Positions 1 through 64,000 of a stretch of 64,000 nt of DNA are shown in pieces. Source of the stretch: an uncultured Pelagibacteraceae bacterium. GTDB lineage: Bacteria; Pseudomonadota; Alphaproteobacteria; Pelagibacterales; Pelagibacteraceae. The notes under the pieces are model-generated. The model did not search any database. It was not told the DNA's origin and saw only the letters and a list, made by a program, of their open reading frames with translations. The translations under genes and the position numbers were made by a program. The stretch covers positions 1 through 64,000 of the forward strand of contig CABYFN010000002.1 in the NCBI GenBank assembly GCA_902518235.1, in the 5' to 3' direction. The number at the start of each line of letters is the position of its first letter. Position 1 is the first letter of the stretch.

Positions 1-1143
1 GGACAGAGTTTTTTTATCGGCTTGTTCAATTCTAGTATTAGAGAAACTCTTTCTATTAGTCATGGCCAATTTGGAACGATTTATGCATCTGCAACTCTTT
101 GTAGCAGCTTACTTGTTATTTGGATTGGAAAAAAAATTGATGATGTAAATGTACTGAAGTTTGCTATTTTCGTAACAATACTCCTCTCATTTTCAAGCTT
201 TTTCTTTTCAAAAATCTCATCAGTAGTTTTTTTATTTGTAGCGATATTTTTAATGAGATTTTCTGGTCAAGGAATGATGTCTCACACAGCGTCAACTACA
301 ATCTCTAGATATTTTACAAAGTCTAGGGGACGAGCGTTAAGTATGATTTGGTTTGGTTTATCTTCAGCGGAATTTATTCTACCAGTTCTCATAGTTTATT
401 CTTTAACATTAATGGCTTGGCAAAATATTTGGATTATAATTTCAATATTAGTTTTAATAATTTTACCCTTAGCATCTTATTTTTTAGTCAAAGATGTAAA
501 ACTAGATACCAGAGAAATAGATCAAGATGCAAAATTCAAAGAAGATAAAATTAAACAGTGGAAAAGAATAGAAGTTTTGGGAGATTATAGATTTTATATT
601 ATATCACTTAATATGTTAGCAATGCCGTGGATTGCTACGGGTGTCTTTGTTTACCAATCATTTATCGTAAATTCTAAAGGGTGGGGTGAGTACACAATAG
701 CACAATCTTTTATGTCCTACTCGATTTGTTCTGTTATCACTTTATTAGTCTCTGGATATTTAATTGATAAATTAACGAGTAGAAAATTACTTATATACAT
801 GAACATTCCCTTATTGCTTGCAACATTTGTTATTATGTATTTTGATGCCGCGCAATCAGCTTTCTTATTTTTAGGTTTAATTGGAATATCCAACGGTTTA
901 GCTAATTTATTGGGATCTTCAACTTGGGCTGAAATATATGGAGTAAAATACATTGGCTCAATTAAAGCTTTAACAACTGCTTTGATGGTTTTTGCTACTG
1001 CGTTTGGCACTGCTTTATTTGGAATTTTGATTGATGTTGGCTATTCTATTGAAAAAATAGCAATAATATCTGCAGTATCGATTTCATGTTCTATAGTCTT
1101 ACTTTTCACTGTTAGAAAAAAACTAAATCCAGTTTATCTTTAA
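1..1143 (+). CDS. MFS transporter, 5'-truncated by window edge
   Basis: Inner-membrane major facilitator superfamily permease; substrate unknown. The reading frame is open from base 1 (GQSFFIG...), so the true start lies outside the window and the TTG at 22 is only the first internal start-like codon. About 380 residues are visible, with a run of hydrophobic segments typical of MFS helices and a central charged cytoplasmic loop (about residues 160-185 of the visible part, rich in K, D and E). The polytopic layout supports the family; nothing points to a particular substrate. rpoZ follows after 42 bases on the same strand. Confidence 0.8.
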   Translation, partial: GQSFFIGLFNSSIRETLSISHGQFGTIYASATLCSSLLVIWIGKKIDDVNVLKFAIFVTILLSFSSFFFSKISSVVFLFVAIFLMRFSGQGMMSHTASTTISRYFTKSRGRALSMIWFGLSSAEFILPVLIVYSLTLMAWQNIWIIISILVLIILPLASYFLVKDVKLDTREIDQDAKFKEDKIKQWKRIEVLGDYRFYIISLNMLAMPWIATGVFVYQSFIVNSKGWGEYTIAQSFMSYSICSVITLLVSGYLIDKLTSRKLLIYMNIPLLLATFVIMYFDAAQSAFLFLGLIGISNGLANLLGSSTWAEIYGVKYIGSIKALTTALMVFATAFGTALFGILIDVGYSIEKIAIISAVSISCSIVLLFTVRKKLNPVYL

Positions 1144-1185
1144 TACTGCTTGATTTTTTTATATTCGGGGTGTATCTAACCGACC

Positions 1186-1710
1186 ATGGCAAGAGTTACA
1201 GTTGAAGATTGTATTGATAAAGTTGATAGTCCTTATGAATTAGTATTGGTTGCAAAAGAAAGAGCAACACAGCTAAATTCAGGATTAGAGCCAACATTAG
1301 ATAGAGATAACGATAAAAACACCGTTATAGCATTAAGAGAAATAGCTGAAGAAACAATTAAAGTTCCAGATTTAACTGACGCAGCAGTATATAAATTAAG
1401 AAAACATGTTGAACAAGTTGATGACTCATCTGAAGATGAAGATGATATAGGCGATGATTTTGAAAATCTTTACAAAGGTGAAATTTCAAAGAGTGGTGTT
1501 CCAATACTACCATCTAAAAGAGCAAGAAAAATTCCAGAAAAAATCCAAGTATCAAAAGATGATTTAGCGGAATTACAAAATACTACTGAACAACCGAGTT
1601 CTGATCCAGTTGAAGAAGCACAAGAAGAAGAAGTTGATGTTTCTTTAGACGAAATGAAAGATCAAGAGGAAACTGTATCTGAGGCTTCAGAAACAGAAAA
1701 TCAAGAATAG
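1186..1710 (+). CDS. rpoZ: DNA-directed RNA polymerase omega subunit
   Basis: Small RNA polymerase subunit that assists folding and assembly of beta'. The N-terminal 70 residues carry the family pattern: MARVTVEDC start, the [12 protein letters not shown] helix, and [12 protein letters not shown]. At 174 residues it is longer than the usual 70-130. The extra C-terminal half is very acidic (stretches of D and E around residues 78-93 and 140-174) and low complexity, as in many alphaproteobacterial omegas. The stop codon abuts the stop of the convergent CoA-transferase gene with no gap. Confidence 0.93.
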
Positions 1711-2853
1711 TTAACCAAATTCTTTTATTATCTTTTCTCTGTGTTCATCTAAATCAGGTATATCTCCTCTAGTTTCCTCGTCTTTGTAAGTAGACATTTT
1801 TATAGGATTTCCTGCTGATTTAAATTCTCCAATTACTTTATGATAAGATTTTATAATCATATTCCTCTCTTTGATTTGAGGATTTTCAACGGCCTGTTTA
1901 ATGTTAAAAATTGGCCCACAAGGAATTTTTAATTCCTCCATTTCTTTCACCCATTCATCTGTAGTTTTTAAACTTAATTTTTTTTCAAAAATTTCTTTTA
2001 ACTGATCCATATTTTCACATCTTAATGAATTAGTATTAAATCTTTCATCGTTCGTTATTTCAGAAATTTTTAATACGTCGCAAAGTTTTGAAAAAAGTTT
2101 GTCATTCCCAGCTGCAATGATTATGTAACTATCTTTTGTTTTGAATGCTTCAAAGGGGGCGATAGAGGGATGTCTTGAACCCATCGGACTAGGAATTTCC
2201 TTTTTAGAGAGATATCTTGCAATTGCATTTTCTAAAATTGCAATCTGACAATCTAACATAGAGACATCAATAAAAGCTCCTTTACCCGTTTTCTGTCTAT
2301 CGTACAAAGCTGCATTTATTCCTATTGCAGTAAACAATCCAGCAGTTATGTCCCCAATCGACGTCCCAACTCTGGTAGGTTCAGAATTTGGATGACCTGT
2401 TACACTCATTAAACCACCCATTCCTTGAACCACCATATCGTATGCAGGTAATTCCTTTAAAGGTCCAGTTTGTCCAAAACCGGATGCAGATGCATAAATT
2501 AATTTAGGATACTTTTTACTCACTTCTTTCCAACCAAAACCCCATTTATCTAATGTGCCAGGCTTAAAATTTTCGACTAAGATATCAGCTTTAGATAATA
2601 TTTTTTCAAATATTTTTTTGTCATCTTCATTCTTTAAATTTAAAGCAATACTTTCTTTTCCTCTATTTAGAGACATAAAGTATGCAGAATAATCTTTAAC
2701 AAAAGGACCAAATTTTCTCGAGTCGTCACCTATTTCTGGGGCTTCAATTTTAATAACTCTCGCACCTAAATCCGAAAGTATCATTGTACAATAAGGTCCA
2801 ACTAAAACCCTTGTTAAATCAACAACTAATAAATTTTTTAATGGTCCATCCAT
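1711..2853 (-). CDS. CaiB/BaiF-family (class III) CoA-transferase
   Basis: Transfers CoA between organic acids via an aspartyl-CoA intermediate; the acid is not known here. Family hallmarks are LLVVDLTRVLVGPYCTMILSDLGA at the N-terminus, the VKxx-type nucleotide pocket region, and GDITAGLFTAIGI containing the expected catalytic Asp. I chose ATG at 2853 (MDGPLKN); the frame is open further to 2904, but those 17 residues look non-coding and are absent from typical homologues. It is divergent from the TRAP operon (93 bases apart). With the malonyl-CoA decarboxylase nearby, it could activate the imported acid as its CoA ester; this is inference. Confidence 0.87.
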   Translation of the reverse strand: MDGPLKNLLVVDLTRVLVGPYCTMILSDLGARVIKIEAPEIGDDSRKFGPFVKDYSAYFMSLNRGKESIALNLKNEDDKKIFEKILSKADILVENFKPGTLDKWGFGWKEVSKKYPKLIYASASGFGQTGPLKELPAYDMVVQGMGGLMSVTGHPNSEPTRVGTSIGDITAGLFTAIGINAALYDRQKTGKGAFIDVSMLDCQIAILENAIARYLSKKEIPSPMGSRHPSIAPFEAFKTKDSYIIIAAGNDKLFSKLCDVLKISEITNDERFNTNSLRCENMDQLKEIFEKKLSLKTTDEWVKEMEELKIPCGPIFNIKQAVENPQIKERNMIIKSYHKVIGEFKSAGNPIKMSTYKDEETRGDIPDLDEHREKIIKEFG

Positions 2854-2946
2854 AACTTCAATTATATGACAAATACTTATATTGACTCTTAGACTTAAGT
2901 TCAATTTAATATAATTTATTAAATTAATCTAAAGAGGGGAAATAAT

Positions 2947-3957
2947 ATGTTTAAAAAAATTAGTTTTTATTTCGCAACATTATTTTTAGCTTTCTCATTG
3001 ATCGGATCAGCTTATGCTGTGACATTAAAAGCAAGCCACCAATGGCCAGGAACGCCTAGAGCGGATGGCTCATATGATCCAAGACACGAGATGGTTCAAA
3101 TAATTGCTGATGAAGTTAAAAAAGCAGGTGTGGATATAGATATCAGAATTTATCCTGCAAAATCACTTTACAAACCAAAAGAACAGTGGAAACCAATGAC
3201 TACAGGTCAATTGGATATATCTGCTTTTCCATTAGGATACGCTGCAAAATTCCATCCAGAATTTGATGCAACTCTTATGCCTGGCACTGTAAAAAATCAT
3301 GACCATGCATTACGTTTTAATAAATCACCTATGATGGTGGAAATTAAAAAAATTATTAATAATGCTGGTGTAGTTGTTTTATCTGACGCCTGGTTAGGTG
3401 GGGGTTTTGCCTCTAAAACTAACTGCATAACAAATCCATCTGATGTTAAAGGACAAGTTATGAGAGCTGCTGGTAAAGCATTTAACCAAATGTTAGCTGG
3501 TGCAGGTGCTGGAATACAAAGTATGCCATCTTCTGAGATTTATACTGGTCTACAAACTGGTGTATTAACGGGTGCAAACACAAGTTCTGGAAGTTTTGTA
3601 AGTTACAAAATTTACGAACAAGTGACTTGCGCAACTCCTCCAGGAGAATATGGTCTATGGTTTATGTATGAGCCAATTTTAATGTCAAAAATGAGTTTTG
3701 ATAAACTTAATGCAAAGCAACAAGATGCTTTAATGAAAGCAGGAAAAGTTGCAGAGAAATACATGACAGCACAAGTAGCAAATCTAGATAAAAAATTTGA
3801 AGATGCTTACAAAGCTGCAGGTGTTAAATTAGCTTACATGACAGCAGAAGACCATGCTGCATGGATTGAAATTGCAAAACAAACTTCGCATAAAGAGTTC
3901 GCCAAAAAAGTACCAGGTGGAGACAAACTTATGGAAATGGCTTTAGCAGTTAAGTAA
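2947..3957 (+). CDS. dctP: TRAP transporter substrate-binding protein (DctP family)
   Basis: Periplasmic solute receptor of a tripartite ATP-independent transporter, delivering an organic acid to the membrane subunits encoded next. Residues 1-24 form a signal peptide ending SAYA. The mature part has DctP features: LKASHQWPGTPR near the start, VKGQVMRAAGKAFNQML in the middle, SSEIYTGLQTGVLTGAN, and a long amphipathic C-terminal helix. 336 residues is normal. A strong ribosome binding site (GAGGGGA, 2934-2940) sits 6 bases before ATG. A terminator-like hairpin follows the gene, implying higher expression than the permeases. Malonate or another dicarboxylate is a plausible ligand from context only. 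Confidence 0.93.
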   Translation: MFKKISFYFATLFLAFSLIGSAYAVTLKASHQWPGTPRADGSYDPRHEMVQIIADEVKKAGVDIDIRIYPAKSLYKPKEQWKPMTTGQLDISAFPLGYAAKFHPEFDATLMPGTVKNHDHALRFNKSPMMVEIKKIINNAGVVVLSDAWLGGGFASKTNCITNPSDVKGQVMRAAGKAFNQMLAGAGAGIQSMPSSEIYTGLQTGVLTGANTSSGSFVSYKIYEQVTCATPPGEYGLWFMYEPILMSKMSFDKLNAKQQDALMKAGKVAEKYMTAQVANLDKKFEDAYKAAGVKLAYMTAEDHAAWIEIAKQTSHKEFAKKVPGGDKLMEMALAVK

Positions 3958-3972
3958 AACAATATATAAAGA

Positions 3973-4006
3973 ACCCCTACTTAAAATATTGAGTGGGGGT
4001 TTTTTT
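3973..4006 (+). terminator. intrinsic terminator/attenuator between dctP and dctQ
   Basis: The arms ACCCCTAC (3973-3980) and GTGGGGGT (3993-4000) form an 8-pair stem with one G-T wobble around a 12-base loop, followed directly by a run of six T. The permease start codon comes immediately after the T run. The arrangement fits partial termination, giving abundant binding protein and less permease. The hairpin could also stabilise the 3' end of the dctP message. Confidence 0.75.
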
Positions 4007-4501
4007 ATGAAAGAACAATATTTAAAATTTTGTAGTTTTTCCTCAAAGGCATGTGGTGCCTTTGCAGTTCTAGCCTTAATATTATCAATTTTGGTAATCG
4101 TTGAATTAGTATTTGAAAGATACTTTTTTCAAAGAGCAATCACATGGCAAACTGAGCTAGTCACAATGCTTTTAGTTGCTTCAACATTTATTGGTAGTGC
4201 TTATGTCTTAAGTGAGAAAGCGCATGTTAGCATGGAGTGGATTTATGATTTTTTATCAAAAAAAAGTATTCTAAGACTTAAAATATTTACCTCATTAATT
4301 AGCTTATTATTTTTTATAATTTTATTCTATTTTGGTTATTTAATGGTTGAAGAAGCTTTTACTAAAAATTATTCAACAGGAACAGTTTGGGACCCTCCTT
4401 TATGGATACCTTATTCATCAATGATGATTGGAGCTGTACTAATGATACTTCAATACATTGCAGAAATTATTAAGCTTATTGACGAGGAGGATGGTAATTA
4501 A
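4007..4501 (+). CDS. dctQ: TRAP transporter small permease (DctQ family)
   Basis: Small membrane subunit of the TRAP transporter, predicted to have four transmembrane helices. ATG at 4007 (MKEQYLKFC) is preferred; an upstream in-frame TTG at 3989 lies inside the terminator hairpin. The protein is 164 residues, normal for DctQ, with the family's W-x-x-E region near ITWQTELVTMLLVAS and HVSMEWIYD after helix two. Its stop overlaps the next start by one base (TAATG), so it is translationally coupled to dctM. Confidence 0.9.
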   Translation: MKEQYLKFCSFSSKACGAFAVLALILSILVIVELVFERYFFQRAITWQTELVTMLLVASTFIGSAYVLSEKAHVSMEWIYDFLSKKSILRLKIFTSLISLLFFIILFYFGYLMVEEAFTKNYSTGTVWDPPLWIPYSSMMIGAVLMILQYIAEIIKLIDEEDGN

Positions 4502-5832
4502 TGGATCCTTTATTAATAGCAGTAATTGTTGCAGTTTTCACGTTGGTAGTTTTATTTTCTGGAATACCAATTGCTTTTGGTTTAAGTTTTGTCTCAATAG
4601 CACTTCTAGTTACATTTGAAGGCTTTCAAATGTTAGATGTTTTTGCAGAAACATTTTATGCTGGATTAAATTCTTTTGTTTTACTTTCAATACCAATGTT
4701 TATTTTAATGGGAATGGCTGTTGCCAACTCTCCAGCGGGAAAAGATTTATATACCGGTTTAGATAGATGGCTTTGGAGAGTTCCAGGTGGACTTGTAATT
4801 TCTAATATTGGCGCTTGTTCAGTTTTCGCTGCCCTAAGTGGATCAAGTCCTGCAACTTGTGCAGCAATTGGAACTATGGGTATACCTGAAATGAGAAAAA
4901 GAGGGTACTCAGATCAAATAGCAACAGGAACAATAGCAGCCGGTGGAACTTTAGGAGTTTTAATCCCACCAAGTATTGTTCTAATTGTTTATGGAATTGC
5001 AACTGGAACATCAATAGGAAGATTGTTTTTATGTGGTTTGATACCAGGGTTCATGTTGGCAGGTATGTTTGCAATATGGGCTCTTATACATAGTTATTTT
5101 ATTGATAAAGATTCTGCGAGAGCTTTAAAGAATAGAACACCCCCAACATTAAAAGAAAAAATTGAGGTGTTGCCAAGAATTCTTCCTTTCTTAGCTATCA
5201 TAGCTGGTGTCCTATACGTGCTATATGGTGGAGTTGCGACACCTTCAGAAGCTTCAGGTGTTGGAGCATTTTTAGTTTTTGTATTGATCGCTGTTGTTTA
5301 TAAAATTTATCAACCAAAAAAAATATGGAATATTGTTAAAGTTTCAATGAAAGAAAGTGTGATGATAATGTTTATTATCGCTGCATCCTACCTTTTTGCT
5401 TTTACCTTATCACAACTTTACGTAACACAATCTTTAGCCCAGAGTATGGTCGAGTTAAGCTCTAACAAATGGGTAGTATTTATTTTAATTAATATTTTTT
5501 TACTTATAGCTGGTTTCTTCTTACCACCAGTTGCCGTTATAGTAATGACGTCTGCAATATTGTTACCAGTTATAACTACTTTAGGATTTGATCCGTATTG
5601 GTTTGCAATTGTATTTACGATAAATATGGAAATTGGTCTTATTACTCCACCCGTTGGACTTAACCTTTATATTATCAAGGGTATTACGCCAGACGTTAGT
5701 TTATCTGAAATATTAAAAGGATCTATACCATTTATGATAATTATGGCTTTAGCTATATTAATTTTGTGTATTTTTCCTGAAATTGTTACTTGGCTTCCTG
5801 ATAAAATAATGGGCAAAAGTTTAGGTTTTTAA
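4501..5832 (+). CDS. dctM: TRAP transporter large permease (DctM family)
   Basis: Transport-channel subunit of the TRAP system, driving ion-coupled uptake of the solute bound by the receptor. 443 residues with about 12 hydrophobic segments. Family motifs visible include GIPIAFGLS, the SIPMFILMGMAV stretch, the glycine-rich AGGTLGVLIPPSIVLIVYGIATGTSIGRLF region, and NMEIGLITPPVGLNLYII near the C-terminus. A GAGGAGG ribosome binding site lies in the end of dctQ (4484-4490). Malonyl-CoA decarboxylase follows after 15 bases. Confidence 0.95.
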   Translation: MDPLLIAVIVAVFTLVVLFSGIPIAFGLSFVSIALLVTFEGFQMLDVFAETFYAGLNSFVLLSIPMFILMGMAVANSPAGKDLYTGLDRWLWRVPGGLVISNIGACSVFAALSGSSPATCAAIGTMGIPEMRKRGYSDQIATGTIAAGGTLGVLIPPSIVLIVYGIATGTSIGRLFLCGLIPGFMLAGMFAIWALIHSYFIDKDSARALKNRTPPTLKEKIEVLPRILPFLAIIAGVLYVLYGGVATPSEASGVGAFLVFVLIAVVYKIYQPKKIWNIVKVSMKESVMIMFIIAASYLFAFTLSQLYVTQSLAQSMVELSSNKWVVFILINIFLLIAGFFLPPVAVIVMTSAILLPVITTLGFDPYWFAIVFTINMEIGLITPPVGLNLYIIKGITPDVSLSEILKGSIPFMIIMALAILILCIFPEIVTWLPDKIMGKSLGF

Positions 5833-5847
5833 TATATAAAAAACACC

Positions 5848-7155
5848 ATGTTGAATATAAAAAGAATTTTTGAGACCATTGCTGATGCTGGACAAAAGAT
5901 TTTAGAAAAAAAATCCTTTAAAAGTATTGCAAAAAAAAGAGATCTATTAGATCTTTGTGATGACCTGTTGTCTACTAAAGGAGCAGCTTTTGGAATTACA
6001 TTGGCAAGAGATATATTATTTAGATATCAAAATTTATCTAATGAAGAAAAAAATAAATTTTTAATTGACGTTAATGAAAAGTATAAACCAGATCCATTAA
6101 AAATTGATGAGGCTATTAAGAAATACAGCGTTGCCCAAGATGATTACTCAATTTTAAATTTATCAAAAGTTACCTCTGGCATAAGAAAAGAACTATTTGT
6201 TAGATTAAATATGGCTCCCAATGGTACATCTGAGATTGTTTCATTAAGAGAAGATTTAGTAAAATTAATGAAGGATAAGCCAGAATTAAAAAGTTTGGAT
6301 TATGATCTAATCGATATATTTAAAAATTGGTTCAACCCTGGCTTCCTGAAGCTAAGAAAAATAACATGGGACACAAAAGCAAATATTTTAGAAAAATTAT
6401 TAAAATATGAAAAAGTTCATTCAATGAAAGATATGAATGAATTAAAAAGAAGACTTGGAAAAGATAGAAGATTCTTTGCATATTTTCATCCTGCTTTAGA
6501 AGACGAGCCTATAATATTTGTTGAGATAGCTTTAACCAAAGGATTAAGTCAATCTATACAAGAATTAACAAGACCTTCAAATGAAAACCTAAAAAAATAT
6601 GATACAGCAACTTTCTATTCAATAAGTAACTGCCAAGATGGTTTATCAAGAGTAACTCTAGGAAATTTTTTAATTAAAAGAGTTGTCTACGAACTTCAAG
6701 AAGAACTTCCAGATATAAAATATTTTGGAACTTTGTCACCAATGGTTGGATTTGCCAATTGGTTTAAAAAAATGGATAGCAATCAAGCAGCAGAGATTTT
6801 AGGTGAAGCTAATAAAAACAGTTTAGATTTTTTAAAATCATCTGATTTAAAAATAGGAGATAAACGAATAGCTGATAGTAAGCAGATGATAAGCAAACTT
6901 GCAGCAAATTATTTAGTAAAACAGAAAAATAATTTTGGATTTCCAATTAATGATGTTTGTAGATTTCATCTTAAAAACGGAGCTGATATCGATGATATTG
7001 CCATAAATGCAAACGTTTCAGAGGTAGGTTTTAAAAGGTCTTTTGGCGTAATGGTTAATTATAGATATGAATTAGCAAAAATTGAGAAAAATCACCAAGA
7101 ATATGTAAACGAGAAGAAAGTTAATATATCCAATAAAGTTAAAAAATATGTCTAA
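5848..7155 (+). CDS. malonyl-CoA decarboxylase
   Basis: Converts malonyl-CoA to acetyl-CoA and CO2. The family signature FAYFHPALEDEPIIFVEIALT is present near residues 209-229. The expected catalytic serine region (SISNCQDGL, about residue 257, then GNFLIKRVVYEL) and the catalytic histidine (CRFHLKNGA, about residue 374) are conserved, and the conserved MVNYRYEL closes the C-terminus. 435 residues is normal for a bacterial member. It lies in one run with the TRAP genes and overlaps dusA by 8 bases. With a TRAP uptake system and a CoA-transferase close by, a malonate assimilation route is likely (malonate in, CoA transfer, decarboxylation). The transferred acid has not been shown. Confidence 0.92.
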   Translation: MLNIKRIFETIADAGQKILEKKSFKSIAKKRDLLDLCDDLLSTKGAAFGITLARDILFRYQNLSNEEKNKFLIDVNEKYKPDPLKIDEAIKKYSVAQDDYSILNLSKVTSGIRKELFVRLNMAPNGTSEIVSLREDLVKLMKDKPELKSLDYDLIDIFKNWFNPGFLKLRKITWDTKANILEKLLKYEKVHSMKDMNELKRRLGKDRRFFAYFHPALEDEPIIFVEIALTKGLSQSIQELTRPSNENLKKYDTATFYSISNCQDGLSRVTLGNFLIKRVVYELQEELPDIKYFGTLSPMVGFANWFKKMDSNQAAEILGEANKNSLDFLKSSDLKIGDKRIADSKQMISKLAANYLVKQKNNFGFPINDVCRFHLKNGADIDDIAINANVSEVGFKRSFGVMVNYRYELAKIEKNHQEYVNEKKVNISNKVKKYV

Positions 7156-8149
7156 GATTAATAGATTGGTGTCAGTTGCCCCTATGATGGATTGCACTGA
7201 TAGGCACGAAAGATACTTTTTAAGATTGATAAGTAAAAATGTGCTTCTTTACACTGAAATGGTTGTTTCAGAGGCAATCGATAGAGGAGATAAGGATAGA
7301 CTGTTATCCTTCGACCTAAGAGAAAAACCAGTAGCCTTACAATTAGGTGGTTCTACACCAAGATTGTTAGCAAATTCTGCAAAAATTGGTGAGGATTATG
7401 GATATGACGAAATTAATTTAAACTTAGGTTGTCCAAGTAAAAAAGTTCAAAAGAACAAATTTGGTGCATGTTTAATCAAAGAGCCAAATTTAGTTGCTGA
7501 TTGTTTGTCAGAAATGATTAATTCAACGTCTTTACCAGTCACTGTTAAGACTAGAATTGGTTATGACGACGTAGAGGATTACGAACATCTTTATAATTTT
7601 ATAAATACTTTAAAAGACACAGGAGTTAAAACTTTTATAATTCATGCAAGAAAAGCAATGCTTGGTAAATTTACACCTAAACAAAATCTCAATATACCTC
7701 CACTAAAATATGATTATGTATATAAACTAAAGCAAGATTTCAAAGATCTAGAAATAGTCATTAATGGCGGTGTCACCTCTGTAGAGGAAGTAAAAGATCA
7801 TTTAGAAAGAGTAGATGGAGCAATGATTGGCAGATCTGTTTATCATTCGCCTTACCTTTTAGCTGATATTGAAAAAGAGATATTCAATAATCAAAATATA
7901 AAAGATCGAGAAGAAATCGTTGAAGATTTAATTGACTACGTTAAAGCTGAAGTGAAAAAAGGTACAAGAGTAAATCAAGTTATGAGACATACACTTGGTT
8001 TATTTCATGGACAAACTGGCTCTAGTCACTGGAAAAGATACTTAAGTGAAAATATGTGTGTAAGAGATGCTGACGTAAAAAAAATTGATCATATTATGGA
8101 TAAAGTTAGACTTTCTCCTAAATTACATTCTTCAGGTCGAATTGATTAA
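7148..8149 (+). CDS. dusA: tRNA-dihydrouridine synthase A
   Basis: FMN enzyme reducing uridine to dihydrouridine at positions 20/20a of the tRNA D-loop. The N-terminus VSVAPMMDCTDRHERYFLR is characteristic of DusA rather than DusB or DusC. NLNLGCPSKKVQKNKFGACLI holds the catalytic Cys (FGACL), VTVKTRIGYDD is the FMN/substrate strand, and NGGVTSVEEVKDHLERVDGAMIGRSVYHSPYLL is the phosphate-binding end of the barrel. 333 residues matches the family. It overlaps the preceding decarboxylase by 8 bases. Confidence 0.94.
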   Translation: MSKINRLVSVAPMMDCTDRHERYFLRLISKNVLLYTEMVVSEAIDRGDKDRLLSFDLREKPVALQLGGSTPRLLANSAKIGEDYGYDEINLNLGCPSKKVQKNKFGACLIKEPNLVADCLSEMINSTSLPVTVKTRIGYDDVEDYEHLYNFINTLKDTGVKTFIIHARKAMLGKFTPKQNLNIPPLKYDYVYKLKQDFKDLEIVINGGVTSVEEVKDHLERVDGAMIGRSVYHSPYLLADIEKEIFNNQNIKDREEIVEDLIDYVKAEVKKGTRVNQVMRHTLGLFHGQTGSSHWKRYLSENMCVRDADVKKIDHIMDKVRLSPKLHSSGRID

Positions 8150-8972
8150 TACTATTCTCTCTAATCAGTATTATTTATTAATTTTATTAATGATAATAAC
8201 TGCTTTTCCTGTAGGATTTTTTGCAGGCTATTTTGGAATAGGTGGAGGTTTAATTTCTGTTCCTGTTCTTTTTTTTATTTTTGAAACAGCAAATGTTGAT
8301 AAATCTTATTTGATGCATCTATCAGTAGGAACCGCTTTTTCAATTACAATTTTTACATCCACTGTTTCAGTTATGACACACAGAAAGCATAAAGCTGTAG
8401 ATATAAATATTTTAAAAACTTATGGAGTATTTGTAATATTGGGAGTTTCACTCGGCACGTATATGGCAGCAATGCTAAATACAAAATCATTAGTTTTATT
8501 TTTTGCCGTTGTTGTTTATTTTTTTGGTGGGTATTTGCTATTAATAAAGCAAGAATTAAAAAAAAATAAAAGTTTTAAATTACTTCCAAAGGCTACCTTT
8601 GGTTTCTTGTCAGGTTTTATTTCTGCACCCATGGGGATAACAGGAGCAATGATGAACGTGCCGATATTAAGATATTTTGGATATCCAATTAGTAGAGCCA
8701 TAGGAAGTTCTGCAGCTATAGGACTTGTAATAGCGTCCATTGGATCTATTGGTTTTTTAACTTCAGGTTTTTTATTAAAAGCAAATCTTCCTATGAGCTT
8801 AGGTTTTGTAAATATTCCTGCATTCTTGATATTCATCCCCATCACATCTTTCATGGCTCGGGTTGGAGCTAATATGGTTCACACTTCAGATAAAAATAAA
8901 ACACAAAGAATGTTTGGGGTATTTTTATATGTTATAGGAACTCTGTTTTTGATTAGGTTTTTAGACCTCTAA
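8142..8972 (+). CDS. TauE/SafE-family sulfite/organosulfonate permease
   Basis: Multi-pass inner-membrane transporter of the TauE/SafE (DUF81) family, associated with export or uptake of sulfur oxyanions and small organic acids; the substrate here is unknown. Two pseudo-repeats are visible: GFFAGYFGIGGGLISVPVLFF near the N-terminus and GFLSGFISAPMGITGAMMNVPIL in the second half. The start is uncertain. The frame is open from 8085, but that stretch lies inside dusA. The TTG at 8142 keeps a full first helix and gives a short overlap; ATG at 8190 would cut into helix one. The stop abuts the convergent phosphohexomutase stop. Confidence 0.85.
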   Translation: MINTILSNQYYLLILLMIITAFPVGFFAGYFGIGGGLISVPVLFFIFETANVDKSYLMHLSVGTAFSITIFTSTVSVMTHRKHKAVDINILKTYGVFVILGVSLGTYMAAMLNTKSLVLFFAVVVYFFGGYLLLIKQELKKNKSFKLLPKATFGFLSGFISAPMGITGAMMNVPILRYFGYPISRAIGSSAAIGLVIASIGSIGFLTSGFLLKANLPMSLGFVNIPAFLIFIPITSFMARVGANMVHTSDKNKTQRMFGVFLYVIGTLFLIRFLDL

Positions 8973-10427
8973 TTAAATTTTTTGATCATATTCACCAATT
9001 TTGCCTGTTTTCTCAAGCAATTGATCAATGAAATCAAAGATCTTTTTCTTTCTTTCATCAGATGTTGGACTTTCTGTAACAACTACCAATGAGGGCTTGT
9101 TAGATGAGGCCCTTATTAAACCCCAGGAGCCATCTTTAAAAGAAAATCTAATTCCATTTACAGTAAGTATATCATCGATTATTTGACCATCAATTTGTAC
9201 ATTATTTGATTTTAAATCTTCAATTTGTTTAATTATTTCTTCAACAACCTGATATTTTTCATTATCTTCACAAAAGGGGGCCATAGTTGGAGATTGATAT
9301 GTATTAGGCAATTCACTAATAATTTCACTCATATTTTTTGTGTTATTATCAAGCAAATGACAAACATGTATAGCTGAATTTATACCATCATCATATCCGT
9401 AACCTAAAGGTTGGTTGAAAAAGAAATGACCACTTTTTTCAAAACCAGCCAAAGCTTTTTCCTGATTTACTTTCCTTTTTATGTGTGAGTGTCCAGTTTT
9501 CCAATACAAAGTTTCACAGGAATTATTTTTTAAAACTTCATCTGTTGAATACAATCCAGTTGATTTAACATCTACAACAAATTTAGATCCTTTGTGATTT
9601 GAAGATAAATTTCTTGCAATCAATAATCCTATTTTATCAGAAAAAATTTCATTACCACCGTTGTCTATTACACCTACACGATCACCATCACCATCAAATC
9701 CAAATCCAATATCAGCATTATTTTCTTTCACAGATTTACTTATTGCATGCAACATTTCAAGATCTTCAGGGTTAGGATTGTACTTTGGAAAAGTATAGTC
9801 CAAATTACAATCTAGCTCTATTACTTCACATCCTATTCCCCTTAATATGTCTGGTGCAAATATTCCTGCAGTTCCATTTCCACAGGCAACAACAGCCTTG
9901 ATTTTTTTCTGAATTTTATTTTTATTTATAAGATCATCTTTATAAATGCTTTGAAAATTACTTATTTCTTTTTCACTTCCTTCTCCTTCAACAAATTTGC
10001 TATTTAAGGTTATATCTTTTAATTCCTGCATTTCCTCCGGTGCATGAGTTAAACCTTTTTTGATACCCATTTTTACTCCAGTCCATCCGTTTTCATTATG
10101 ACTAGCAGTAACCATTGCAACGGCATCGCTATCTAAATTGAATTGTGCAAAATAAACCATTGGCGATAAAGAGAGACCAATATCTTCGATATAACAGCCT
10201 GTTGATATAAGTCCTTTTTTCAGAGCTGCTTTAATTTCTTCACTGTAAGACCTGTAGTCATGCCCAACAATGATTCTTGGATTTTTTTTATTTGTGTGCT
10301 TGATTACTTGTGTTCCCAAACCTTTGCCTAAATTTGCCACACCTTCTAAATTGATATTTTCAGGGTACAACCATCGCGCGTCGTATTCTCTAAAGCCAAA
10401 AGGGTCAATTTTTATTGAATTTTTCAT
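8973..10427 (-). CDS. phosphomannomutase/phosphoglucomutase
   Basis: Interconverts hexose-6-phosphate and hexose-1-phosphate for sugar-nucleotide synthesis (alpha-D-phosphohexomutase superfamily, AlgC/ManB type). Seen in order: FREYDARW near residue 12, the phosphoserine loop VTASHNENGWTG around residue 110, the metal-binding loop GFGFDGDGDRVGV around residue 250, the sugar-specificity loop GFEKSGHFFF near residue 330, and a phosphate-binding C-terminal domain. 484 residues is normal. Whether glucose or mannose is preferred cannot be read from the sequence. Confidence 0.92.
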   Translation of the reverse strand: MKNSIKIDPFGFREYDARWLYPENINLEGVANLGKGLGTQVIKHTNKKNPRIIVGHDYRSYSEEIKAALKKGLISTGCYIEDIGLSLSPMVYFAQFNLDSDAVAMVTASHNENGWTGVKMGIKKGLTHAPEEMQELKDITLNSKFVEGEGSEKEISNFQSIYKDDLINKNKIQKKIKAVVACGNGTAGIFAPDILRGIGCEVIELDCNLDYTFPKYNPNPEDLEMLHAISKSVKENNADIGFGFDGDGDRVGVIDNGGNEIFSDKIGLLIARNLSSNHKGSKFVVDVKSTGLYSTDEVLKNNSCETLYWKTGHSHIKRKVNQEKALAGFEKSGHFFFNQPLGYGYDDGINSAIHVCHLLDNNTKNMSEIISELPNTYQSPTMAPFCEDNEKYQVVEEIIKQIEDLKSNNVQIDGQIIDDILTVNGIRFSFKDGSWGLIRASSNKPSLVVVTESPTSDERKKKIFDFIDQLLEKTGKIGEYDQKI

Positions 10428-10501
10428 GTTGATATTCTTATATTTTTTTTATTTTTTTATTGATAATTTTTTTTCAAGTTCTATAAATGTTCTATTGATT
10501 T

Positions 10502-10548
10502 GTTGGTTATATAGTGTAATTACCAAACCATCATACAACATCTAGTTG
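10502..10548 (+). promoter_or_regulatory. putative tandem NrdR boxes upstream of nrdA
   Basis: Two 16-base sites match the NrdR box consensus ACACwATATATwGTGT. Box 1, 10502-10517, has a perfect right half (TATATAGTGT) and 10 of 16 matches. Box 2, 10533-10548 (ATACAACATCTAGTTG), has 11 of 16. They are separated by 15 bases, the spacing typical for NrdR pairs about three helical turns apart. Box 2 overlaps the expected -35 position of the promoter with the perfect -10 at 10565-10570, which fits repression of ribonucleotide reductase genes. Confidence 0.55.
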
Positions 10549-10564
10549 TTTTACTAAATATAAG

Positions 10565-10570
10565 TATAAT
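10565..10570 (+). promoter_or_regulatory. -10 element of the nrdAB promoter
   Basis: A perfect TATAAT lies 17 bases before the nrdA start codon. A transcript beginning about 6 bases downstream would have only a ~10-base leader holding the AAGGAG ribosome binding site (10577-10582). The -35 region is weak and overlaps the second proposed NrdR box. Confidence 0.5.
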
Positions 10571-10586
10571 ACAAAAAAGGAGCTAA

Positions 10587-12524
10587 ATGAACAAGATTTT
10601 ATCACAAGCTATCAGGAAAGCTGTCTCTGATTATACACCAGAAGTGAATCAGGATCCTAAAGATAAAAGATTAGATTTATTTTCTCTTAATAGTGAAACA
10701 GAACTATTTCAAAATTCAAAAGGCATAACAATTAAAATTGATAGAAGCAGAGATGATAATTTAACTGACTTTGGTAAAGCCACTCTTACAGATAGATATC
10801 TCGGAGCAAACGAGTCTTTTCAAGATTTATTTGCTAGAGTTGCAAGTCACTACGCTGATGACAATCTACATGCTCAAAGATTATATAATTATATTAGTAA
10901 CCTTTGGTTTATGCCAGCAACGCCAGTTTTATCAAATGGCGGAACAACAAGAGGATTGCCAATATCTTGTTTTCTAAATGAAGCTAGTGATAGCCTTAAT
11001 GGTATTCTTGATCTATGGAGTGAGAATGTTTGGCTTGCAGCTAGAGGCGGAGGTATTGGAAGTTACTGGGGAAATCTTAGATCAATAGGAGAAAAAATTG
11101 GAAGAGTTGGCAAAACTTCAGGAATAATTCCATTTATTAAAGTAATGGATTCTTTAACAATGGCAATTAGCCAAGGCTCACTAAGAAGAGGTTCAGCTGC
11201 CTGTTATATACCAATAGATCATCCAGAAATTGAAGAGTTTATTGAGATGAGAAGACCAACTGGAGGAGATCCGAATAGAAAATCTTTAAATTTACACCAC
11301 GGTGTTTTAGTTTCAGATGCCTTCATGAGAGCTGTTGAACTTGATGAACAATGGGGACTTAAAAGTCCAAAAGATGGAGCTGTCCAAGCAACAGTATCTG
11401 CGAGAAATTTATGGATAAGATTGCTTACAGCAAGAATAGAAACAGGAGAACCATATATTATATTTATTGACACTGTTAACAGACAAATTCCACAACATCA
11501 TAAGCTTGCAGGCTTGACTGTGAAAACCTCAAATTTATGTAGTGAGATAACTTTACCAACTGGAATTGACAAAGATGGAAGAGATAGAACAGCAGTATGT
11601 TGCTTATCATCTTTGAATATTGAAAAATATGATGACTGGAAAGACGATGAGAATTTTATTGGAGATGTCATGAGATTTTTAGACAATGTGATGACAGATT
11701 TCATTGAAAACGCACCTGAGCAATTCAGTGATGCTACCTACTCAGCATTAAGAGAAAGAAGTGTTGGCTTAGGTGTTATGGGTCTTCATTCTTATTATCA
11801 AAAGAAAATGATCCCAATTGAGTCTGTTATGAGTAAAGTTTGGAATAAAAAAATGTTCGAACATATTCAAAAACACGTTGATAAGGCATCAAAAGATTTA
11901 GCTGAGGAAAGGGGAGCATGCCCAGATGCAGCTGATTATGGAATAATGGAAAGATTTTCGAACAAAACTGCAATAGCACCTACGGCTTCTATCTCAATTA
12001 TATGTGGTGGAACATCTCCTGGTGTTGAACCAATTGCAGCTAATAGCTTTACCCACAAAACATTGTCAGGCTCATTTAATGTTCGGAATAAATATTTAAG
12101 ACAACTATTAGAAAAACATAGCAAAGATACAGATGAAGTATGGTCAAGTATTACAACAAATCAAGGATCTGTTTCACATTTAGATTTTTTAACTCAAGAA
12201 GAAAAAGATGTTTTCAAAACAGCTTTTGAGTTAGATCAAAGATGGCTTGTAGATTTAAGTGCAGACAGAACTCCGCACATTTCACAAGCTCAATCTATTA
12301 ATTTATTTTTACCTGCAGATGTACATAAAAAAGATTTACATCAAATCCACTTCCAAGCATGGAAGAAAGGTTTGAAGAGTCTTTACTACTGTAGGTCTAA
12401 ATCAATACAACGTGCTGAAAATGTTAATGATGCAAATTCAACCGACATTGCAGCAAACGTTTATAAATCAAAAGACGAAAGTAATAACCAACAAGATTAT
12501 GAGGAGTGTTTATCGTGTCAGTAG
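10587..12524 (+). CDS. nrdA: class I ribonucleoside-diphosphate reductase, alpha subunit
   Basis: Catalytic large subunit making deoxyribonucleotides. Visible active-site parts: the first redox Cys in GLPISCFLNE (about residue 128), NLCSEI (Asn-x-Cys-x-Glu radical site, about residue 317), the second redox Cys in CCLSSLN, and the mobile C-terminal pair CLSC in EECLSCQ at the very end. 645 residues is short for NrdA; I see no separate N-terminal ATP-cone, so overall activity control by dATP may be missing or different. The ribosome binding site AAGGAG is close to the ATG. The next gene overlaps by 10 bases. Confidence 0.94.
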   Translation: MNKILSQAIRKAVSDYTPEVNQDPKDKRLDLFSLNSETELFQNSKGITIKIDRSRDDNLTDFGKATLTDRYLGANESFQDLFARVASHYADDNLHAQRLYNYISNLWFMPATPVLSNGGTTRGLPISCFLNEASDSLNGILDLWSENVWLAARGGGIGSYWGNLRSIGEKIGRVGKTSGIIPFIKVMDSLTMAISQGSLRRGSAACYIPIDHPEIEEFIEMRRPTGGDPNRKSLNLHHGVLVSDAFMRAVELDEQWGLKSPKDGAVQATVSARNLWIRLLTARIETGEPYIIFIDTVNRQIPQHHKLAGLTVKTSNLCSEITLPTGIDKDGRDRTAVCCLSSLNIEKYDDWKDDENFIGDVMRFLDNVMTDFIENAPEQFSDATYSALRERSVGLGVMGLHSYYQKKMIPIESVMSKVWNKKMFEHIQKHVDKASKDLAEERGACPDAADYGIMERFSNKTAIAPTASISIICGGTSPGVEPIAANSFTHKTLSGSFNVRNKYLRQLLEKHSKDTDEVWSSITTNQGSVSHLDFLTQEEKDVFKTAFELDQRWLVDLSADRTPHISQAQSINLFLPADVHKKDLHQIHFQAWKKGLKSLYYCRSKSIQRAENVNDANSTDIAANVYKSKDESNNQQDYEECLSCQ

Positions 12525-13522
12525 CAGAAAAAATTAATAAAGAAATAATTCAACCAAAAAAAATGGGTTTATTAGTTGAGAACCCAGTTTACAAACCTTT
12601 TAGATATCCATGGTGTTATGATGCATGGTTAACCCAACAAAGAATTCACTGGCTGCCTGAAGAAGTTCCATTAGGTGATGATGTAAGAGATTGGCAAAAA
12701 AATCTGTCACAAGCTGAGAAAAATTTATTAACTCAAATCTTTAGATTTTTTACACAAGCAGACGTTGAAGTTAACAACTGTTATTTGAGACATTATACAA
12801 CTGTATTTAAACCAACTGAAGTTTTAATGATGATGACTGCATTTGCATCTATGGAAACTGTTCATGTTGCAGCTTATTCACATCTCTTAGATACAATTGG
12901 AATGCCGGAATCAGAATATTCAGCTTTCATGAAGTACAAAGAGATGAAAGATAAATACGATTACATGCAAAACTTTAATGTAAATTCAAAAGAAGATATT
13001 GCAAAAACTGTTGCAGTATTTAGTGCTTTTACTGAAGGATTGCAGTTATTTGCTAGTTTTGCAATTTTACTTAACTTCCCAAGACACAATAAAATGAAGG
13101 GAATGGGTCAGATTGTGACTTGGTCAGTAAGAGATGAAACACTTCACTGTAATTCAATGATCAGAATCTTTAAGGAATTTATTAAAGAAAACCCTGAAAT
13201 CTGGACGCCACAACTTAAAAAGGAGCTTTATGAGGCTTGCAGAACAATTGTTGCGCATGAAGACTCTTTTATTGATCTAGCCTTTGAAATGGGTCCATTA
13301 GAAGGATTAACTGCTGCAGAAGTAAAAGGTTACATAAGGTTTATAGCTAACAGAAGATTAGACCAACTAGGTTTAGAGCCAATTTATGATGTTAAAAAGA
13401 ATCCATTAACATGGCTAGATACAATGCTAAATGCAGTTGAGCATATGAACTTCTTTGAAGGTAGAGCAACCGAATATTCAAAAGCATCTACAAGAGGTTC
13501 TTGGACAGAAGCATTTAGTTAA
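12515..13522 (+). CDS. nrdB: class I ribonucleoside-diphosphate reductase, beta subunit
   Basis: Radical-generating small subunit. Diiron ligands can be followed: an acidic residue in TQADVEVNN, Glu-x-x-His in METVHVAAYSHLL with the radical tyrosine seven residues after the Glu, Glu in FTEGLQLFASFA, and Glu-x-x-His in RDETLHCNS. A tyrosyl-radical class Ia/Ib-like enzyme is therefore likely. GTG at 12515 is the best start because GAGGAG (12501-12506) lies 8 bases upstream; the earlier in-frame GTG at 12506 overlaps that site. 335 residues. Confidence 0.94.
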   Translation: MSVAEKINKEIIQPKKMGLLVENPVYKPFRYPWCYDAWLTQQRIHWLPEEVPLGDDVRDWQKNLSQAEKNLLTQIFRFFTQADVEVNNCYLRHYTTVFKPTEVLMMMTAFASMETVHVAAYSHLLDTIGMPESEYSAFMKYKEMKDKYDYMQNFNVNSKEDIAKTVAVFSAFTEGLQLFASFAILLNFPRHNKMKGMGQIVTWSVRDETLHCNSMIRIFKEFIKENPEIWTPQLKKELYEACRTIVAHEDSFIDLAFEMGPLEGLTAAEVKGYIRFIANRRLDQLGLEPIYDVKKNPLTWLDTMLNAVEHMNFFEGRATEYSKASTRGSWTEAFS

Positions 13523-13560
13523 TAAAAACCACATGTGCGGAGGAAAGTAGCTGAGTAAGC

Positions 13561-14124
13561 ATGAGTGAGAATTTTTATTCAAAAAGACGATCAATTATGG
13601 CAAGGAAAATGTCACCTGAGCCAATTAAAGAAAGTGATTTAAATCAAATAATTCAAGCTGGAATTAGAGTTCCAGATCATGGCGCCCTAAACCCCTGGAA
13701 ACTAATTATAATTCAAGGTGAACAATTAGCTACAATCGATAAAGAAATAATATTAAAAGAATATACTAAAAAAAATCCTAACTCAGATAAAAAATTTCAA
13801 GAAATTGAATCAAAAAGACTTCAAAGAGCAGGGGCTGTAATAGCAGTTTTATCAACCCCTGTTGACCATCCAAGTATTCCATTGTGGGAAATGCAATTAT
13901 CTTCAGGGGCAGTATGTATGAATTTATTATCATGTGCTCAATCATTAGGATATGCAGCACAGTGGTTAACTGAATGGTATTCTTATAACGATACAATGTT
14001 AGCCTATCTTGGTGGAAGAGTAGGAATTGATAAAATATCAGGGTTTATTTATATTGGACATAAAACAGAGGAACCAAATGAAAGAAAAAGACCAAATCCT
14101 GCAGATGTAATAAATTACTTATAA
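13561..14124 (+). CDS. nitroreductase-family flavoprotein (YdjA-like)
   Basis: FMN-dependent NAD(P)H oxidoreductase of the short nitroreductase type. The N-terminal RRSIMARKMSPEPI segment, RVPDHGALNPWKLIIIQGE and the GAVCMNLLSCAQSLGYAAQWLTEW region are characteristic. 187 residues matches the YdjA subgroup. It lies between nrdB and the IsdG-like monooxygenase on the same strand (4-base gap to the latter). The physiological substrate is unknown. A GGAGG motif lies about 16 bases before the ATG, farther than usual, and an in-frame stop just upstream rules out a longer protein. Confidence 0.85.
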   Translation: MSENFYSKRRSIMARKMSPEPIKESDLNQIIQAGIRVPDHGALNPWKLIIIQGEQLATIDKEIILKEYTKKNPNSDKKFQEIESKRLQRAGAVIAVLSTPVDHPSIPLWEMQLSSGAVCMNLLSCAQSLGYAAQWLTEWYSYNDTMLAYLGGRVGIDKISGFIYIGHKTEEPNERKRPNPADVINYL

Positions 14125-14128
14125 TAAT

Positions 14129-14431
14129 ATGTATATAGCAATGAATAGATTTAAAATTGTTCCCGGTAAGGAAGACGAGTTTGAAAAAGTGTGGAGAGAA
14201 AGAGATACACACTTAAGTGATATTCCAGGCTTTAAAGAATTTCATTTGGTAAAAGGAAATAAAACTGATGAGTTTTCTTTATACGCTTCTCATAGTATTT
14301 GGAATTCATATGAAGATTTTATTAATTGGACTAAATCTGAGGCTTTTAAATTAGCCCATAAAAATGCAGGTCAACATAAAGATTTATATTTAGGCCCACC
14401 TCAATTTGAGGGATTTGAAAGAGTATTATAA
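14129..14431 (+). CDS. IsdG/HmoA-like antibiotic-biosynthesis-monooxygenase-fold protein, copy 1
   Basis: 100-residue ferredoxin-like-fold protein of the ABM superfamily. The residues matching the Asn-Trp-His set of heme-degrading IsdG/IsdI are present at nearly the same numbering: N6, W67 and H77, in MNRFKIV, FINWTKSEAF and LAHKNAG. This makes cofactor-free heme degradation a reasonable proposal, though ABM proteins also include quinol and other monooxygenases. A close paralogue is at 52235-52537, and both copies are followed by the same 60-residue protein, so the pair is a duplicated unit. The assignment is by motif only. Confidence 0.8.
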   Translation: MYIAMNRFKIVPGKEDEFEKVWRERDTHLSDIPGFKEFHLVKGNKTDEFSLYASHSIWNSYEDFINWTKSEAFKLAHKNAGQHKDLYLGPPQFEGFERVL

Positions 14432-14453
14432 AATTAATGAAAGGAATAATAAC

Positions 14454-14636
14454 ATGAAAATATTAAAAGAATTAGATGATGCTAAATTAATCATTGTTGA
14501 TTTGGAAGTAAACTTGGGAAATGAGACAAGAAGTGCACCTACTTTATGTGCTAAGTATAAAGGAAAAATTATACCACTTAATACAGCTCATGATGGCAGA
14601 CCAATCCTGATGAGAGAAGAAAATTCTATAGAGTAA
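14454..14636 (+). CDS. 60-residue conserved protein paired with IsdG-like gene, copy 1
   Basis: Small soluble protein, no signal peptide or membrane segment. I start at ATG 14454 (MKILKELDD), which has an AAAGGAAT ribosome binding site and matches the paralogue at 52571. The frame is open upstream to 14406, but those codons overlap the previous gene and are not conserved. The second half (CAKYKGKIIPLNTAHDGRP) faintly recalls the HemP/HmuP hemin-uptake protein core (basic strand, HxG, then GKLILTK); this is weak. Function unknown; its repeated pairing with the monooxygenase suggests a joint role. The stop abuts the convergent prpC stop. Confidence 0.75.
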   Translation: MKILKELDDAKLIIVDLEVNLGNETRSAPTLCAKYKGKIIPLNTAHDGRPILMREENSIE

Positions 14637-15761
14637 TTATCGTTGATTTAATTGAAGAACTTTACGGTGTTTGCTACCTTTGTAACTAGCCAAAGGTCTA
14701 ATCAATTTATTTGCAGCATGTTGTTCTATTATATGAGCTGACCAACCTGTAATTCTTGAAATTACAAAAATTGGTGTGAAGAAATCAGTATCAAACCCCA
14801 TCAAATGGTAAGTTGGTCCAGTAGGGTAATCTACATTTGGATGGATATTTTTTCGATCTATCATTACTTTTTCTACAATGTCGTAAATTTTTTCAAATTT
14901 TTTATCTTTTTTGATTTTAGCAACTTTTCCAAAATATTCTCTCATTGTAGGAACTCTTGAGTCTCCACTTTTATAAACTCTATGACCAAATCCCATTACA
15001 ACATCTTTATTTTTTAAAGCCTTATTTATCCATTTAAGTGCATTTTCTGGTTTTTTGATTTTATTCATCATATGCATGACTTCCTCATTCGCTCCTCCGT
15101 GAAGAGGACCCTTCAAGCTTGCTATAGCGCCGGTAATTGCGCCATGAATATCGGATAAACTACTTGTTATGGTTCTGGCTGTAAAAGTTGAAACATTAAA
15201 ACTATGTTCTGCATATAAAATTAAAGATACATCAAAAGCTTTAACTATATCTTTGTTTGGTACTTTACCAAAACACATATGAAAAAAGTTTTCAGAAAAT
15301 GAAAGGTTTTTTTTTGGTGCAATGATTTTTTTTCCTTTTCTGGCTCTATAAAAAGCAGCCAAAGCAACTGGAGTTTTTGCAAAAATTCTCATTACTTTTC
15401 TCATATTAGCTTCTGGTGAATTATCTTTTGTCTCTCTATCTTCAAGACCCATAATACTCACAGCTGTTCTCGCAGCATCCATCGGGTGAGCTTTTTTTGG
15501 AAATTTTTTGATATCATCTAATAATGTTTTAGATAATTTTCTTTCTTTTCTCTCTTCTTTTTCAAATTTTTTTAATTGTTTCTTACTTGGAAGTTCACCA
15601 TTTAAAATTAGATACGCAACTTCTTCGAATTTACATTTTGCACATAGATCTTGAGCAGCATAACCTCTGTAAGTTAATGAGTTAATTTCAGGCATAACTT
15701 TGGAAACTTCTGTTTCATCAACGACAATGCCCAGTAGCCCTTTTTTGATTTCATCGCTCAT
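14637..15761 (-). CDS. prpC: 2-methylcitrate synthase / citrate synthase family
   Basis: Condenses propionyl-CoA with oxaloacetate, first step of the methylcitrate cycle. Citrate-synthase motifs are clear: SLTYRGYAAQDL at the N-terminus, GPLHGGANEEVM with an active-site His, and GFGHRVYKSGDSRV with the second His. 374 residues is the short type I length usual for PrpC. It is the last gene of the prpD-prpB-prpC run and its start overlaps the prpB stop by one base. Position, more than sequence, decides methylcitrate over citrate synthase. Confidence 0.9.
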   Translation of the reverse strand: MSDEIKKGLLGIVVDETEVSKVMPEINSLTYRGYAAQDLCAKCKFEEVAYLILNGELPSKKQLKKFEKEERKERKLSKTLLDDIKKFPKKAHPMDAARTAVSIMGLEDRETKDNSPEANMRKVMRIFAKTPVALAAFYRARKGKKIIAPKKNLSFSENFFHMCFGKVPNKDIVKAFDVSLILYAEHSFNVSTFTARTITSSLSDIHGAITGAIASLKGPLHGGANEEVMHMMNKIKKPENALKWINKALKNKDVVMGFGHRVYKSGDSRVPTMREYFGKVAKIKKDKKFEKIYDIVEKVMIDRKNIHPNVDYPTGPTYHLMGFDTDFFTPIFVISRITGWSAHIIEQHAANKLIRPLASYKGSKHRKVLQLNQR

Positions 15762-16657
15762 TATTCATGTCCATCTGTTTTAAAATTATAAATTTTTTCA
15801 TCTAAAGAATTGTATTTCTCGTATTCTACAAGATCATATAACCTTTTCCGCGTTTGCATTTTATCAATAATATTGTTTTGGTGTCCATCAGCAAAAATGG
15901 CACGTAAACCATCCTCTACATTTTTCATTGCCAATCTTTGTGTAGAAACAGGATATATGACGATATTATATCCAAGATCCTGTAATTGAGTGTAATTAAG
16001 TAATTTTGATTTACCAAATTCTGTCATGTTAGCTAAAAGATAACAATCTAAAGACTTTCTAACTAATTCAAATTCACTTTCATCTTTTAAAGCCTCAGGA
16101 AAAATTACTTCAGCACCAGCATCAATATATGCCTTACATCTATCAATCATGCTATCTATTCCCTCTACACTTTTTGCATCTGATCTAGCTATAATTTTGA
16201 AATGTTTGTCTTTTTTGGCACTAACGCATTCTTTTATTTTTGAGACCATTTTATCTTTAGATATGAGTTCTTTATTATCTAAATGACCACATCTTTTCTG
16301 CTCAATTTGATCCTCTAAATGAACAGCTGCAACACCAAACTCTTCAAATGTCTCAATAGTCTCTTTGCATGATTTAAATCCAGTATCTATATCAACAATT
16401 GTTGGAAGGTTTGTTACTCTTGAGATGAGATAAGATCTAGTACTTACATCCTGAAGTGTTGTTAGGCCAATATCAGGAAATCCTAAATCATTTGCCATAA
16501 CACCACCAGAAACATAAACTGCATCGTAACCAATTTCCTCTATTAATTTCGCAGTTAATGGATTGTAAGCACCAGGCACTCTAAGAATTTTATTAGACTT
16601 TAGTTTAGTATCTAAATCAATTCTTTTTTGTGTTAAATCTTTTTCAACAAAATGCAT
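15761..16657 (-). CDS. prpB: 2-methylisocitrate lyase
   Basis: Cleaves 2-methylisocitrate to pyruvate and succinate, closing the methylcitrate cycle for propionyl-CoA disposal. It belongs to the isocitrate lyase/PEP mutase superfamily: RVPGAYNPLTAKLIEEIGYDAVYVSG, DIDTGFKS with the metal-binding aspartates, and HLEDQIEQKRCGH, the mobile-loop KRCGH motif with the catalytic Cys. 298 residues matches PrpB. Gene junctions are tight: zero gap from prpD and one-base overlap into prpC. Confidence 0.92.
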   Translation of the reverse strand: MHFVEKDLTQKRIDLDTKLKSNKILRVPGAYNPLTAKLIEEIGYDAVYVSGGVMANDLGFPDIGLTTLQDVSTRSYLISRVTNLPTIVDIDTGFKSCKETIETFEEFGVAAVHLEDQIEQKRCGHLDNKELISKDKMVSKIKECVSAKKDKHFKIIARSDAKSVEGIDSMIDRCKAYIDAGAEVIFPEALKDESEFELVRKSLDCYLLANMTEFGKSKLLNYTQLQDLGYNIVIYPVSTQRLAMKNVEDGLRAIFADGHQNNIIDKMQTRKRLYDLVEYEKYNSLDEKIYNFKTDGHE

Positions 16658-18160
16658 TTAAAAAATTCCCTTTTTATTATTATTTTTTAAATATTTTTTA
16701 GTTACTTCAATATTTAATTTTTCAAGATTACCTTTTTTTAATTTTTTTAAATTTTGAACAGATTTCAAAAACCTATCGCTTTCTTTTTTGGATATAATAT
16801 TTTCAGTTAGTGTTAAAAATTTTTTAATATAGTCTTTTCTTTTAAAAGGTCTTGCACCATATGGATGTGCATCAGCTCTTTCTAATTCCTCAGATATTTT
16901 TTTACCATTATTTAAAGTTACAACAATTCTTGCGCCAAATGATTTCTTTTTTGGATCAGGATGATGATATTTTTTTGTCCATTTTTTATCTTCATGTGTA
17001 GTTATTGATTTCCATATTTTAATAGTACTTTTTTTGTTTGCTCTTGCTCTAGTGTAGGATTTTACATGATGCCAATCTGCATCCTCCAATGCTACAGCAA
17101 AAATATACATTATTGAGTGATCTAAGGTTTCTCTCGAAGAACTAGGATCCATTTTTTGCGGGTCATTCGCACCTGTTCCGATCACAAAATGTGTATGATG
17201 ACTGGTGTAAATATCAATTTTTTTTATACTTTTTAAATCTTGAATTCTACTATTTAATTTTTTGCCAATATCTATTAGTGCTTGAGCCTGGTATTCGGCT
17301 GAATATTCTTTTGTATATGTTTCTAGAATAGCTTTTTTAGGTTCATTTTTTTTTGGTAAAGGAACATAGTATTTTGCTTTTTTTCCATCTAATATTCTAG
17401 CAATAAAGCTATCTTCACCTTCATAAATAGGACTAGGTGCGCCTTCGCCCCTCATTGCTCTATCGACAGCTTCTATAGCTAATTTACCCGCATGTGCTGG
17501 CGCATATGCCTTCCAACTTGAAATTGCACCTTTTCTAGATTGACGAGTCGAAACAGATACATGAAGAGCTTGCTGAACAGCTTGATAAATAGTCTCTGTA
17601 TTTAATCTTAACATAGAACCGATTCCAGCAGCAACACTTGGTCCTAAATGTGCAATATGATCTATTTTATGTTTATGAAGACAAATTCCTTTCACTAAAT
17701 TTACTTGAACTTCATAAGCAGTAATAATTCCTCTTAAAAGATCGGGTCCACTTTTTTTTAGCTTTTGACCAACAGCTAAAATTGGAGGAATATTATCACC
17801 AGGATGACTATAATCAGCTGCTAAAAAAGTATCATGAAAATCTAATTCTCTTACAGCCGTTCCATTTGCCCAAGCTGCCCATTCTGTATCAAATTTTATT
17901 TTTGAATTAATTCCAAATATAGTTGATCCACCATTTCTTAAATGAGCTTTGGCCATCTCTCGTGCTGAAATAACCGGGTTTCTATTTAATGAGGCTATTG
18001 CAACAGATGCATTATCAATAATTCTATTAATTGACATCTCAATTGCATCACTATTTAATTTAACATTATCAGATGCAATCTCTGCAATTTTCCAAGCTAA
18101 TTGCTTTTTCTTTGGTAGAGCAATTTTTGATGGGTAAACTTTTATTTTATGTAATATCAA
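16658..18160 (-). CDS. prpD: 2-methylcitrate dehydratase (MmgE/PrpD family)
   Basis: Dehydrates 2-methylcitrate to 2-methyl-cis-aconitate. Typical PrpD sequence: [34 protein letters not shown] in the first third, [14 protein letters not shown], and [13 protein letters not shown]-like [13 protein letters not shown] near residue 435. 500 residues is normal. The start codon is TTG at 18160, with AAGGAA a few bases upstream; no ATG fits the conserved N-terminus. It is the first methylcitrate gene of the run, 14 bases after the phosphatase gene. No aconitase partner (acnD/prpF) is seen, as expected for the iron-independent PrpD route. Confidence 0.93.
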
Positions 18161-18174
18161 AATATTTCCTTTTT

Positions 18175-18861
18175 TTAATTAATATACGGCAAGACTAATT
18201 TTTCCAAATTAATAAAATCTTTAACAAGATGATTGTGATAAATTTCATCAGGATTTTTATCAGTATAACCACCTTCAACTAAAATAAATGGCATATTCGC
18301 AGCTTTTGCAGATTCAGCGTCTGTTTCACTATCACCAACCATAATTGTTTTTTTAACATCTCCTTGTAAAATTTCTACCACACTCGTTAAATGTCTTGGA
18401 TCAGGCTTGCAGTATTCAAAAGTATTATATCCAGCAACATATTCAAAATAATCATAAATCTTTATTTGCTTAAGAAGATCAACTGCCAAATGCTCTGTTT
18501 TGTTTGTACATACTGCCATTGATATATTATTGCTTTTACACCAAACTAAAAATTTATTTACTCCTTTAATCAGCTTGCTTTCATTTGCAATGTTTTTACC
18601 ATAATAATCTATGAATTCTTTTACCATTAGTGATTTAATTTCTTCATCATCAATTTTTTTTAATTCGTTCTTTGCTTGATTCCACATTGATCTACCAATC
18701 ATTGATGCAGCTCCTTTTCCGACTAAATTTCTTATTTCATCTGTTGATCTTGTTTCGTAGCCAAATTTTTTCATTACATGATTATGAGCATTCATTAAAT
18801 CAGGCGCAGTATCAATTAGTGTTCCATCGAGATCAAAAAGAATGGTAAGTTTTTGTGTCAT
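18175..18861 (-). CDS. gph: HAD hydrolase, phosphoglycolate-phosphatase-like
   Basis: Haloacid-dehalogenase phosphatase, probably acting on 2-phosphoglycolate. Motif I is [14 protein letters not shown] (nucleophile Asp 10), motif II is the threonine in VCTNKTEHL, and motif IV is [15 protein letters not shown]. The helical cap with [14 protein letters not shown] matches the Gph subgroup. 228 residues. It is the first gene of the minus-strand run leading into prpDBC. The link to propionate metabolism is positional only, and many HAD phosphatases share this pattern, so the substrate is uncertain. Confidence 0.85.
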
Positions 18862-18929
18862 TTAAAAGTATTATTAAGAAATATATTGTGAATTAATTAA
18901 ACTAATACCCAAATATATACAAATATCAA

Positions 18930-19550
18930 ATGAAACAAAAAAAATTAATAAATCTTCAATTAAAGTTAAGAAACAAATTTTTAAAAAAAGGTGTCAAAAT
19001 GATTGCACCTGATACAGTTTTTTTTTCTGAGAATACAAAAATTGGAAAAAATGTAACCATAGAACCCTATGTGGTAATTTCTGAAGATGTATCAGTAGGG
19101 AATAATGTAAAAATTTTATCCTTCTCCCATTTAGAAGGTGTAAAAATCGAGAATAATGTAAATGTTGGACCATATGCCAGATTAAGACCTGGAACAGTTC
19201 TTAAGTCGGGATCAAAAGTTGGAAATTTTGTTGAGTTAAAAAAAAGTATTATTGGAAAAGACTCAAAAATAAATCATCTATCATATGTGGGAGATACTAA
19301 AATTGGAAAAAAAGTTAATGTTGGAGCTGGAACAATTACTTGTAATTATGATGGTATTAAAAAAAGTAAAACAATAATTGAAGATGGTGTCTTTGTTGGC
19401 TCAAATTCCTCATTAGTTGCCCCAATTAAGTTAGAAAAGAAAAGTATAGTTGGCGCTGGATCAGTTATAACTAAAAAAGTTTCAAAAAACTCATTAGCTC
19501 TTACAAGATCTGAACAAATAGAAAAAAAAAATTATAAAAGAAAAAAATAG
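18930..19550 (+). CDS. stand-alone GlmU-type glucosamine-1-phosphate N-acetyltransferase domain
   Basis: Left-handed beta-helix acetyltransferase matching only the C-terminal half of bifunctional GlmU. Hexapeptide turns run from about residue 35 to 185. The GlmU active site is intact: YARLRPGTVL, NHLSYVGD with the catalytic His 116, and VGAGTITCNYDG. The first 30 residues correspond to the GlmU interdomain linker; no nucleotidyltransferase domain (no LAAGxGTRM) precedes it, and the upstream gene is divergent. The uridylyltransferase step must be supplied by another gene outside this window. It sits directly in front of glmS with no gap, consistent with UDP-GlcNAc synthesis. Confidence 0.88.
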   Translation: MKQKKLINLQLKLRNKFLKKGVKMIAPDTVFFSENTKIGKNVTIEPYVVISEDVSVGNNVKILSFSHLEGVKIENNVNVGPYARLRPGTVLKSGSKVGNFVELKKSIIGKDSKINHLSYVGDTKIGKKVNVGAGTITCNYDGIKKSKTIIEDGVFVGSNSSLVAPIKLEKKSIVGAGSVITKKVSKNSLALTRSEQIEKKNYKRKK

Positions 19551-21371
19551 ATGTGTGGAATTATAGGAATAATAAGTTCAAAAGAAGTTCCTAGTAGAAT
19601 TGTGAACTCATTAAAGAAACTTGAATATCGAGGATACGATTCTGCGGGGATAGCCACACTTGTAAATGGAAATATAAATGAAGTTAAATGTGAAGGTAGA
19701 GTTGATGTGTTAGAAAAAGACATATCTAAATTTAATCTTAAAGGAGATATCGGTATTGGCCATGTTAGATGGGCAACTCATGGTAAGCCTAGCAAAATTA
19801 ATGCACATCCTCACTCATCGGATCAAGTTTCAGTTGTTCATAATGGAATTATTGAAAACTCAACAATTCTCAAAAAATTTTTAGAAAAAAAAGGCTACGT
19901 ATTTAAATCACAAACAGATACAGAAGTTATTGCTCATTTAGTAACAGACTATCTAAAAAAAAACTCACTAAAAAGCACAATAATTAAAGTCCTAAAAAAA
20001 CTCCATGGAAGTTTTGCTCTAGGTATTATTATTAAAGATCAAAATGATTTAATGGTTGGTGCGAAGAGAGGCTCTCCACTTGCAGTTGGTTATGGTCCAA
20101 ATGAAAATTATATTGGTTCAGACTCTTACGCTTTAAAATCAATGACAAATAAAATTTCTTATTTAGAAGATGGAGAGTTTTGTATTGTAAAAAAAGATCA
20201 AATAGAATTTTTTGATACTGAAGGATCTCATATAAATAAAAAAGTAATGAATCTATCTAAAAATGAAATTGATTATAATAAAGGTGATTATAAATATTTT
20301 ATGGAAAAAGAAATTGACGAACAGCCATCAACTATTAGTGATTGTATAAACGAGTATATTGATAAGTATAATAACCAAGTTAATATTTTTAATTTTCCTT
20401 GGAAAATAAGCTCTATAAAATCTGTGATGCTAATTGGTTGTGGGACAGCATTCCACTCATGTTTAATTGCGAAATATTGGATGGAACAAAGTACTAACTT
20501 AGACGTAAGTGTTGATATAGCCTCCGAATTTAGATACCGAAAAGTAAAATTTAAAAAAGATTGTCTTTATATTTTCGTTTCACAGTCAGGTGAAACAGCT
20601 GATACCTACGCAGCTTTAGATTTATGCAAAAAGAATAAAATGAAAACTTGTGCTGTTGTGAATGTCGTAGAGAGTTCAATAGCAAGAGACTCTGATTTAG
20701 TTTTGCCTATTCATTGTGGCCAAGAAATAGGAGTAGCATCCACAAAAGCATTTATGGGTCAAATGTTAGTCTTATATATTCTATCTTTAAAGATTTCTTT
20801 TGATCAAAAGTCTATTACAAAAGAAGAATATAAATATAAGCTTAAAAATTTACAAAGCTTATCTAATTCTGCAAAAAAAACTCTAAAAGTAGACCAAAAG
20901 ATTTTTAATATTGCTAAGGTTTTTGCAGAAGCTAAAGGATCAATGTTTTTAGGTAGAGGTTATTCGTTTCCCATAGCCTTAGAGGGAGCATTAAAACTTA
21001 AAGAGCTGGCTTATGTTCATGCTGAAGGATATCCAGCTGGAGAAATGAAACACGGACCCTTAGCATTGATCGAGGAGGGTATGCCTGTTGTAGTCTTAGC
21101 CCCAAGAGATGAGCACTATAAAAAAACAATCTCTAATATGCAGGAGGTCATTGCAAGAGGTGCTAAAGTTTTACTGATTACAAATAAAAATAAAGATGAA
21201 ATAACATCAGAAAATATATGGGAAAAAATTGAAGTAGATAAGCTTGATCAAGACTTAATGCCTTTTTTGATGACAATACCTTTACAAAAACTAGCTTTTT
21301 ACTCTGCTTTAAAAAAAGGGTATGACATTGATAAACCAAGAAACTTAGCAAAATCTGTTACTGTTGAATAA
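19551..21371 (+). CDS. glmS: glutamine-fructose-6-phosphate aminotransferase
   Basis: Makes glucosamine-6-phosphate from fructose-6-phosphate and glutamine. The N-terminal Ntn glutaminase domain begins MCGIIG with nucleophile Cys 2, followed by the conserved GYDSAGIA and GHVRWATHG. Two SIS sugar-isomerase domains follow (about residues 285-420 and 460-600), with GCGTAFHSC and SQSGETADT, and the C-terminal KSVTVE. 606 residues is full length. The ATG directly abuts the stop of the preceding acetyltransferase gene. Confidence 0.97.
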   Translation: MCGIIGIISSKEVPSRIVNSLKKLEYRGYDSAGIATLVNGNINEVKCEGRVDVLEKDISKFNLKGDIGIGHVRWATHGKPSKINAHPHSSDQVSVVHNGIIENSTILKKFLEKKGYVFKSQTDTEVIAHLVTDYLKKNSLKSTIIKVLKKLHGSFALGIIIKDQNDLMVGAKRGSPLAVGYGPNENYIGSDSYALKSMTNKISYLEDGEFCIVKKDQIEFFDTEGSHINKKVMNLSKNEIDYNKGDYKYFMEKEIDEQPSTISDCINEYIDKYNNQVNIFNFPWKISSIKSVMLIGCGTAFHSCLIAKYWMEQSTNLDVSVDIASEFRYRKVKFKKDCLYIFVSQSGETADTYAALDLCKKNKMKTCAVVNVVESSIARDSDLVLPIHCGQEIGVASTKAFMGQMLVLYILSLKISFDQKSITKEEYKYKLKNLQSLSNSAKKTLKVDQKIFNIAKVFAEAKGSMFLGRGYSFPIALEGALKLKELAYVHAEGYPAGEMKHGPLALIEEGMPVVVLAPRDEHYKKTISNMQEVIARGAKVLLITNKNKDEITSENIWEKIEVDKLDQDLMPFLMTIPLQKLAFYSALKKGYDIDKPRNLAKSVTVE

Positions 21372-21406
21372 TATTAAAACTCTGCTAGAACACTCATAGG
21401 TTGAAT

Positions 21407-22786
21407 ATGAAAAAATGGAAAGCAAACAGTTGGAGAAATTATCCAGTTAAACACATCCCTGAGTATAAAGATGAGGGTGAGTTAAATGTTGTTTTAAGCA
21501 AATTAAAAAATTTTCCACCCTTGGTATTTGCAGGTGAAACAAGACATCTAAAGGAACAACTTGCTAACGTAGTTGATGGAAAAGCTTTTTTATTACAAGG
21601 TGGAGATTGTGCTGAAAGTTTTGCAGAATTTAATCCTGACAATATAAGAGACTACTTTAAACTAATGCTTCAAATGTCATTAGTGTTAACTTACTCAGCA
21701 TCTCTACCAGTTGTTAAACTTGGGAGAATTGCCGGCCAGTTTTCAAAACCTAGAAGTGCTCCTACAGAAAAACAAGGAGATATAGAACTTCCAAGTTATT
21801 TAGGAGATAATATTAATGGTATGGAATTTACAGAAGCTGCCAGAATTCCTGACCCAAAGAGATTATTTAGAGCTTACTCTCAATCTGCTTCTACAATAAA
21901 TTTAATAAGGGCTTTTTCTAATGGAGGTTTTGCTGATTTGAAAAAAGTTCATTTATGGAATTTAGGATACATTAAATCTGCGGCGCAAGCCAAAAAGTTT
22001 AAAGAATTAGAAGATAAAATTGCTGATGCCCTAGCTTTTATGGAAGCCTGTGGTATTACATCTGACTTTAATAGAAGACTGTATACAGTAAATTTTTGGA
22101 CATCCCATGAGGCTCTGCATTTGCCATTTGAAGAAACTATGACTAGGGTAGACTCTACAACAGGTGAATATCACGATACATCTGCTCATTTCGTATGGAT
22201 AGGTGATAGAACAAGACAAATTGATGGTGGTCATGTTGAGTTTTGCAGGGGAATAGAAAATCCAATTGGTATAAAATGTGGTCCAACTTCAAAACCTGAA
22301 GAAATAGCTAGAATTTGTGAATTGATTAATCCTAAAAATGAAAAAGGTAAAATTACATTAATTTCTAGATTCGGCCATGATCAAGTAGAAAAATATTTAC
22401 CAAAACTTATTAGAGGAATTAAAAAAGAGGGACTAAATGTTATTTGGTCTTGTGACCCAATGCATGGAAATACAATCAAATCAACTACTGGATTTAAAAC
22501 AAGACCTTTTAACAATGTTTTAAATGAAGTAAAGAATGTATTTGGTGTTCATCAAAGTGAAGGTTCTTACGCCGGTGGTCTTCACATTGAAATGACTGGA
22601 CAAAATGTGACAGAATGTACTGGTGGAGCACAAAAAATATCAGACACAGATTTATCAAGCAGATATCACACTCAATGTGATCCAAGACTTAATGCCAATC
22701 AAGCCCTAGAGTTAGCTTTTTTAATATCAGACGAGATTAAAAAGAATACCTTGTATGCTAAAAATGGTATTAGAGCGGCATCTTAA
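21407..22786 (+). CDS. class II 3-deoxy-D-arabino-heptulosonate 7-phosphate synthase
   Basis: First step of the shikimate pathway, joining PEP and erythrose-4-phosphate. It is the plant-like class II type: WRNYPVKHIPEY, FLLQGGDCAESF, KLGRIAGQFSKPRS, GFADLKKVHLWNLGYI, and WSCDPMHGNTIKS with metal ligands. 459 residues from ATG 21407, which has AGG 6 bases upstream; a TTG at 21401 in frame adds only two residues. I see no extra regulatory domain. Confidence 0.95.
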   Translation: MKKWKANSWRNYPVKHIPEYKDEGELNVVLSKLKNFPPLVFAGETRHLKEQLANVVDGKAFLLQGGDCAESFAEFNPDNIRDYFKLMLQMSLVLTYSASLPVVKLGRIAGQFSKPRSAPTEKQGDIELPSYLGDNINGMEFTEAARIPDPKRLFRAYSQSASTINLIRAFSNGGFADLKKVHLWNLGYIKSAAQAKKFKELEDKIADALAFMEACGITSDFNRRLYTVNFWTSHEALHLPFEETMTRVDSTTGEYHDTSAHFVWIGDRTRQIDGGHVEFCRGIENPIGIKCGPTSKPEEIARICELINPKNEKGKITLISRFGHDQVEKYLPKLIRGIKKEGLNVIWSCDPMHGNTIKSTTGFKTRPFNNVLNEVKNVFGVHQSEGSYAGGLHIEMTGQNVTECTGGAQKISDTDLSSRYHTQCDPRLNANQALELAFLISDEIKKNTLYAKNGIRAAS

Positions 22787-22823
22787 TCATTTAATTTTTT
22801 AAATTAATTATTATATTTCTATT

Positions 22824-23561
22824 ATGGATCCGAACCAAAAAGTTACATTTATTAAAGATTGGATACTGAATTATGTTAATTCAATGCCAAAAAAAGCTGA
22901 GTCTTTGGTAATTGGAATATCAGGTGGAATAGACTCGTCTGTTTCAAGCACGTTAAGTGCAATGACAGGACTTAAAACTATTGTTTTATCCATGCCTATA
23001 AAACAAAAAAGTGCACAACATGATTTAAGTTTAAAGCATCAGGAGTGGTTAAAGCAAAATTTTCAAAATGTTGAAGGTATTACAGTAGAGCTAGACAGCC
23101 TTTTTTCTTCATTTGAAAATACTTTAAAAAATTTTAATAGTTTGCATGGAATGGCAAACTCTAGAGCAAGATTAAGAATGACTACTCTTTATCAGGTTGC
23201 AGCGGCAAACAATGGAATAGTGGTTGGTACAGGAAATAAAGTTGAAGACTTTGGTGTAGGTTTTTACACAAAGTATGGTGATGGTGGAGTTGATATATCA
23301 CCAATAGCTGATTGTAATAAGACAGAAGTTTGGCAATTAGGAAAAGAATTAAAAATTTTACAAGAGATCATAGATGCTCCTCCAACTGATGGTTTATGGG
23401 ACGATGGTAGAACTGATGAAGGTCAGTTGGGTTTAAGTTATAAAGAACTTGAAGAAGCAATGGAAAATGAAAATTCAAAAAATAGAGAAAAATATATCCA
23501 AATAAGAAACGCAAATTTGCATAAAATGGATCCTATTCCAGTTTGCAAGATTCCTAACTAA
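22824..23561 (+). CDS. nadE: NH3-dependent NAD+ synthetase
   Basis: Converts nicotinate adenine dinucleotide to NAD+ using ammonia. The PP-loop SGGIDSSVSS near residue 33 binds ATP; GNKVEDFGVGFYTKYGDGGVDISPIADCNKTEVW is the deamido-NAD binding region and GLWDDGRTDEGQLGLSY the lid. 245 residues lacks the N-terminal carbon-nitrogen hydrolase domain of the glutamine-dependent form, so free ammonia must be the nitrogen donor. Confidence 0.95.
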   Translation: MDPNQKVTFIKDWILNYVNSMPKKAESLVIGISGGIDSSVSSTLSAMTGLKTIVLSMPIKQKSAQHDLSLKHQEWLKQNFQNVEGITVELDSLFSSFENTLKNFNSLHGMANSRARLRMTTLYQVAAANNGIVVGTGNKVEDFGVGFYTKYGDGGVDISPIADCNKTEVWQLGKELKILQEIIDAPPTDGLWDDGRTDEGQLGLSYKELEEAMENENSKNREKYIQIRNANLHKMDPIPVCKIPN

Positions 23562-23606
23562 TCAAATAGATTCACAAATCTATAATTAAAGTATATTCCT
23601 AGAATA

Positions 23607-24968
23607 ATGAATAAAGATATTTTTTTAACAAATAGCTATGGTGGAAAAAAAGAAAAATTCCAACCAATTGATGAAAATAATATCAAAATGTATGTCTGTG
23701 GCCCAACAGTTTATGATGATCCACATATAGGTAATGCAAGACCATTAGTTGTATTCGATTTACTTTTTAAGGTCCTAAAGTGCAAATATGGTAATGACAA
23801 AGTTACATATGTAAGGAATATTACAGATATTGATGATAAAATAATTCAATCTGCAAAAGAAAATAAAATCTCAATTAAAGATCTAACTAATAAAATTAAT
23901 AATAATTTCCAGGAAGATTGTAATTATCTTATTTGTGAAAAACCTAGCTTTCAACCTAAAGCAACAGAAAATATTAAAGAGATGATAGAGATGATCAGTA
24001 TTTTAGTAGAAAAAGGTTTTGCATATGAAAGTGAGAACCATATCTATTTTGAGGTTAATAAATTTAAAGATTATGGAAAATTATCTAATAAAAAAGTTGA
24101 TGCTTTAATATCAGGATCTAGAGTAGAAGTATCAAGTAATAAGAGAAATGCTGAGGATTTTGTATTATGGAAACCCTCAAAAGAAGATGAACCAAGTTGG
24201 TTATCACCTTGGGGAAAGGGCAGACCGGGCTGGCATTTAGAATGTTCAGCAATGTCTAAAAAATATCTTGGTGATAAATTTGATATTCATGGAGGTGGTA
24301 GAGATCTATTATTTCCACATCATGAAAATGAAATTGCACAATCATGTTGTGCTAATGGAACCGAAGCCTTCTCTAATTATTGGGTTCATAATGGATTTAT
24401 TACGCAATCAAATGAAAAAATGTCTAAATCGCAAGGCAATATTTTAAAAATAAGTAGTTTTAAAGAGAATGTTAACGGTCAAGCTTTAAGATTAGCACTA
24501 ATCAGTTCACATTATAGACAGCCATTAGATTGGAATGACAAACTTTTAGAGGAAAGTCATAAAACAATTGACAAATGGTACAAAAGCTATGTTGAGTTAG
24601 ATAAGCCTAAATTAATCTCTGACGACGATCTTCATCCTTTGTATGATGATTTAAATACACCAAAGTATATAGCTAATCTTCATAAGCTATACGAAAAATC
24701 ACAATCAGGAAATTTAGAAGATAAAAAAGAATTTGTATCTGCATGTAATTTTGTAGGACTACTAAATGAAACAAAAGAAGAATGGAATAATTTTAAAAAA
24801 AATAAATCCAATTTAAGTAATGAGTTAATTGAAATAAAAATTAAAGAAAGAAATAAGGCTAGGGATGACAAAAATTACGAATTAGCTGATAAAATCCGTA
24901 ATGAGCTTTTGGAAAAAGGAGTTCAAATAGAAGATAAAGATGGTAAAACCACTTGGAAATTTAAATAA
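23607..24968 (+). CDS. cysS: cysteinyl-tRNA synthetase
   Basis: Class I aminoacyl-tRNA synthetase. YVCGPTVYDDPHIGNAR contains the zinc Cys and HIGN motif, RNITDIDDKII follows, GWHLECSAMS and GGGRDLLFPHHENEIAQS complete the zinc and cysteine site, and KMSKSQGN is the second ATP motif (about residue 270). 453 residues is normal. The stop overlaps the start of the citramalate synthase gene by one base (TAATG). Confidence 0.97.
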   Translation: MNKDIFLTNSYGGKKEKFQPIDENNIKMYVCGPTVYDDPHIGNARPLVVFDLLFKVLKCKYGNDKVTYVRNITDIDDKIIQSAKENKISIKDLTNKINNNFQEDCNYLICEKPSFQPKATENIKEMIEMISILVEKGFAYESENHIYFEVNKFKDYGKLSNKKVDALISGSRVEVSSNKRNAEDFVLWKPSKEDEPSWLSPWGKGRPGWHLECSAMSKKYLGDKFDIHGGGRDLLFPHHENEIAQSCCANGTEAFSNYWVHNGFITQSNEKMSKSQGNILKISSFKENVNGQALRLALISSHYRQPLDWNDKLLEESHKTIDKWYKSYVELDKPKLISDDDLHPLYDDLNTPKYIANLHKLYEKSQSGNLEDKKEFVSACNFVGLLNETKEEWNNFKKNKSNLSNELIEIKIKERNKARDDKNYELADKIRNELLEKGVQIEDKDGKTTWKFK

Positions 24969-26566
24969 TGCCAGACAAAATATACATATTTGATACAACT
25001 TTACGTGATGGAGCACAGACGCAAGGAGTTGATTTTTCTTTAGATGATAAAGAAAAAATCTCAGTAGCATTAGATAATCTAGGCGTAGACTATATTGAAG
25101 GTGGTTGGCCAGGAGCAAATCCAACCGATACAGAATTTTTTAATAAAAAACACAATTTTAACAATTCCATATTGACAGCTTTTGGGATGACCAAAAAGTC
25201 TGATCATAGCGCTGAAAATGATCCAATGATTTCGTCATTAATAAATTCTAAGGCAAATTCAATTTGTTTATTTGGAAAATCTTGGGATTTCCATGTTGAT
25301 GTAGCTTTAGGCATTTCAAAAGAACAAAATTTAAAAAATATTAGCGAAAGCGCAAAACACATTATTAATTCTGGTAAAGAATTTATGTTTGATGCTGAAC
25401 ATTTTTTTGATGGTTATAAAGCTAACAAAGAATATGCGTTAAGTTGTATTAAATCTGCATACGAGCAAGGAGCAAGGTGGATTGTTCTATGCGATACTAA
25501 TGGTGGAACGCTACCTCATGAAATATCTAAAATAGTTGCAGACGTAGCAAAACAAATCCCAGGCAAAAATTTAGGAATTCATGCACATAACGATACAGAA
25601 AATGCAGTTGCCAATTCATTAGTCGCAATTCAAGCTGGTGTTAGACAAGTGCAGGGAACTATTAATGGTTTAGGAGAAAGATGTGGCAATGCTAATTTAA
25701 TGTCACTAATCCCGTCTTTATATTTAAAACATGAATTTTCTAATAATTATGAAATAAATATAAATGAAGAGAATATTAAACATCTTACACAATGCTCTAG
25801 ACTATTAGATGAAATTTTAAATAGAAAACCAAATAAACATTTACCTTATGTTGGGGCTGCAGCATTTTCACATAAAGGTGGGATGCATGTTTCTGCAGTA
25901 CAAAAGAACCCAAAAACTTATGAACACATTGATCCCAAAGAAGTTGGAAATACAAGAAATATTGTTGTTTCAGATCAAGCTGGACAATCAAATATTTTGT
26001 CTAGATTAGAAACTATAGGAATTGGCATAGAAAAAAATGATCCAAAAATAAAACAACTCTTAGAAGAGGTTAAAGGAAGAGAATTTATTGGTTATAGCTA
26101 TGATGGCGCAGATGCTTCGTTTGAATTATTAGCTAGAAGAATAGTAGGAGAAATTCCAAGGTATTTAATCATTAAAGCTTATGATGTTTCTGTTAAGAAA
26201 AATTCATCTGGAGAAATCGTTTCATCAGCTAAAGCCGAATTAGAAGTCGATGGTGAAACAATTGTTTGTGAAGGTGAGGGTAATGGTCCAGTAAATGCTC
26301 TTGATAATGCAATTAGAAACAACATAAAAAAGATTTCTAAATATTCTGATTATCTTAAAGATTTAAGATTAGTTGATTATAAAGTAAGAATATTAAATAC
26401 AGGAACAGAAGCTGTAACTAGAGTTTCAATTGAAAGTACAGACTCCCAAGGTAAGAATTGGTTTACAATAGGTGTATCACCAAATATTATTGATGCTTCA
26501 TTTAAAGCATTAATAGATAGTCTTGATTATAAGTTATTTAAAGATAATGCACCAGCAAGTGCTTAA
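24968..26566 (+). CDS. cimA: (R)-citramalate synthase
   Basis: Condenses pyruvate and acetyl-CoA for isoleucine synthesis from pyruvate. It belongs to the HMGL-like/LeuA family: FDTTLRDGAQTQGVDFS, the GGWPGANPTD substrate loop characteristic of the CimA branch rather than LeuA, LGIHAHNDTENAVANS with metal-binding histidines, and GTINGLGERCGNANL. The last ~130 residues form the LeuA-type regulatory domain, expected to bind isoleucine. 532 residues. It overlaps both neighbours by one base. Confidence 0.92.
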   Translation: MPDKIYIFDTTLRDGAQTQGVDFSLDDKEKISVALDNLGVDYIEGGWPGANPTDTEFFNKKHNFNNSILTAFGMTKKSDHSAENDPMISSLINSKANSICLFGKSWDFHVDVALGISKEQNLKNISESAKHIINSGKEFMFDAEHFFDGYKANKEYALSCIKSAYEQGARWIVLCDTNGGTLPHEISKIVADVAKQIPGKNLGIHAHNDTENAVANSLVAIQAGVRQVQGTINGLGERCGNANLMSLIPSLYLKHEFSNNYEININEENIKHLTQCSRLLDEILNRKPNKHLPYVGAAAFSHKGGMHVSAVQKNPKTYEHIDPKEVGNTRNIVVSDQAGQSNILSRLETIGIGIEKNDPKIKQLLEEVKGREFIGYSYDGADASFELLARRIVGEIPRYLIIKAYDVSVKKNSSGEIVSSAKAELEVDGETIVCEGEGNGPVNALDNAIRNNIKKISKYSDYLKDLRLVDYKVRILNTGTEAVTRVSIESTDSQGKNWFTIGVSPNIIDASFKALIDSLDYKLFKDNAPASA

Positions 26567-27279
26567 TGAATTTTAATAATATTTCATTTATTCTTCACAA
26601 GCCTCAGCTATCTGAAAATATTGGGTTATGTGCAAGGGCTATAAAAAATTTTGGTTTCAAGAATTTATCAGTAATAGATCCAAAACCAATATTTCCAAAT
26701 GACAAAATTATAGCAACTTCTGTTGGAGCAAAAGATATTATAAAAAAAACTAAAGTTTATATAAATTTAGAAAAATCATTAGCCAAAACTGATATTTTAA
26801 TTGCAACTTCAGCAAGGTTTAGAAATAAAAATATTAAACATATTTCATTAAACGACTTAAAAAAAATAAACTTTACAAAGAGAGTTAGTTTTTTGTTTGG
26901 TTCAGAAGCTTCTGGATTAACAAATGATGAAGTAAGTTATGCTGATTATACATTGCAAATTCCAAGTAATAGTAAATTTAGATCACTAAATTTATCACAC
27001 AGCTTAGTAATTGTAGCTCAAGCAGTTTCAAACTTAATATCAATAAGTAAAGTTGATTTTCAAAAGTCAAAAAAAATACAAAAAGCTACTAAGAAAGAAA
27101 TATCTAGTATGCTTAATTTCTGTCTATCCACCTTAGAAAACCAGAATTTTTTTAAACAAAAGGCAAAAAAACCAATAATGATAGAAAATTTAAGGAGTAT
27201 TTTTTATAAAATGGAACTCTCAAAAAAAGAAATACGCATTTTATCAAGTGTATTTGCTGGTCTAACCAATAAACCTTGA
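26566..27279 (+). CDS. TrmJ-like SPOUT tRNA/rRNA methyltransferase
   Basis: SpoU/TrmH-family 2'-O-methyltransferase; sequence order fits TrmJ, which methylates position 32 of some tRNAs. Knot motifs: LHKPQLSENIGLCARAIKNFG (motif 1), FLFGSEASGLTNDEVSYAD (motif 2), and the final QIPSNSKFRSLNLSHSLVIVAQ (motif 3). The ~60-residue C-terminal extension is typical of TrmJ. 237 residues. The exact target nucleoside is not provable from sequence. Confidence 0.85.
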   Translation: MNFNNISFILHKPQLSENIGLCARAIKNFGFKNLSVIDPKPIFPNDKIIATSVGAKDIIKKTKVYINLEKSLAKTDILIATSARFRNKNIKHISLNDLKKINFTKRVSFLFGSEASGLTNDEVSYADYTLQIPSNSKFRSLNLSHSLVIVAQAVSNLISISKVDFQKSKKIQKATKKEISSMLNFCLSTLENQNFFKQKAKKPIMIENLRSIFYKMELSKKEIRILSSVFAGLTNKP

Positions 27280-27307
27280 TTGACAAAAATATTTTGATGT
27301 CTATAAA
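27280..27307 (+). promoter_or_regulatory. sigma70-type promoter for rpsD
   Basis: A perfect TTGACA (27280-27285) is followed after 16 bases by TATAAA (27302-27307). It starts directly behind the methyltransferase stop codon. Transcription would begin about 9 bases before the rpsD start, giving a very short leader with no room for the S4 autoregulatory pseudoknot known in enteric bacteria. Confidence 0.65.
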
Positions 27308-27322
27308 CCCCATTACCACAAT

Positions 27323-27940
27323 ATGACAAAACGATTAAACTCAAAACATAAAGTAGATAGAAGACTTAAAGTTAATTTATGGGGTAGACCTAAAAGTCCT
27401 TTTAATACTAGAGCTTATCCTCCAGGTCAGCACGGACAAACCAAATCATCTAAACCATCAGATTACGGTATTCAACTTCAAGCTAAACAAAAACTTAAAT
27501 GTTACTATGGTAACATGAACGAAAGACAATTTCGTAATATGTATAAGAGAGCCATTATGAAAAAAGGTGATACTGCAGAAAATTTAATTGGATTACTTGA
27601 GAGAAGGTTAGATGCGGTGATTTATAGATCAAAATTATCAAATACTATTTTTTCGTCTAGACAATTAATAAACCATGGACACGTTAGAGTTAATGGTAAA
27701 AAAGTAAATATTTCAAGTTACCAAGTAAAAGAAGAAGATAGTATTGAAATAAGAGATAAATCTAAACAATTAGCTTTGATAGATATAGCTCTTGCAAACA
27801 AAGAGAGAGAAGTCCCTGAGTATTTACAACTAGATGAAAAAAACAAAAAAGTTAAATTTGTAAGAATTCCAAAATTTGAGGAAGTTCCTTACCCTGTTGT
27901 GATGGAACCAAACCTTGTAATTGAGTATTATTCTAGATAA
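27323..27940 (+). CDS. rpsD: 30S ribosomal protein S4
   Basis: Primary 16S rRNA-binding protein and nucleator of 30S assembly. The N-terminus has the alphaproteobacterial sequence LWGRPKSPFNTRAYPPGQHG, followed by the S4 RNA-binding domain with LERRLDAVIYRSKLSNTIFSSRQLINHGHVRVNGKKV. The C-terminus NLVIEYYSR is conserved. 205 residues. It stands alone here, outside the alpha operon, with its own promoter, and is convergent with grxD. Confidence 0.98.
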   Translation: MTKRLNSKHKVDRRLKVNLWGRPKSPFNTRAYPPGQHGQTKSSKPSDYGIQLQAKQKLKCYYGNMNERQFRNMYKRAIMKKGDTAENLIGLLERRLDAVIYRSKLSNTIFSSRQLINHGHVRVNGKKVNISSYQVKEEDSIEIRDKSKQLALIDIALANKEREVPEYLQLDEKNKKVKFVRIPKFEEVPYPVVMEPNLVIEYYSR

Positions 27941-27964
27941 TTAATCTTTAAGACTAAAGTAACC

Positions 27965-28303
27965 TTAGCTTTTCTTTTTAAATTCTATTCCATTGTCTTC
28001 AAGAAGTTTTGCTAATTCTCCACTTTCGTACATTTCTTTAACAATATCACATCCGCCAATGAATTCATTTTTTACATAAAGCTGTGGAATTGTAGGCCAG
28101 TCACTAAAAACTTTAATTCCTTCTCTAAGTTTTTGATCAGCTAAAACATTTACACCTTTAAAATTTACCTCAAGCATTTTTAAAATATTTGTAACAGCCA
28201 TAGAAAATCCACACTGTGGAGCGTCTGGGGTTCCTTTCATGAATAAGCACACATCGTTACTTTTAATTTCGCTATTAATTAATTCATTAGTTTGATTATC
28301 CAT
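27965..28303 (-). CDS. grxD: monothiol CGFS glutaredoxin (Grx4 type)
   Basis: Iron-sulfur cluster carrier rather than a disulfide reductase. CGFS is present in APQCGFSMAV, with WPTIPQLYVKNEFIGGCDIV forming the glutathione site. 112 residues is normal. It lies one base after the BolA-family gene; CGFS glutaredoxins and BolA proteins form a [2Fe-2S]-bridged pair, so the pairing is functionally meaningful. Last gene of the minus-strand sfsA-to-grxD run. Confidence 0.96.
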   Translation of the reverse strand: MDNQTNELINSEIKSNDVCLFMKGTPDAPQCGFSMAVTNILKMLEVNFKGVNVLADQKLREGIKVFSDWPTIPQLYVKNEFIGGCDIVKEMYESGELAKLLEDNGIEFKKKS

Positions 28304-28534
28304 TTAGTTCTCCTTAGTTTTAACTGCTAGTGCATGTAATTCGTTGCCCATTTTTCCTTTGAGTGAATTATATACCATTTTGTGTTGTTGAATTTTACTC
28401 TTTCCTGCAAATTGCGACGAAATTACTGTGGCAGAGTAATGATTACCATCTCCTGCAAGATCTTGAATTTCTATTTTAGCATCTGGTAATGCTTCTTTTA
28501 TTAAGCTTTTAATTTCTTTTAAATCCATTGCCAT
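28304..28534 (-). CDS. BolA-family protein
   Basis: Small BolA/IbaG-type protein, partner of the CGFS glutaredoxin encoded next. The IKEALPDAKIEIQDLAGDGNHYSATVIS pattern and the conserved HKMVYNSLKG with its histidine are visible. 76 residues; the second Met (MDLKEIK) two codons in is an equally good start. The start overlaps the purL stop by one base. Confidence 0.92.
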   Translation of the reverse strand: MAMDLKEIKSLIKEALPDAKIEIQDLAGDGNHYSATVISSQFAGKSKIQQHKMVYNSLKGKMGNELHALAVKTKEN

Positions 28535-30729
28535 TAGTTAACCATATATTCCTTTAACCATTTTTTATAGTCTTCTTTGATATCGTCAATTGATAATTTT
28601 ATATCATTTTCTAATGTAATTTTATTGCCTTCTACTAAACCCACCCTGTCAAAATGAATAGAGTCCTTTTTAAGCATATTTTCAACATTTTCTAAATTTT
28701 CTGGCTTGATTTCAATAATATATCTTCCTTGGTCTTCACCAAAAAAATACTCAAATTTATTTACTAAGCCCTCTAGAGGAAATAATTTCACCCCTTTACC
28801 ACTTTTAATACTCATTTTAGATATAGCAGTTAAAATTCCTCCTAAAGACACGTCATGACAGGTTTCTATTAAATTTTTATTTTTTAAACTTAAAACACTC
28901 ATTCCATTTTGTTTTTCATTAAATAAGTTAACTTCTGGTGGAGGACCATTAAATTCAGATAATATATTTCTTGCAAATATTGTTTGATCTAAGTGTCCTT
29001 CAGTTTTACCTATTACTATAAGATAATTACCTTCATTCTTTAATTCCATTGTCATCATTTCTTTGTAATTAGATAATAATCCTATACCTCCAATTGAGGG
29101 TGTCGGTTTAATTCCCTTATCTTTTGTTTCATTATAAAAAGAGACGTTTCCTGAAACTACTGGGTAATTTAAATATTTAGATGCCTCTGTAATGCCTTCT
29201 ACACATTCAACAAATTCACCCATATTTTTCTCTTTTTCTGGGTTACCAAAATTTAGGCAATTTGTAATTGCTATTGGTTTTGCACCTACTGAAATCATAT
29301 TTCTCCAACTTTCACAAACTACTTGTTTACCTCCTGTTAATGGGTGTGCATGACAATAAGTTGCCGAAGAGTCTATAGATGCAGCAACAGCTTTATTTGT
29401 GCCATGAACTCTAACAACACCAGCATTTCCTCCAGGTTTTTGTATAGTATCGCCCATAACAGTATGATCATATTGGTCCCAGATCCATTCTTTATCTGCA
29501 ACATTTGGATCAATTAAAATTTTTTTTAAACAATCACCAAGTTTTAAAGATTTAAATTGTTCCTTTGAAAAATTATTTTCTTTTGAAAGTTTTGCTTTTA
29601 TCCATTTTCGATCGTACATAGGAGCATTCTCTGCTAAAAAATCAATCGGAATTTCAGCAACTTTTTCATTCTTAAAAAACAATTCAATATTTTTACTATT
29701 TGTTGTTTTTCCAATTACAGCGAAGTCTAGGTTCCACTTATCAAATATTTTTTTTGCTTCATTTTCTTTTCCTTCCTCTAAAACAATAAGCATTCTCTCT
29801 TGGCTTTCTGAGAGCATTATTTCATAAGGTGTCATATTTTCTTCTCTACAAGGAACTTTTGTTAAATCTATTTCAATACCTAAATCACCTTTAGATGCCA
29901 TTTCAATGCTAGAGGATGTTAAGCCTGCCGCACCCATATCCTGAATTGATATTATTGATTTACCAGCCATTAGTTCAAGACAAGCCTCAAGAAGAAGTTT
30001 TTCTGTAAATGGATCTCCAACTTGAACAGTAGGTTTTTTTTCTTCTATTTTGTCATCAAAAATAGCGGATGCCATACTTGCACCATGTATCCCATCTCTT
30101 CCTGTTTTTGAGCCAACATAGATTACTGGTTTGTTAATTCCTGCAGCTTTTGAATAAAATATTTTATTTTTATTAACTAAACCCAATGTCATTGCGTTTA
30201 CTAAAATATTTCCATTATAAGATTCATCAAAGCACGTTTGACCAGCTATTGTTGGAACACCAATACAGTTACCATATCCACCAATCCCTTTAACAACTCC
30301 TCTTAATAGATTTCTTGTTTTTTCATGGTCTGGTGAGCCAAAATGAATAGAGTTTAAATTAGCAATGGGTCTCGCACCCATTGTGAATACATCTCTCATA
30401 ATCCCACCAACACCTGTAGCTGCTCCTTGATAGGGCTCAATAAATGAAGGATGGTTATGACTTTCTATTTTAAATACTATTGCATCATTGTCTCCAATAT
30501 CTACAACTCCAGCATTTTCTCCTGGACCCTGAATAACTTGTTCACCTTTTGTGTGTAATTTTTTTAAATGTCTTCTGGATGATTTGTAAGAGCAGTGCTC
30601 ATTCCACATTGCTGAAAAGACACCTAATTCAGTAATATTGGGTGTTCTCTTTAAAAGATCGCAGATTTTCTTATATTCATCACTTTTTAATCCATGCTCA
30701 ATTGCTATTTTTTCATTAACTTCAACCAT
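28534..30729 (-). CDS. purL: phosphoribosylformylglycinamidine synthase II
   Basis: Large ATP-dependent subunit of the three-part FGAM synthase. Conserved parts: [52 protein letters not shown], and [15 protein letters not shown], then the duplicated second half with [12 protein letters not shown]. 731 residues is the normal small PurL. It works with purS and purQ encoded immediately upstream; starts and stops overlap by one base. Confidence 0.97.
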
Positions 30730-31409
30730 TATAAGCTTTCAATTAAATTCTCAAAAAATAATGACCCATCTTCACCTGAAAGAAATGGATCAATCATTCT
30801 TTCTGGATGAGGCATCATACCTAAAATATTTTTATTTTTATTGAATATTCCAGCAATATTTTTTAAGGCGCCGTTTGGATTATTTTTTTCATCATCATTT
30901 CCTTTATGGTCACAATAAGTAACAGCAATTTGACCATTATCTTCAATAGATTTTAATTCATCGTTTGAACAAAAATAATTTCCTTCGTTGTGAGCAATAT
31001 GGAGTTCTAAAACTTCTTTTTTAATTTTTTTAAAATATTTGTTTTCTTTATTTTTAATTTTTACGAAAACATTTTTGCAAATAAAGTTTAAGTATTTATT
31101 TTGTTGAAGTATTCCAGGTAATAAACCTGTCTCAGTGAGTATTTGAAAACCATTACAAATTCCAAGAACTAATCCACCTGAATTTGCAAAATCAATTACT
31201 GATTTTATTATTCTTGATTTACCAGCAATACTTCCACATCTAAGGTAATCGCCGTAAGAAAAACCTCCTGGCAGTACAATTAAATCACTTTTAGGTATTT
31301 TAGCATCGTTATGCCAAACCATTTGATTCTCAAAACCAAATTTCTTTAAAGCCACATCCATATCTCTATCACAATTTGAACCAGGGAATATAATTACAGA
31401 CGATTTCAT
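30729..31409 (-). CDS. purQ: phosphoribosylformylglycinamidine synthase I (glutaminase)
   Basis: Class I glutamine amidotransferase feeding ammonia to Pur[15 protein letters not shown] opens the protein, [16 protein letters not shown] and [10 protein letters not shown] carry the oxyanion strand and nucleophile Cys, and MMPHPERM gives the catalytic His and Glu. I start at ATG 31409 (MKSSVIIF), which follows the purS stop by 7 bases; the longer open frame to 31439 overlaps purS. 226 residues. Confidence 0.96.
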
Positions 31410-31416
31410 TAAGTAG

Positions 31417-31650
31417 TTACAAGATTTTATAATCCTCAATAACTAGATTAGCTAAAAGCTTTTTACACATTTCTTCTGCTTGAGATTTAGCTTTAGTCTC
31501 ATCACTTTCGTTTATCTCAATGTCAAAAAATTTTCCTTGTCTAACCTCTGAAACATTACCAAAAGCCATTCCATTCAAAGTTTGCTGTATTGCTTTACCT
31601 TGGGGATCTAGCACACCTTTTTTTAGAGTGACTATTACTTTTACTTTCAT
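31417..31650 (-). CDS. purS: phosphoribosylformylglycinamidine synthase, PurS subunit
   Basis: Small bridging subunit of the PurSLQ complex. The KVKVIVTLKKGVLDPQGKAIQQTLNGMAFGNVSEVRQGKFFDIEI order is diagnostic. 77 residues. The start overlaps the purC end by 4 bases and purQ follows, so all three complex subunits are co-expressed. Confidence 0.96.
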   Translation of the reverse strand: MKVKVIVTLKKGVLDPQGKAIQQTLNGMAFGNVSEVRQGKFFDIEINESDETKAKSQAEEMCKKLLANLVIEDYKIL

Positions 31651-32432
31651 TTTTTCTTAATTTTAACAGCTTTTGGTTTAGGATAGGTTAATGGTCTTAT
31701 GTTTGATTGTTCGTGTAATATATTTAATCTAACAGCTACTTCTTGATAAGCTTCAACTAAGTTACCCAAGTTATTTCTAAATCTATCTTTATCTAGTTTT
31801 TTATCCGTTCGCATGTCCCAAAGTCTACAAGTATCAGGACTAATTTCGTCAGCAAGCATGATTTCTCTTTTGCTATCAATCTCACTTCTTCCAAATTCAA
31901 CTTTAAAATCTACTAATTTAATTCCAACACCTCTAAACATACCTTGAAGAAAATCATTTATTCTTCTTACTTCTTCGTAAATAAAATCTAACTCAAATAC
32001 ATCCATCCATTTAAAAGCTAAGATATGTTCTCTACTTACTAATGGATCGCCTAAATCATCATTCTTTAAGCAATATTCAACTAATGGATAATCTAATACT
32101 GTACCATCTTCTATCCCCAATCTTTTTGTTAACGATCCTGTAGCAATATTTCTTACAATAAATTCAATTGGAATAATTTCAACCAACTTTACAAGTTGTT
32201 CTCTCATATTAAGTCTTTTTACTAAATGATTTTTTATACCAACATTGCTTAATTGAGTAAGAATATGTTCTGAAATTCTATTGTTTAAAATTCCTTTACC
32301 TTCGATGATATCTTTTTTTTGATTATTGAAAGCGGTAGCATCATCTTTGAAGTGCTGAATTACTAAATTCTTGTCATTTGTAGCATAAATTATTTTTGCT
32401 TTACCTTCGTATAATTTCTTCCCTTTTTTCAT
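31647..32432 (-). CDS. purC: SAICAR synthetase
   Basis: Joins aspartate to CAIR in purine synthesis. Visible: LYEGKAKIIYATND at the N-terminus, KDDATAFNNQKKDIIEGKG, EFIVRNIATGSLTKRLGIEDG, VDFKVEFGR and LADEISPDTCRLWD. 261 residues is slightly longer than the enterobacterial enzyme, with a basic tail (KPKAVKIKKK). It overlaps purB by one base and purS by four. Confidence 0.97.
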   Translation of the reverse strand: MKKGKKLYEGKAKIIYATNDKNLVIQHFKDDATAFNNQKKDIIEGKGILNNRISEHILTQLSNVGIKNHLVKRLNMREQLVKLVEIIPIEFIVRNIATGSLTKRLGIEDGTVLDYPLVEYCLKNDDLGDPLVSREHILAFKWMDVFELDFIYEEVRRINDFLQGMFRGVGIKLVDFKVEFGRSEIDSKREIMLADEISPDTCRLWDMRTDKKLDKDRFRNNLGNLVEAYQEVAVRLNILHEQSNIRPLTYPKPKAVKIKKK

Positions 32433-33724
32433 TATTTAAACACCCTATTGAAAATTAAATTAACATTCTTAAAGTGTGAGGAATAATCAAATATTTTTTT
32501 CATTTTTTTACTTGAAACCCTAGATGTAATGTTTTTATCACTCATCACAACATCTAAAAGGTTAAGATTATCTGCTATGCATTTTTTAGCGTGTGATTGG
32601 ACTAATCTATATGATTTTTCTCTTGTTAAACCTGATTTAGTTAATTCGAGCATCAATTCTTGTGAGAAAATGGTACCCTTTGTGATATTAAGGTTATTAA
32701 GCATTTTTTTTGGATAAACTATCATTTTATTTAAAACACTAGCTAACCTCACTAATGCAAAATCTAATGTTATATTTGCATCTGGTCCAATGTTTCTTTC
32801 TACACTTGAATGTGAAATATCTCTTTCGTGCCAAAGTGCAATATTTTCTAAAGCTGGAATGGTATAGCTTCTAACCATTCTAGCTAGTCCAGTTAGGTTT
32901 TCACTTAGTATAGGATTCTTCTTGTGAGGCATTGCACTTGACCCTTTTTGTTTTTTTGAAAAAAATTCCTGCACTTCATAAACCTCTGTTCTTTGTAAGT
33001 GCCTAATTTCAGTTGAAACTCTCTCAATTGATCCTGCAATAATTCCTAGTACTGAAAAATAATATGCATGTCTATCTCTTGGAATAACTTGTGTAGATAC
33101 AGGCTCTGCTTTTAATCCCAGTTTTTTAGCAACATGTTTTTCTACATTAGGATTGATGTTTGCAAAAGTACCTACAGCACCAGATATTGCGCATGTTGAT
33201 ATTTCATCTATAGCACAAATTAATCTTTTTTTATTTCTTTTAAATTCTTCGTAATAAGAAGCTAATTTAAGTCCAAATGTTATAGGTTCAGCATGTATCC
33301 CATGACTTCTACCCATACATGGTGTGAATTTATATTTTTTAGCTTTTGATTTTAAAACTTTTAATATTTGATCAATATCCTTTACCAAAATCTTGCCAGA
33401 CTGGACTAATTGAATATTAAAACTTGTATCTACTACATCTGATGAGGTCATTCCTTGGTGTAGGTATCTAGCTTTAATACCTACTTTTTCAGTAACTGAT
33501 GTAAGAAATGCTATAACATCGTGTTTTACTTTCTCTTCAATATTATGAATTCTTTTAACATTAATTTTAGCCTTTTTTCTAACAGCACTTGCTACACCTT
33601 TTGGAATAGTTCCTAATTTTTCCATTCCTTCAGCTGCAGCAATCTCTACATCTAACCAGATTTGATATTTGTTATATTCGGACCAGATATCCGTAAGTTC
33701 TTTTCTAGAGTATCGTGTTATCAT
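32432..33724 (-). CDS. purB: adenylosuccinate lyase
   Basis: Acts at two steps of purine synthesis (SAICAR cleavage and AMP formation). MITRYSRKELTDIWSEYNKYQIWLDVEIA, the TSSDVVDTS and GRSHGIHAEPITFGLK histidine region, and the fumarase-superfamily signature GSSAMPHKKNPILSE (about residue 262) are present. 430 residues. Placed with purCSQL in one transcription unit. Confidence 0.97.
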   Translation of the reverse strand: MITRYSRKELTDIWSEYNKYQIWLDVEIAAAEGMEKLGTIPKGVASAVRKKAKINVKRIHNIEEKVKHDVIAFLTSVTEKVGIKARYLHQGMTSSDVVDTSFNIQLVQSGKILVKDIDQILKVLKSKAKKYKFTPCMGRSHGIHAEPITFGLKLASYYEEFKRNKKRLICAIDEISTCAISGAVGTFANINPNVEKHVAKKLGLKAEPVSTQVIPRDRHAYYFSVLGIIAGSIERVSTEIRHLQRTEVYEVQEFFSKKQKGSSAMPHKKNPILSENLTGLARMVRSYTIPALENIALWHERDISHSSVERNIGPDANITLDFALVRLASVLNKMIVYPKKMLNNLNITKGTIFSQELMLELTKSGLTREKSYRLVQSHAKKCIADNLNLLDVVMSDKNITSRVSSKKMKKIFDYSSHFKNVNLIFNRVFK

Positions 33725-34494
33725 TAATTATATGGAGGCCTCTTATAACCTTTAACAGATTCTGTGAAAATTTCATAAGAGTCTTCTGTAATTCCTATTG
33801 TATGCTCAAATTGTGCAGATAAAGACTTATCCTTTGTTACTGCTGTCCATCCATCATTTAGAACCTTGACATCTAATTTACCAACATTGATCATTGGTTC
33901 TATTGTAAAGGTCATACCAGGTATTAACTCATAACCTGTATTTTTCTTTCCATAATGAAGAATATTAGGTTGTTCATGAAAGGTGTTACTAATGCCATGA
34001 CCACAAAAATCTCTTACTACTGAAAATCCTCTCTCTTCAACAAAGGATTGAATTTCATAGCCAATGTCACCTAATTTTATTCCTGGTTTTAAAATTTCTA
34101 TCCCTTTCATCATAGACTCGTAAGTTGTCTCAATTAAATTTTTTGCTTTAACTGGTATATCTCCAATCGTAAACATTCGACTAGTATCACCATAGTATTC
34201 ATTCACTATTGCTGTTACATCTATGTTAACTGCATCACCATCAATTAATACTCTATCAGAAGGGATGCCATGACAAACAACATGGTTTAAAGATGTACAC
34301 AAAGATTTTTTAAAACCCCTATAGTATAATGGAGCAGAGTGTCCGCCATTGTCTCTAATAAATTCATATCCAAGCTGATCAATTTTATCTGTAGACACAC
34401 CCTCCTTAACCTCATTTGTTAGCATATCTAAAGTTTGAGATGCAAGTTTTCCAGCAATCCTCATTTTTTCAAATTTTTCTGAATAATTACTCAT
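33724..34494 (-). CDS. map: methionine aminopeptidase type I
   Basis: Removes initiator Met from nascent proteins. GHSAPLYYRGFKKSLCTSLNHVVCHGIP, the dimetal ligands in NIDVTAIVNEYYGDTSRMF (two Asp), GHGISNTFHEQPNILHYG (His), FTIEPMI (Glu) and FEHTI (Glu) are all present. 256 residues. It overlaps sfsA by 8 bases and purB by 1. Confidence 0.97.
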   Translation of the reverse strand: MSNYSEKFEKMRIAGKLASQTLDMLTNEVKEGVSTDKIDQLGYEFIRDNGGHSAPLYYRGFKKSLCTSLNHVVCHGIPSDRVLIDGDAVNIDVTAIVNEYYGDTSRMFTIGDIPVKAKNLIETTYESMMKGIEILKPGIKLGDIGYEIQSFVEERGFSVVRDFCGHGISNTFHEQPNILHYGKKNTGYELIPGMTFTIEPMINVGKLDVKVLNDGWTAVTKDKSLSAQFEHTIGITEDSYEIFTESVKGYKRPPYN

Positions 34495-35173
34495 CTAAAA
34501 TTTTTATTTTCTTTTCAATTTTTATTTCTTTAGAATTTAAACTGCATCTGTAAGCAAGAAAGCTTACACCAGATTTTTTAGCATCTAAATATTCTTTATA
34601 ATACGTAGAGTCTATATCTTTTGCTATTCTAAAATTATTTATATCCTGAATTTGAGTTAAAAATAAGACATAAGGTTTATATCCTTTTTTAATAGATTCC
34701 TTTAATTTTTGCAGGTGTTTTGTACCCCTGGAAGTTACAGCATCAGGAAATTCTGCAATATCGTCTTCTCTTATAAGTGTTGTATTTTTTACCTCTAATA
34801 TTTTTTTATCACACAAAAAATCAAATCTAGTATCGTCAGAATACTTAAATTCTGCTCTGATATTTTTAATCGAACTAAATTCTTTTATTAATTTATTCTT
34901 TAAAGCATGCTCAACAATTCTATTTGCTCTATGAGTATTTACTCCAATTGTTCTTTTTTTTACCTTCAGCATCTCAAGGGTAAATTTTAATTTACGTTTT
35001 GGATCATTATGTTCGCTAATCCAAGCTTCATTTCCTTGATCTAGTAAACCCATCATAGAGCCTGTATTTGGGCAATGCGCCACAACAGTTTTATTATTTA
35101 CTTCTATATCAGTGAAAAATCTCTTATATCTCCGGATAAATTTGCCTTTTAATAAAGTGTTGGTAAATTTCAT
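34487..35173 (-). CDS. sfsA: SfsA family protein
   Basis: Named for a sugar-fermentation phenotype in E. coli. It has an OB-fold N-terminus and a PD-(D/E)XK nuclease-like C-terminal part, seen here as RFDFLCDKKILEVKNTTL and the downstream FPDAVTSRGTKHLQKL. 228 residues. Likely first gene of the purine run. Only 22 bases separate its start from the divergent CinA-like gene, so its promoter must lie within that neighbour's coding region. Confidence 0.92.
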   Translation of the reverse strand: MKFTNTLLKGKFIRRYKRFFTDIEVNNKTVVAHCPNTGSMMGLLDQGNEAWISEHNDPKRKLKFTLEMLKVKKRTIGVNTHRANRIVEHALKNKLIKEFSSIKNIRAEFKYSDDTRFDFLCDKKILEVKNTTLIREDDIAEFPDAVTSRGTKHLQKLKESIKKGYKPYVLFLTQIQDINNFRIAKDIDSTYYKEYLDAKKSGVSFLAYRCSLNSKEIKIEKKIKILDE

Positions 35174-35195
35174 ACAGTTTTATTTATATTTAGAA

Positions 35196-35948
35196 ATGAC
35201 TAATAAAAAAGAAATATCTGCATCAATTATTATCATAGGTAACGAGGTATTGTCTGGCAGAACTAAAGATCTGAATACAAGCACACTTGCAACTTGGTTA
35301 AATTCATTAGGAATTATGGTAGGTGAGGTGAGGGTTATACCTGATATAGAGCAAACAATAATAGATACTGTTCATGAGTTAAGAGTTAAATACAACTATG
35401 TGTTTACTACTGGTGGTATTGGACCAACTCATGATGATATTACTGCAGAATCAATTTCAAAGGCGTTTAATATTGAGTATGGGTTTCATAAAGAAGCATT
35501 TGCTATTTTAGAAAAATATTATGAACCTGGTAATTTTAATGATGGAAGACAAAAAATGGCAAAGATGCCTGTAACAGCTAATTTAATTTTAAACCCTTCA
35601 AGTGGTGCACCGGGATTTTACGTTGAGAACGTTTTCTCACTTCCAGGGGTTCCATCAATTTTAAAAGCAATGATAGGTGGATTAAACAATGTATTAGTTG
35701 GTGGAGATCCAATTTTAAGCAAAACAATTAATTTAAGAACGTATGAAAGTGAAATTGCAAGCTCATTAACAAATGTTCAAGATAATAATAAAGATGTTGA
35801 AATTGGTAGTTACCCTTTTTTTAGACAAGGTAAATTAGGTGTATCAATTGTATTAAGATCTAAACATCAGGATAAAATAGATCTCTGCAATTCATTAATT
35901 CTTGAGTTTGTAAAGGCAAAAAATATTGAAGTAGTTGAATTAGAGTAA
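35196..35948 (+). CDS. CinA N-terminal-like molybdopterin-binding-fold protein
   Basis: MoCF-binding/CinA-N domain protein; in related enzymes this domain acts as a nucleotide pyrophosphatase. The pattern SIIIIGNEVLSGRTKDLNTSTLATWLNSLGIMVGEVRVIPD followed by FTTGGIGPTHDDITAESISKAF is diagnostic. 250 residues; it lacks the C-terminal PncC nicotinamide-nucleotide amidase domain of full CinA. ATG 35196 is chosen because the open frame upstream to 35112 runs into sfsA. The stop overlaps the next start by one base. Confidence 0.9.
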   Translation: MTNKKEISASIIIIGNEVLSGRTKDLNTSTLATWLNSLGIMVGEVRVIPDIEQTIIDTVHELRVKYNYVFTTGGIGPTHDDITAESISKAFNIEYGFHKEAFAILEKYYEPGNFNDGRQKMAKMPVTANLILNPSSGAPGFYVENVFSLPGVPSILKAMIGGLNNVLVGGDPILSKTINLRTYESEIASSLTNVQDNNKDVEIGSYPFFRQGKLGVSIVLRSKHQDKIDLCNSLILEFVKAKNIEVVELE

Positions 35949-36352
35949 TGTTATATTTTGCTTACGGGAGTAATCTTAATCTTTTTCAAATGAAACGGAG
36001 ATGTAAAGACTCTGTATTCTTGAGGAAATATGAACTTAAAGGTTACAAGTTAAACTTCAGAAGCAAGTATAGAGCAGCAGACATTGAAAAGAGTAAAAAT
36101 TCCATAGTTCCTGGTGCATTGTTTGAAATATCAAAAAGTGATGAAAAAAAACTGGATGTGTATGAAGATTTTCCAATTCTTTATAAAAAACTATACTTTT
36201 CTTATTATAATAAAACAGTCATGACTTATATTATGGTTAACAAAACAGAATTTAGATATCCTACGGAGAGGTATCTTAATGTTGTAAAACAAGGGTATAA
36301 AGATTGTAAACTTGATAATAAATTTTTAATCAAAGCTTTAAATCAATTTTAG
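35948..36352 (+). CDS. gamma-glutamylcyclotransferase-like (GGCT/AIG2) protein
   Basis: 134-residue member of the AIG2/GGCT fold. MLYFAYGSNLNLFQMKRRC carries the YGSN phosphate-like loop, and LDVYEDFPILYKK holds the putative catalytic Glu at the usual place. The substrate (gamma-glutamyl peptide or other) is unknown. It overlaps the CinA-like gene by one base and runs 15 bases into the convergent GT9 gene. Confidence 0.82.
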   Translation: MLYFAYGSNLNLFQMKRRCKDSVFLRKYELKGYKLNFRSKYRAADIEKSKNSIVPGALFEISKSDEKKLDVYEDFPILYKKLYFSYYNKTVMTYIMVNKTEFRYPTERYLNVVKQGYKDCKLDNKFLIKALNQF

Positions 36353-37315
36353 AACATCTTTTTCAGATATTTTAGAAATATCAGTAGAGTTATATAATTT
36401 GTTACTATTTAATATTTTTACACTTGAGTGTTTTGGCGCAAACTTTTCTTCTTCTTTAGATCCCCCAGATCCAAATAAAAGAATCATTGGTGTTTTAGCT
36501 AAGCTAATCATATGCATAATTCCGTTATTTATTGTTACACTTGAGCTTAATCTAGTAGCTAAAGCAGTGACAAATGCAGGTTCTGAATATTTTGCATTCT
36601 CCTCAGGAATAATGGCTTCTTTAATCTCATTTTTTATATTGGAAATTAATTCTGTATCATTTTTTCTAATCAAAAAAACTGGAATTTTATTAATTTCTAC
36701 AATTTTTTTTCCTAAATTTATAAATTTATCCATTGGCCAATTTTTTTTTCTATAAGTGTTTCCTTGAGTTACAGATAATCCAACGTAATTATTATCAGGA
36801 AGGATTCTTTTAGCTTCGTCAAAATATTTTGGGTTTATGCTTTTAATATCATAATTTTGAATAATTAATTTTTTATCAATTAACTTCTCAAGATTTTTTA
36901 AAATCATTCTCAAATTATTTTTTGTACTCACATAATTTTTTTTCTTTGTTGAGAAAAAATAATTTAATGAAGAGGAATAAAAAGTGTCGCTAGGTATCTG
37001 TTTTAAAATTAAAGTATTTCTAATTTTTGACTGAAGGTCTATTATTAGATCAAATTTATCTATTGATTTTTGATTAAATATTTTTTTTGCTAAAAATAAA
37101 TGTTTCCATCTAAAACCAAAATATTTAAGGTTCATCTCAAAAGTTGGTATGTCAATACCATATTCTTTTAAGCTTCCTTGGAAGTGGTTCTCATGCGCAC
37201 CTAAATATAATAAAGAAGCATCTTTAAAATTATTTTTTAAACTTGTGACTAGATCAAATAATTGGATGCTATCTCCAAGTCCACCTCCAGAATTATAAAT
37301 GAGAATATTTTTCAT
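36338..37315 (-). CDS. glycosyltransferase family 9 (heptosyltransferase-like)
   Basis: GT-B-fold enzyme of the heptosyltransferase family, probably in lipopolysaccharide core or related glycan synthesis at the inner face of the inner membrane. ILIYNSGGGLGDSIQLFDLVTSLK is the N-terminal loop; VGLSVTQGNTYRKKNWPMDKFINLGKKI and TINNGIMHMISLAKTPMILLFGSGGS match the C-terminal donor-binding half. 325 residues. Acceptor and donor are unknown. Confidence 0.82.
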   Translation of the reverse strand: MKNILIYNSGGGLGDSIQLFDLVTSLKNNFKDASLLYLGAHENHFQGSLKEYGIDIPTFEMNLKYFGFRWKHLFLAKKIFNQKSIDKFDLIIDLQSKIRNTLILKQIPSDTFYSSSLNYFFSTKKKNYVSTKNNLRMILKNLEKLIDKKLIIQNYDIKSINPKYFDEAKRILPDNNYVGLSVTQGNTYRKKNWPMDKFINLGKKIVEINKIPVFLIRKNDTELISNIKNEIKEAIIPEENAKYSEPAFVTALATRLSSSVTINNGIMHMISLAKTPMILLFGSGGSKEEEKFAPKHSSVKILNSNKLYNSTDISKISEKDVLKLI

Positions 37316-37374
37316 TTTATTGATATTTAAAGATATAATTTAAAAAAAATATAATATAATTTTCTCTATCAAAA

Positions 37375-38061
37375 ATGCTTACAAAAACACAACTATTTTC
37401 AAAGGGTTTTCTTGCTGTTGCGCCTCACATGTTTTCAGTTATCCCATTTGGCATAATATGTGGTGCAATAGGTATAGAATTAGGTTTTGATCCTGTTTTA
37501 GTTTATGCAATGTCTATTATTATCTTTGGTGGTGCATCTCAAATAGTATTTCTTCAATTGTTATCAGGTGGGGCTTCAGCCTTGATCGCAATTACTTCAG
37601 TTGGTGTCATAAATTCAAGACATTTATTATATGGCGCAGTTTTATCTGAGTACCTTGAAAAATTATCATTTATTAAAAAATTATTAATTTCCTACATTGT
37701 AGTCGATCAAGGATTTGCTGAGAGTAATAAATTTTTTATGAAAAATAAAACCGAGCAACATTTACATTATCATTTAATTGGGAGTGGAGTCACACTTTGG
37801 ATTTTTTGGCAGCTATCAACTTTAGCAGGTATAGTTTTAGGATCATTTGTACCAGAGGAATTAGGTTTAAAATTTGCAATTCCTTTAACCTTTATAGCAA
37901 TTGTTGTTCAAGATTTTAAAAAATTAGATCACGTAATAGTAATGATTACATGTGGGTTAAGTTCATTATTATTTTTTGATGCACCCTTTAAATCATACAT
38001 AATCATTTCACCTATAATTGCATTATTTGTTGCAGCTTTAGTTTTGAGGTTAAAAAAATGA
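37375..38061 (+). CDS. azlC: AzlC-family branched-chain amino acid exporter subunit
   Basis: Large membrane subunit of an AzlCD exporter. The N-terminal KGFLAVAPHMFSVIPFGIICGAIGIELGFDP and FGGASQIVFLQLLSGGAS are typical, followed by several hydrophobic helices. 228 residues. The start of azlD overlaps its last four bases (ATGA), the usual azlC-azlD arrangement. Confidence 0.92.
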   Translation: MLTKTQLFSKGFLAVAPHMFSVIPFGIICGAIGIELGFDPVLVYAMSIIIFGGASQIVFLQLLSGGASALIAITSVGVINSRHLLYGAVLSEYLEKLSFIKKLLISYIVVDQGFAESNKFFMKNKTEQHLHYHLIGSGVTLWIFWQLSTLAGIVLGSFVPEELGLKFAIPLTFIAIVVQDFKKLDHVIVMITCGLSSLLFFDAPFKSYIIISPIIALFVAALVLRLKK

Positions 38062-38369
38062 CTTGGTTAACAATCATAATTGCAGGAATAATTACTTACT
38101 TTACCAGAATGACCATGGTTGCTTTAGTCGATAGGGATTTATTAGGTGAAAGAGTAAAAGAGGTTTTAGCATATGTTCCATCAGCAGTATTTCCAGCAAT
38201 AATATTTCCTGGAATATTTATTAATGATTATGGAGCTTTTATAGAAATGAATGACCCTAAAATCTTTGGAGCAATAGTTGCAATATTAGTTGGTTACTTT
38301 TCTAGAAATGTAATAGCGACAATATTATCTGGATTATCCTCTTACTGGGTTATTATTTTCTTATTATAA
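38058..38369 (+). CDS. azlD: AzlD-family branched-chain amino acid exporter subunit
   Basis: Small membrane partner of AzlC, 103 residues with four hydrophobic segments. The N-terminus WLTIIIAGIITYFTRMTMVAL and the VLAYVPSAVFPAIIFPGI segment match the family. Overlaps azlC by four bases, so translation is coupled. Confidence 0.92.
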   Translation: MTWLTIIIAGIITYFTRMTMVALVDRDLLGERVKEVLAYVPSAVFPAIIFPGIFINDYGAFIEMNDPKIFGAIVAILVGYFSRNVIATILSGLSSYWVIIFLL

Positions 38370-38397
38370 AATTATTTTATCCATTACTAATTGTTTA

Positions 38398-38640
38398 ATG
38401 AAATTTTTTACATACATATTATTTTTTATATTTATTTATGGTTGTGCAGCACAAGAAGTAAACACTATTAAGTATAAATTTAGAACCGAAGATGTTGTTA
38501 AAAAACAGTGTAAAATAGCTGTTGAGCAAAAAAAATTAAGTAGAAGAAATGACGTAACCTCAAAAAATTTTATTACCCATTATGCCAAAGCTTTTAATGC
38601 AAATAATAAAGTTAAAAGAGCTTGTGATCCTTATAGATAA
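38398..38640 (+). CDS. small predicted lipoprotein, unknown function
   Basis: 80 residues with a hydrophobic leader and a lipobox-like IYGCAAQ, predicting lipidation at Cys 16. The mature part is short and basic (VEQKKLSRRN, NNKVKRACDPYR), with Cys residues near the middle and C-terminus that could pair. I recognise no domain. It sits 28 bases after azlD and 41 bases before the dioxygenase gene. Confidence 0.7.
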   Translation: MKFFTYILFFIFIYGCAAQEVNTIKYKFRTEDVVKKQCKIAVEQKKLSRRNDVTSKNFITHYAKAFNANNKVKRACDPYR

Positions 38641-38681
38641 TTAATCTATTAAAAATAATAATTTTATTATAAAATTTATAT

Positions 38682-39581
38682 ATGAGTATCACTAGATCAG
38701 AGATAAACTTTTATAAAAGGAATGGCTATTTAGTTAAAGATCAGCTTATTTCAAAGAAAGATATCAATAAATTAAATACTCTCATTAATAAGATTGTAAC
38801 TAAAGAAAAGAACAGTAGTAGAAAAGTTAAAGATCAAGGTGGAATTCAAAGTTACGATAACTACCACTTTGTATTCAATAGCAACTCTTCCAAAAATAAA
38901 GAAATTTTAAGATTAAATAACCCTCAAAATAACAATAAATTATTTTATGATTTATCAAGAAATAAAAAGATAATTGAAATAGTTAAAAAGCTAATTGGTG
39001 GGACGGTAAGATTTCATCTTGGTAAATTAAACTTTAAATTACCCAATAAGAAAAAGGGGAGTTTAGTTGAATGGCATCAGGACTTTGCGTTTTATCCACA
39101 TACTAATGATGATTTAATTACAGTAGGTATTTATCTTGAAGATTGTAATGAAATAAATGGTCCATTAAAGGTTATTAAAGGTTCTCATAAAAAAGAGCTA
39201 TTTAGTCATCATAGTAATGATAATTACTTTGTAGGTAAAATTAATACAAAAAAAAATAAGATTAACTTAAAAAAATCAATTTCTTTAACTGGAAAAGCAG
39301 GTTCAGTTGCATTCTTTCATTGTCGTACAATTCATGGTTCAGGCTTAAACCATACTAATGGATCAAGACCTTTAATACTATTTGGTTATAGAGCCTGTGA
39401 TGCTTGGCCAATTATAAATGATGGTAATCCTCATCCAGAAACAAACTTTGAAAATTATGATGCAAATATTATTTATGGAAAAAAATCAATTGTTCCAAGG
39501 TGCGCTGATGTACCTATTATAATTCCATTACCTAAAAAGAAACACTACGTTTCAATTTATCAACTACAGAAAAGTATATAA
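38682..39581 (+). CDS. phytanoyl-CoA dioxygenase (PhyH) family protein
   Basis: Probable Fe(II)/2-oxoglutarate-dependent hydroxylase. The iron triad is visible: VEWHQDFAF (His 132, Asp 134) and IHGSGLNHT (His about 218); Arg in SRPLILFGYRA is positioned to bind 2-oxoglutarate. 299 residues. The family includes enzymes acting on phytanoyl-CoA, ectoine, mitomycin and phosphonates; nothing nearby names the substrate. Confidence 0.86.
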   Translation: MSITRSEINFYKRNGYLVKDQLISKKDINKLNTLINKIVTKEKNSSRKVKDQGGIQSYDNYHFVFNSNSSKNKEILRLNNPQNNNKLFYDLSRNKKIIEIVKKLIGGTVRFHLGKLNFKLPNKKKGSLVEWHQDFAFYPHTNDDLITVGIYLEDCNEINGPLKVIKGSHKKELFSHHSNDNYFVGKINTKKNKINLKKSISLTGKAGSVAFFHCRTIHGSGLNHTNGSRPLILFGYRACDAWPIINDGNPHPETNFENYDANIIYGKKSIVPRCADVPIIIPLPKKKHYVSIYQLQKSI

Positions 39582-39584
39582 TAG

Positions 39585-40157
39585 TTATCCTTGAAGAACT
39601 TCATCAGGTTTTCCTGTGCACATTTGATATGCCTCAGTAATCTTTTCTGGAAGTTTATCTATTTTCCAATTGTTATAAAAAAGATCAAAATATTCTTCTG
39701 GATCAAAATCATCAGACTTTGCTAACATTATACTGAACACTTTATCTTTTTTATAATCCCTCATAATTCCTTCAGTAAATTTGTTTAATGGATAATATTT
39801 TGGAGCAGCAAACATTACAAAAAATGCCATATTACTAAAGGCTGGTTTAACAAGTAATACATCTGCAACATTTAATGTCTCTGATCCATTTATTTTTATT
39901 GGAACCTTTCTTCCTTGTAATTCAGGTACTTTTGAATTTTTATAAGTAAGAAAAGAAAACATTACGCCAATTTTATTGCAGTCTTTTTTTTCAAGAACAA
40001 ATCTCATTTTATCTCCATGTGATATTTCTCCAGGTACACTAGTTACTATATAGCTGCCAAAATCATGTACATTCCATTCATCCTCACTAGCGTAAGTATG
40101 CGTTGTTAAAATAGTTGTAATTAACAACAAATATTTGAGAATTTTAAAAAATACCAA
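39585..40157 (-). CDS. exported hypothetical protein, paralogue of the next upstream gene
   Basis: 190 residues with a signal peptide (about 1-23, ending TYA). The mature part shares its whole layout with the product of 40209-40781: EWxxxxFxxYI near the start, GDKMRFVLEKKDCNKI versus GDKLVFSMSYKDCNTI, GRKVPIKING versus NKRIPISLNN, and a C-terminal segment with a conserved Cys. Start is TTG at 40157, which lies inside a 21-codon ORF, so translation may be coupled to it. No known domain; probably periplasmic. Confidence 0.75.
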   Translation of the reverse strand: MVFFKILKYLLLITTILTTHTYASEDEWNVHDFGSYIVTSVPGEISHGDKMRFVLEKKDCNKIGVMFSFLTYKNSKVPELQGRKVPIKINGSETLNVADVLLVKPAFSNMAFFVMFAAPKYYPLNKFTEGIMRDYKKDKVFSIMLAKSDDFDPEEYFDLFYNNWKIDKLPEKITEAYQMCTGKPDEVLQG

Positions 40158-40209
40158 AGAACAAACCTGCTATTTTAATTATTACTAAAGCTTCCATTCC
40201 AGCAAACAT
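40144..40209 (-). CDS. possible 21-residue hydrophobic peptide
   Basis: Short ORF, MFAGMEALVIIKIAGLFFGIF, one hydrophobic segment. Its ATG overlaps the stop of the upstream exported-protein gene (TAATG) and is preceded by a strong AAGGAGAG ribosome binding site; its end overlaps the TTG start of the downstream paralogue. The placement suggests translation, either as a small membrane peptide or as a coupling leader. No homologue can be named. Confidence 0.4.
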   Translation of the reverse strand: MFAGMEALVIIKIAGLFFGIF

Positions 40210-40781
40210 TAACTCTCCTTATGAGTTGTCTTTTCCAAACAACGTTTGTAAGTCTCATCAAATTTTTCTGAAAAATTATCTAAAATCCATTTATTTTTAG
40301 TGATATCGAAATATTTTTTTACTTCAAAGTTCAATCCATTTGAAAGTGATATTTCATATGCTTCATTTTCCTCTAAGAAACCCTTTAATAATTTTACATA
40401 TTTTTTAGTTTCATATGTACCAAGTTCAAAAACTATCCAATAAGCTTTATCATCTAATATTGGTTGAATATAAATTAGTTCAGCTGATAACTCATTATTA
40501 TTGAGGGATATCGGTATTCTTTTATTTTTTAAATGACTAATATCATTAATGTTTTTTGTAGTTAAAACAGTGAATAATTGATGAATAGTATTACAGTCCT
40601 TGTAGCTCATAGAGAAAACTAATTTATCCCCATAAAGAAATTCACCATTTTTACTCAAATAGATATATTCCTTGCTCTTTTGATCAATCGTCCACCCATC
40701 ATCTGCACGGGCATGTGGGTGAACAATTAAAAGGATTACTAAGGCAACTAAATGAAGAAAAAAGAATAACGATAATCTCAT
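40209..40781 (-). CDS. exported hypothetical protein, paralogue of the downstream gene
   Basis: 190 residues with a signal peptide (about residues 1-26, ending ARA). It is similar along its length to the product of 39585-40157, including a lone Cys in KDCNTI and a Cys close to the C-terminus that could form a disulfide. The two genes look like a tandem duplication on the minus strand. No recognised domain; a periplasmic location is likely. Confidence 0.75.
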   Translation of the reverse strand: MRLSLFFFLHLVALVILLIVHPHARADDGWTIDQKSKEYIYLSKNGEFLYGDKLVFSMSYKDCNTIHQLFTVLTTKNINDISHLKNKRIPISLNNNELSAELIYIQPILDDKAYWIVFELGTYETKKYVKLLKGFLEENEAYEISLSNGLNFEVKKYFDITKNKWILDNFSEKFDETYKRCLEKTTHKES

Positions 40782-40855
40782 TAAAATAAACTAAATGATT
40801 CATATGTTTCAAATTGGTCATAAAATAGATTAAATTATGTTTAAAAATTATTTTT

Positions 40856-43800
40856 ATGAACGATAAAATTGATCCAAAAACTAAACTTGCTAAAGAAAAT
40901 ATTAAAAAATTAAGGCAAAAAATATTAGAGGGATCTACAACAAATAGAAATAAATTAATTAACTTTAAACATAATGATAAACTAAGAACTCAAGTACGAA
41001 TTGTTGATGAAATTCCAAATGAAATTTTTAAAGGATTGATAGATGGAAAGACATATTCATTTAAATCATTACCAGAGGAAGAAAAAGAACCAAAAGATGA
41101 AAAAACACCTGAATTTAAAACTGAATATGAAATAGCTCAAAAAGAAGATGAAGTTTATTTAAAATTAATTGAAAAAATGGGCGATGATTATGATGCCAGC
41201 AGCAAAGAGTCATTACAAATTGAAAGAGATCTTAAGGATAGGGTAAGAAAAAAATTAGACCTTGGAAACAGAAATACAATAGAGGTGTTAGGAATTGAGG
41301 AATATGCCAGAAAGCACGGCATTAATCCAAATTTTGAATTACCAAAAGAAGCAAAGGATTTATCGGAAAAACATAAGGATAAAGACTTACAAACCATACT
41401 AAAGCCAGATCAAATGGATAAAAAACTTTCTGGTATTAAAAGTAGAGTTAGATCAGCATTAAATGAAAAAGGCATCAATACATTATACTTAGCATTCGGA
41501 TTTATTGAGTGGGTTGAAAGCGAAAGTAGTGATATTAAAATTCTCTCTCCATTAATTCTTTTACCAGTAGATTTAGAGGAAAAAAGATCAAAAAAAGGGT
41601 CACAATTTTTAGTATCTGGTAGCGACAATGATCCTCAAATAAATATTGCATTAAAAGCAAAATTTGAAAGAGACTTTGGAATTATATTAAATGATCTAGA
41701 GGAAGACGAACTACCAGAAAAATATTTCTCAAAACTTGAAGAGCAAATTAAAGGTAAAGACCGATGGATTATTAAAAGAAATATAACAATTGGATATTTT
41801 CAATTTCCACGAATGGCCATGTACTATGATTTAGATCCAGAAAAATGGAACGATCTTGGTGAACAAGAAACTTTGAAAGATTTATTTTCAGGCACAGGTG
41901 AAGGAGATGGAACACCAGCTGAGGATTATGATGTGGATGATAAAAATATTAAATCAAAAGTACCATTACTCTTAAATCAAGCTGATGCATCTCAATATAG
42001 CACAATAGTGGATGTCATGAATGGCAAAAACCTTGCTATACAGGGCCCACCAGGAACAGGTAAATCTCAAACTATTGCAAATATTATAGGGTCAGCATTA
42101 CATGAAAAAAAAAGAATTTTATTCTTAGCTGACAAAAAAGCAGCACTTGATGTTGTTTATAAAAAACTTGTTGATGCAGGTCTTGGAGATTTTTGTTTAC
42201 AAATTGAAAGCGCAAATAAAAAAAAATCAGATGTAATCGATGATATAAAAAAAAGGCTTAATTTATCAAAAAAAAATGATCAAAGTGGAAATTCATCTGT
42301 AATTATTCAGAAAGAAGAAATAGTAAAACAAAAATTGATTCAATACGCCAATTTAATTAGTAAAAGCATTGGAAACTCTAAGAAAAATATTTATGAATTA
42401 AATGGACTAATTTCAAAGTATAAAGAATGTGAAAACGATGCATTTATAGAAATCTTTAATAATAAAATCGATAAAATTTCTAAAGAGCTTGTAGATCTAG
42501 ATCCTCCAAAATATGATCAAGTATGTGAAAATCTCAGTAAATTAGACACTCAAGCAAAAATAATTACATTGAAATTTAATGCAATATCTAAACACCCTTG
42601 GTTTGGTTTTATAAACAACCAAGTAAACCCTTATGACAAGTCTAAATTAGTTGGTGATTTTAAGGATATAAATAATATTATTAGTGAATTATTAAATATT
42701 GTTAATAATTTAAAAGAAAAATTACCTGATACTAAAGTACTACAAAACATAAACTTAATTAATGATTTAGATAAACTTAGGAATTTAGGTAAAATTGAAA
42801 ACCTAGATAAAACTTTACTATATTTAGAGTATATAAATACAGTAAATGACGTCGATGCGATTGAAAATCTTCTTAAACTAATCAATGAAAATAAAGAAGA
42901 TTTGAATTTTGAAATAAATTTACAAAAACGTTTAAAAATAAAAAGAACAGACTTTAAATTAATTAAAAAATATACTGAAATAATTAAGAACTCTAATTTT
43001 TTTTCATTTGCCTCTTCATCATTTAGAGAAGCTAAAAATTTTTATAAAAATATTTCAAAGAATAGTAGTTATAATAAAACAACAGCTATTAACGATTTAA
43101 AGGATTATGCCAAGCTTATATCAATGTACGAAAAAATTCAAAATATAAAAAAAATATTTAAAGATAATAATGAATACCAAAAAATATTAAAAGATGAGTA
43201 CAAAAAAGAAAATACATCGGTAAAACTTTTAGAAAATATAATTAATCATACAAAAAATGTTATTAAAAGTTTTGACAAGGAAACTGTCCAAAATATTTTA
43301 TCTGATAAAAATATTCTTCAAAGAATATGCGGTGCATCTTTAGAATTAGATAAAAATTTTGATAAATTTAATAAAAAGCTAGATAATTTAAAACCTAATA
43401 TAAATATAAAAGAATTTTATTCTGAAGATTTAAATATCAAATCAATAATCAATAAAAATCAAGAACTAGACGAGTATTTACTAAATGAATGGATTGAATT
43501 TTTGAATTTAAAGTCATCATTTACTAAACTTGAGAATAAATTAATAAAAATTTATGATGACAATGAACTTAAATATGAGAATCTAGAAAATGTCTTTAAA
43601 GCAATATATTTTAATTATTTGCTTAAATATGCATATTATGAGCACCCTGAATTAACAGAATTCAATGGAGAAACACTTTCAAAATTAAGGGTAGAATTCA
43701 AGGATCTAGATCAACAAATCTTTAAAATAAATAAAATAAATTTATATAATTCCCTACTGAATATAAGAGTAAAAAGAGGTGTAACTACTGGCGCTACAAA

Positions 43801-45184
43801 AAAATTAACTGAAAAAGGGTTGCTTGATGTTATAACAAAACAGTCACGACCCAGAATATCTTTAAGACAATTAATAAAAAAGTCATCAGAGGCTTTAGCT
43901 GATTTAAAACCGTGCTTTATAATGTCGCCAACAACTCTTGCAGAACTAGTTAGACAACAAGAGAATTTATTTGATATTTTAATAATTGATGAAGCCTCTC
44001 AGATGAGAATGGAAGATGCAATAGGAGCAATGGCGAGAGCTAAACAATCGGTTATAGTTGGTGATCCAAAACAACTTGCTCCAACAGGATTTTTTGATTT
44101 ATCAGATGAAAATGAGGATGAAGAAATTGATGAAGAGTCGATCCTTGATAAAGCTATATCTAGATTTCAGCCACACAGACTCTTAAGATGGCATTACAGA
44201 TCTAAAAATGAAAAATTAATAAATTTTTCTAATCACCATTTCTATGATGATCGTTTGATAATTCCTCCATCACCTAGCTTAAAGAAAGCAATATTTTCAA
44301 ATAAAGTTGAAGCTGTATATAAAGGTAAAGTTAATCACCATGAAATTGATGCTATGAAACCTGATTTAATTAATTTTATGAAACAAAATATAAGAAAAAA
44401 TGAAAATGATAAAACTTCAAAAAGTTGTTTGATAGTGACGATGAACACAGATCAAGCACAGTTGATAGAAGATGAGCTGAGATTTATGGAGATTAATGAA
44501 CCAGCAATCACCGAATATAAAAACTCATGGAATGGAACTTTAGAAGAATTTACAATCAAAAATTTAGAAAGAGTCCAAGGTGATGAAAGGGATGTTATTT
44601 TTATATCTACATTATTTGGACCAAGGGAAAAAAGTGGAAAGGTTCAAAATACGTTTGGACCGATAAATTTGGCTAACGGTCATAGAAGGTTAAATGTTTT
44701 ATTTTCTAGAGCAAAAAGAGAAGTTCATCTTTATACCTCAATGAATCCAAATGATATCCTTGTTGAAGGCGCGCCTCTGGGAAGACAAGTTTTAAAATCA
44801 TATTTGGAGTATGCTAAAACTGGAAAACTTGAAATAGGAGACATAAATCATAACAAAGAACCAATGAGTGAATTTGAGATATTTGTTATGAATGGTCTGA
44901 AAAATATGGGCTATCAGGTAGACCCACAAGTAGGAGTATCTGGTTTTTTTATAGATCTTGGAGTGAAACATGAAAAGTTTCCTGATGGTTATATTTTAGG
45001 AGTAGAATGTGATGGTAGAGCCTATCACTCATCAAGATCTGCAAGAGATAGAGATATATTAAGACAAAGTGTTTTAGAAGATATGGGATGGAAAATATAT
45101 AGAATATGGTCTACAGACTGGTTTAAAAATCCACAAGCTGAACTAAAAAAACTTGATAATCACATAAAAAGAATAATTAACTAA
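40856..45184 (+). CDS. large SF1 helicase with DUF4011-like N-terminus and Vsr/DUF559-like nuclease C-terminus
   Basis: 1442-residue protein. Residues 1-330 resemble the DUF4011-type N-terminal domain. Walker A GPPGTGKSQTIANII lies near residue 396, motif II IIDEASQM near 1044, WHYRSK near 1115, GDERDVIFIS near 1242 and LFSRAKREVHLYTS near 1283, as in Upf1/DNA2-like SF1 helicases. A ~500-residue Lys/Asn-rich, probably coiled insertion separates Walker A and B. The last ~100 residues (VGVSGFFIDLGV, GVECDGRAYHSSRSARDRD, then the GWKIYRIWSTDW end) form a Vsr/DUF559-like endonuclease. This architecture has been reported among antiphage proteins (Hhe, from memory). A nuclease-rich operon follows after a 478-base gap. 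Confidence 0.85.
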   Translation: MNDKIDPKTKLAKENIKKLRQKILEGSTTNRNKLINFKHNDKLRTQVRIVDEIPNEIFKGLIDGKTYSFKSLPEEEKEPKDEKTPEFKTEYEIAQKEDEVYLKLIEKMGDDYDASSKESLQIERDLKDRVRKKLDLGNRNTIEVLGIEEYARKHGINPNFELPKEAKDLSEKHKDKDLQTILKPDQMDKKLSGIKSRVRSALNEKGINTLYLAFGFIEWVESESSDIKILSPLILLPVDLEEKRSKKGSQFLVSGSDNDPQINIALKAKFERDFGIILNDLEEDELPEKYFSKLEEQIKGKDRWIIKRNITIGYFQFPRMAMYYDLDPEKWNDLGEQETLKDLFSGTGEGDGTPAEDYDVDDKNIKSKVPLLLNQADASQYSTIVDVMNGKNLAIQGPPGTGKSQTIANIIGSALHEKKRILFLADKKAALDVVYKKLVDAGLGDFCLQIESANKKKSDVIDDIKKRLNLSKKNDQSGNSSVIIQKEEIVKQKLIQYANLISKSIGNSKKNIYELNGLISKYKECENDAFIEIFNNKIDKISKELVDLDPPKYDQVCENLSKLDTQAKIITLKFNAISKHPWFGFINNQVNPYDKSKLVGDFKDINNIISELLNIVNNLKEKLPDTKVLQNINLINDLDKLRNLGKIENLDKTLLYLEYINTVNDVDAIENLLKLINENKEDLNFEINLQKRLKIKRTDFKLIKKYTEIIKNSNFFSFASSSFREAKNFYKNISKNSSYNKTTAINDLKDYAKLISMYEKIQNIKKIFKDNNEYQKILKDEYKKENTSVKLLENIINHTKNVIKSFDKETVQNILSDKNILQRICGASLELDKNFDKFNKKLDNLKPNINIKEFYSEDLNIKSIINKNQELDEYLLNEWIEFLNLKSSFTKLENKLIKIYDDNELKYENLENVFKAIYFNYLLKYAYYEHPELTEFNGETLSKLRVEFKDLDQQIFKINKINLYNSLLNIRVKRGVTTGATKKLTEKGLLDVITKQSRPRISLRQLIKKSSEALADLKPCFIMSPTTLAELVRQQENLFDILIIDEASQMRMEDAIGAMARAKQSVIVGDPKQLAPTGFFDLSDENEDEEIDEESILDKAISRFQPHRLLRWHYRSKNEKLINFSNHHFYDDRLIIPPSPSLKKAIFSNKVEAVYKGKVNHHEIDAMKPDLINFMKQNIRKNENDKTSKSCLIVTMNTDQAQLIEDELRFMEINEPAITEYKNSWNGTLEEFTIKNLERVQGDERDVIFISTLFGPREKSGKVQNTFGPINLANGHRRLNVLFSRAKREVHLYTSMNPNDILVEGAPLGRQVLKSYLEYAKTGKLEIGDINHNKEPMSEFEIFVMNGLKNMGYQVDPQVGVSGFFIDLGVKHEKFPDGYILGVECDGRAYHSSRSARDRDILRQSVLEDMGWKIYRIWSTDWFKNPQAELKKLDNHIKRIIN

Positions 45185-45662
45185 TACAAAAATATTTTTT
45201 AGTTGTAGAGCAGAACCCCCCAAAAAATAAAAAGTGATATAATGGAAAATGTTTAAAGGATTATATAGGACTATCTAGGACTATAACTTTAAAAGGCTAA
45301 TATTAATCTAAAAAAAAAACTTAATTAAAATTGTTAATCATGTATTGAAAAAAGATTTTATTATATTATATTAGTGTCAGGTAGAGATTGACGAAAAACG
45401 GAAGGCAAGTTATATAAATTTAATTTCTAACTTTGTGAGTTTATATTACCTGCCTTCTAATAAGATGACACTGCCAATGACTATGCCGAAAGCGACTTAT
45501 TTATGCCTAGGCTGGTTAGCTAAAACTTGGTGAACTCTCTTTCATAATTTTTACCTATAAATTAATTATGAGCAAAAGTTAGAATGGAGATTAAAAACAA
45601 TCATTACAATTTGATATTTAGATTTATCTTTAGAGAACTTTTGTTCAAGAAAGGTAAATATA
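45185..45662 (+). other. 478-base non-coding stretch between helicase and nuclease operon
   Basis: No ORF of convincing size on either strand. It holds three things. First, a motif at 45257-45288 with GGATTATATAGGA and repeated AGGACTAT words, resembling the ends of the tRNA-Leu modules near 58.7 and 60.3 kb. Second, a long stem-loop domain at 45373-45472. Third, a nested inverted-repeat domain from 45541 into the start of the next gene. It is probably the 5' leader and regulatory or recombination region of the downstream operon. Confidence 0.6.
45373..45472 (+). ncRNA. candidate structured RNA / stem-loop element
   Basis: Two nested helices. The outer stem is AGTGTCA (45373-45379) with TGACACT (45466-45472), seven perfect pairs. 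The inner stem pairs 45401-45419 with 45439-45457, 17 of 19 positions complementary (GAAGGCA against TGCCTTC, then an A/T-rich part) around a 19-base loop. Such long pairing in non-coding DNA is unlikely by chance. It matches no tRNA, tmRNA, RNase P or SRP pattern I know. It may be an RNA, a leader structure, or a folded single-stranded DNA site. Confidence 0.5.
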
Positions 45663-45671
45663 ATGAACAAG
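45541..45671 (+). promoter_or_regulatory. inverted-repeat leader overlapping the start of the RHH gene
   Basis: TTCATAATTTTTACCT (45541-45556) is complementary at 14 of 16 positions to AGGTAAATATAATGAA (45652-45667), which contains the AAAGG ribosome binding site and start codon of the next gene. Inside it, CAAAAGTT (45573-45580) pairs perfectly with AACTTTTG (45636-45643). In RNA this would hide the start site; in DNA it could be an operator for the ribbon-helix-helix product. Confidence 0.4.
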
Positions 45672-46052
45672 AGAAAGTACAAATCAATAGCTATTGACAT
45701 TAACTGCTATAGAAAAATAGACGACCTATCAACAACATTAACTCCAGGACTTAAACTATCAAAAGCACAAGTAGTAAGGACTTTAGTTAATCAAAAAAGC
45801 TCTGGAAGAAAAGATACAAGTTATACAATAGTGAGCTTATTTTCTGAGTACACTCCACAAGAAAGGCAAGAAATTCTACAGGATATTGATAAGAAAATAT
45901 TAATGCTACTGGATCTGTCTGAAGGTGAGCTTCCATGGTTAAATTCAAACGAAAACTTCGATGAAAAATGGTCATCCATAATGAATGACTTAAGACTTAT
46001 TGTAAGTAAATTTAAGTATGATCTGCTTCAAAATGAAAGGAGCATAAATTAA
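45663..46052 (+). CDS. probable ribbon-helix-helix DNA-binding protein
   Basis: 129 residues. The N-terminal ~45 residues fit a ribbon-helix-helix fold: a short strand (YKSIAIDINCYRKI), then a helix, a turn with LKLSKAQVVRTLVNQ forming the second helix. The C-terminal part is acidic and helical, of unknown role. It opens the run of coupled genes ahead of the nucleases and is the natural candidate for their regulator, perhaps acting on the inverted repeats around its own start. Its stop directly abuts the next ATG. Confidence 0.65.
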   Translation: MNKRKYKSIAIDINCYRKIDDLSTTLTPGLKLSKAQVVRTLVNQKSSGRKDTSYTIVSLFSEYTPQERQEILQDIDKKILMLLDLSEGELPWLNSNENFDEKWSSIMNDLRLIVSKFKYDLLQNERSIN

Positions 46053-46214
46053 ATGGACAAAATACATGAGATAAGAATTGAGGAAGTATTTGATGAAGAA
46101 AATAGCAATCACTACTATTGGATTTATTATTTTAAAAATGATGAAGTAAAAATAATAGGTAAATCATCAATTAAGCCAAAATGTTTTAGTCAAATAGCGA
46201 GGTATTTAAAATGA
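46053..46214 (+). CDS. 53-residue hypothetical protein
   Basis: Small acidic protein (MDKIHEIRIEEVF..., aromatic HYYWIYYF in the middle, ending SQIARYLK). The ATG follows the previous stop with no gap, AAAGGAG lies upstream, and the last four bases overlap the next start as ATGA, so expression within the operon is very likely. The alternating aromatic strand suggests a small beta sheet. Function unknown. Confidence 0.65.
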   Translation: MDKIHEIRIEEVFDEENSNHYYWIYYFKNDEVKIIGKSSIKPKCFSQIARYLK

Positions 46215-46507
46215 CAAATTATTTCAAGAATAAGATGAAAGATAGGCTAACTTATTGTAAAGAATGGCAAAATTCTGTAGAGATTTACTGGGCTAATAAG
46301 GAAATTACAAAAAAAGCTGAATATGAGTATTACAAATCTTGGCCAATTCTTAAATTAATTTTAGATTTTTATTTCATTCCATATAATATTTTAAGGCTAA
46401 TTAAATATTTAAGGATGTTACATGAATATAACAAAAATAAAATTGAGATAAAAGTTTTAACTAAGGAAATTCATGACGATAATAATACAGAAAGGCCCAA
46501 ACAATGA
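46211..46507 (+). CDS. 98-residue hypothetical protein with hydrophobic segment
   Basis: Basic N-terminus (KNKMKDRLTYCKEWQNSV), an aromatic hydrophobic segment around residues 50-62 (WPILKLILDFYFIPYNIL) that may lie in or on the membrane, and a charged C-terminal helix. Overlaps both neighbours by four bases (ATGA). No family recognised. Its place just before the Cas4-like nuclease suggests an accessory role. Confidence 0.6.
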   Translation: MTNYFKNKMKDRLTYCKEWQNSVEIYWANKEITKKAEYEYYKSWPILKLILDFYFIPYNILRLIKYLRMLHEYNKNKIEIKVLTKEIHDDNNTERPKQ

Positions 46508-47217
46508 ATTTAAGTAGATCGAAATGGGATAGTTTCATAAAGTGTCCCCATTGTTTTTATTTGAAAGAAAAATATAATATTAATCCCCCTAGCACTCCTG
46601 GCCACCCAATTAATTCTAGAGTAGATGCTTTATTAAAAGAAGACTTCGATAATTTAAGAGCAAAGCAAGAACCACATCCTATATTCAAGGAGTATAATTT
46701 AAATTTTGTTCCTTATAATCTTGATAAAGAAACTTTAAATAAATATAGATTTAATCGACATGGGGTGAGAGCAATTTCTAAAAAAACAGGAATAGAACTT
46801 TATGGTGCTCTTGATGATTTATGGTTGAATATTGATACAGACGAGATAGTAGTTCTTGATTATAAAGCAACATCAAATAAAAAGCTTGAAGACTATACAA
46901 AATCTAAAAGACATTATCATAAAGCTTATTTAAGACAGCTTGATTTTTACTCATACCTATTAAAGCTTAATAATTATAAAGTTCATGACACGGGATATTG
47001 GCTTATTTGTAATGCTGCAAATGGTGAACAAAATGAATTTAAAAATAACTTAAAATTTAAAACTACATTGTTGTCATACAAGTTAAAGACAGACTACATA
47101 GAAGACACATTGGTAAACCTAAATGATTGTTTAAAGTCAGATAAATCGCCAAAAACAGGCGATGATTGTGATAATTGTAGATGGTATAATGAAAAAAAAA
47201 TAAAGGAGAATGGATGA
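46504..47217 (+). CDS. Cas4/RecB-like PD-(D/E)XK nuclease with four-Cys metal site
   Basis: 237 residues. The nuclease core shows GALDDLW near residue 102 and VVLDYKATS (Asp 119, Lys 121), then YLRQLDFYSYLL as the usual Q-x-x-x-Y helix. Cysteines C14 and C17 (KCPHC) at the N-terminus and C222 and C225 (DDCDNC) at the C-terminus could bind an iron-sulfur cluster or zinc, as in Cas4, AddB and related exonucleases, though Cas4 uses a 1+3 rather than 2+2 pattern. No CRISPR array or cas1/cas2 is in the window. Overlaps both neighbours by four bases. Confidence 0.78.
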   Translation: MNLSRSKWDSFIKCPHCFYLKEKYNINPPSTPGHPINSRVDALLKEDFDNLRAKQEPHPIFKEYNLNFVPYNLDKETLNKYRFNRHGVRAISKKTGIELYGALDDLWLNIDTDEIVVLDYKATSNKKLEDYTKSKRHYHKAYLRQLDFYSYLLKLNNYKVHDTGYWLICNAANGEQNEFKNNLKFKTTLLSYKLKTDYIEDTLVNLNDCLKSDKSPKTGDDCDNCRWYNEKKIKENG

Positions 47218-48341
47218 GCCAAAATATAATATGCCCAGAATGTAAGGCTGAATTTCCAATGGAAGAAGGTGCAAAATCCCATTTTCAATCTCTTGAAAAT
47301 GAACTTAGAGATAAAGTCAAAAAAGAAGAAACTGAAAAATTAAAAGATGATTTAAAAAAACTTAAAGTGTTAGAAAATAAAGATAAAGAAAATCAAGAAA
47401 AATTAAGTTCCTTAAAAAATGAAAATAAAGAGCAAGAAGATAAAATAAAGTTGATTAATGAACAAAAAGATCAAAAAATAAAAGACGCTGTTAAGAAGCA
47501 ATTGGAGTCTAAAGAAAAAGATTTAGATAAACAATATAAAGAACATTACGAAGCTTTTTATGAAACAAAATTTAAGGATCAAAAAGAAAACCTAGAAGAA
47601 CAAAACAGCGAAAAACAAAAACTTTGGGAATTAAAAGAGCAAAGATTTGTTGCTACAATTGATGATCTTAAAAAAAAAGCAACTCAAGGAACAACTGTAG
47701 ATCAAGGTTCTTCTGCAGAAATGCAATTAGGTGATTTTTTAAAAAAAATATTTAAGGATAAAGACGATAAAATTTCAGAATATGCAAAAGGTGTTGCTGG
47801 TGGTGATTGGCTTCAAGAAATAATAGAAAATAATCAAACAATTTGTAAAATTTTATATGAAAATAAAAATACTAAAAATTGGAGTAATGAGTGGATAAAA
47901 AAATTGCAATCAGACATGAAAGACTCCAAATCAGATGTTGGAATTATATTTACACGGGCTACACCAAAAGATTTTCCAAAAGATGTTTCATGGGATCACA
48001 AAGGAAATATATTTATTTGTAAATATGATTTTACATCATTAAGAGCTCTAGCGACTACTCAAAGATGGTACTTGTCAGATAAAAATAAACAAAAAGATAG
48101 CAGTAAAGAAAATGTTTTATCAGCTATTGAATTTATTGAAAATCCAATAATTAAAAACTTATTGATGCAAAAAATTAATATTTCTGACAAACAGAGAAAA
48201 AAATTAGAATTAACAAAAAAAAATCTTGATGATGCTATAGATTTAAATGAAACCATGGATGACAGTCTAGAGGAATTTTTTGAAGAAATTGAAAAAATTG
48301 GTGTTGAGGATTTTTTACTTAAATGGAAAAAAAATAAATAA
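47214..48341 (+). CDS. DUF2130-like coiled-coil nuclease-fold protein
   Basis: 375 residues. An N-terminal zinc-knuckle-like CPECKAEFPM (C7, C10) leads into a long Lys/Glu coiled coil (about residues 25-160), then a restriction-endonuclease-like domain: SAEMQLGDFL, GGDWLQEI, and ICKILYENKNTKNWSNEWIKKLQSDM with the E-x-K pair at 216/218, followed by DVGIIFTRATP. This layout matches DUF2130 proteins, related in organisation to RmuC. DNA binding or cutting is plausible. It overlaps the Cas4-like gene by four bases, so the two nucleases are probably made together. Confidence 0.72.
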   Translation: MSQNIICPECKAEFPMEEGAKSHFQSLENELRDKVKKEETEKLKDDLKKLKVLENKDKENQEKLSSLKNENKEQEDKIKLINEQKDQKIKDAVKKQLESKEKDLDKQYKEHYEAFYETKFKDQKENLEEQNSEKQKLWELKEQRFVATIDDLKKKATQGTTVDQGSSAEMQLGDFLKKIFKDKDDKISEYAKGVAGGDWLQEIIENNQTICKILYENKNTKNWSNEWIKKLQSDMKDSKSDVGIIFTRATPKDFPKDVSWDHKGNIFICKYDFTSLRALATTQRWYLSDKNKQKDSSKENVLSAIEFIENPIIKNLLMQKINISDKQRKKLELTKKNLDDAIDLNETMDDSLEEFFEEIEKIGVEDFLLKWKKNK

Positions 48342-48345
48342 TTTA

Positions 48346-48531
48346 ATGGATAAGAAAGACAGAAATAAGTGGACTAATAAATTTAGAGATTTAGGAAAAA
48401 AGAAAGGCTCCAGGCAAGACTTCATTAAACTTTATAAAGAAATGAAAAAAACAAAAGAAGAAAAAAATCAAGATTATTTAGAGACTGAAAATCAAAGTTG
48501 GAAAGATTTAGTCGATGATAATGAAAAGTAG
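48346..48531 (+). CDS. 61-residue basic hypothetical protein
   Basis: Highly charged small protein (MDKKDRNKWTNKFRDLGKKK...), with a basic first half and an acidic end (WKDLVDDNEK). Starts 4 bases after the DUF2130-like gene and overlaps the next gene by 17 bases. The start at 48346 is chosen over upstream in-frame codons that lie inside the previous gene. Possibly nucleic-acid or protein binding; no family known. Confidence 0.6.
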   Translation: MDKKDRNKWTNKFRDLGKKKGSRQDFIKLYKEMKKTKEEKNQDYLETENQSWKDLVDDNEK

Positions 48532-48976
48532 TGAAAATTATAATCGTAATCCTAATGGATATAATCAGTGGGGAACTAGGTCTGATGAGGAATTACAAAA
48601 ATTAATAAATAGATATCCAAAAAACTGGACAAAAAAAGACTTTAGAGGTGAAGGGAAAAATAATCAAAAGAAGATACTAACACGCAATGAAACTGAACGG
48701 CCTGGGTTATTTTTTGGAAAAAGGGGCAAAAGCAGGCAATCATTAAAAGATGTTTATAAATACTCAACGCAGGAAAGTATTTTAGAATTTGAAAAAAAAC
48801 TAATAGATGAGGAAACTTTAAGAAATAGGGCTAGAACAAAAAAACAAAGAGACTTAATGCCTAATTATAAAAAAAGAGCATTGTATAAAAGAAGGCATGC
48901 TAATCTTACAGAGTCTGAATTAGAATTAAAGAGACAAAGAGATAAAATTTACAAAGAAAGTTTAAAAGTTAATTAG
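48515..48976 (+). CDS. 153-residue basic hypothetical protein
   Basis: Very basic, Arg/Lys/Asn-rich protein. The N-terminus (MKSSENYNRNPNGYNQWG, starting at the ATG at 48515 or 48521) is probably flexible. RSDEELQKLINRYPKNWTKKDFRGEG may be a small helical unit and the C-terminal half (LMPNYKKRALYKRRHANLTESELELKRQRD) a basic helix, suggesting nucleic-acid binding. It overlaps the previous gene by 17 bases. No known domain. Confidence 0.55.
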   Translation: MIMKSSENYNRNPNGYNQWGTRSDEELQKLINRYPKNWTKKDFRGEGKNNQKKILTRNETERPGLFFGKRGKSRQSLKDVYKYSTQESILEFEKKLIDEETLRNRARTKKQRDLMPNYKKRALYKRRHANLTESELELKRQRDKIYKESLKVN

Positions 48977-50248
48977 TTGACAAAATTAAAATATAAAATT
49001 GAAAAATTTATTCATATTGGCAATTTATATACTTCTATTGCCCAATTAGGATTTGCAGATCTTTTAGAACAGTATCGAAACCCCATAAATCTTGGTGCCG
49101 GATTAGGTGGCAATCAAAAAGAAGTATTATCTGATTTAGCAGATAAATATGGAAAATATAAACTTTCTGATTTTAAGAAGCTAAATTCCTTAATATTTAA
49201 TAATGGGGCTGATGGTTCTTATCCTATGTGGATTGGTGTTGATAAAAAAAATAAAATTAAGAAAATAATTCTTGAATTGAATGTATCAACTTATGAAGAA
49301 ACCCCCTTTAATGATCCTAACGATCGAAAAGAAATTCATGACCAATTCTTTGATAAAAAAATAAAATTTACAAATGTAGGTAATCTAAAAAGATTAAAAT
49401 TTTTTGATTTTAAATTACATTCTGGCTATTTATTTTTCTCTTGCGGAGGAATGTATGATTTTGGTCTATATTACGATGAATTAATGTCTAAATGGTTAGA
49501 TAAAAAATTTTTTGTAGATAATAGTTATCCAATAGGTCTAATGAATTTTGTTTATTCTGATAAAGATATTTATTCTCATTCCAAAGTGTCAAACTATATT
49601 GAACCATTGAGTATATTGTTAGAGGAAAAACATTATCCAACAAAATATCTTTTTGAGGGATATTTTAAAGATGATTACAATTGGGGAATTCTTGAAAATT
49701 ACAAAGAAGACTATCCAAAAATTAGTATTGATAATAAAAAAAAATTGTCTCCTGTAGTTTTGAAAAAGAGGTTAAATAAAACATATAAAATTTTAGAAAA
49801 TCAAACAAAAATTCTCTTTAAAGAAAAGTTTAAAGATGTATTTAAAATAAGAAAAAAAGAATTAGAAAATTTTATACAAAATATTTTAAATAATTTAGAA
49901 AACAAAAATGAGAAAAAAATATTACAAATCTTAGGCAATAAATGGGACCAGCAAAATGATATAAAGGAAATTTTTTACAGAGGTTATAAAAAGATTAATT
50001 TAGACACTTTATATTTCAAAAAAACTAAAGATATATTTGATAAAATAATTATGCCATTTAAGGATAAAAAATATCCTGTTTACCTTCATTTTTATTCAGT
50101 ATCAGATAACGATAAAATTACTTCTCAAAGCTTTGGAAGAGACGATGATGTAACAGACTACGTTAAAATTGTAATTGAAGATTTAGAAGGATGTGAATTG
50201 ATGCATAATTATGATAAAGGATATTACTTTAAAAAAAGTAAAAATTAA
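48977..50248 (+). CDS. 423-residue protein of unknown function, weak DUF4241-like segment
   Basis: Start is TTG at 48977 immediately after the previous stop (TAG-TTG), so translation is probably coupled. The segment NNGADGSYPMWIGVDKKNKIKKIILEL (about residues 74-100) resembles the GDGxYPVyxGyD motif of DUF4241 proteins. The rest is mixed alpha/beta with a Lys-rich helical stretch at about 255-315. Not a nuclease or helicase by motif. It is the last gene of the coupled run and could be an effector or sensor; this is a guess from position. Confidence 0.6.
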   Translation: MTKLKYKIEKFIHIGNLYTSIAQLGFADLLEQYRNPINLGAGLGGNQKEVLSDLADKYGKYKLSDFKKLNSLIFNNGADGSYPMWIGVDKKNKIKKIILELNVSTYEETPFNDPNDRKEIHDQFFDKKIKFTNVGNLKRLKFFDFKLHSGYLFFSCGGMYDFGLYYDELMSKWLDKKFFVDNSYPIGLMNFVYSDKDIYSHSKVSNYIEPLSILLEEKHYPTKYLFEGYFKDDYNWGILENYKEDYPKISIDNKKKLSPVVLKKRLNKTYKILENQTKILFKEKFKDVFKIRKKELENFIQNILNNLENKNEKKILQILGNKWDQQNDIKEIFYRGYKKINLDTLYFKKTKDIFDKIIMPFKDKKYPVYLHFYSVSDNDKITSQSFGRDDDVTDYVKIVIEDLEGCELMHNYDKGYYFKKSKN

Positions 50249-50251
50249 TTT

Positions 50252-50320
50252 ATGAAATATATTTTATTAGGTGCTGCTATCGCTTTTGCAATGTATTTGG
50301 GTGACAAATACATTCTTTAG
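50252..50320 (+). CDS. possible 22-residue membrane peptide
   Basis: ATG at 50252 opens MKYILLGAAIAFAMYLGDKY followed by two residues and TAG: one hydrophobic segment with a Lys at each end, like many small membrane proteins. It begins 3 bases after the unknown 423-residue gene. There is no clear ribosome binding site, so it may be chance. Confidence 0.3.
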   Translation: MKYILLGAAIAFAMYLGDKYIL

Positions 50321-50373
50321 GATACGTCAATTTTATACACAAAAAATTCAATTAATTTTGATAAGAAGAATTA

Positions 50374-50817
50374 ATGAGTGCTGAAACAATAAGTTTTAAT
50401 TGGAAATGTAAACATACTTGGAGAAGAAGTGCCAAGAATACAGCTTGGTGCTTGTTAGGTTGTGCAATTGGTGATTTTGGAACTATATTATTTTTTCAAA
50501 TAACTAAAATCCCTTTCCCGGTATTAAGTATTATGATTTTAGCAATAATTAATGGTTTAATTACAAGTGTAATTTTAGAGACATTTATTTTAATTAAACA
50601 AAACTTTACTTTTCAAAAAGCATTAAAGACTGCACTAGGAATGAGCTTTATTTCTATGATTAGTATGGAAGTTGCTATGAATATTACAGATTATGTATTA
50701 ACTGGTGCTGCAATGCTTACTTGGTGGGTTGTGCCAATAATGTTAGCGGTTGGATTTGTTACTCCTTGGCCTTACAACTATTGGAGGCTTAAAAAGCATA
50801 ATCAGGCCTGTCATTAA
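50374..50817 (+). CDS. DUF4396-family membrane protein
   Basis: 147 residues, about four hydrophobic segments. The start ISFNWKCKHTWRRSAKNTAWCLLGCAIGDFGTILFFQ and the final TPWPYNYWRLKKHNQACH are characteristic of DUF4396. Cys and His residues at both ends may bind metal. Function unknown. It is convergent with the quinone reductase gene, one base apart, and lies at the right edge of the accessory region. Confidence 0.78.
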   Translation: MSAETISFNWKCKHTWRRSAKNTAWCLLGCAIGDFGTILFFQITKIPFPVLSIMILAIINGLITSVILETFILIKQNFTFQKALKTALGMSFISMISMEVAMNITDYVLTGAAMLTWWVVPIMLAVGFVTPWPYNYWRLKKHNQACH

Positions 50818-50818
50818 T

Positions 50819-51427
50819 TTATAAACTTCTCGCTAATTTTTTTACTTTTTCCATATGTTTTTCAAAAACTTCTTTTTCCATATTTGGCAATACTGAGTAA
50901 AATCTTAGATATTTTGTTTTAAGACCACCTAATTTGAAGACAATTTTTTTTATTCTTCTAAATGGGATGTTATCGAAAATTGAAAAATTTTGATAAGTAA
51001 TCATTGGACCACCATATGTAATAGAGACAATACCAAGTTTACCTTTCATAGCTCCTGGTACTGGATATCCATAATTTTTAAAATACTTATTACCTGGAAC
51101 TAGTGACCTATAAGAAAAAAACCATTTAGGATGTAACACCCAGTCAACCCAATTTTCTAAAATTGCATTTAATCTTAAATTATGACAACTTCCTATTAAC
51201 ATCATAACTGAACATTCCTCTAGTCTTTTACGATAGTCTAATACCAATTGAGGTGGTGGATTTACATTTTGATTATAAAATGGAAGTTGTTCTTTTTCAT
51301 CAAATAGATTTATTAAATCAACTTTGTAACCATTTTTTTTAACTTCTGTGATGAAAGTATCTCTTATAGCTGCATTAAAGGAATTAGTTGTATTGTGATG
51401 CCCGTAAGCAATAAATATTTTTTTCAT
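50819..51427 (-). CDS. flavodoxin-fold NAD(P)H:quinone oxidoreductase-like protein
   Basis: Member of the NQO1/MdaB/KefF flavodoxin-fold family, using FMN or FAD to reduce quinones or similar acceptors. KIFIAYGHHNTTNSFNAAIRDTFITEV is the phosphate-binding N-terminus; SCHNLRLNAILENWVDWVLHPKWFFSY and the GIVSITYGGP strand follow. 202 residues. It lies 15 bases after the alternative oxidase in the same direction, so a two-step quinone reduction and quinol oxidation bypass is possible; this is inference. Confidence 0.75.
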   Translation of the reverse strand: MKKIFIAYGHHNTTNSFNAAIRDTFITEVKKNGYKVDLINLFDEKEQLPFYNQNVNPPPQLVLDYRKRLEECSVMMLIGSCHNLRLNAILENWVDWVLHPKWFFSYRSLVPGNKYFKNYGYPVPGAMKGKLGIVSITYGGPMITYQNFSIFDNIPFRRIKKIVFKLGGLKTKYLRFYSVLPNMEKEVFEKHMEKVKKLARSL

Positions 51428-51442
51428 TCTTGACTTAAAGTC

Positions 51443-52105
51443 TTAAATTTTTTCTTTTTCTTTTATTTCCTCCTCTTTGACCATTTTAACATTTTTTTTG
51501 ACATTTAAAATGTCTGCAAAGCTATGATTCACATCTCTATGACCCGCTTCGTCGTCTCTGATTACCTCAACAACATCCTTTAACCTAGAATTAAGTGGTA
51601 AATTCCAGTAATTTATAGCAATCTCTGGAGCTTTAATATTTTCAATTTTGCCCTCTTCGATTTCTTTTAAATATTCTGTATAACTTATAACTGCTTCCTC
51701 CTCAAAATACCCAACGATTCTATGTGCTGTTCTTTGTGATAATAGATAAATAATCAAGTACATAAGTATAAATATAAATTGTGCTATCATTATAATTATT
51801 CTCTCAATAAAAGTAGGTTTTGCAATTTGAATAAAAGTCATTAAGTGCATTCTTTCATTTGCAGCTTCGTCCAAAAGGATTTTTATCCATCCTCTATCAT
51901 CTTGCATCTTTCTCAATGATTTTAAGTGCAGCAACATTCCTGCAACCATTCCAGGAACAGCTGCGACCGTCTCTAAAACAACTGCTCTGTGTCCATACTT
52001 TTTTTTAAAAAATGTATCAGCTAGAAATCTTAAAAATTTAGTAAACCCTAATGCTACACGATCACTAAAATTTTGAGGTTTGTGATGTCTAATTAAGTTT
52101 TCCAT
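51443..52105 (-). CDS. aox: alternative oxidase (diiron quinol oxidase)
   Basis: Non-proton-pumping ubiquinol oxidase bound to one leaflet of the inner membrane. All four diiron motifs are present: VLETVAAVPGM (Glu), DEAANERMHLMTF (Glu-x-x-His), YFEEEAVISYTEYL (Glu) and IRDDEAGHRDVNH (Glu-x-x-His). 220 residues matches bacterial AOX, lacking the plant N-terminal Cys regulatory segment. The 129-base divergent region upstream has two inverted repeats that could be operators. Confidence 0.95.
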   Translation of the reverse strand: MENLIRHHKPQNFSDRVALGFTKFLRFLADTFFKKKYGHRAVVLETVAAVPGMVAGMLLHLKSLRKMQDDRGWIKILLDEAANERMHLMTFIQIAKPTFIERIIIMIAQFIFILMYLIIYLLSQRTAHRIVGYFEEEAVISYTEYLKEIEEGKIENIKAPEIAINYWNLPLNSRLKDVVEVIRDDEAGHRDVNHSFADILNVKKNVKMVKEEEIKEKEKI

Positions 52106-52138
52106 ACGATATATATAGTCATAAAAACTTTTTTTTTA

Positions 52139-52193
52139 AGATACTAAATATCTACTTAATTATTTGAAATATAGATTGTTTGCTGCGACAAAC
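52139..52193. promoter_or_regulatory. two inverted repeats in the aox/monooxygenase divergent region
   Basis: AGATACTAAATATCT (52139-52153) has 5-base arms around a 5-base centre. GTTTGCTGCGACAAAC (52178-52193) has 5-base arms around 6 bases and recalls CRP/FNR-family operators of the NnrR/Dnr type. They lie between the aox start (52105) and the IsdG-like start (52235), so a regulator could control both directions. The regulator is unknown. Confidence 0.4.
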
Positions 52194-52234
52194 TGTTAGC
52201 AATTACTTTTTATAACATCAATTAATATAAACTT

Positions 52235-52537
52235 ATGTTTATAGCAATGAATAGATTTAAAATTGTACTAGGTAAAGAAGCCGAGTTTGAGAAAGTTTGG
52301 AGAGAAAGAGATACTCATCTTGATGGCGTAAATGGTTTCAAAGAATTTCATCTGGTTAAGGGTGAAAAAAATGATGAATTTTCGTTATATGCTTCTCACA
52401 GTATATGGAATTCAAAAGAGGATTTTATTAACTGGACTAAATCAGAGGCATTTAGACTAGCTCATAAAAATGCAGGCCAACATAAAGACTTATATCTTGG
52501 AGCGCCTAACTTTGAGGGTTTTGAAGTTGTACTTTAA
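52235..52537 (+). CDS. IsdG/HmoA-like antibiotic-biosynthesis-monooxygenase-fold protein, copy 2
   Basis: 100 residues, close paralogue of the product of 14129-14431, with most differences in the loop after residue 28 and near the C-terminus. The Asn 6, Trp 67 and His 77 matching the IsdG catalytic residues are kept; IWNSKEDFINWTKSEAFRLAHK aligns well with the IsdG region around its Trp and His. Proposed role is oxidative heme breakdown in the cytoplasm, releasing iron. It is divergent from the alternative oxidase. Confidence 0.8.
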   Translation: MFIAMNRFKIVLGKEAEFEKVWRERDTHLDGVNGFKEFHLVKGEKNDEFSLYASHSIWNSKEDFINWTKSEAFRLAHKNAGQHKDLYLGAPNFEGFEVVL

Positions 52538-52570
52538 AAATATTTTAAATTTTAATTATAGGAGTGATAT

Positions 52571-52756
52571 ATGAAAATATTAAAAGAACTAGATGACGCA
52601 AAACTAGTAATTGTTGATTTGGAAGTAAGGTTAGGCGAAGAAGTTAGGAGTGCGCCAACTTTATGTGCAAAATATAAAGGTAAAATAATACCTCTTAATA
52701 CCGCACATGATGGTAGACCAATATTAATGAAAGAAGAAAATTCAATAGAGAACTAA
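52571..52756 (+). CDS. 61-residue conserved protein paired with IsdG-like gene, copy 2
   Basis: Paralogue of the 60-residue product at 14454-14636; the sequences differ at about ten positions plus one extra C-terminal residue. TAGGAGTG 7 bases before the ATG is a good ribosome binding site. Conserved core: APTLCAKYKGKIIPLNTAHDGRPILM. That both copies follow the monooxygenase at similar spacing argues for a functional pair. No domain assigned; a HemP-like comparison is weak. Confidence 0.75.
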   Translation: MKILKELDDAKLVIVDLEVRLGEEVRSAPTLCAKYKGKIIPLNTAHDGRPILMKEENSIEN

Positions 52757-52759
52757 TGT

Positions 52760-53149
52760 ATGATTGAACAAATTAGTATTTACTTAATTGCAATGATTTT
52801 GGGAATAATGCTATTTTTTTCATTCGTAATTGCTCCAGTAGTATTCACCACCTTAGATGAAGACAATGCTCGAAAGTTTATTAGAAGGATATTCCCTTTT
52901 TATTATAATGTTAATTTAGGAATTAGTTTAATTGTTTTAATAATATTTTTAATTCTAAGTAAAATAGGTTTAGATTTTTACTTAATACTAGCAATCACTT
53001 TGTTGTTTGCTACATCTAATTATTTATTAATGCCTATGATCAATAAATATAGAGATGAAAAGCAGGATAAAAAATTTAAATATTCACACTTTATATCTGT
53101 TGTTATTAATTTTATTCAGATGATATTTTTAGTTGTTTTACTTATTTAA
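52760..53149 (+). CDS. DUF4149/TMEM205-like membrane protein
   Basis: 129 residues with four hydrophobic helices. SIYLIAMILGIMLFFSFVIAPVVFTTL, then DNARKFIRRIFPFYYNVN between helices 1 and 2, is the DUF4149 pattern. Function unknown. Starts 3 bases after the 61-residue gene and overlaps the next by one base, so it belongs to the same transcription unit. Confidence 0.78.
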   Translation: MIEQISIYLIAMILGIMLFFSFVIAPVVFTTLDEDNARKFIRRIFPFYYNVNLGISLIVLIIFLILSKIGLDFYLILAITLLFATSNYLLMPMINKYRDEKQDKKFKYSHFISVVINFIQMIFLVVLLI

Positions 53150-53931
53150 TGAACAACTTATCTTCAAAAGAATTAGATCTATATTCAAACAAAATACTCG
53201 AAGATTATGATGCAAAAAATCCAAGTCAAATATTTACAAATAAAGTAAAAATAAGTAACGAAGATGCTTTACTTATTCAAAATAAAGTAAGTAAATTAAG
53301 AGTATCAAGAGGTGAAGAAATTATTGGTTATAAAATTGGCTGTGTTTCAAAAGATACTCAAAAAAAAATGGATCTTTCTCATCCAGCAAAAGGCACGCTT
53401 TGGAAGCATGAATTACATCAAAGTGGTGCTGAACTTAATAAAAAGGATTATTCTAACCCAGCTATGGAAGCAGAATTTGGAGTAATACTTAATAGAGATA
53501 TCAACCCAGATCTAGTTTCATTTGAGTATATATTAGAGTCTGTTCAATCAATTTATCCCCTTATAGAAATACATAATTTAGTTTTTAAGGGGGATGCTCC
53601 AAATGGTGCAGAACTTTTAGCAAATAATGCAATTCATGCAGGAGTTATTTTAGGACGAGAGAACAAAGTTCCAAACAGCAATGAAATCACTGATTTAAAA
53701 CTAGTCTATGACAATGAAGTAGTTGATAAATGGATAGATAAAAAATGGCCTTTTGATATGCTTGGAGAAATAGAGTGGTTAGTGAAAGATAAAGCAAAAA
53801 CAAATAATATCTTAAAAAAAAATGATTTAATTTTAACCGGAGCCTATGGTTTTCCTGTTCCAATTAATGAAAATAAGCTGATCGAAGTTACCTCATCAGC
53901 TTTTGGAGACGTATCCTCAACATTTATTTAA
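53149..53931 (+). CDS. 2-keto-4-pentenoate hydratase/fumarylacetoacetase-fold protein (MhpD-like)
   Basis: 260 residues of the FAH superfamily, hydratase/decarboxylase branch. IIGYKIGCVSKDTQKKMDLSHPAKGTLW is the substrate loop, NPAMEAEFGVILNRDI carries the metal-binding glutamates, and LILTGAYGFPVPINE is the C-terminal conserved strand. Predicted to hydrate or decarboxylate a 2-oxo acid; the pathway is not apparent. Starts overlapping the DUF4149 gene. Confidence 0.8.
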   Translation: MNNLSSKELDLYSNKILEDYDAKNPSQIFTNKVKISNEDALLIQNKVSKLRVSRGEEIIGYKIGCVSKDTQKKMDLSHPAKGTLWKHELHQSGAELNKKDYSNPAMEAEFGVILNRDINPDLVSFEYILESVQSIYPLIEIHNLVFKGDAPNGAELLANNAIHAGVILGRENKVPNSNEITDLKLVYDNEVVDKWIDKKWPFDMLGEIEWLVKDKAKTNNILKKNDLILTGAYGFPVPINENKLIEVTSSAFGDVSSTFI

Positions 53932-53949
53932 ATCACGAAAGGAGAGATC

Positions 53950-54957
53950 ATGAGCGATATCATAACAATAGGTGTGATTGGCTTAGGGAATGCTGGTACA
54001 CCAATTTTAAATAATTTATTCAAAGCAAAGAAGTATAACCTTGTTGCCTTTGATGTTGATAAGAACAAACTTAATAATGTTCCAAAAGATGTTATTAAAG
54101 CAGTTTCTATCAAAGATCTTGCTGAGAAATGTAAGGTAGTGTTAACCTGTCTACCTAAGCCAGAACATATTCTAAAGGCTGCAAATGGTAAGGATGGTTT
54201 ATTACAAAATGCATCCCCTGGAATGATTTGGATAGAAACATCCACAACTGATTTTAAACAAACACAAGAGTTATCAGAAAAAGCAAAATCATATGGTGTT
54301 TCAATGTTAGAGGCCACGTTAACTGGCGGTGTTCATGCTCTACAAAATAATAATATGGTTTGTTTAGCTGGTGGAGATAAAGAAATTTTCAATAATTGGA
54401 AAGAAGTTTTACAGGACGCGATAGGTCAAGTAGTTGTTTTATGTGGAGAAATAGGAGCAGGGGCTATTGCAAAAGTTGTATCAAACATGCTCGCATTTAC
54501 CAATATGGTTGCAGCCTCAGAATGTATGATGATTGCCAAAAGGGCAGGATTAGATTTAGAGAGTTTTTTTGATGCAATTCGAGTTTCCGCCGGAAACTCC
54601 TTTGCTTGGGAAACAGTTGTGCCTCACATTTTTAATCGAAAATATGAAGCTGGATTTACAATGGATTTAGCGTGTAAAGATATGAACTTAAGTTATTTAC
54701 TTGGGCAACATTTAAATGTTCCATTAGATTTACATATGGAAGTTAAAAAAAAAATGGAAGAAGCGAGAGTTCAATATGGAGATAGTGAAGGCTGTTATGT
54801 TTACCCGCGTATTTTGGAAGATAAACTTGGCGAACCATTATCATTGAAAGGTTGGGATAATTGGGGTTATGATATTAAGGTTGTTGATGGATCAATAGTG
54901 GTAAAACATAAAAATCGTCCTGAGTCTAAACATCCTCAATATAATTCAAAAGATTAA
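53950..54957 (+). CDS. 3-hydroxyisobutyrate-dehydrogenase-family NAD(P)-dependent oxidoreductase
   Basis: Beta-hydroxyacid dehydrogenase. IGVIGLGNAGTPILNNL is the Rossmann loop, EATLTGGVHALQNNNMVCLAGGD the substrate loop, and GAGAIAKVVSNMLAFTNMVAASE includes the catalytic Lys. 335 residues is longer than the usual ~295 because of a C-terminal extension (about residue 290 onward). AAAGGAGAG lies 3 bases before ATG. The substrate is a short 3-hydroxyacid or similar, unknown. Confidence 0.85.
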   Translation: MSDIITIGVIGLGNAGTPILNNLFKAKKYNLVAFDVDKNKLNNVPKDVIKAVSIKDLAEKCKVVLTCLPKPEHILKAANGKDGLLQNASPGMIWIETSTTDFKQTQELSEKAKSYGVSMLEATLTGGVHALQNNNMVCLAGGDKEIFNNWKEVLQDAIGQVVVLCGEIGAGAIAKVVSNMLAFTNMVAASECMMIAKRAGLDLESFFDAIRVSAGNSFAWETVVPHIFNRKYEAGFTMDLACKDMNLSYLLGQHLNVPLDLHMEVKKKMEEARVQYGDSEGCYVYPRILEDKLGEPLSLKGWDNWGYDIKVVDGSIVVKHKNRPESKHPQYNSKD

Positions 54958-54962
54958 TTAAT

Positions 54963-56183
54963 TTAAATGTAGCGCATGTTATCTTCGTTAACTGCTTTTT
55001 CTAATCTTACTAAAAAATCTGGTATTGCACTTTTAACTCTACTCCACGTCGGAATAAAAGGTGTATCCATTGGGTTTTGATTGAAAGCATCACCAGCCTT
55101 CATGATATTGGCTGCAAATAATTCAACTGCTTTTTCTTCTGTATGAGAGTCAAATTTTAACCCATTCATTTGTGCATCATTTCTATATGCATCTATTAGG
55201 TCTAAAGCTTCTCTGTAGTAAGTTGCTTTTAAAGATCTAAATTGTTCTTTGCTAAAAGAGTGACCTTGAGTTGCTAGTTTTTTTATAAATGTTTTAATTA
55301 TATCGATAGACATTCTTGATAGACCTTGCTTTTCATCATTTATAGATAAATTTTGATGCTTATGATCATATGTGTCAGCTAAATCTACCTGACAAATGTT
55401 TTGAGGAGAAAAATTTCTTTGCATTTCGGATAAAATTCCAATTTCTATTCCCCAGTCAGATGAAATTCTTAATTCTGGTAAAATATTTCTACGAAATGAA
55501 AATTCTCCAGCTAAAGGATATTTAAAAGATTTCATAAAGTTTAAGTAATCGCTATTTCCTATCGTTTTTTCTAATGCATTTAAGAGTGGAAAGACTAGCA
55601 ATCTTGCAACCCTTCCATTCATTTTATTATCTGCAACCCTTGGGTAGAAACCTTTGCAAAATTCAAAATTAAATAATGGATTTACAACAGGGTAGAATAA
55701 TTTAGCCAACATTCTCCTATCATATGTTTTTATATCACAATCATGTAGTGCTACAGACCTTGCACTATCTCTTGCAATAGACATTCCAATACAATACCAA
55801 ACATTTCTACCTTTTCCGTACTCATTTGGAGCAAGACCTAATTTTTTTAATTCCTTGTCCAATTTTTTAAGGTTAGGACCATCATTCCAGAGAATTGTAA
55901 AAGGAGTTTCTAATTTTTCAAAAAATATCCAAGCTTTTCTGGCTTGAGCCTCTGTTGCTTTGTCTAATCCAATAATTATGTGATTTAAATAATTTGTTTT
56001 GCTTATCTCACTAACAATTTTAGGAAGAGCATCACCTTTTAGTTCTGAATAAAGGCATGGTAAAATAAGTTCCATTTTTCTTTCTTTGGAAAATTTTAAT
56101 AGATCTTTTTCTAGATCTTTGGTTGACTTAGTGCCAAAGTCATGAAGCGTTGATATAGTGCCATCCTGATAGAAATCACTCAT
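54963..56183 (-). CDS. gpgS: glucosyl-3-phosphoglycerate synthase-like glycosyltransferase
   Basis: GT-A fold, likely GT81: makes glucosyl-3-phosphoglycerate, precursor of the compatible solute glucosylglycerate. IIIGLDKATEAQARKAW and GKGRNVWYCIGMSIARDSARSVALHDCDIKTYDRRML hold the nucleotide-sugar site with the D-x-D-like HDCD; GEFSFRRNIL and SSDWGIEIGILSEMQ are the acceptor region. 406 residues. The adjacent phosphatase completes the two-step pathway. Mannosyl-3-phosphoglycerate synthase (GT55) is the main alternative. Confidence 0.85.
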   Translation of the reverse strand: MSDFYQDGTISTLHDFGTKSTKDLEKDLLKFSKERKMELILPCLYSELKGDALPKIVSEISKTNYLNHIIIGLDKATEAQARKAWIFFEKLETPFTILWNDGPNLKKLDKELKKLGLAPNEYGKGRNVWYCIGMSIARDSARSVALHDCDIKTYDRRMLAKLFYPVVNPLFNFEFCKGFYPRVADNKMNGRVARLLVFPLLNALEKTIGNSDYLNFMKSFKYPLAGEFSFRRNILPELRISSDWGIEIGILSEMQRNFSPQNICQVDLADTYDHKHQNLSINDEKQGLSRMSIDIIKTFIKKLATQGHSFSKEQFRSLKATYYREALDLIDAYRNDAQMNGLKFDSHTEEKAVELFAANIMKAGDAFNQNPMDTPFIPTWSRVKSAIPDFLVRLEKAVNEDNMRYI

Positions 56184-56197
56184 GGCGGGAACTTATC

Positions 56198-57001
56198 CTA
56201 AGTTTCAATTTTTTGTATAGCCGTTTTGATCACATCAGCCCATCCTAAAGGAGATGGCTCAGAAGATTTGATTAAATTTTCTATGTTTACCAACGAACTA
56301 TTAAAATTATCATTTTTAACCAAACAAGCATAATCACTCTTATTTAGCATCTCTATATCATTGTGATTATCACCAACTCCAATGGTGATTATTTCATCAT
56401 CCATTTCTTCTTTAATTAACTCAATAGTTTTCAACATGGCTTTAGATTTATTAGTGTTATCACAAATATTCATTATTCTTCCCCCATATTGAATAGTTAA
56501 TCCTGAGTCAGTCATAATGTTAATAAATTCATTTTTTTCACTTTCAGTTCCATTAAATTGAATTGGAATAGAATGATATCTTTTTTTAGCAAGCATCATT
56601 TTATCCAATGGAAGACCAAATATTTCTTTTTGCTCTTTTGATTTCAATTTCAAAACAAAAGTAATTTTTTGTTTTAAACCAGAGGGAATGTTTTCATTAT
56701 AAACTTTATAAATTTGATCACTAGATCTACTTAATGATATTTTTTCAGGCAGATTTTTATGTATCAAGTTTAAACCATGAATTGACGAACCATTTTCTGC
56801 AACAAAACTTAAATTTAAATTATATTGTTTATTAAAGTCTGATAATTCGGCTTTTGTTTTACTAGAGTTTGGAATTATTTTTATGCCCTGTGAGACTAAT
56901 TCTCTGAAGTAATCCTCAATCTCATCAAACTTAAATGTATCTTTGTTTAGCAGAGACCCATCTAAATCAGTAAAAATTATAATTTGTTTTTTTTGTTTCA
57001 T
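56198..57001 (-). CDS. gpgP: HAD phosphatase, mannosyl/glucosyl-3-phosphoglycerate phosphatase type
   Basis: Removes the phosphate from glucosyl- (or mannosyl-) 3-phosphoglycerate. FTDLDGSLLN is motif I (two Asp), PNSSKTKAEL motif II, and ITIGVGDNHNDIEMLNKSDYACLV motif IV, with a type IIB cap between. I start at ATG 57001 (MKQKKQII); the open frame to 57019 adds six residues. 267 residues. Transcribed into gpgS. It is divergent from the first tRNA-Leu fragment only 41 bases away, so this marks the left edge of the insertion locus. Confidence 0.85.
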   Translation of the reverse strand: MKQKKQIIIFTDLDGSLLNKDTFKFDEIEDYFRELVSQGIKIIPNSSKTKAELSDFNKQYNLNLSFVAENGSSIHGLNLIHKNLPEKISLSRSSDQIYKVYNENIPSGLKQKITFVLKLKSKEQKEIFGLPLDKMMLAKKRYHSIPIQFNGTESEKNEFINIMTDSGLTIQYGGRIMNICDNTNKSKAMLKTIELIKEEMDDEIITIGVGDNHNDIEMLNKSDYACLVKNDNFNSSLVNIENLIKSSEPSPLGWADVIKTAIQKIET

Positions 57002-57042
57002 TAAAGTAAATATTAGCATAAATACTCATGAAAATAACTAAT

Positions 57043-57090
57043 GCCCTCGTGGTGAAATTGGTAGACACAAAGGACTTAAAAGCCGAGGGA
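57043..57090 (+). repeat. tRNA-Leu 5'-half fragment, copy 1 (left junction)
   Basis: Bases 57043-57081 are identical to the first 39 bases of the intact tRNA-Leu at 60462, through the anticodon loop CTTAAAA. Then GCCGAGGGA follows, whose first eight bases equal the acceptor end GCCGAGGG of the intact gene. The anticodon 3' strand, variable arm and most of the T arm are missing. The leading sequence from 57007 (TAAATATTAGCATAAATACT) is also shared with the other two copies. It cannot make a functional tRNA. Confidence 0.92.
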
Positions 57091-57207
57091 TAGAAGTTAA
57101 AGTCAGTCCATAGTAGTCCAAGGTAGTCTTAAACATCCTGTAAAATCTCATAACTTTGAATTAGCTTTCAATTAAGATTAGAAAACAAGGCTCAATTAAT
57201 TTGCTCA

Positions 57208-57238
57208 AACTATTACAGGACTATTACACAGATAGATA
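57208..57238 (+). repeat. 31-base direct repeat, module 1, upstream copy
   Basis: Begins AACTATTACAGGACTATTAC and ends GATAGATA. 27 of 31 positions match the copy at 58760-58790 on the other side of the cargo gene. Internally it is a near-tandem of ACTATTACA. Could be a recombination arm site or the trace of cargo exchange. Confidence 0.75.
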
Positions 57239-57267
57239 TTATTATATGGTTCATTTAAAGGCTCTAT

Positions 57268-58725
57268 ATGAAAAAATATAAATGGTTGTTATCAATCTTT
57301 CTTACATTTACTGTCTGTATAAATGCTGAGGCATGGATAAATCCTCCATCATCAGCAATGGAGCCGTATATTGCAAAAAAGGCGAGTCAGCAAAAAGGCT
57401 TTTTTTGTATTGTAGCAAAACAAGTTCCAGGCAATACATTTCCTAGGGAGCTTTTAAATGAAGCATATATTAATTTAAGCATAATGGATAGAACTAAGAC
57501 ACATCCATGTACATTAAGAGCACATTATATAGTTACCAGAGAAGATCATAGAGATTTATTTTTTAAAATTCATTTAAGATTAAAAGACCCGAGTAGAAGA
57601 ACAAAAAAAATTCCAACTTCACTTTTAAAAAGAATAAAAGCTGAAGCGCACGAAGTTACTAAAAAAGATACACAGCTTCATACTTTAAAAACAAATATTA
57701 TTAACGAATTTACAAATCTTTCAGATCAGGTTCTATACATTAAAAGAGAGGAATTAAGTGACAGAAAAATTATTTTGAGTGAAGGATATGGCTCAAGGTG
57801 TCGATCGGTTGCTGATTCAATGGAGTTTAAAATATCTAGCGATATTCAAAATGATCAATTAAATTTATCCTTATCTATCGCAGAAGCAAATTCAAATACA
57901 AAAAATACTGTAACATTTTATTATTCTGCAGAAATTAAAAGTGATGGCTCAAATGGTAAAATTTATCTAAGTAATAAAAGAATTGAAGGAACTAATAAGT
58001 TCAAAAAACAAGTAAAGAAAAATGAAGGTGCATATCTCTATATTGGTTGGACTCTAATGTCTGATTTTTCACCACTTTCACATTATGGAACTAATAATTC
58101 TTTATTTTTAGAAAAAAAACTTGATGGTGGAATGTTTCTTTCAGAACTTTTATCTATCCTATCCCAAAATAAAATGTTGGATGGTAAAACTGTAGAAGTA
58201 TTTAAATCACAACTTATAAATAATTCAGATATTGATATCACAAAAAAATATGTTGGATTTACAGAAATTGATAACGAAAAATATGATATATTCAAACATT
58301 CTTTTAAAACAAACTATTTTGGCAATGATGCTAGAGTAAAACAATTTCTAAAACAAAATATGATGATGAACCAAGAAATTTATATTTTTGTTCATTCAAA
58401 AAGTGGTTTACCAATTGTCTTTTATACAGATAAAATGTCGAAGCCAACAATGTATACACAAATGAGATGTAGTCTATATCAAGATGATACTCTTATAAGC
58501 TCGTACTCTTCTCCAGGAAAAATTGAGTTTGAAGGTGAACAAACGTTAAAAAAAGAAAAAAAAGAAAAACCCAAAAAACTAGTAAACACAAAACAAAATG
58601 ACTCTAAAAACAGTGCTGGAGATGAAGATATTGTTACTAAAATTGAAAAACTTAATAATCTTTATAAAAGTGGCGTATTAACTAAAGAGGAATTTAAAAA
58701 GGCTAAAGAAAAATTACTAAATTAA
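57268..58725 (+). CDS. exported cargo protein with C-terminal SHOCT-like helix, module 1
   Basis: 485 residues. Signal peptide about 1-22 (ending AEA). The central ~400 residues are mixed alpha/beta, unknown, with several Cys residues (about 32, 49, 160 and 404) suited to an oxidising periplasm. A Lys-rich linker (KKEKKEKPKK) leads to a C-terminal ~33-residue SHOCT-type helical pair (IEKLNNLYKSGVLTKEEFKKAKEKLLN), normally an oligomerisation or anchoring unit. Flanked by the module 1 direct repeats. Role unknown. Confidence 0.7.
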   Translation: MKKYKWLLSIFLTFTVCINAEAWINPPSSAMEPYIAKKASQQKGFFCIVAKQVPGNTFPRELLNEAYINLSIMDRTKTHPCTLRAHYIVTREDHRDLFFKIHLRLKDPSRRTKKIPTSLLKRIKAEAHEVTKKDTQLHTLKTNIINEFTNLSDQVLYIKREELSDRKIILSEGYGSRCRSVADSMEFKISSDIQNDQLNLSLSIAEANSNTKNTVTFYYSAEIKSDGSNGKIYLSNKRIEGTNKFKKQVKKNEGAYLYIGWTLMSDFSPLSHYGTNNSLFLEKKLDGGMFLSELLSILSQNKMLDGKTVEVFKSQLINNSDIDITKKYVGFTEIDNEKYDIFKHSFKTNYFGNDARVKQFLKQNMMMNQEIYIFVHSKSGLPIVFYTDKMSKPTMYTQMRCSLYQDDTLISSYSSPGKIEFEGEQTLKKEKKEKPKKLVNTKQNDSKNSAGDEDIVTKIEKLNNLYKSGVLTKEEFKKAKEKLLN

Positions 58726-58759
58726 AAATAGTATTCTTATCTATAGGATTTTATAGGAT

Positions 58760-58790
58760 AACTATTACAAGGCTATTACACAGGGAGATA
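58760..58790 (+). repeat. 31-base direct repeat, module 1, downstream copy
   Basis: AACTATTACAAGGCTATTAC then ACAGGGAGATA; matches the copy at 57208-57238 at 27 of 31 positions. It is preceded by CTATAGGATTTTATAGGATA, a stretch with a close relative at 45257 behind the large helicase gene. Confidence 0.75.
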
Positions 58791-58863
58791 AAATAAAAAA
58801 AATTTACTTATTAACCTTGTTCAATTATAAATATTAGCATAAATACTCATGAAAATAACTAAT

Positions 58864-58911
58864 GCCCTCGTGGTGAAATTGGTAGACACAAAGGACTTAA
58901 AAGCCGAGGGA
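58864..58911 (+). repeat. tRNA-Leu 5'-half fragment, copy 2 (module junction)
   Basis: Identical to copy 1 over all 48 bases (tRNA 5' half through the anticodon loop, then GCCGAGGGA). The 5' acceptor strand GCCCTCG can pair with CGAGGGA at six of seven positions, so a tRNA-like closing stem is retained although the gene is broken. A promoter-like TTGTTC/TAAATA pair lies upstream. Confidence 0.92.
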
Positions 58912-59026
58912 TTCACATTTCAGTCAGTCCATAGAAGTCCAAGGCAGTCCAAACATTCTATAAAATAACATAACCTTAATTTAGTATAAAATTAGTATTA
59001 GAAAATAAGGTTTATTAATTTGCTCA

Positions 59027-59057
59027 GACTATAGCAGGACTATAGCATGAGGAGATA
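59027..59057 (+). repeat. 31-base direct repeat, module 2, upstream copy
   Basis: Begins GACTATAGCAGGACTATAGC and ends GAGGAGATA. 27 of 31 positions match the copy at 60358-60388. It is closer to its own partner (TATAGCAT) than to the module 1 pair (TATTACAC), so the repeats evolved or moved together with each cargo. Confidence 0.75.
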
Positions 59058-59075
59058 ATATAGTAATATATTTTT

Positions 59076-60311
59076 ATGAATAAAGTATTTTATATTTTAA
59101 TAATTTTTCTTTTAGGATTTAATACTTCATTAGCTAGTGAAAAAAATTATATAATTAAATGTGATAACGATGAAATTACATTAACCAAAAAAGTCAAAAA
59201 AAATTCAAATGAAATTTATGCTTTAGTTAAAGGGGACAATAGTCCTAAATTAACCACTTATCCTAAATTTAATGAAGGTTTAATAAATTGGTATTATATG
59301 AGAGGTGGAGATGAACCAATTGGTGTAAAATTTGAATTGAACATTTTAGATAAAACCTTTGAATTTTATGCTCATAAAATTACCACAAAACAATTAAATA
59401 CTCTTAAAATTAACTTTGAAAAACTAAAGAATAAAAAAATCAATATTACAAAATTTGAAGAATCAAAAAAAAATATATACGAAGAAGCTAAAAAATTTAA
59501 TGAACCTTTGAAAAAATTAAAACAATATTGTGAGGGTGAGTTTTTTAAAGAATTTGCCCAAGATAAATTTTTATTGCCAATAAACATAAGTGATGGAGTA
59601 TTAGAATTAAATAAAGAAACAAAAGATAGATATGATTTAGACTATACTTTTGTAGTTAAAAATCTAAGTGATAGCAAAAGATATAAAACAACAGCTTGTG
59701 TTATACTTTATGATAATAATAATTTAGAGATAGATAAATATCCAGCGTATGATCAAATATCAATAGGTCCAAGGGGTAATAAAAAATTTATTAGCAAGGC
59801 GAATAGAATAAAAAAAGATTTTTGGAACGAAGTCGACTTAATTAAAATTTATATGTCTAGATTTGATTGTGGCACACCTATAGATAAAAGATTTGAAAGT
59901 ATTTCTGAAGGAAGTAATTTGCTGATATTCAAAAAAAATGAGATAAAAATAAAAACAAACAAATCTTCTAATAGCAGTCAAAGTTTTGTTTTTAATGAAA
60001 AAAATAAAGATTTTCCATGGTGTTTTGGCTGGATAAGTGAAAAAATTGTAAATGAAGGTCAATCTTCAGTTAATTCAATGAATAGAAAAATATTAAATAG
60101 TCCAATAATTAAAAAAATATTTAATAGATTAAAATTGTATAAAAATAATGATGGAAATTATTTAAATATAAAAAATGAATTTGATAAAAATTTAGTCAAA
60201 GAGTATCAAGCAGGAAGATCAACATACTTAGGTTATGTTGCAAATTATTCTGGTAGCAAACTTGAGGCATGGAAAACAATAGCAGAAGGTAAATGTATTG
60301 TTATTGAGTGA
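59076..60311 (+). CDS. exported cargo protein of unknown function, module 2
   Basis: 411 residues. Signal peptide about 1-20 (ending SLAS). Lys/Asn-rich mature part. Around residues 170-270 it has a beta-rich segment (DYTFVVKNLSDSKRYKTTACVILYDNNN) that may be an immunoglobulin-like or fibronectin-like fold. Several Cys residues are present. No similarity by eye to the module 1 cargo, although both are secreted and single-gene. Flanked by the module 2 direct repeats. Role unknown. Confidence 0.65.
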   Translation: MNKVFYILIIFLLGFNTSLASEKNYIIKCDNDEITLTKKVKKNSNEIYALVKGDNSPKLTTYPKFNEGLINWYYMRGGDEPIGVKFELNILDKTFEFYAHKITTKQLNTLKINFEKLKNKKINITKFEESKKNIYEEAKKFNEPLKKLKQYCEGEFFKEFAQDKFLLPINISDGVLELNKETKDRYDLDYTFVVKNLSDSKRYKTTACVILYDNNNLEIDKYPAYDQISIGPRGNKKFISKANRIKKDFWNEVDLIKIYMSRFDCGTPIDKRFESISEGSNLLIFKKNEIKIKTNKSSNSSQSFVFNEKNKDFPWCFGWISEKIVNEGQSSVNSMNRKILNSPIIKKIFNRLKLYKNNDGNYLNIKNEFDKNLVKEYQAGRSTYLGYVANYSGSKLEAWKTIAEGKCIVIE

Positions 60312-60357
60312 AAAATCTAAAAATTCCTAAAAGTTTATTTCTAGGATAATATGGGAC

Positions 60358-60388
60358 AACTATAGCAAGACTATAGCATGGAGAGATA
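60358..60388 (+). repeat. 31-base direct repeat, module 2, downstream copy
   Basis: AACTATAGCAAGACTATAGC then ATGGAGAGATA; 27 of 31 positions match the copy at 59027. It lies 46 bases after the cargo stop codon and is followed by the AAAATAAAAAAATTTTACTT stretch shared with the module 1 right end. Confidence 0.75.
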
Positions 60389-60414
60389 AAATAAAAAAAT
60401 TTTACTTATTAGAC

Positions 60415-60443
60415 TTGTTCAATTATAAATATTAGCATAAATA
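60415..60443 (+). promoter_or_regulatory. promoter of tRNA-Leu carried by the module right end
   Basis: TTGTTC (60415-60420), a 17-base spacer, then TAAATA (60438-60443), 18 bases before the mature tRNA start. The same promoter sits before fragment 2, but fragment 1 keeps only the TAAATA part and has different sequence at the -35 position. The -35 element was therefore probably brought in by the modules. Confidence 0.55.
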
Positions 60444-60461
60444 CTCATGAAATTCACAAAT

Positions 60462-60547
60462 GCCCTCGTGGTGAAATTGGTAGACACAAAGGACTTAAAA
60501 TCCTTGCCATTTATGGAGTGCCAGTTCGAGTCTGGCCGAGGGCACCA
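60462..60547 (+). tRNA. tRNA-Leu (anticodon UAA)
   Basis: 86 bases including encoded CCA. The acceptor stem GCCCTCG/CGAGGGC is perfect. The anticodon arm AAGGA-CTTAAAA-TCCTT reads anticodon TAA at 60496-60498; a long class II variable arm follows; the T arm GCCAG-TTCGAGT-CTGGC is perfect. It is the only intact copy of the three related sequences. nadK starts 4 bases downstream. Confidence 0.97.
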
Positions 60548-60551
60548 CTAA

Positions 60552-61322
60552 ATGTTAAAATCGCATATTCTTTTTGATCACACAAAAACATCAAAAAAAA
60601 TTAAAAATTTCTTAGATAATAAAATCAAAAATGTGTCTTTACATAAATGTAATCTAATAATTGTTATTGGAGGAGACGGTTTTATGCTTTCTGCACTTAA
60701 AAAGTATAACAAGTATAAAAAACCTTTCTATGGGATTAATGGAGGTAGTTATGGTTTTTTAATGAATAAATTTTCTTTGAAAAATACTATTAAAAACTTA
60801 TCAAAAGCAAAACAAGTTACAATCTCACCTTTAGAAATGACTGTAAAAAACAAATTTAATAAAATTAAAAAATCTATTGCTATAAATGAGGTATCAATTT
60901 TAAGACAAAGCAGACAAACTGCATCATTAGAAATTTCTAGTGGATCTCAAAAAATCATAAAAAAATTAGTTTCTGATGGGATATTAATATCAACGCCTGC
61001 GGGTAGCACTGCTTATAACATGTCAGTATATGGACCTATTTTAAACTTAGACTCTAGAAAACTCTCAATAAGACCTATCAGTGCGTTTAGACCAAGAAGA
61101 TGGAAAGGTAGAGTTGTTAGTGATAAATCAAAAATTGTAATTAAAAATCTTAATATTCAAAAAAGACCAATTAGCGCAGTAGCTGATAATTATGAAGTTA
61201 GAAATGCTAAAATTATTTCAATTATAACAAATAAAAAAATTAAGTTTAATCTTCTTTACGATTCAAATAAAAGTCTTCAAAAAAAAATTAAAATAGAACA
61301 GATCAGAAAAGAAACTAGCTAA
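60552..61322 (+). CDS. nadK: NAD kinase
   Basis: Phosphorylates NAD+ to NADP+. LIIVIGGDGFML is the GGDG motif (about residue 39), YGINGGSYGFLMN and INEVSILRQ (NE motif) follow, and SDGILISTPAGSTAYNMSVYGPIL is the diagnostic glycine-rich region near residue 140. 256 residues is typical of alphaproteobacteria. Four bases separate it from the tRNA-Leu; it abuts the next gene. Confidence 0.94.
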   Translation: MLKSHILFDHTKTSKKIKNFLDNKIKNVSLHKCNLIIVIGGDGFMLSALKKYNKYKKPFYGINGGSYGFLMNKFSLKNTIKNLSKAKQVTISPLEMTVKNKFNKIKKSIAINEVSILRQSRQTASLEISSGSQKIIKKLVSDGILISTPAGSTAYNMSVYGPILNLDSRKLSIRPISAFRPRRWKGRVVSDKSKIVIKNLNIQKRPISAVADNYEVRNAKIISIITNKKIKFNLLYDSNKSLQKKIKIEQIRKETS

Positions 61323-62474
61323 ATGAGTAATAAAAACTTTGGGTTTGGTACTCAAATAAGAAAATCTCCATATTTTGACTCAACAGTTAAATGGGGAGCT
61401 ACTGCTTTTTCTGTATATAATCATATGTATATACCTCGTGATTTCGGCGATCCTGAACAAAACTTTTGGAACTTAATTGAAACAGCAATTTTATGTGACG
61501 TTGCTGTTGAAAGACAAGTTGAAATTACTGGACCAGATGCATTTAAATTTATTCAATTATTAACCCCAAGAGATTTATCAAAATTATCAATTGGTCAATG
61601 TAAATATGTTTTAATTACAAACGCAGAAGGTGGGGTACTAAATGACCCAGTTCTTTTACGCTTGGGAGAAAATCATTTTTGGTTATCTTTGGGTGATAGT
61701 GATATTTTATTATGGGCTCAAGGAGTTGCAATCAACTCTGGGTTAGATGTGAAAATAACAGAACCAGATGTTTCGCCATTGCAATTACAAGGACCAAAGT
61801 CTGCTGAAATAATGATTAAATTATTTGGAGAAGGTATAAAAGATTTAAAATATTATTGGTTTAGAGAATTAGATTTAGACGGAATACCATTAATTGTTTC
61901 AAGAACTGGCTGGTCTAGTGAATTTGGTTATGAATTGTTTTTAAGAGATGGTACAAAAGGAAATGAACTATATGAAAAAATTATGTTGGCAGGAAAGGAA
62001 TTTGGACTTAAACCAGGTCACACGTCATCAATAAGAAGAATAGAAGGTGGGATGCTTTCTTATCATGCGGATGCAGATATTAATACTAACCCTTTTGAAT
62101 TAGGTTTAGATCGGTTAGTAAACTTGGATAGTGATATTAATTTTATAGGTAAAGAGGCGTTAAAAAAAATCAAAGATGATGGCGTAAAAAGATTGCAAAT
62201 TGGTTTAGAAATTAAATGTGATAATTTAAGTGGGCCAAACACTACATTCTGGCCTCTAAAAGCAAACAGTAAAAATATAGGCAAAATAACATCTGCTGTT
62301 TATTCACCACGCTTAAAAAAAAATATAGCTTTAGCTATGGTAGATATCGATTATTCTAAGATTGGTATAGAAATAGAGGTAATAATTAATGATAGAAATT
62401 ATAAATGCCAGGTTATTGAAAAACCTTTTTTTGATCCAAAAAAGTTAATCACAAACAAATCTTTAAAAGTTTAA
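61323..62474 (+). CDS. DmdA/GcvT-family tetrahydrofolate-dependent methyltransferase-like protein
   Basis: 383 residues of the aminomethyltransferase fold. VYNHMYIPRDFGDPEQNFWNLIETAILCDVAVERQVEI, FIQLLTPRDLSKLSIGQCKYVLI, EGGVLNDPVLLRL and RRIEGGMLSYHADADINTNPFELGLDRLVNLD are strongly like DMSP demethylase DmdA rather than GcvT. It may be DmdA itself or one of its paralogues; substrate residues cannot be judged by eye. Predicted to move a methyl or one-carbon group to tetrahydrofolate in the cytoplasm. Starts directly after nadK and ends overlapping the convergent membrane protein gene. Confidence 0.82.
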   Translation: MSNKNFGFGTQIRKSPYFDSTVKWGATAFSVYNHMYIPRDFGDPEQNFWNLIETAILCDVAVERQVEITGPDAFKFIQLLTPRDLSKLSIGQCKYVLITNAEGGVLNDPVLLRLGENHFWLSLGDSDILLWAQGVAINSGLDVKITEPDVSPLQLQGPKSAEIMIKLFGEGIKDLKYYWFRELDLDGIPLIVSRTGWSSEFGYELFLRDGTKGNELYEKIMLAGKEFGLKPGHTSSIRRIEGGMLSYHADADINTNPFELGLDRLVNLDSDINFIGKEALKKIKDDGVKRLQIGLEIKCDNLSGPNTTFWPLKANSKNIGKITSAVYSPRLKKNIALAMVDIDYSKIGIEIEVIINDRNYKCQVIEKPFFDPKKLITNKSLKV

Positions 62475-64000
62475 GTTTTTTTTCTGAAATAAAATAAACT
62501 TATTAAAAGTATAAATAAGATAGAGAAGTTAATAATAATACCTCTTTTTTTCCCAGGCACTTCATATTTAAGTGTTATATTTGGTTCTGTGATGTTAATG
62601 ATAAATTCCTTATTATGATCCCATATGTTATTTTTAGGAAATAAATCTTTATTATTTAATTTCCAACCTCTATTTGGACTCATATTTAATTTTAATTTTT
62701 TATTTAATTCAAGATTTTTAAAAATTATCAAATTAGGCGACCAATAACTCGGTTCAATAATTTTTTCATCAACAGTAAATTCTCCTTTATATTCAGCTTC
62801 ATCTTTTGCATAAGGTCCAAAATAACCATCCTCAATATAACTGGTAAAATTAAAGAATGATTCTCCATCCCATCTCATAACCCCAATATTTTGTTTTGTT
62901 GCTTCATAAGTAGGTAAAAGAGAGTAATTAAAAAATTTATCATTACTTTTGAAATTTTTTAAAATTTCATAATTTTTAAAAGGAACAAAATATTTTGAAA
63001 AAGTATTTACGTCTTTATAATCTTTATGTGTATTATAAATTAATAAATGGCTTGTTAAAAGTCTTTCAAGTATAACAAAAATTAATAAGTAATTTCTATA
63101 CTTGTAAAGTTTCTGTAATTTAGATTTAAAAACAGATTTATTTTGTGAAATATAATGAAATCCAAAAAGGATTAAAAAAGATAAATAAAAAGAATTGAAA
63201 CTTCTAACTCTATTGTAACAAACATGACTATCAAAAACAGGAAGGTTTTGTAAAATTCCGTAGGGTAAAAATGGTTTTGTTCCTAATTGTAGTAAAAACA
63301 AAAGTATAACAATATAATGAATTAAATTAAGGCTGTTTTTAAAAGAATAATAAATAAATATAAATCCAATTACTCCTATATAAACAGAATTTTCCCAAGT
63401 GGATTGACAAAATCTTCGACCAGGAAATGTATTGCCTGATAATTCGTAGTAAGGAATTAAATAAGATTTAACTAAACTAAATAAATTAGAATAATATCCT
63501 GATCCACCGTCATTTCTTGCAAATTCTCCCCGAATTTCTAATAATAAATTAAGTTTATATCCAACAACACACAAAGCAGTTAACGTAAAAAGATAAATCC
63601 AACGAATGAGTTTTTCTCGGCTTTTGTTCTTAAAATTTAAAAAAAAATAAATTATATAAATTACTAAAATTAGAGCACAATATGATGACATATACGCTAC
63701 ATCTGTATCAAGCATTAATCCATAAAAATATCCTGAAAATATTCCTGAATATTTCATGGATCTATGTTTGAGTAAAAAGTAAAGTATTAATGGGAAATAG
63801 CAAAAAGATAAAAAAACAAAATGTCCACCTTTTAATTGAAAGAGTAGTCCAATATTAAAAATACTAAGTAATGCAAATGAATATTTAAAAAGTTTTTCTT
63901 TAAAATAAAAACTTGATAATTTATACGAACCATAGAATAGAATTAAAAAACAAAATAATATATAATACGATATTGCTATTTTTGTTTCGAAGATCAAGGC
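62471..64000 (-). CDS. large membrane protein, unknown function, 5'-truncated by window edge
   Basis: About 509 residues are visible. The frame is open to the window end (TTG at 63997 is only the first visible start-like codon), so the N-terminus probably lies outside. About ten hydrophobic helices in the first ~320 residues are followed by a soluble ~150-residue domain (WDGESFFNFTSYIEDGYFGPYA, then SPNRGWKLNN), and a last helix with a KK tail. The layout resembles YfhO/GT-C-type envelope glycan proteins, but no motif confirms it. Confidence 0.65.
   Translation of the reverse strand, partial: ALIFETKIAISYYILFCFLILFYGSYKLSSFYFKEKLFKYSFALLSIFNIGLLFQLKGGHFVFLSFCYFPLILYFLLKHRSMKYSGIFSGYFYGLMLDTDVAYMSSYCALILVIYIIYFFLNFKNKSREKLIRWIYLFTLTALCVVGYKLNLLLEIRGEFARNDGGSGYYSNLFSLVKSYLIPYYELSGNTFPGRRFCQSTWENSVYIGVIGFIFIYYSFKNSLNLIHYIVILLFLLQLGTKPFLPYGILQNLPVFDSHVCYNRVRSFNSFYLSFLILFGFHYISQNKSVFKSKLQKLYKYRNYLLIFVILERLLTSHLLIYNTHKDYKDVNTFSKYFVPFKNYEILKNFKSNDKFFNYSLLPTYEATKQNIGVMRWDGESFFNFTSYIEDGYFGPYAKDEAEYKGEFTVDEKIIEPSYWSPNLIIFKNLELNKKLKLNMSPNRGWKLNNKDLFPKNNIWDHNKEFIINITEPNITLKYEVPGKKRGIIINFSILFILLISLFYFRKKT

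Follow-up and report, generated by a model that had tools for sequence, protein, structure and literature searches.

An undescribed family of structured leaders preceding a modular nuclease operon in SAR11 genomic islands

Locus and gene content

The window (W), the whole stretch of 64,000 nt analysed here, lies on contig C2 of a SAR11 (Pelagibacter-type) genome, which is itself incomplete. The largest real gap between its genes (45185-45662) measures 478 bases against a median gap of 24, so that the unusual length ascribed to it in the earlier note holds; a gap of 617 bases heads the gap list only through ORF picking and was hence discounted. The gap is flanked by the following genes:

40856-45184: left neighbour, DUF4011 helicase of 1442 aa with a C-terminal MTES_1575 nuclease
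45663-46052, + strand: gene A (A129), with an N-terminal RHH-like part (strand-helix-helix, weak) and a helical C-terminal domain
46053-48976, + strand: operon genes B53, C98, a PD-(D/E)XK nuclease (Cas4-like), DUF2130, and the small genes E and F

The left neighbour has a strong match to PADLOC candidate PDC-S37 and is a second candidate defence gene adjoining the nuclease operon. A tandem pair of related signal-peptide-like proteins is encoded on the minus strand at 39585-40781, and homologs of these also adjoin the islands in loci L057 and L060.

When the structure of gene A was compared with PDB, no significant match was obtained and only a weak TCP/RHH-like hit to the N-terminal part, so its RHH label is a putative one. 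The RHH-like and helical parts are fused in W and L153 and are separate genes in L112 (at 5911-6635 in its oriented sequence), and they also occur alone. In the prophage-like loci L063 and L064 the RHH-like part lies near an integrase-like gene. The operon is modular, with B53 and C98 widely shared and the nuclease slot taken by PDDEXK_1, DUF2779, RmuC, or DUF2130 proteins. Among the operon genes a Cas4-like PD-(D/E)XK protein is present, and no RNA-guided nuclease (IscB, TnpB, or Cas effector), reverse transcriptase, replication initiator, or toxin was recognised.

Related loci

A DNA-level search with the leader in 200 relatives and phages gave nothing above AT-rich noise, and homologs were then reached via proteins A and B53, which gave matches in 16 and 30 further genomes, respectively. 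The operon is present in about 30 of 399 Pelagibacter genomes. The GTDB labels of the relatives bearing it are Pelagibacterales, Pelagibacteraceae, or Pelagibacter, the exceptions being two MAGs, one labelled Proteobacteria and the other Bdellovibrionales. No viral homolog of A, the nuclease, or B53 was found in IMG/VR. In most loci the non-coding stretch upstream of A is roughly 200-560 bases long.

Statistics were computed on 14 representative divergent leaders, with L053-L055, L102, L050, and L099 left out; as the leaders are related, permutation figures from these representatives somewhat overstate independence. Later leaders were obtained with a model built on just the 3' part (L124-L126) or via B53 in GTDB (L143, L144, L153). 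L053, L054, L055, and L102 carry a leader of a second type, in which ATTTTTCC/GGAAAAAT cover the SD and which follows the same principle with a different sequence; matches of this type to the leader model are weak at most, as in L053 and L055.

Another leader type was seen upstream of B53 in L058, L098, L101, and L147, with a hairpin whose arms resemble ACCATGATGCTAG/CTAGCATCATGGT; immediately 5' of B53 it has a small hydrophobic ORF (MIIDTMMLAFIFQVGLLSLASW...), and in the first three of these loci an A homolog is on the opposite strand. In L097, L103, and L106 a tRNA-Leu-like sequence, recognised by eye, lies immediately 5' of B53, preceded in L097 by the hairpin AGCGATCACAC/GTGTGGTCGC.

Promoter and SL1 hairpin

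The plus strand of the gap folds with better energy than 98 of 100 shuffles (z -2.4), and the folding of the minus strand is ordinary (z -1.2). All paired arms listed in the earlier note are where it had placed them. The features of the 5' part are as follows:

45345-45372, + strand: sigma-70-type promoter, TTGAAA-16-TATATT
45373-45379/45466-45472: outer 7-bp stem AGTGTCA/TGACACT, drawn from the sequence only
45378-45662, + strand: leader RNA of about 285 nt, its start placed from the promoter
45400-45458, + strand: SL1 hairpin, with an A.C mismatch (45408/45450), 2 bp, and a U.U mismatch (45411/45447)
45425-45434, + strand: SL1 loop segment TTCTAACTTT, complementary to 45575-45584 (p about 0.02 in W alone)

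The distance from the end of the -10 box to SL1 is 23-29 nt in 11 of the 14 representative leaders, compared with 15% in shuffles. In W no terminator was found between the start of the leader and the ATG of gene A.

Arms 45401-45419/45439-45457 of SL1, previously counted as pairing at 17 of 19 positions, were recovered with Watson-Crick pairs at 17 of 20 ungapped positions. In relatives SL1 covaries strongly, with both-side changes at 13 of 18 pairs. Its sequence is hypervariable; in most members the A.C mismatch, the two pairs, and the U.U mismatch are held at equal height while the letters vary. Over the 14 aligned leaders 86% of cells are paired and both sides change at 21 of 33 pairs, a result matched by 0 of 500 shuffles, with slid registers giving 30-42% paired; the structure used in this test was drawn from one of the tested sequences. 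Relatives show pairing beyond chance for SL1 and for two long-range stems at the ATG described below, and not for the outer 7-bp stem: the corresponding segments in the 14 leaders pair no better within than across loci (permutation 0.15 and 0.60), and this stem was rejected as a structural element. In W its 5' arm comes immediately after the -10 box and no further downstream than where transcription is expected to start.

Counting G.U against A.C mismatches in SL1 failed as a strand test, as A.C (28) outnumbers G.U (13) and the RNA strand is therefore not provable from SL1 alone; it was assigned from the promoter and from where the structure lies relative to the start codon. A tmRNA piece at 45475-45520, suggested by an alpha-tmRNA-like tag seen by eye, was rejected because the tmRNA of this genome, of alpha type, is located elsewhere and neither Rfam nor ARAGORN gave a hit here.

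Hairpin over the start of gene A

The 3' part of the leader has these features:

45550-45658, + strand: SD-hiding hairpin
45550-45556, + strand: outer stem 5' arm TTTACCT, partner 45652-45658
45570-45580, + strand: inner stem 5' arm GAGCAAAAGTT, partner 45636-45646
45575-45584, + strand: partner of the SL1 loop, AAAGTTAGAA, abutting the ATG of the leader ORF and overlapping the inner stem arm
45584-45697, + strand: leader ORF MEIKNNHYNLIFRFIFRELLFKKGKYNEQEKVQINSY, ATG at 45584-45586, out of frame with gene A, whose start it overlaps
45636-45646, + strand: inner stem 3' arm AACTTTTGTTC, partner 45570-45580
45652-45658, + strand: outer stem 3' arm AGGTAAA, part of the gene A SD region

A second nested structure had been proposed from 45541-45556 with 45652-45667 and 45573-45580 with 45636-45643. 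It is present, both stems at the ATG covary, and the latter stem extends to 45570-45580/45636-45646. In relatives 88.8% of the cells of the outer stem are paired, and 2 of 500 shuffles reached its covariation score. For the inner stem the figure is 3 of 200,000 permutations. A purely local alternative SD hairpin had marginal covariation support.

Stems of this kind resemble the device of an expression platform, and together with the constant mismatch geometry of SL1, kept while paired letters change, they would suit a leader responsive to a ligand or protein, in which SL1, bearing its fixed mismatches, would bind a metabolite or a protein of the operon, as a riboswitch or in autoregulation. 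Pairing that controls the SD is indeed a trait shared with metabolite riboswitches. However, the conserved sequence core of metabolite aptamers is missing (mean column identity 59-63%), no known class is recognised, and no Rfam 15 family reached its threshold with the leader. The same leader type also precedes A proteins both with and without the RHH-like part, and such control is judged unlikely.

Pairing of the SL1 loop with the leader tail

The most telling feature of the leader was missed in the earlier note. The apical loop of SL1 has a complement of 8-13 bp elsewhere in the leader, in most cases the region where a small ORF begins within the loop of the SD hairpin. This site falls in the final 135 nt of each locus's own leader. 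Loop and partner are ATTTTACTGACCA/TGGTCAGTAAAAT in L059, GCTTTCTCA/TGAGAAAGC in L107, TACTTTCTTT/AAAGAAAGTA in L108, and TTCTAACTTT/AAAGTTAGAA in W. In an alignment-free swap test of the 14 divergent leaders, loops paired with their own leaders over 10.2 bp on average and over 6.8 bp with those of other loci (0 of 200,000 permutations). Leaders examined after the hypothesis had been formed (L124, L143, L144, L153) have the loop pairing at an unchanged position, as do L125 and L126. Between L100 and L153, which are similar elsewhere, the pairing differs by two exact double compensations, from GACTTGCA/TGCAAGTC to GACCTACA/TGTAGGTC. In L051 it is the gene A SD that the SL1 loop pairs with. W is an outlier, with its partner at -88 where about -55 is usual and with a pairing that is individually weak; as this partner overlaps the arm of the inner SD stem, the two pairings are mutually exclusive in W.

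In most leaders the ORF whose start region is the pairing partner traverses the SD hairpin and either stops where gene A begins or runs on into it. Its frame has no stops in 10 core leaders, compared with 10 and 22 in the other frames, and its peptide is little conserved, hardly above the other frames. The ORF is truncated in L100, consists of a bare start-stop (ATG TAG) in L153, begins with TTG in L109, and is missing from L051, so that coupling to gene A would not be universal. The leader ORF is probably a step of the mechanism.

The earlier note had also considered that the RNA might serve the system as a guide or template, a reading invited by a structured non-coding RNA beside nuclease genes and by the hypervariability of SL1. 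Neither a reverse transcriptase nor an RNA-guided nuclease was recognised among the operon genes, the complement of the variable loop lies in the leader that carries it, and no terminator divides leader from mRNA. This reading was abandoned as extremely improbable.

Repeats upstream of the promoter

Two elements were located upstream of the promoter:

45206-45224, + strand: TAGAGCAGAACCCCCCAAA, a diverged copy (15/19) of the D-loop/anticodon segment of tRNA-Phe
45264-45286, + strand: TATAGGA..TCTAGGA repeat, a candidate operator for the RHH-like product of gene A

The region 45206-45290 contains GAGCAGAACCC and TATAGGA-type repeats. Sister loci have copies, some of them in tandem, with TAGAGCAGAGCCCTGAAAA, an exact 19-mer of tRNA-Phe, which at one mismatch or less occurs in 133 of 201 genomes and nearly always as a single copy. 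In the incomplete genome of W no tRNA was found within 3 mismatches of the 45206-45224 copy. Upstream repeats were found in 11 of 16 loci with an RHH-type A and in 0 of 17 without (Fisher 2e-5, indicative only, the loci being related).

In L056, at about 7480-7720, 65 bp tandem repeats include a 19-base piece of tRNA-Phe reaching from D-loop to anticodon loop, and repeats containing tRNA-Phe sequence also stand 5' of RHH-type A genes in L113 and L125. The repeats of L056, L113, L125, and W look like accumulated att sites or tRNA-derived operators. The 45206-45224 copy is possibly an att remnant or an operator, the resemblance being weak for W itself.

These repeats bear on whether the inverted repeats of the gap act as DNA, as an att or cruciform recombination site or an operator, and not as RNA. 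They copy a tRNA-Phe segment, as in elements integrating at tRNA anticodons, and A looks RHH-like. Against a DNA-level function, covariation is found in parts that follow a positioned promoter and stop at the SD, the SL1 loop has its pairing partner in a start region far from it, and the tRNA-like repeats are upstream of, and separate from, the structured part. Action as DNA is thus regarded as very improbable. The terms operator and recombination site used in the earlier note may apply only to 45206-45290, on account of the tRNA-Phe repeats in sister loci.

Discussion

The segment 45378-45662 is probably a structured 5' leader RNA that acts in cis as a translational gate of a mobile nuclease operon. 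The leader family is undescribed and is found in genomic islands of SAR11, ahead of a nuclease operon of modular make-up. Comparison of relatives shows the promoter position, SL1, the loop-to-tail pairing, and both SD stems. The suggestion of a regulatory RNA is upheld by a promoter at fixed distance, covarying stems that hide the SD, a covarying loop-to-tail pairing, and the lack of a terminator before the ATG. Homologous loci were checked for a lack of both covariation and stem conservation, which had been named as grounds for withdrawing the structure, and this did not occur.

Transcription would begin from the promoter at 45345-45372, with SL1 the first element to form. The 3' part would then fold into a hairpin in which TTTACCT of the outer stem pairs with AGGTAAA of the ribosome-binding region of gene A and the inner stem closes over it. 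In most relatives the loop of this hairpin contains the start of the short ORF, with which the apical loop of SL1 would pair. In this closed state both the leader ORF and gene A would be hard for ribosomes to reach. If the SL1 contact were lost or delayed, ribosomes would enter the leader ORF, translate across the SD hairpin, and unmask the gene A start. We infer that the leader is off by default and that its ORF is coupled to gene A. W may instead switch between two exclusive pairings, as the partner of its SL1 loop overlaps the inner SD stem. The SL1 loop could be a sensor of foreign RNA, with RNA transcribed from an infecting phage or a rival element freeing the leader ORF and turning the operon on; this is improbable, and would account for the rapid joint change of loop and partner between islands.

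Several known systems are comparable. In hok/mok/sok type I toxin mRNA and IncFII tap/repA, coupling operates via a small overlapping ORF and long-range leader pairing. Both elements are found here, with the coupling predicted; the layout of the pairing differs and no toxin was recognised. The repZ/repA leaders of IncI-alpha, IncB, and IncL/M replicons have an SLI loop, a leader ORF, and a pseudoknot near the rep SD. The leaders described here are similar in having a 5' hairpin loop complementary to a site near the start region of the controlled gene, an SD within a stem, and, in most cases, a short leader ORF overlapping the controlled gene. They differ in belonging to a chromosomal island operon with RHH-like and nuclease genes, and in having their loop partner usually at the start of the leader ORF; the sequences also differ. 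Control by antisense RNA as in IncI/IncB replicons, with a counter-transcript of SL1 competing for the loop, would agree with a long hairpin with mismatches, with loop pairing near a start codon, and with an A.C mismatch that would turn into G.U in the antisense RNA. The minus strand to the right of SL1 has no promoter-like site in W, the only locus scanned, and the operon has no replication initiator. Antisense control is accordingly given little credence, and for lack of a replication gene and of an antisense promoter in W the leader was not filed with the IncI/IncB/IncL-M group. For the rep leaders of IncI-alpha, IncB, and IncL/M see PMC10724649.

Cis-acting structured leaders, namely rpsB, rpsL, ffh, and SAM-V, with pseudoknots in at least two, are described for Ca. 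Pelagibacter ubique in the excerpted text of PMC2704228. Those leaders sit before core genes, whereas the leader described here occurs only in islands and is absent from the motifs of that excerpt (PMC2704228).

The pairing of two sites, for which natural compensatory mutants exist, is directly testable. SAR11 bacteria are among the most abundant cell groups on Earth and have few known regulators. A leader family that is absent from Rfam and that probably keeps nuclease islands locked would illustrate how a cell as streamlined as this could leave risky genes silent.
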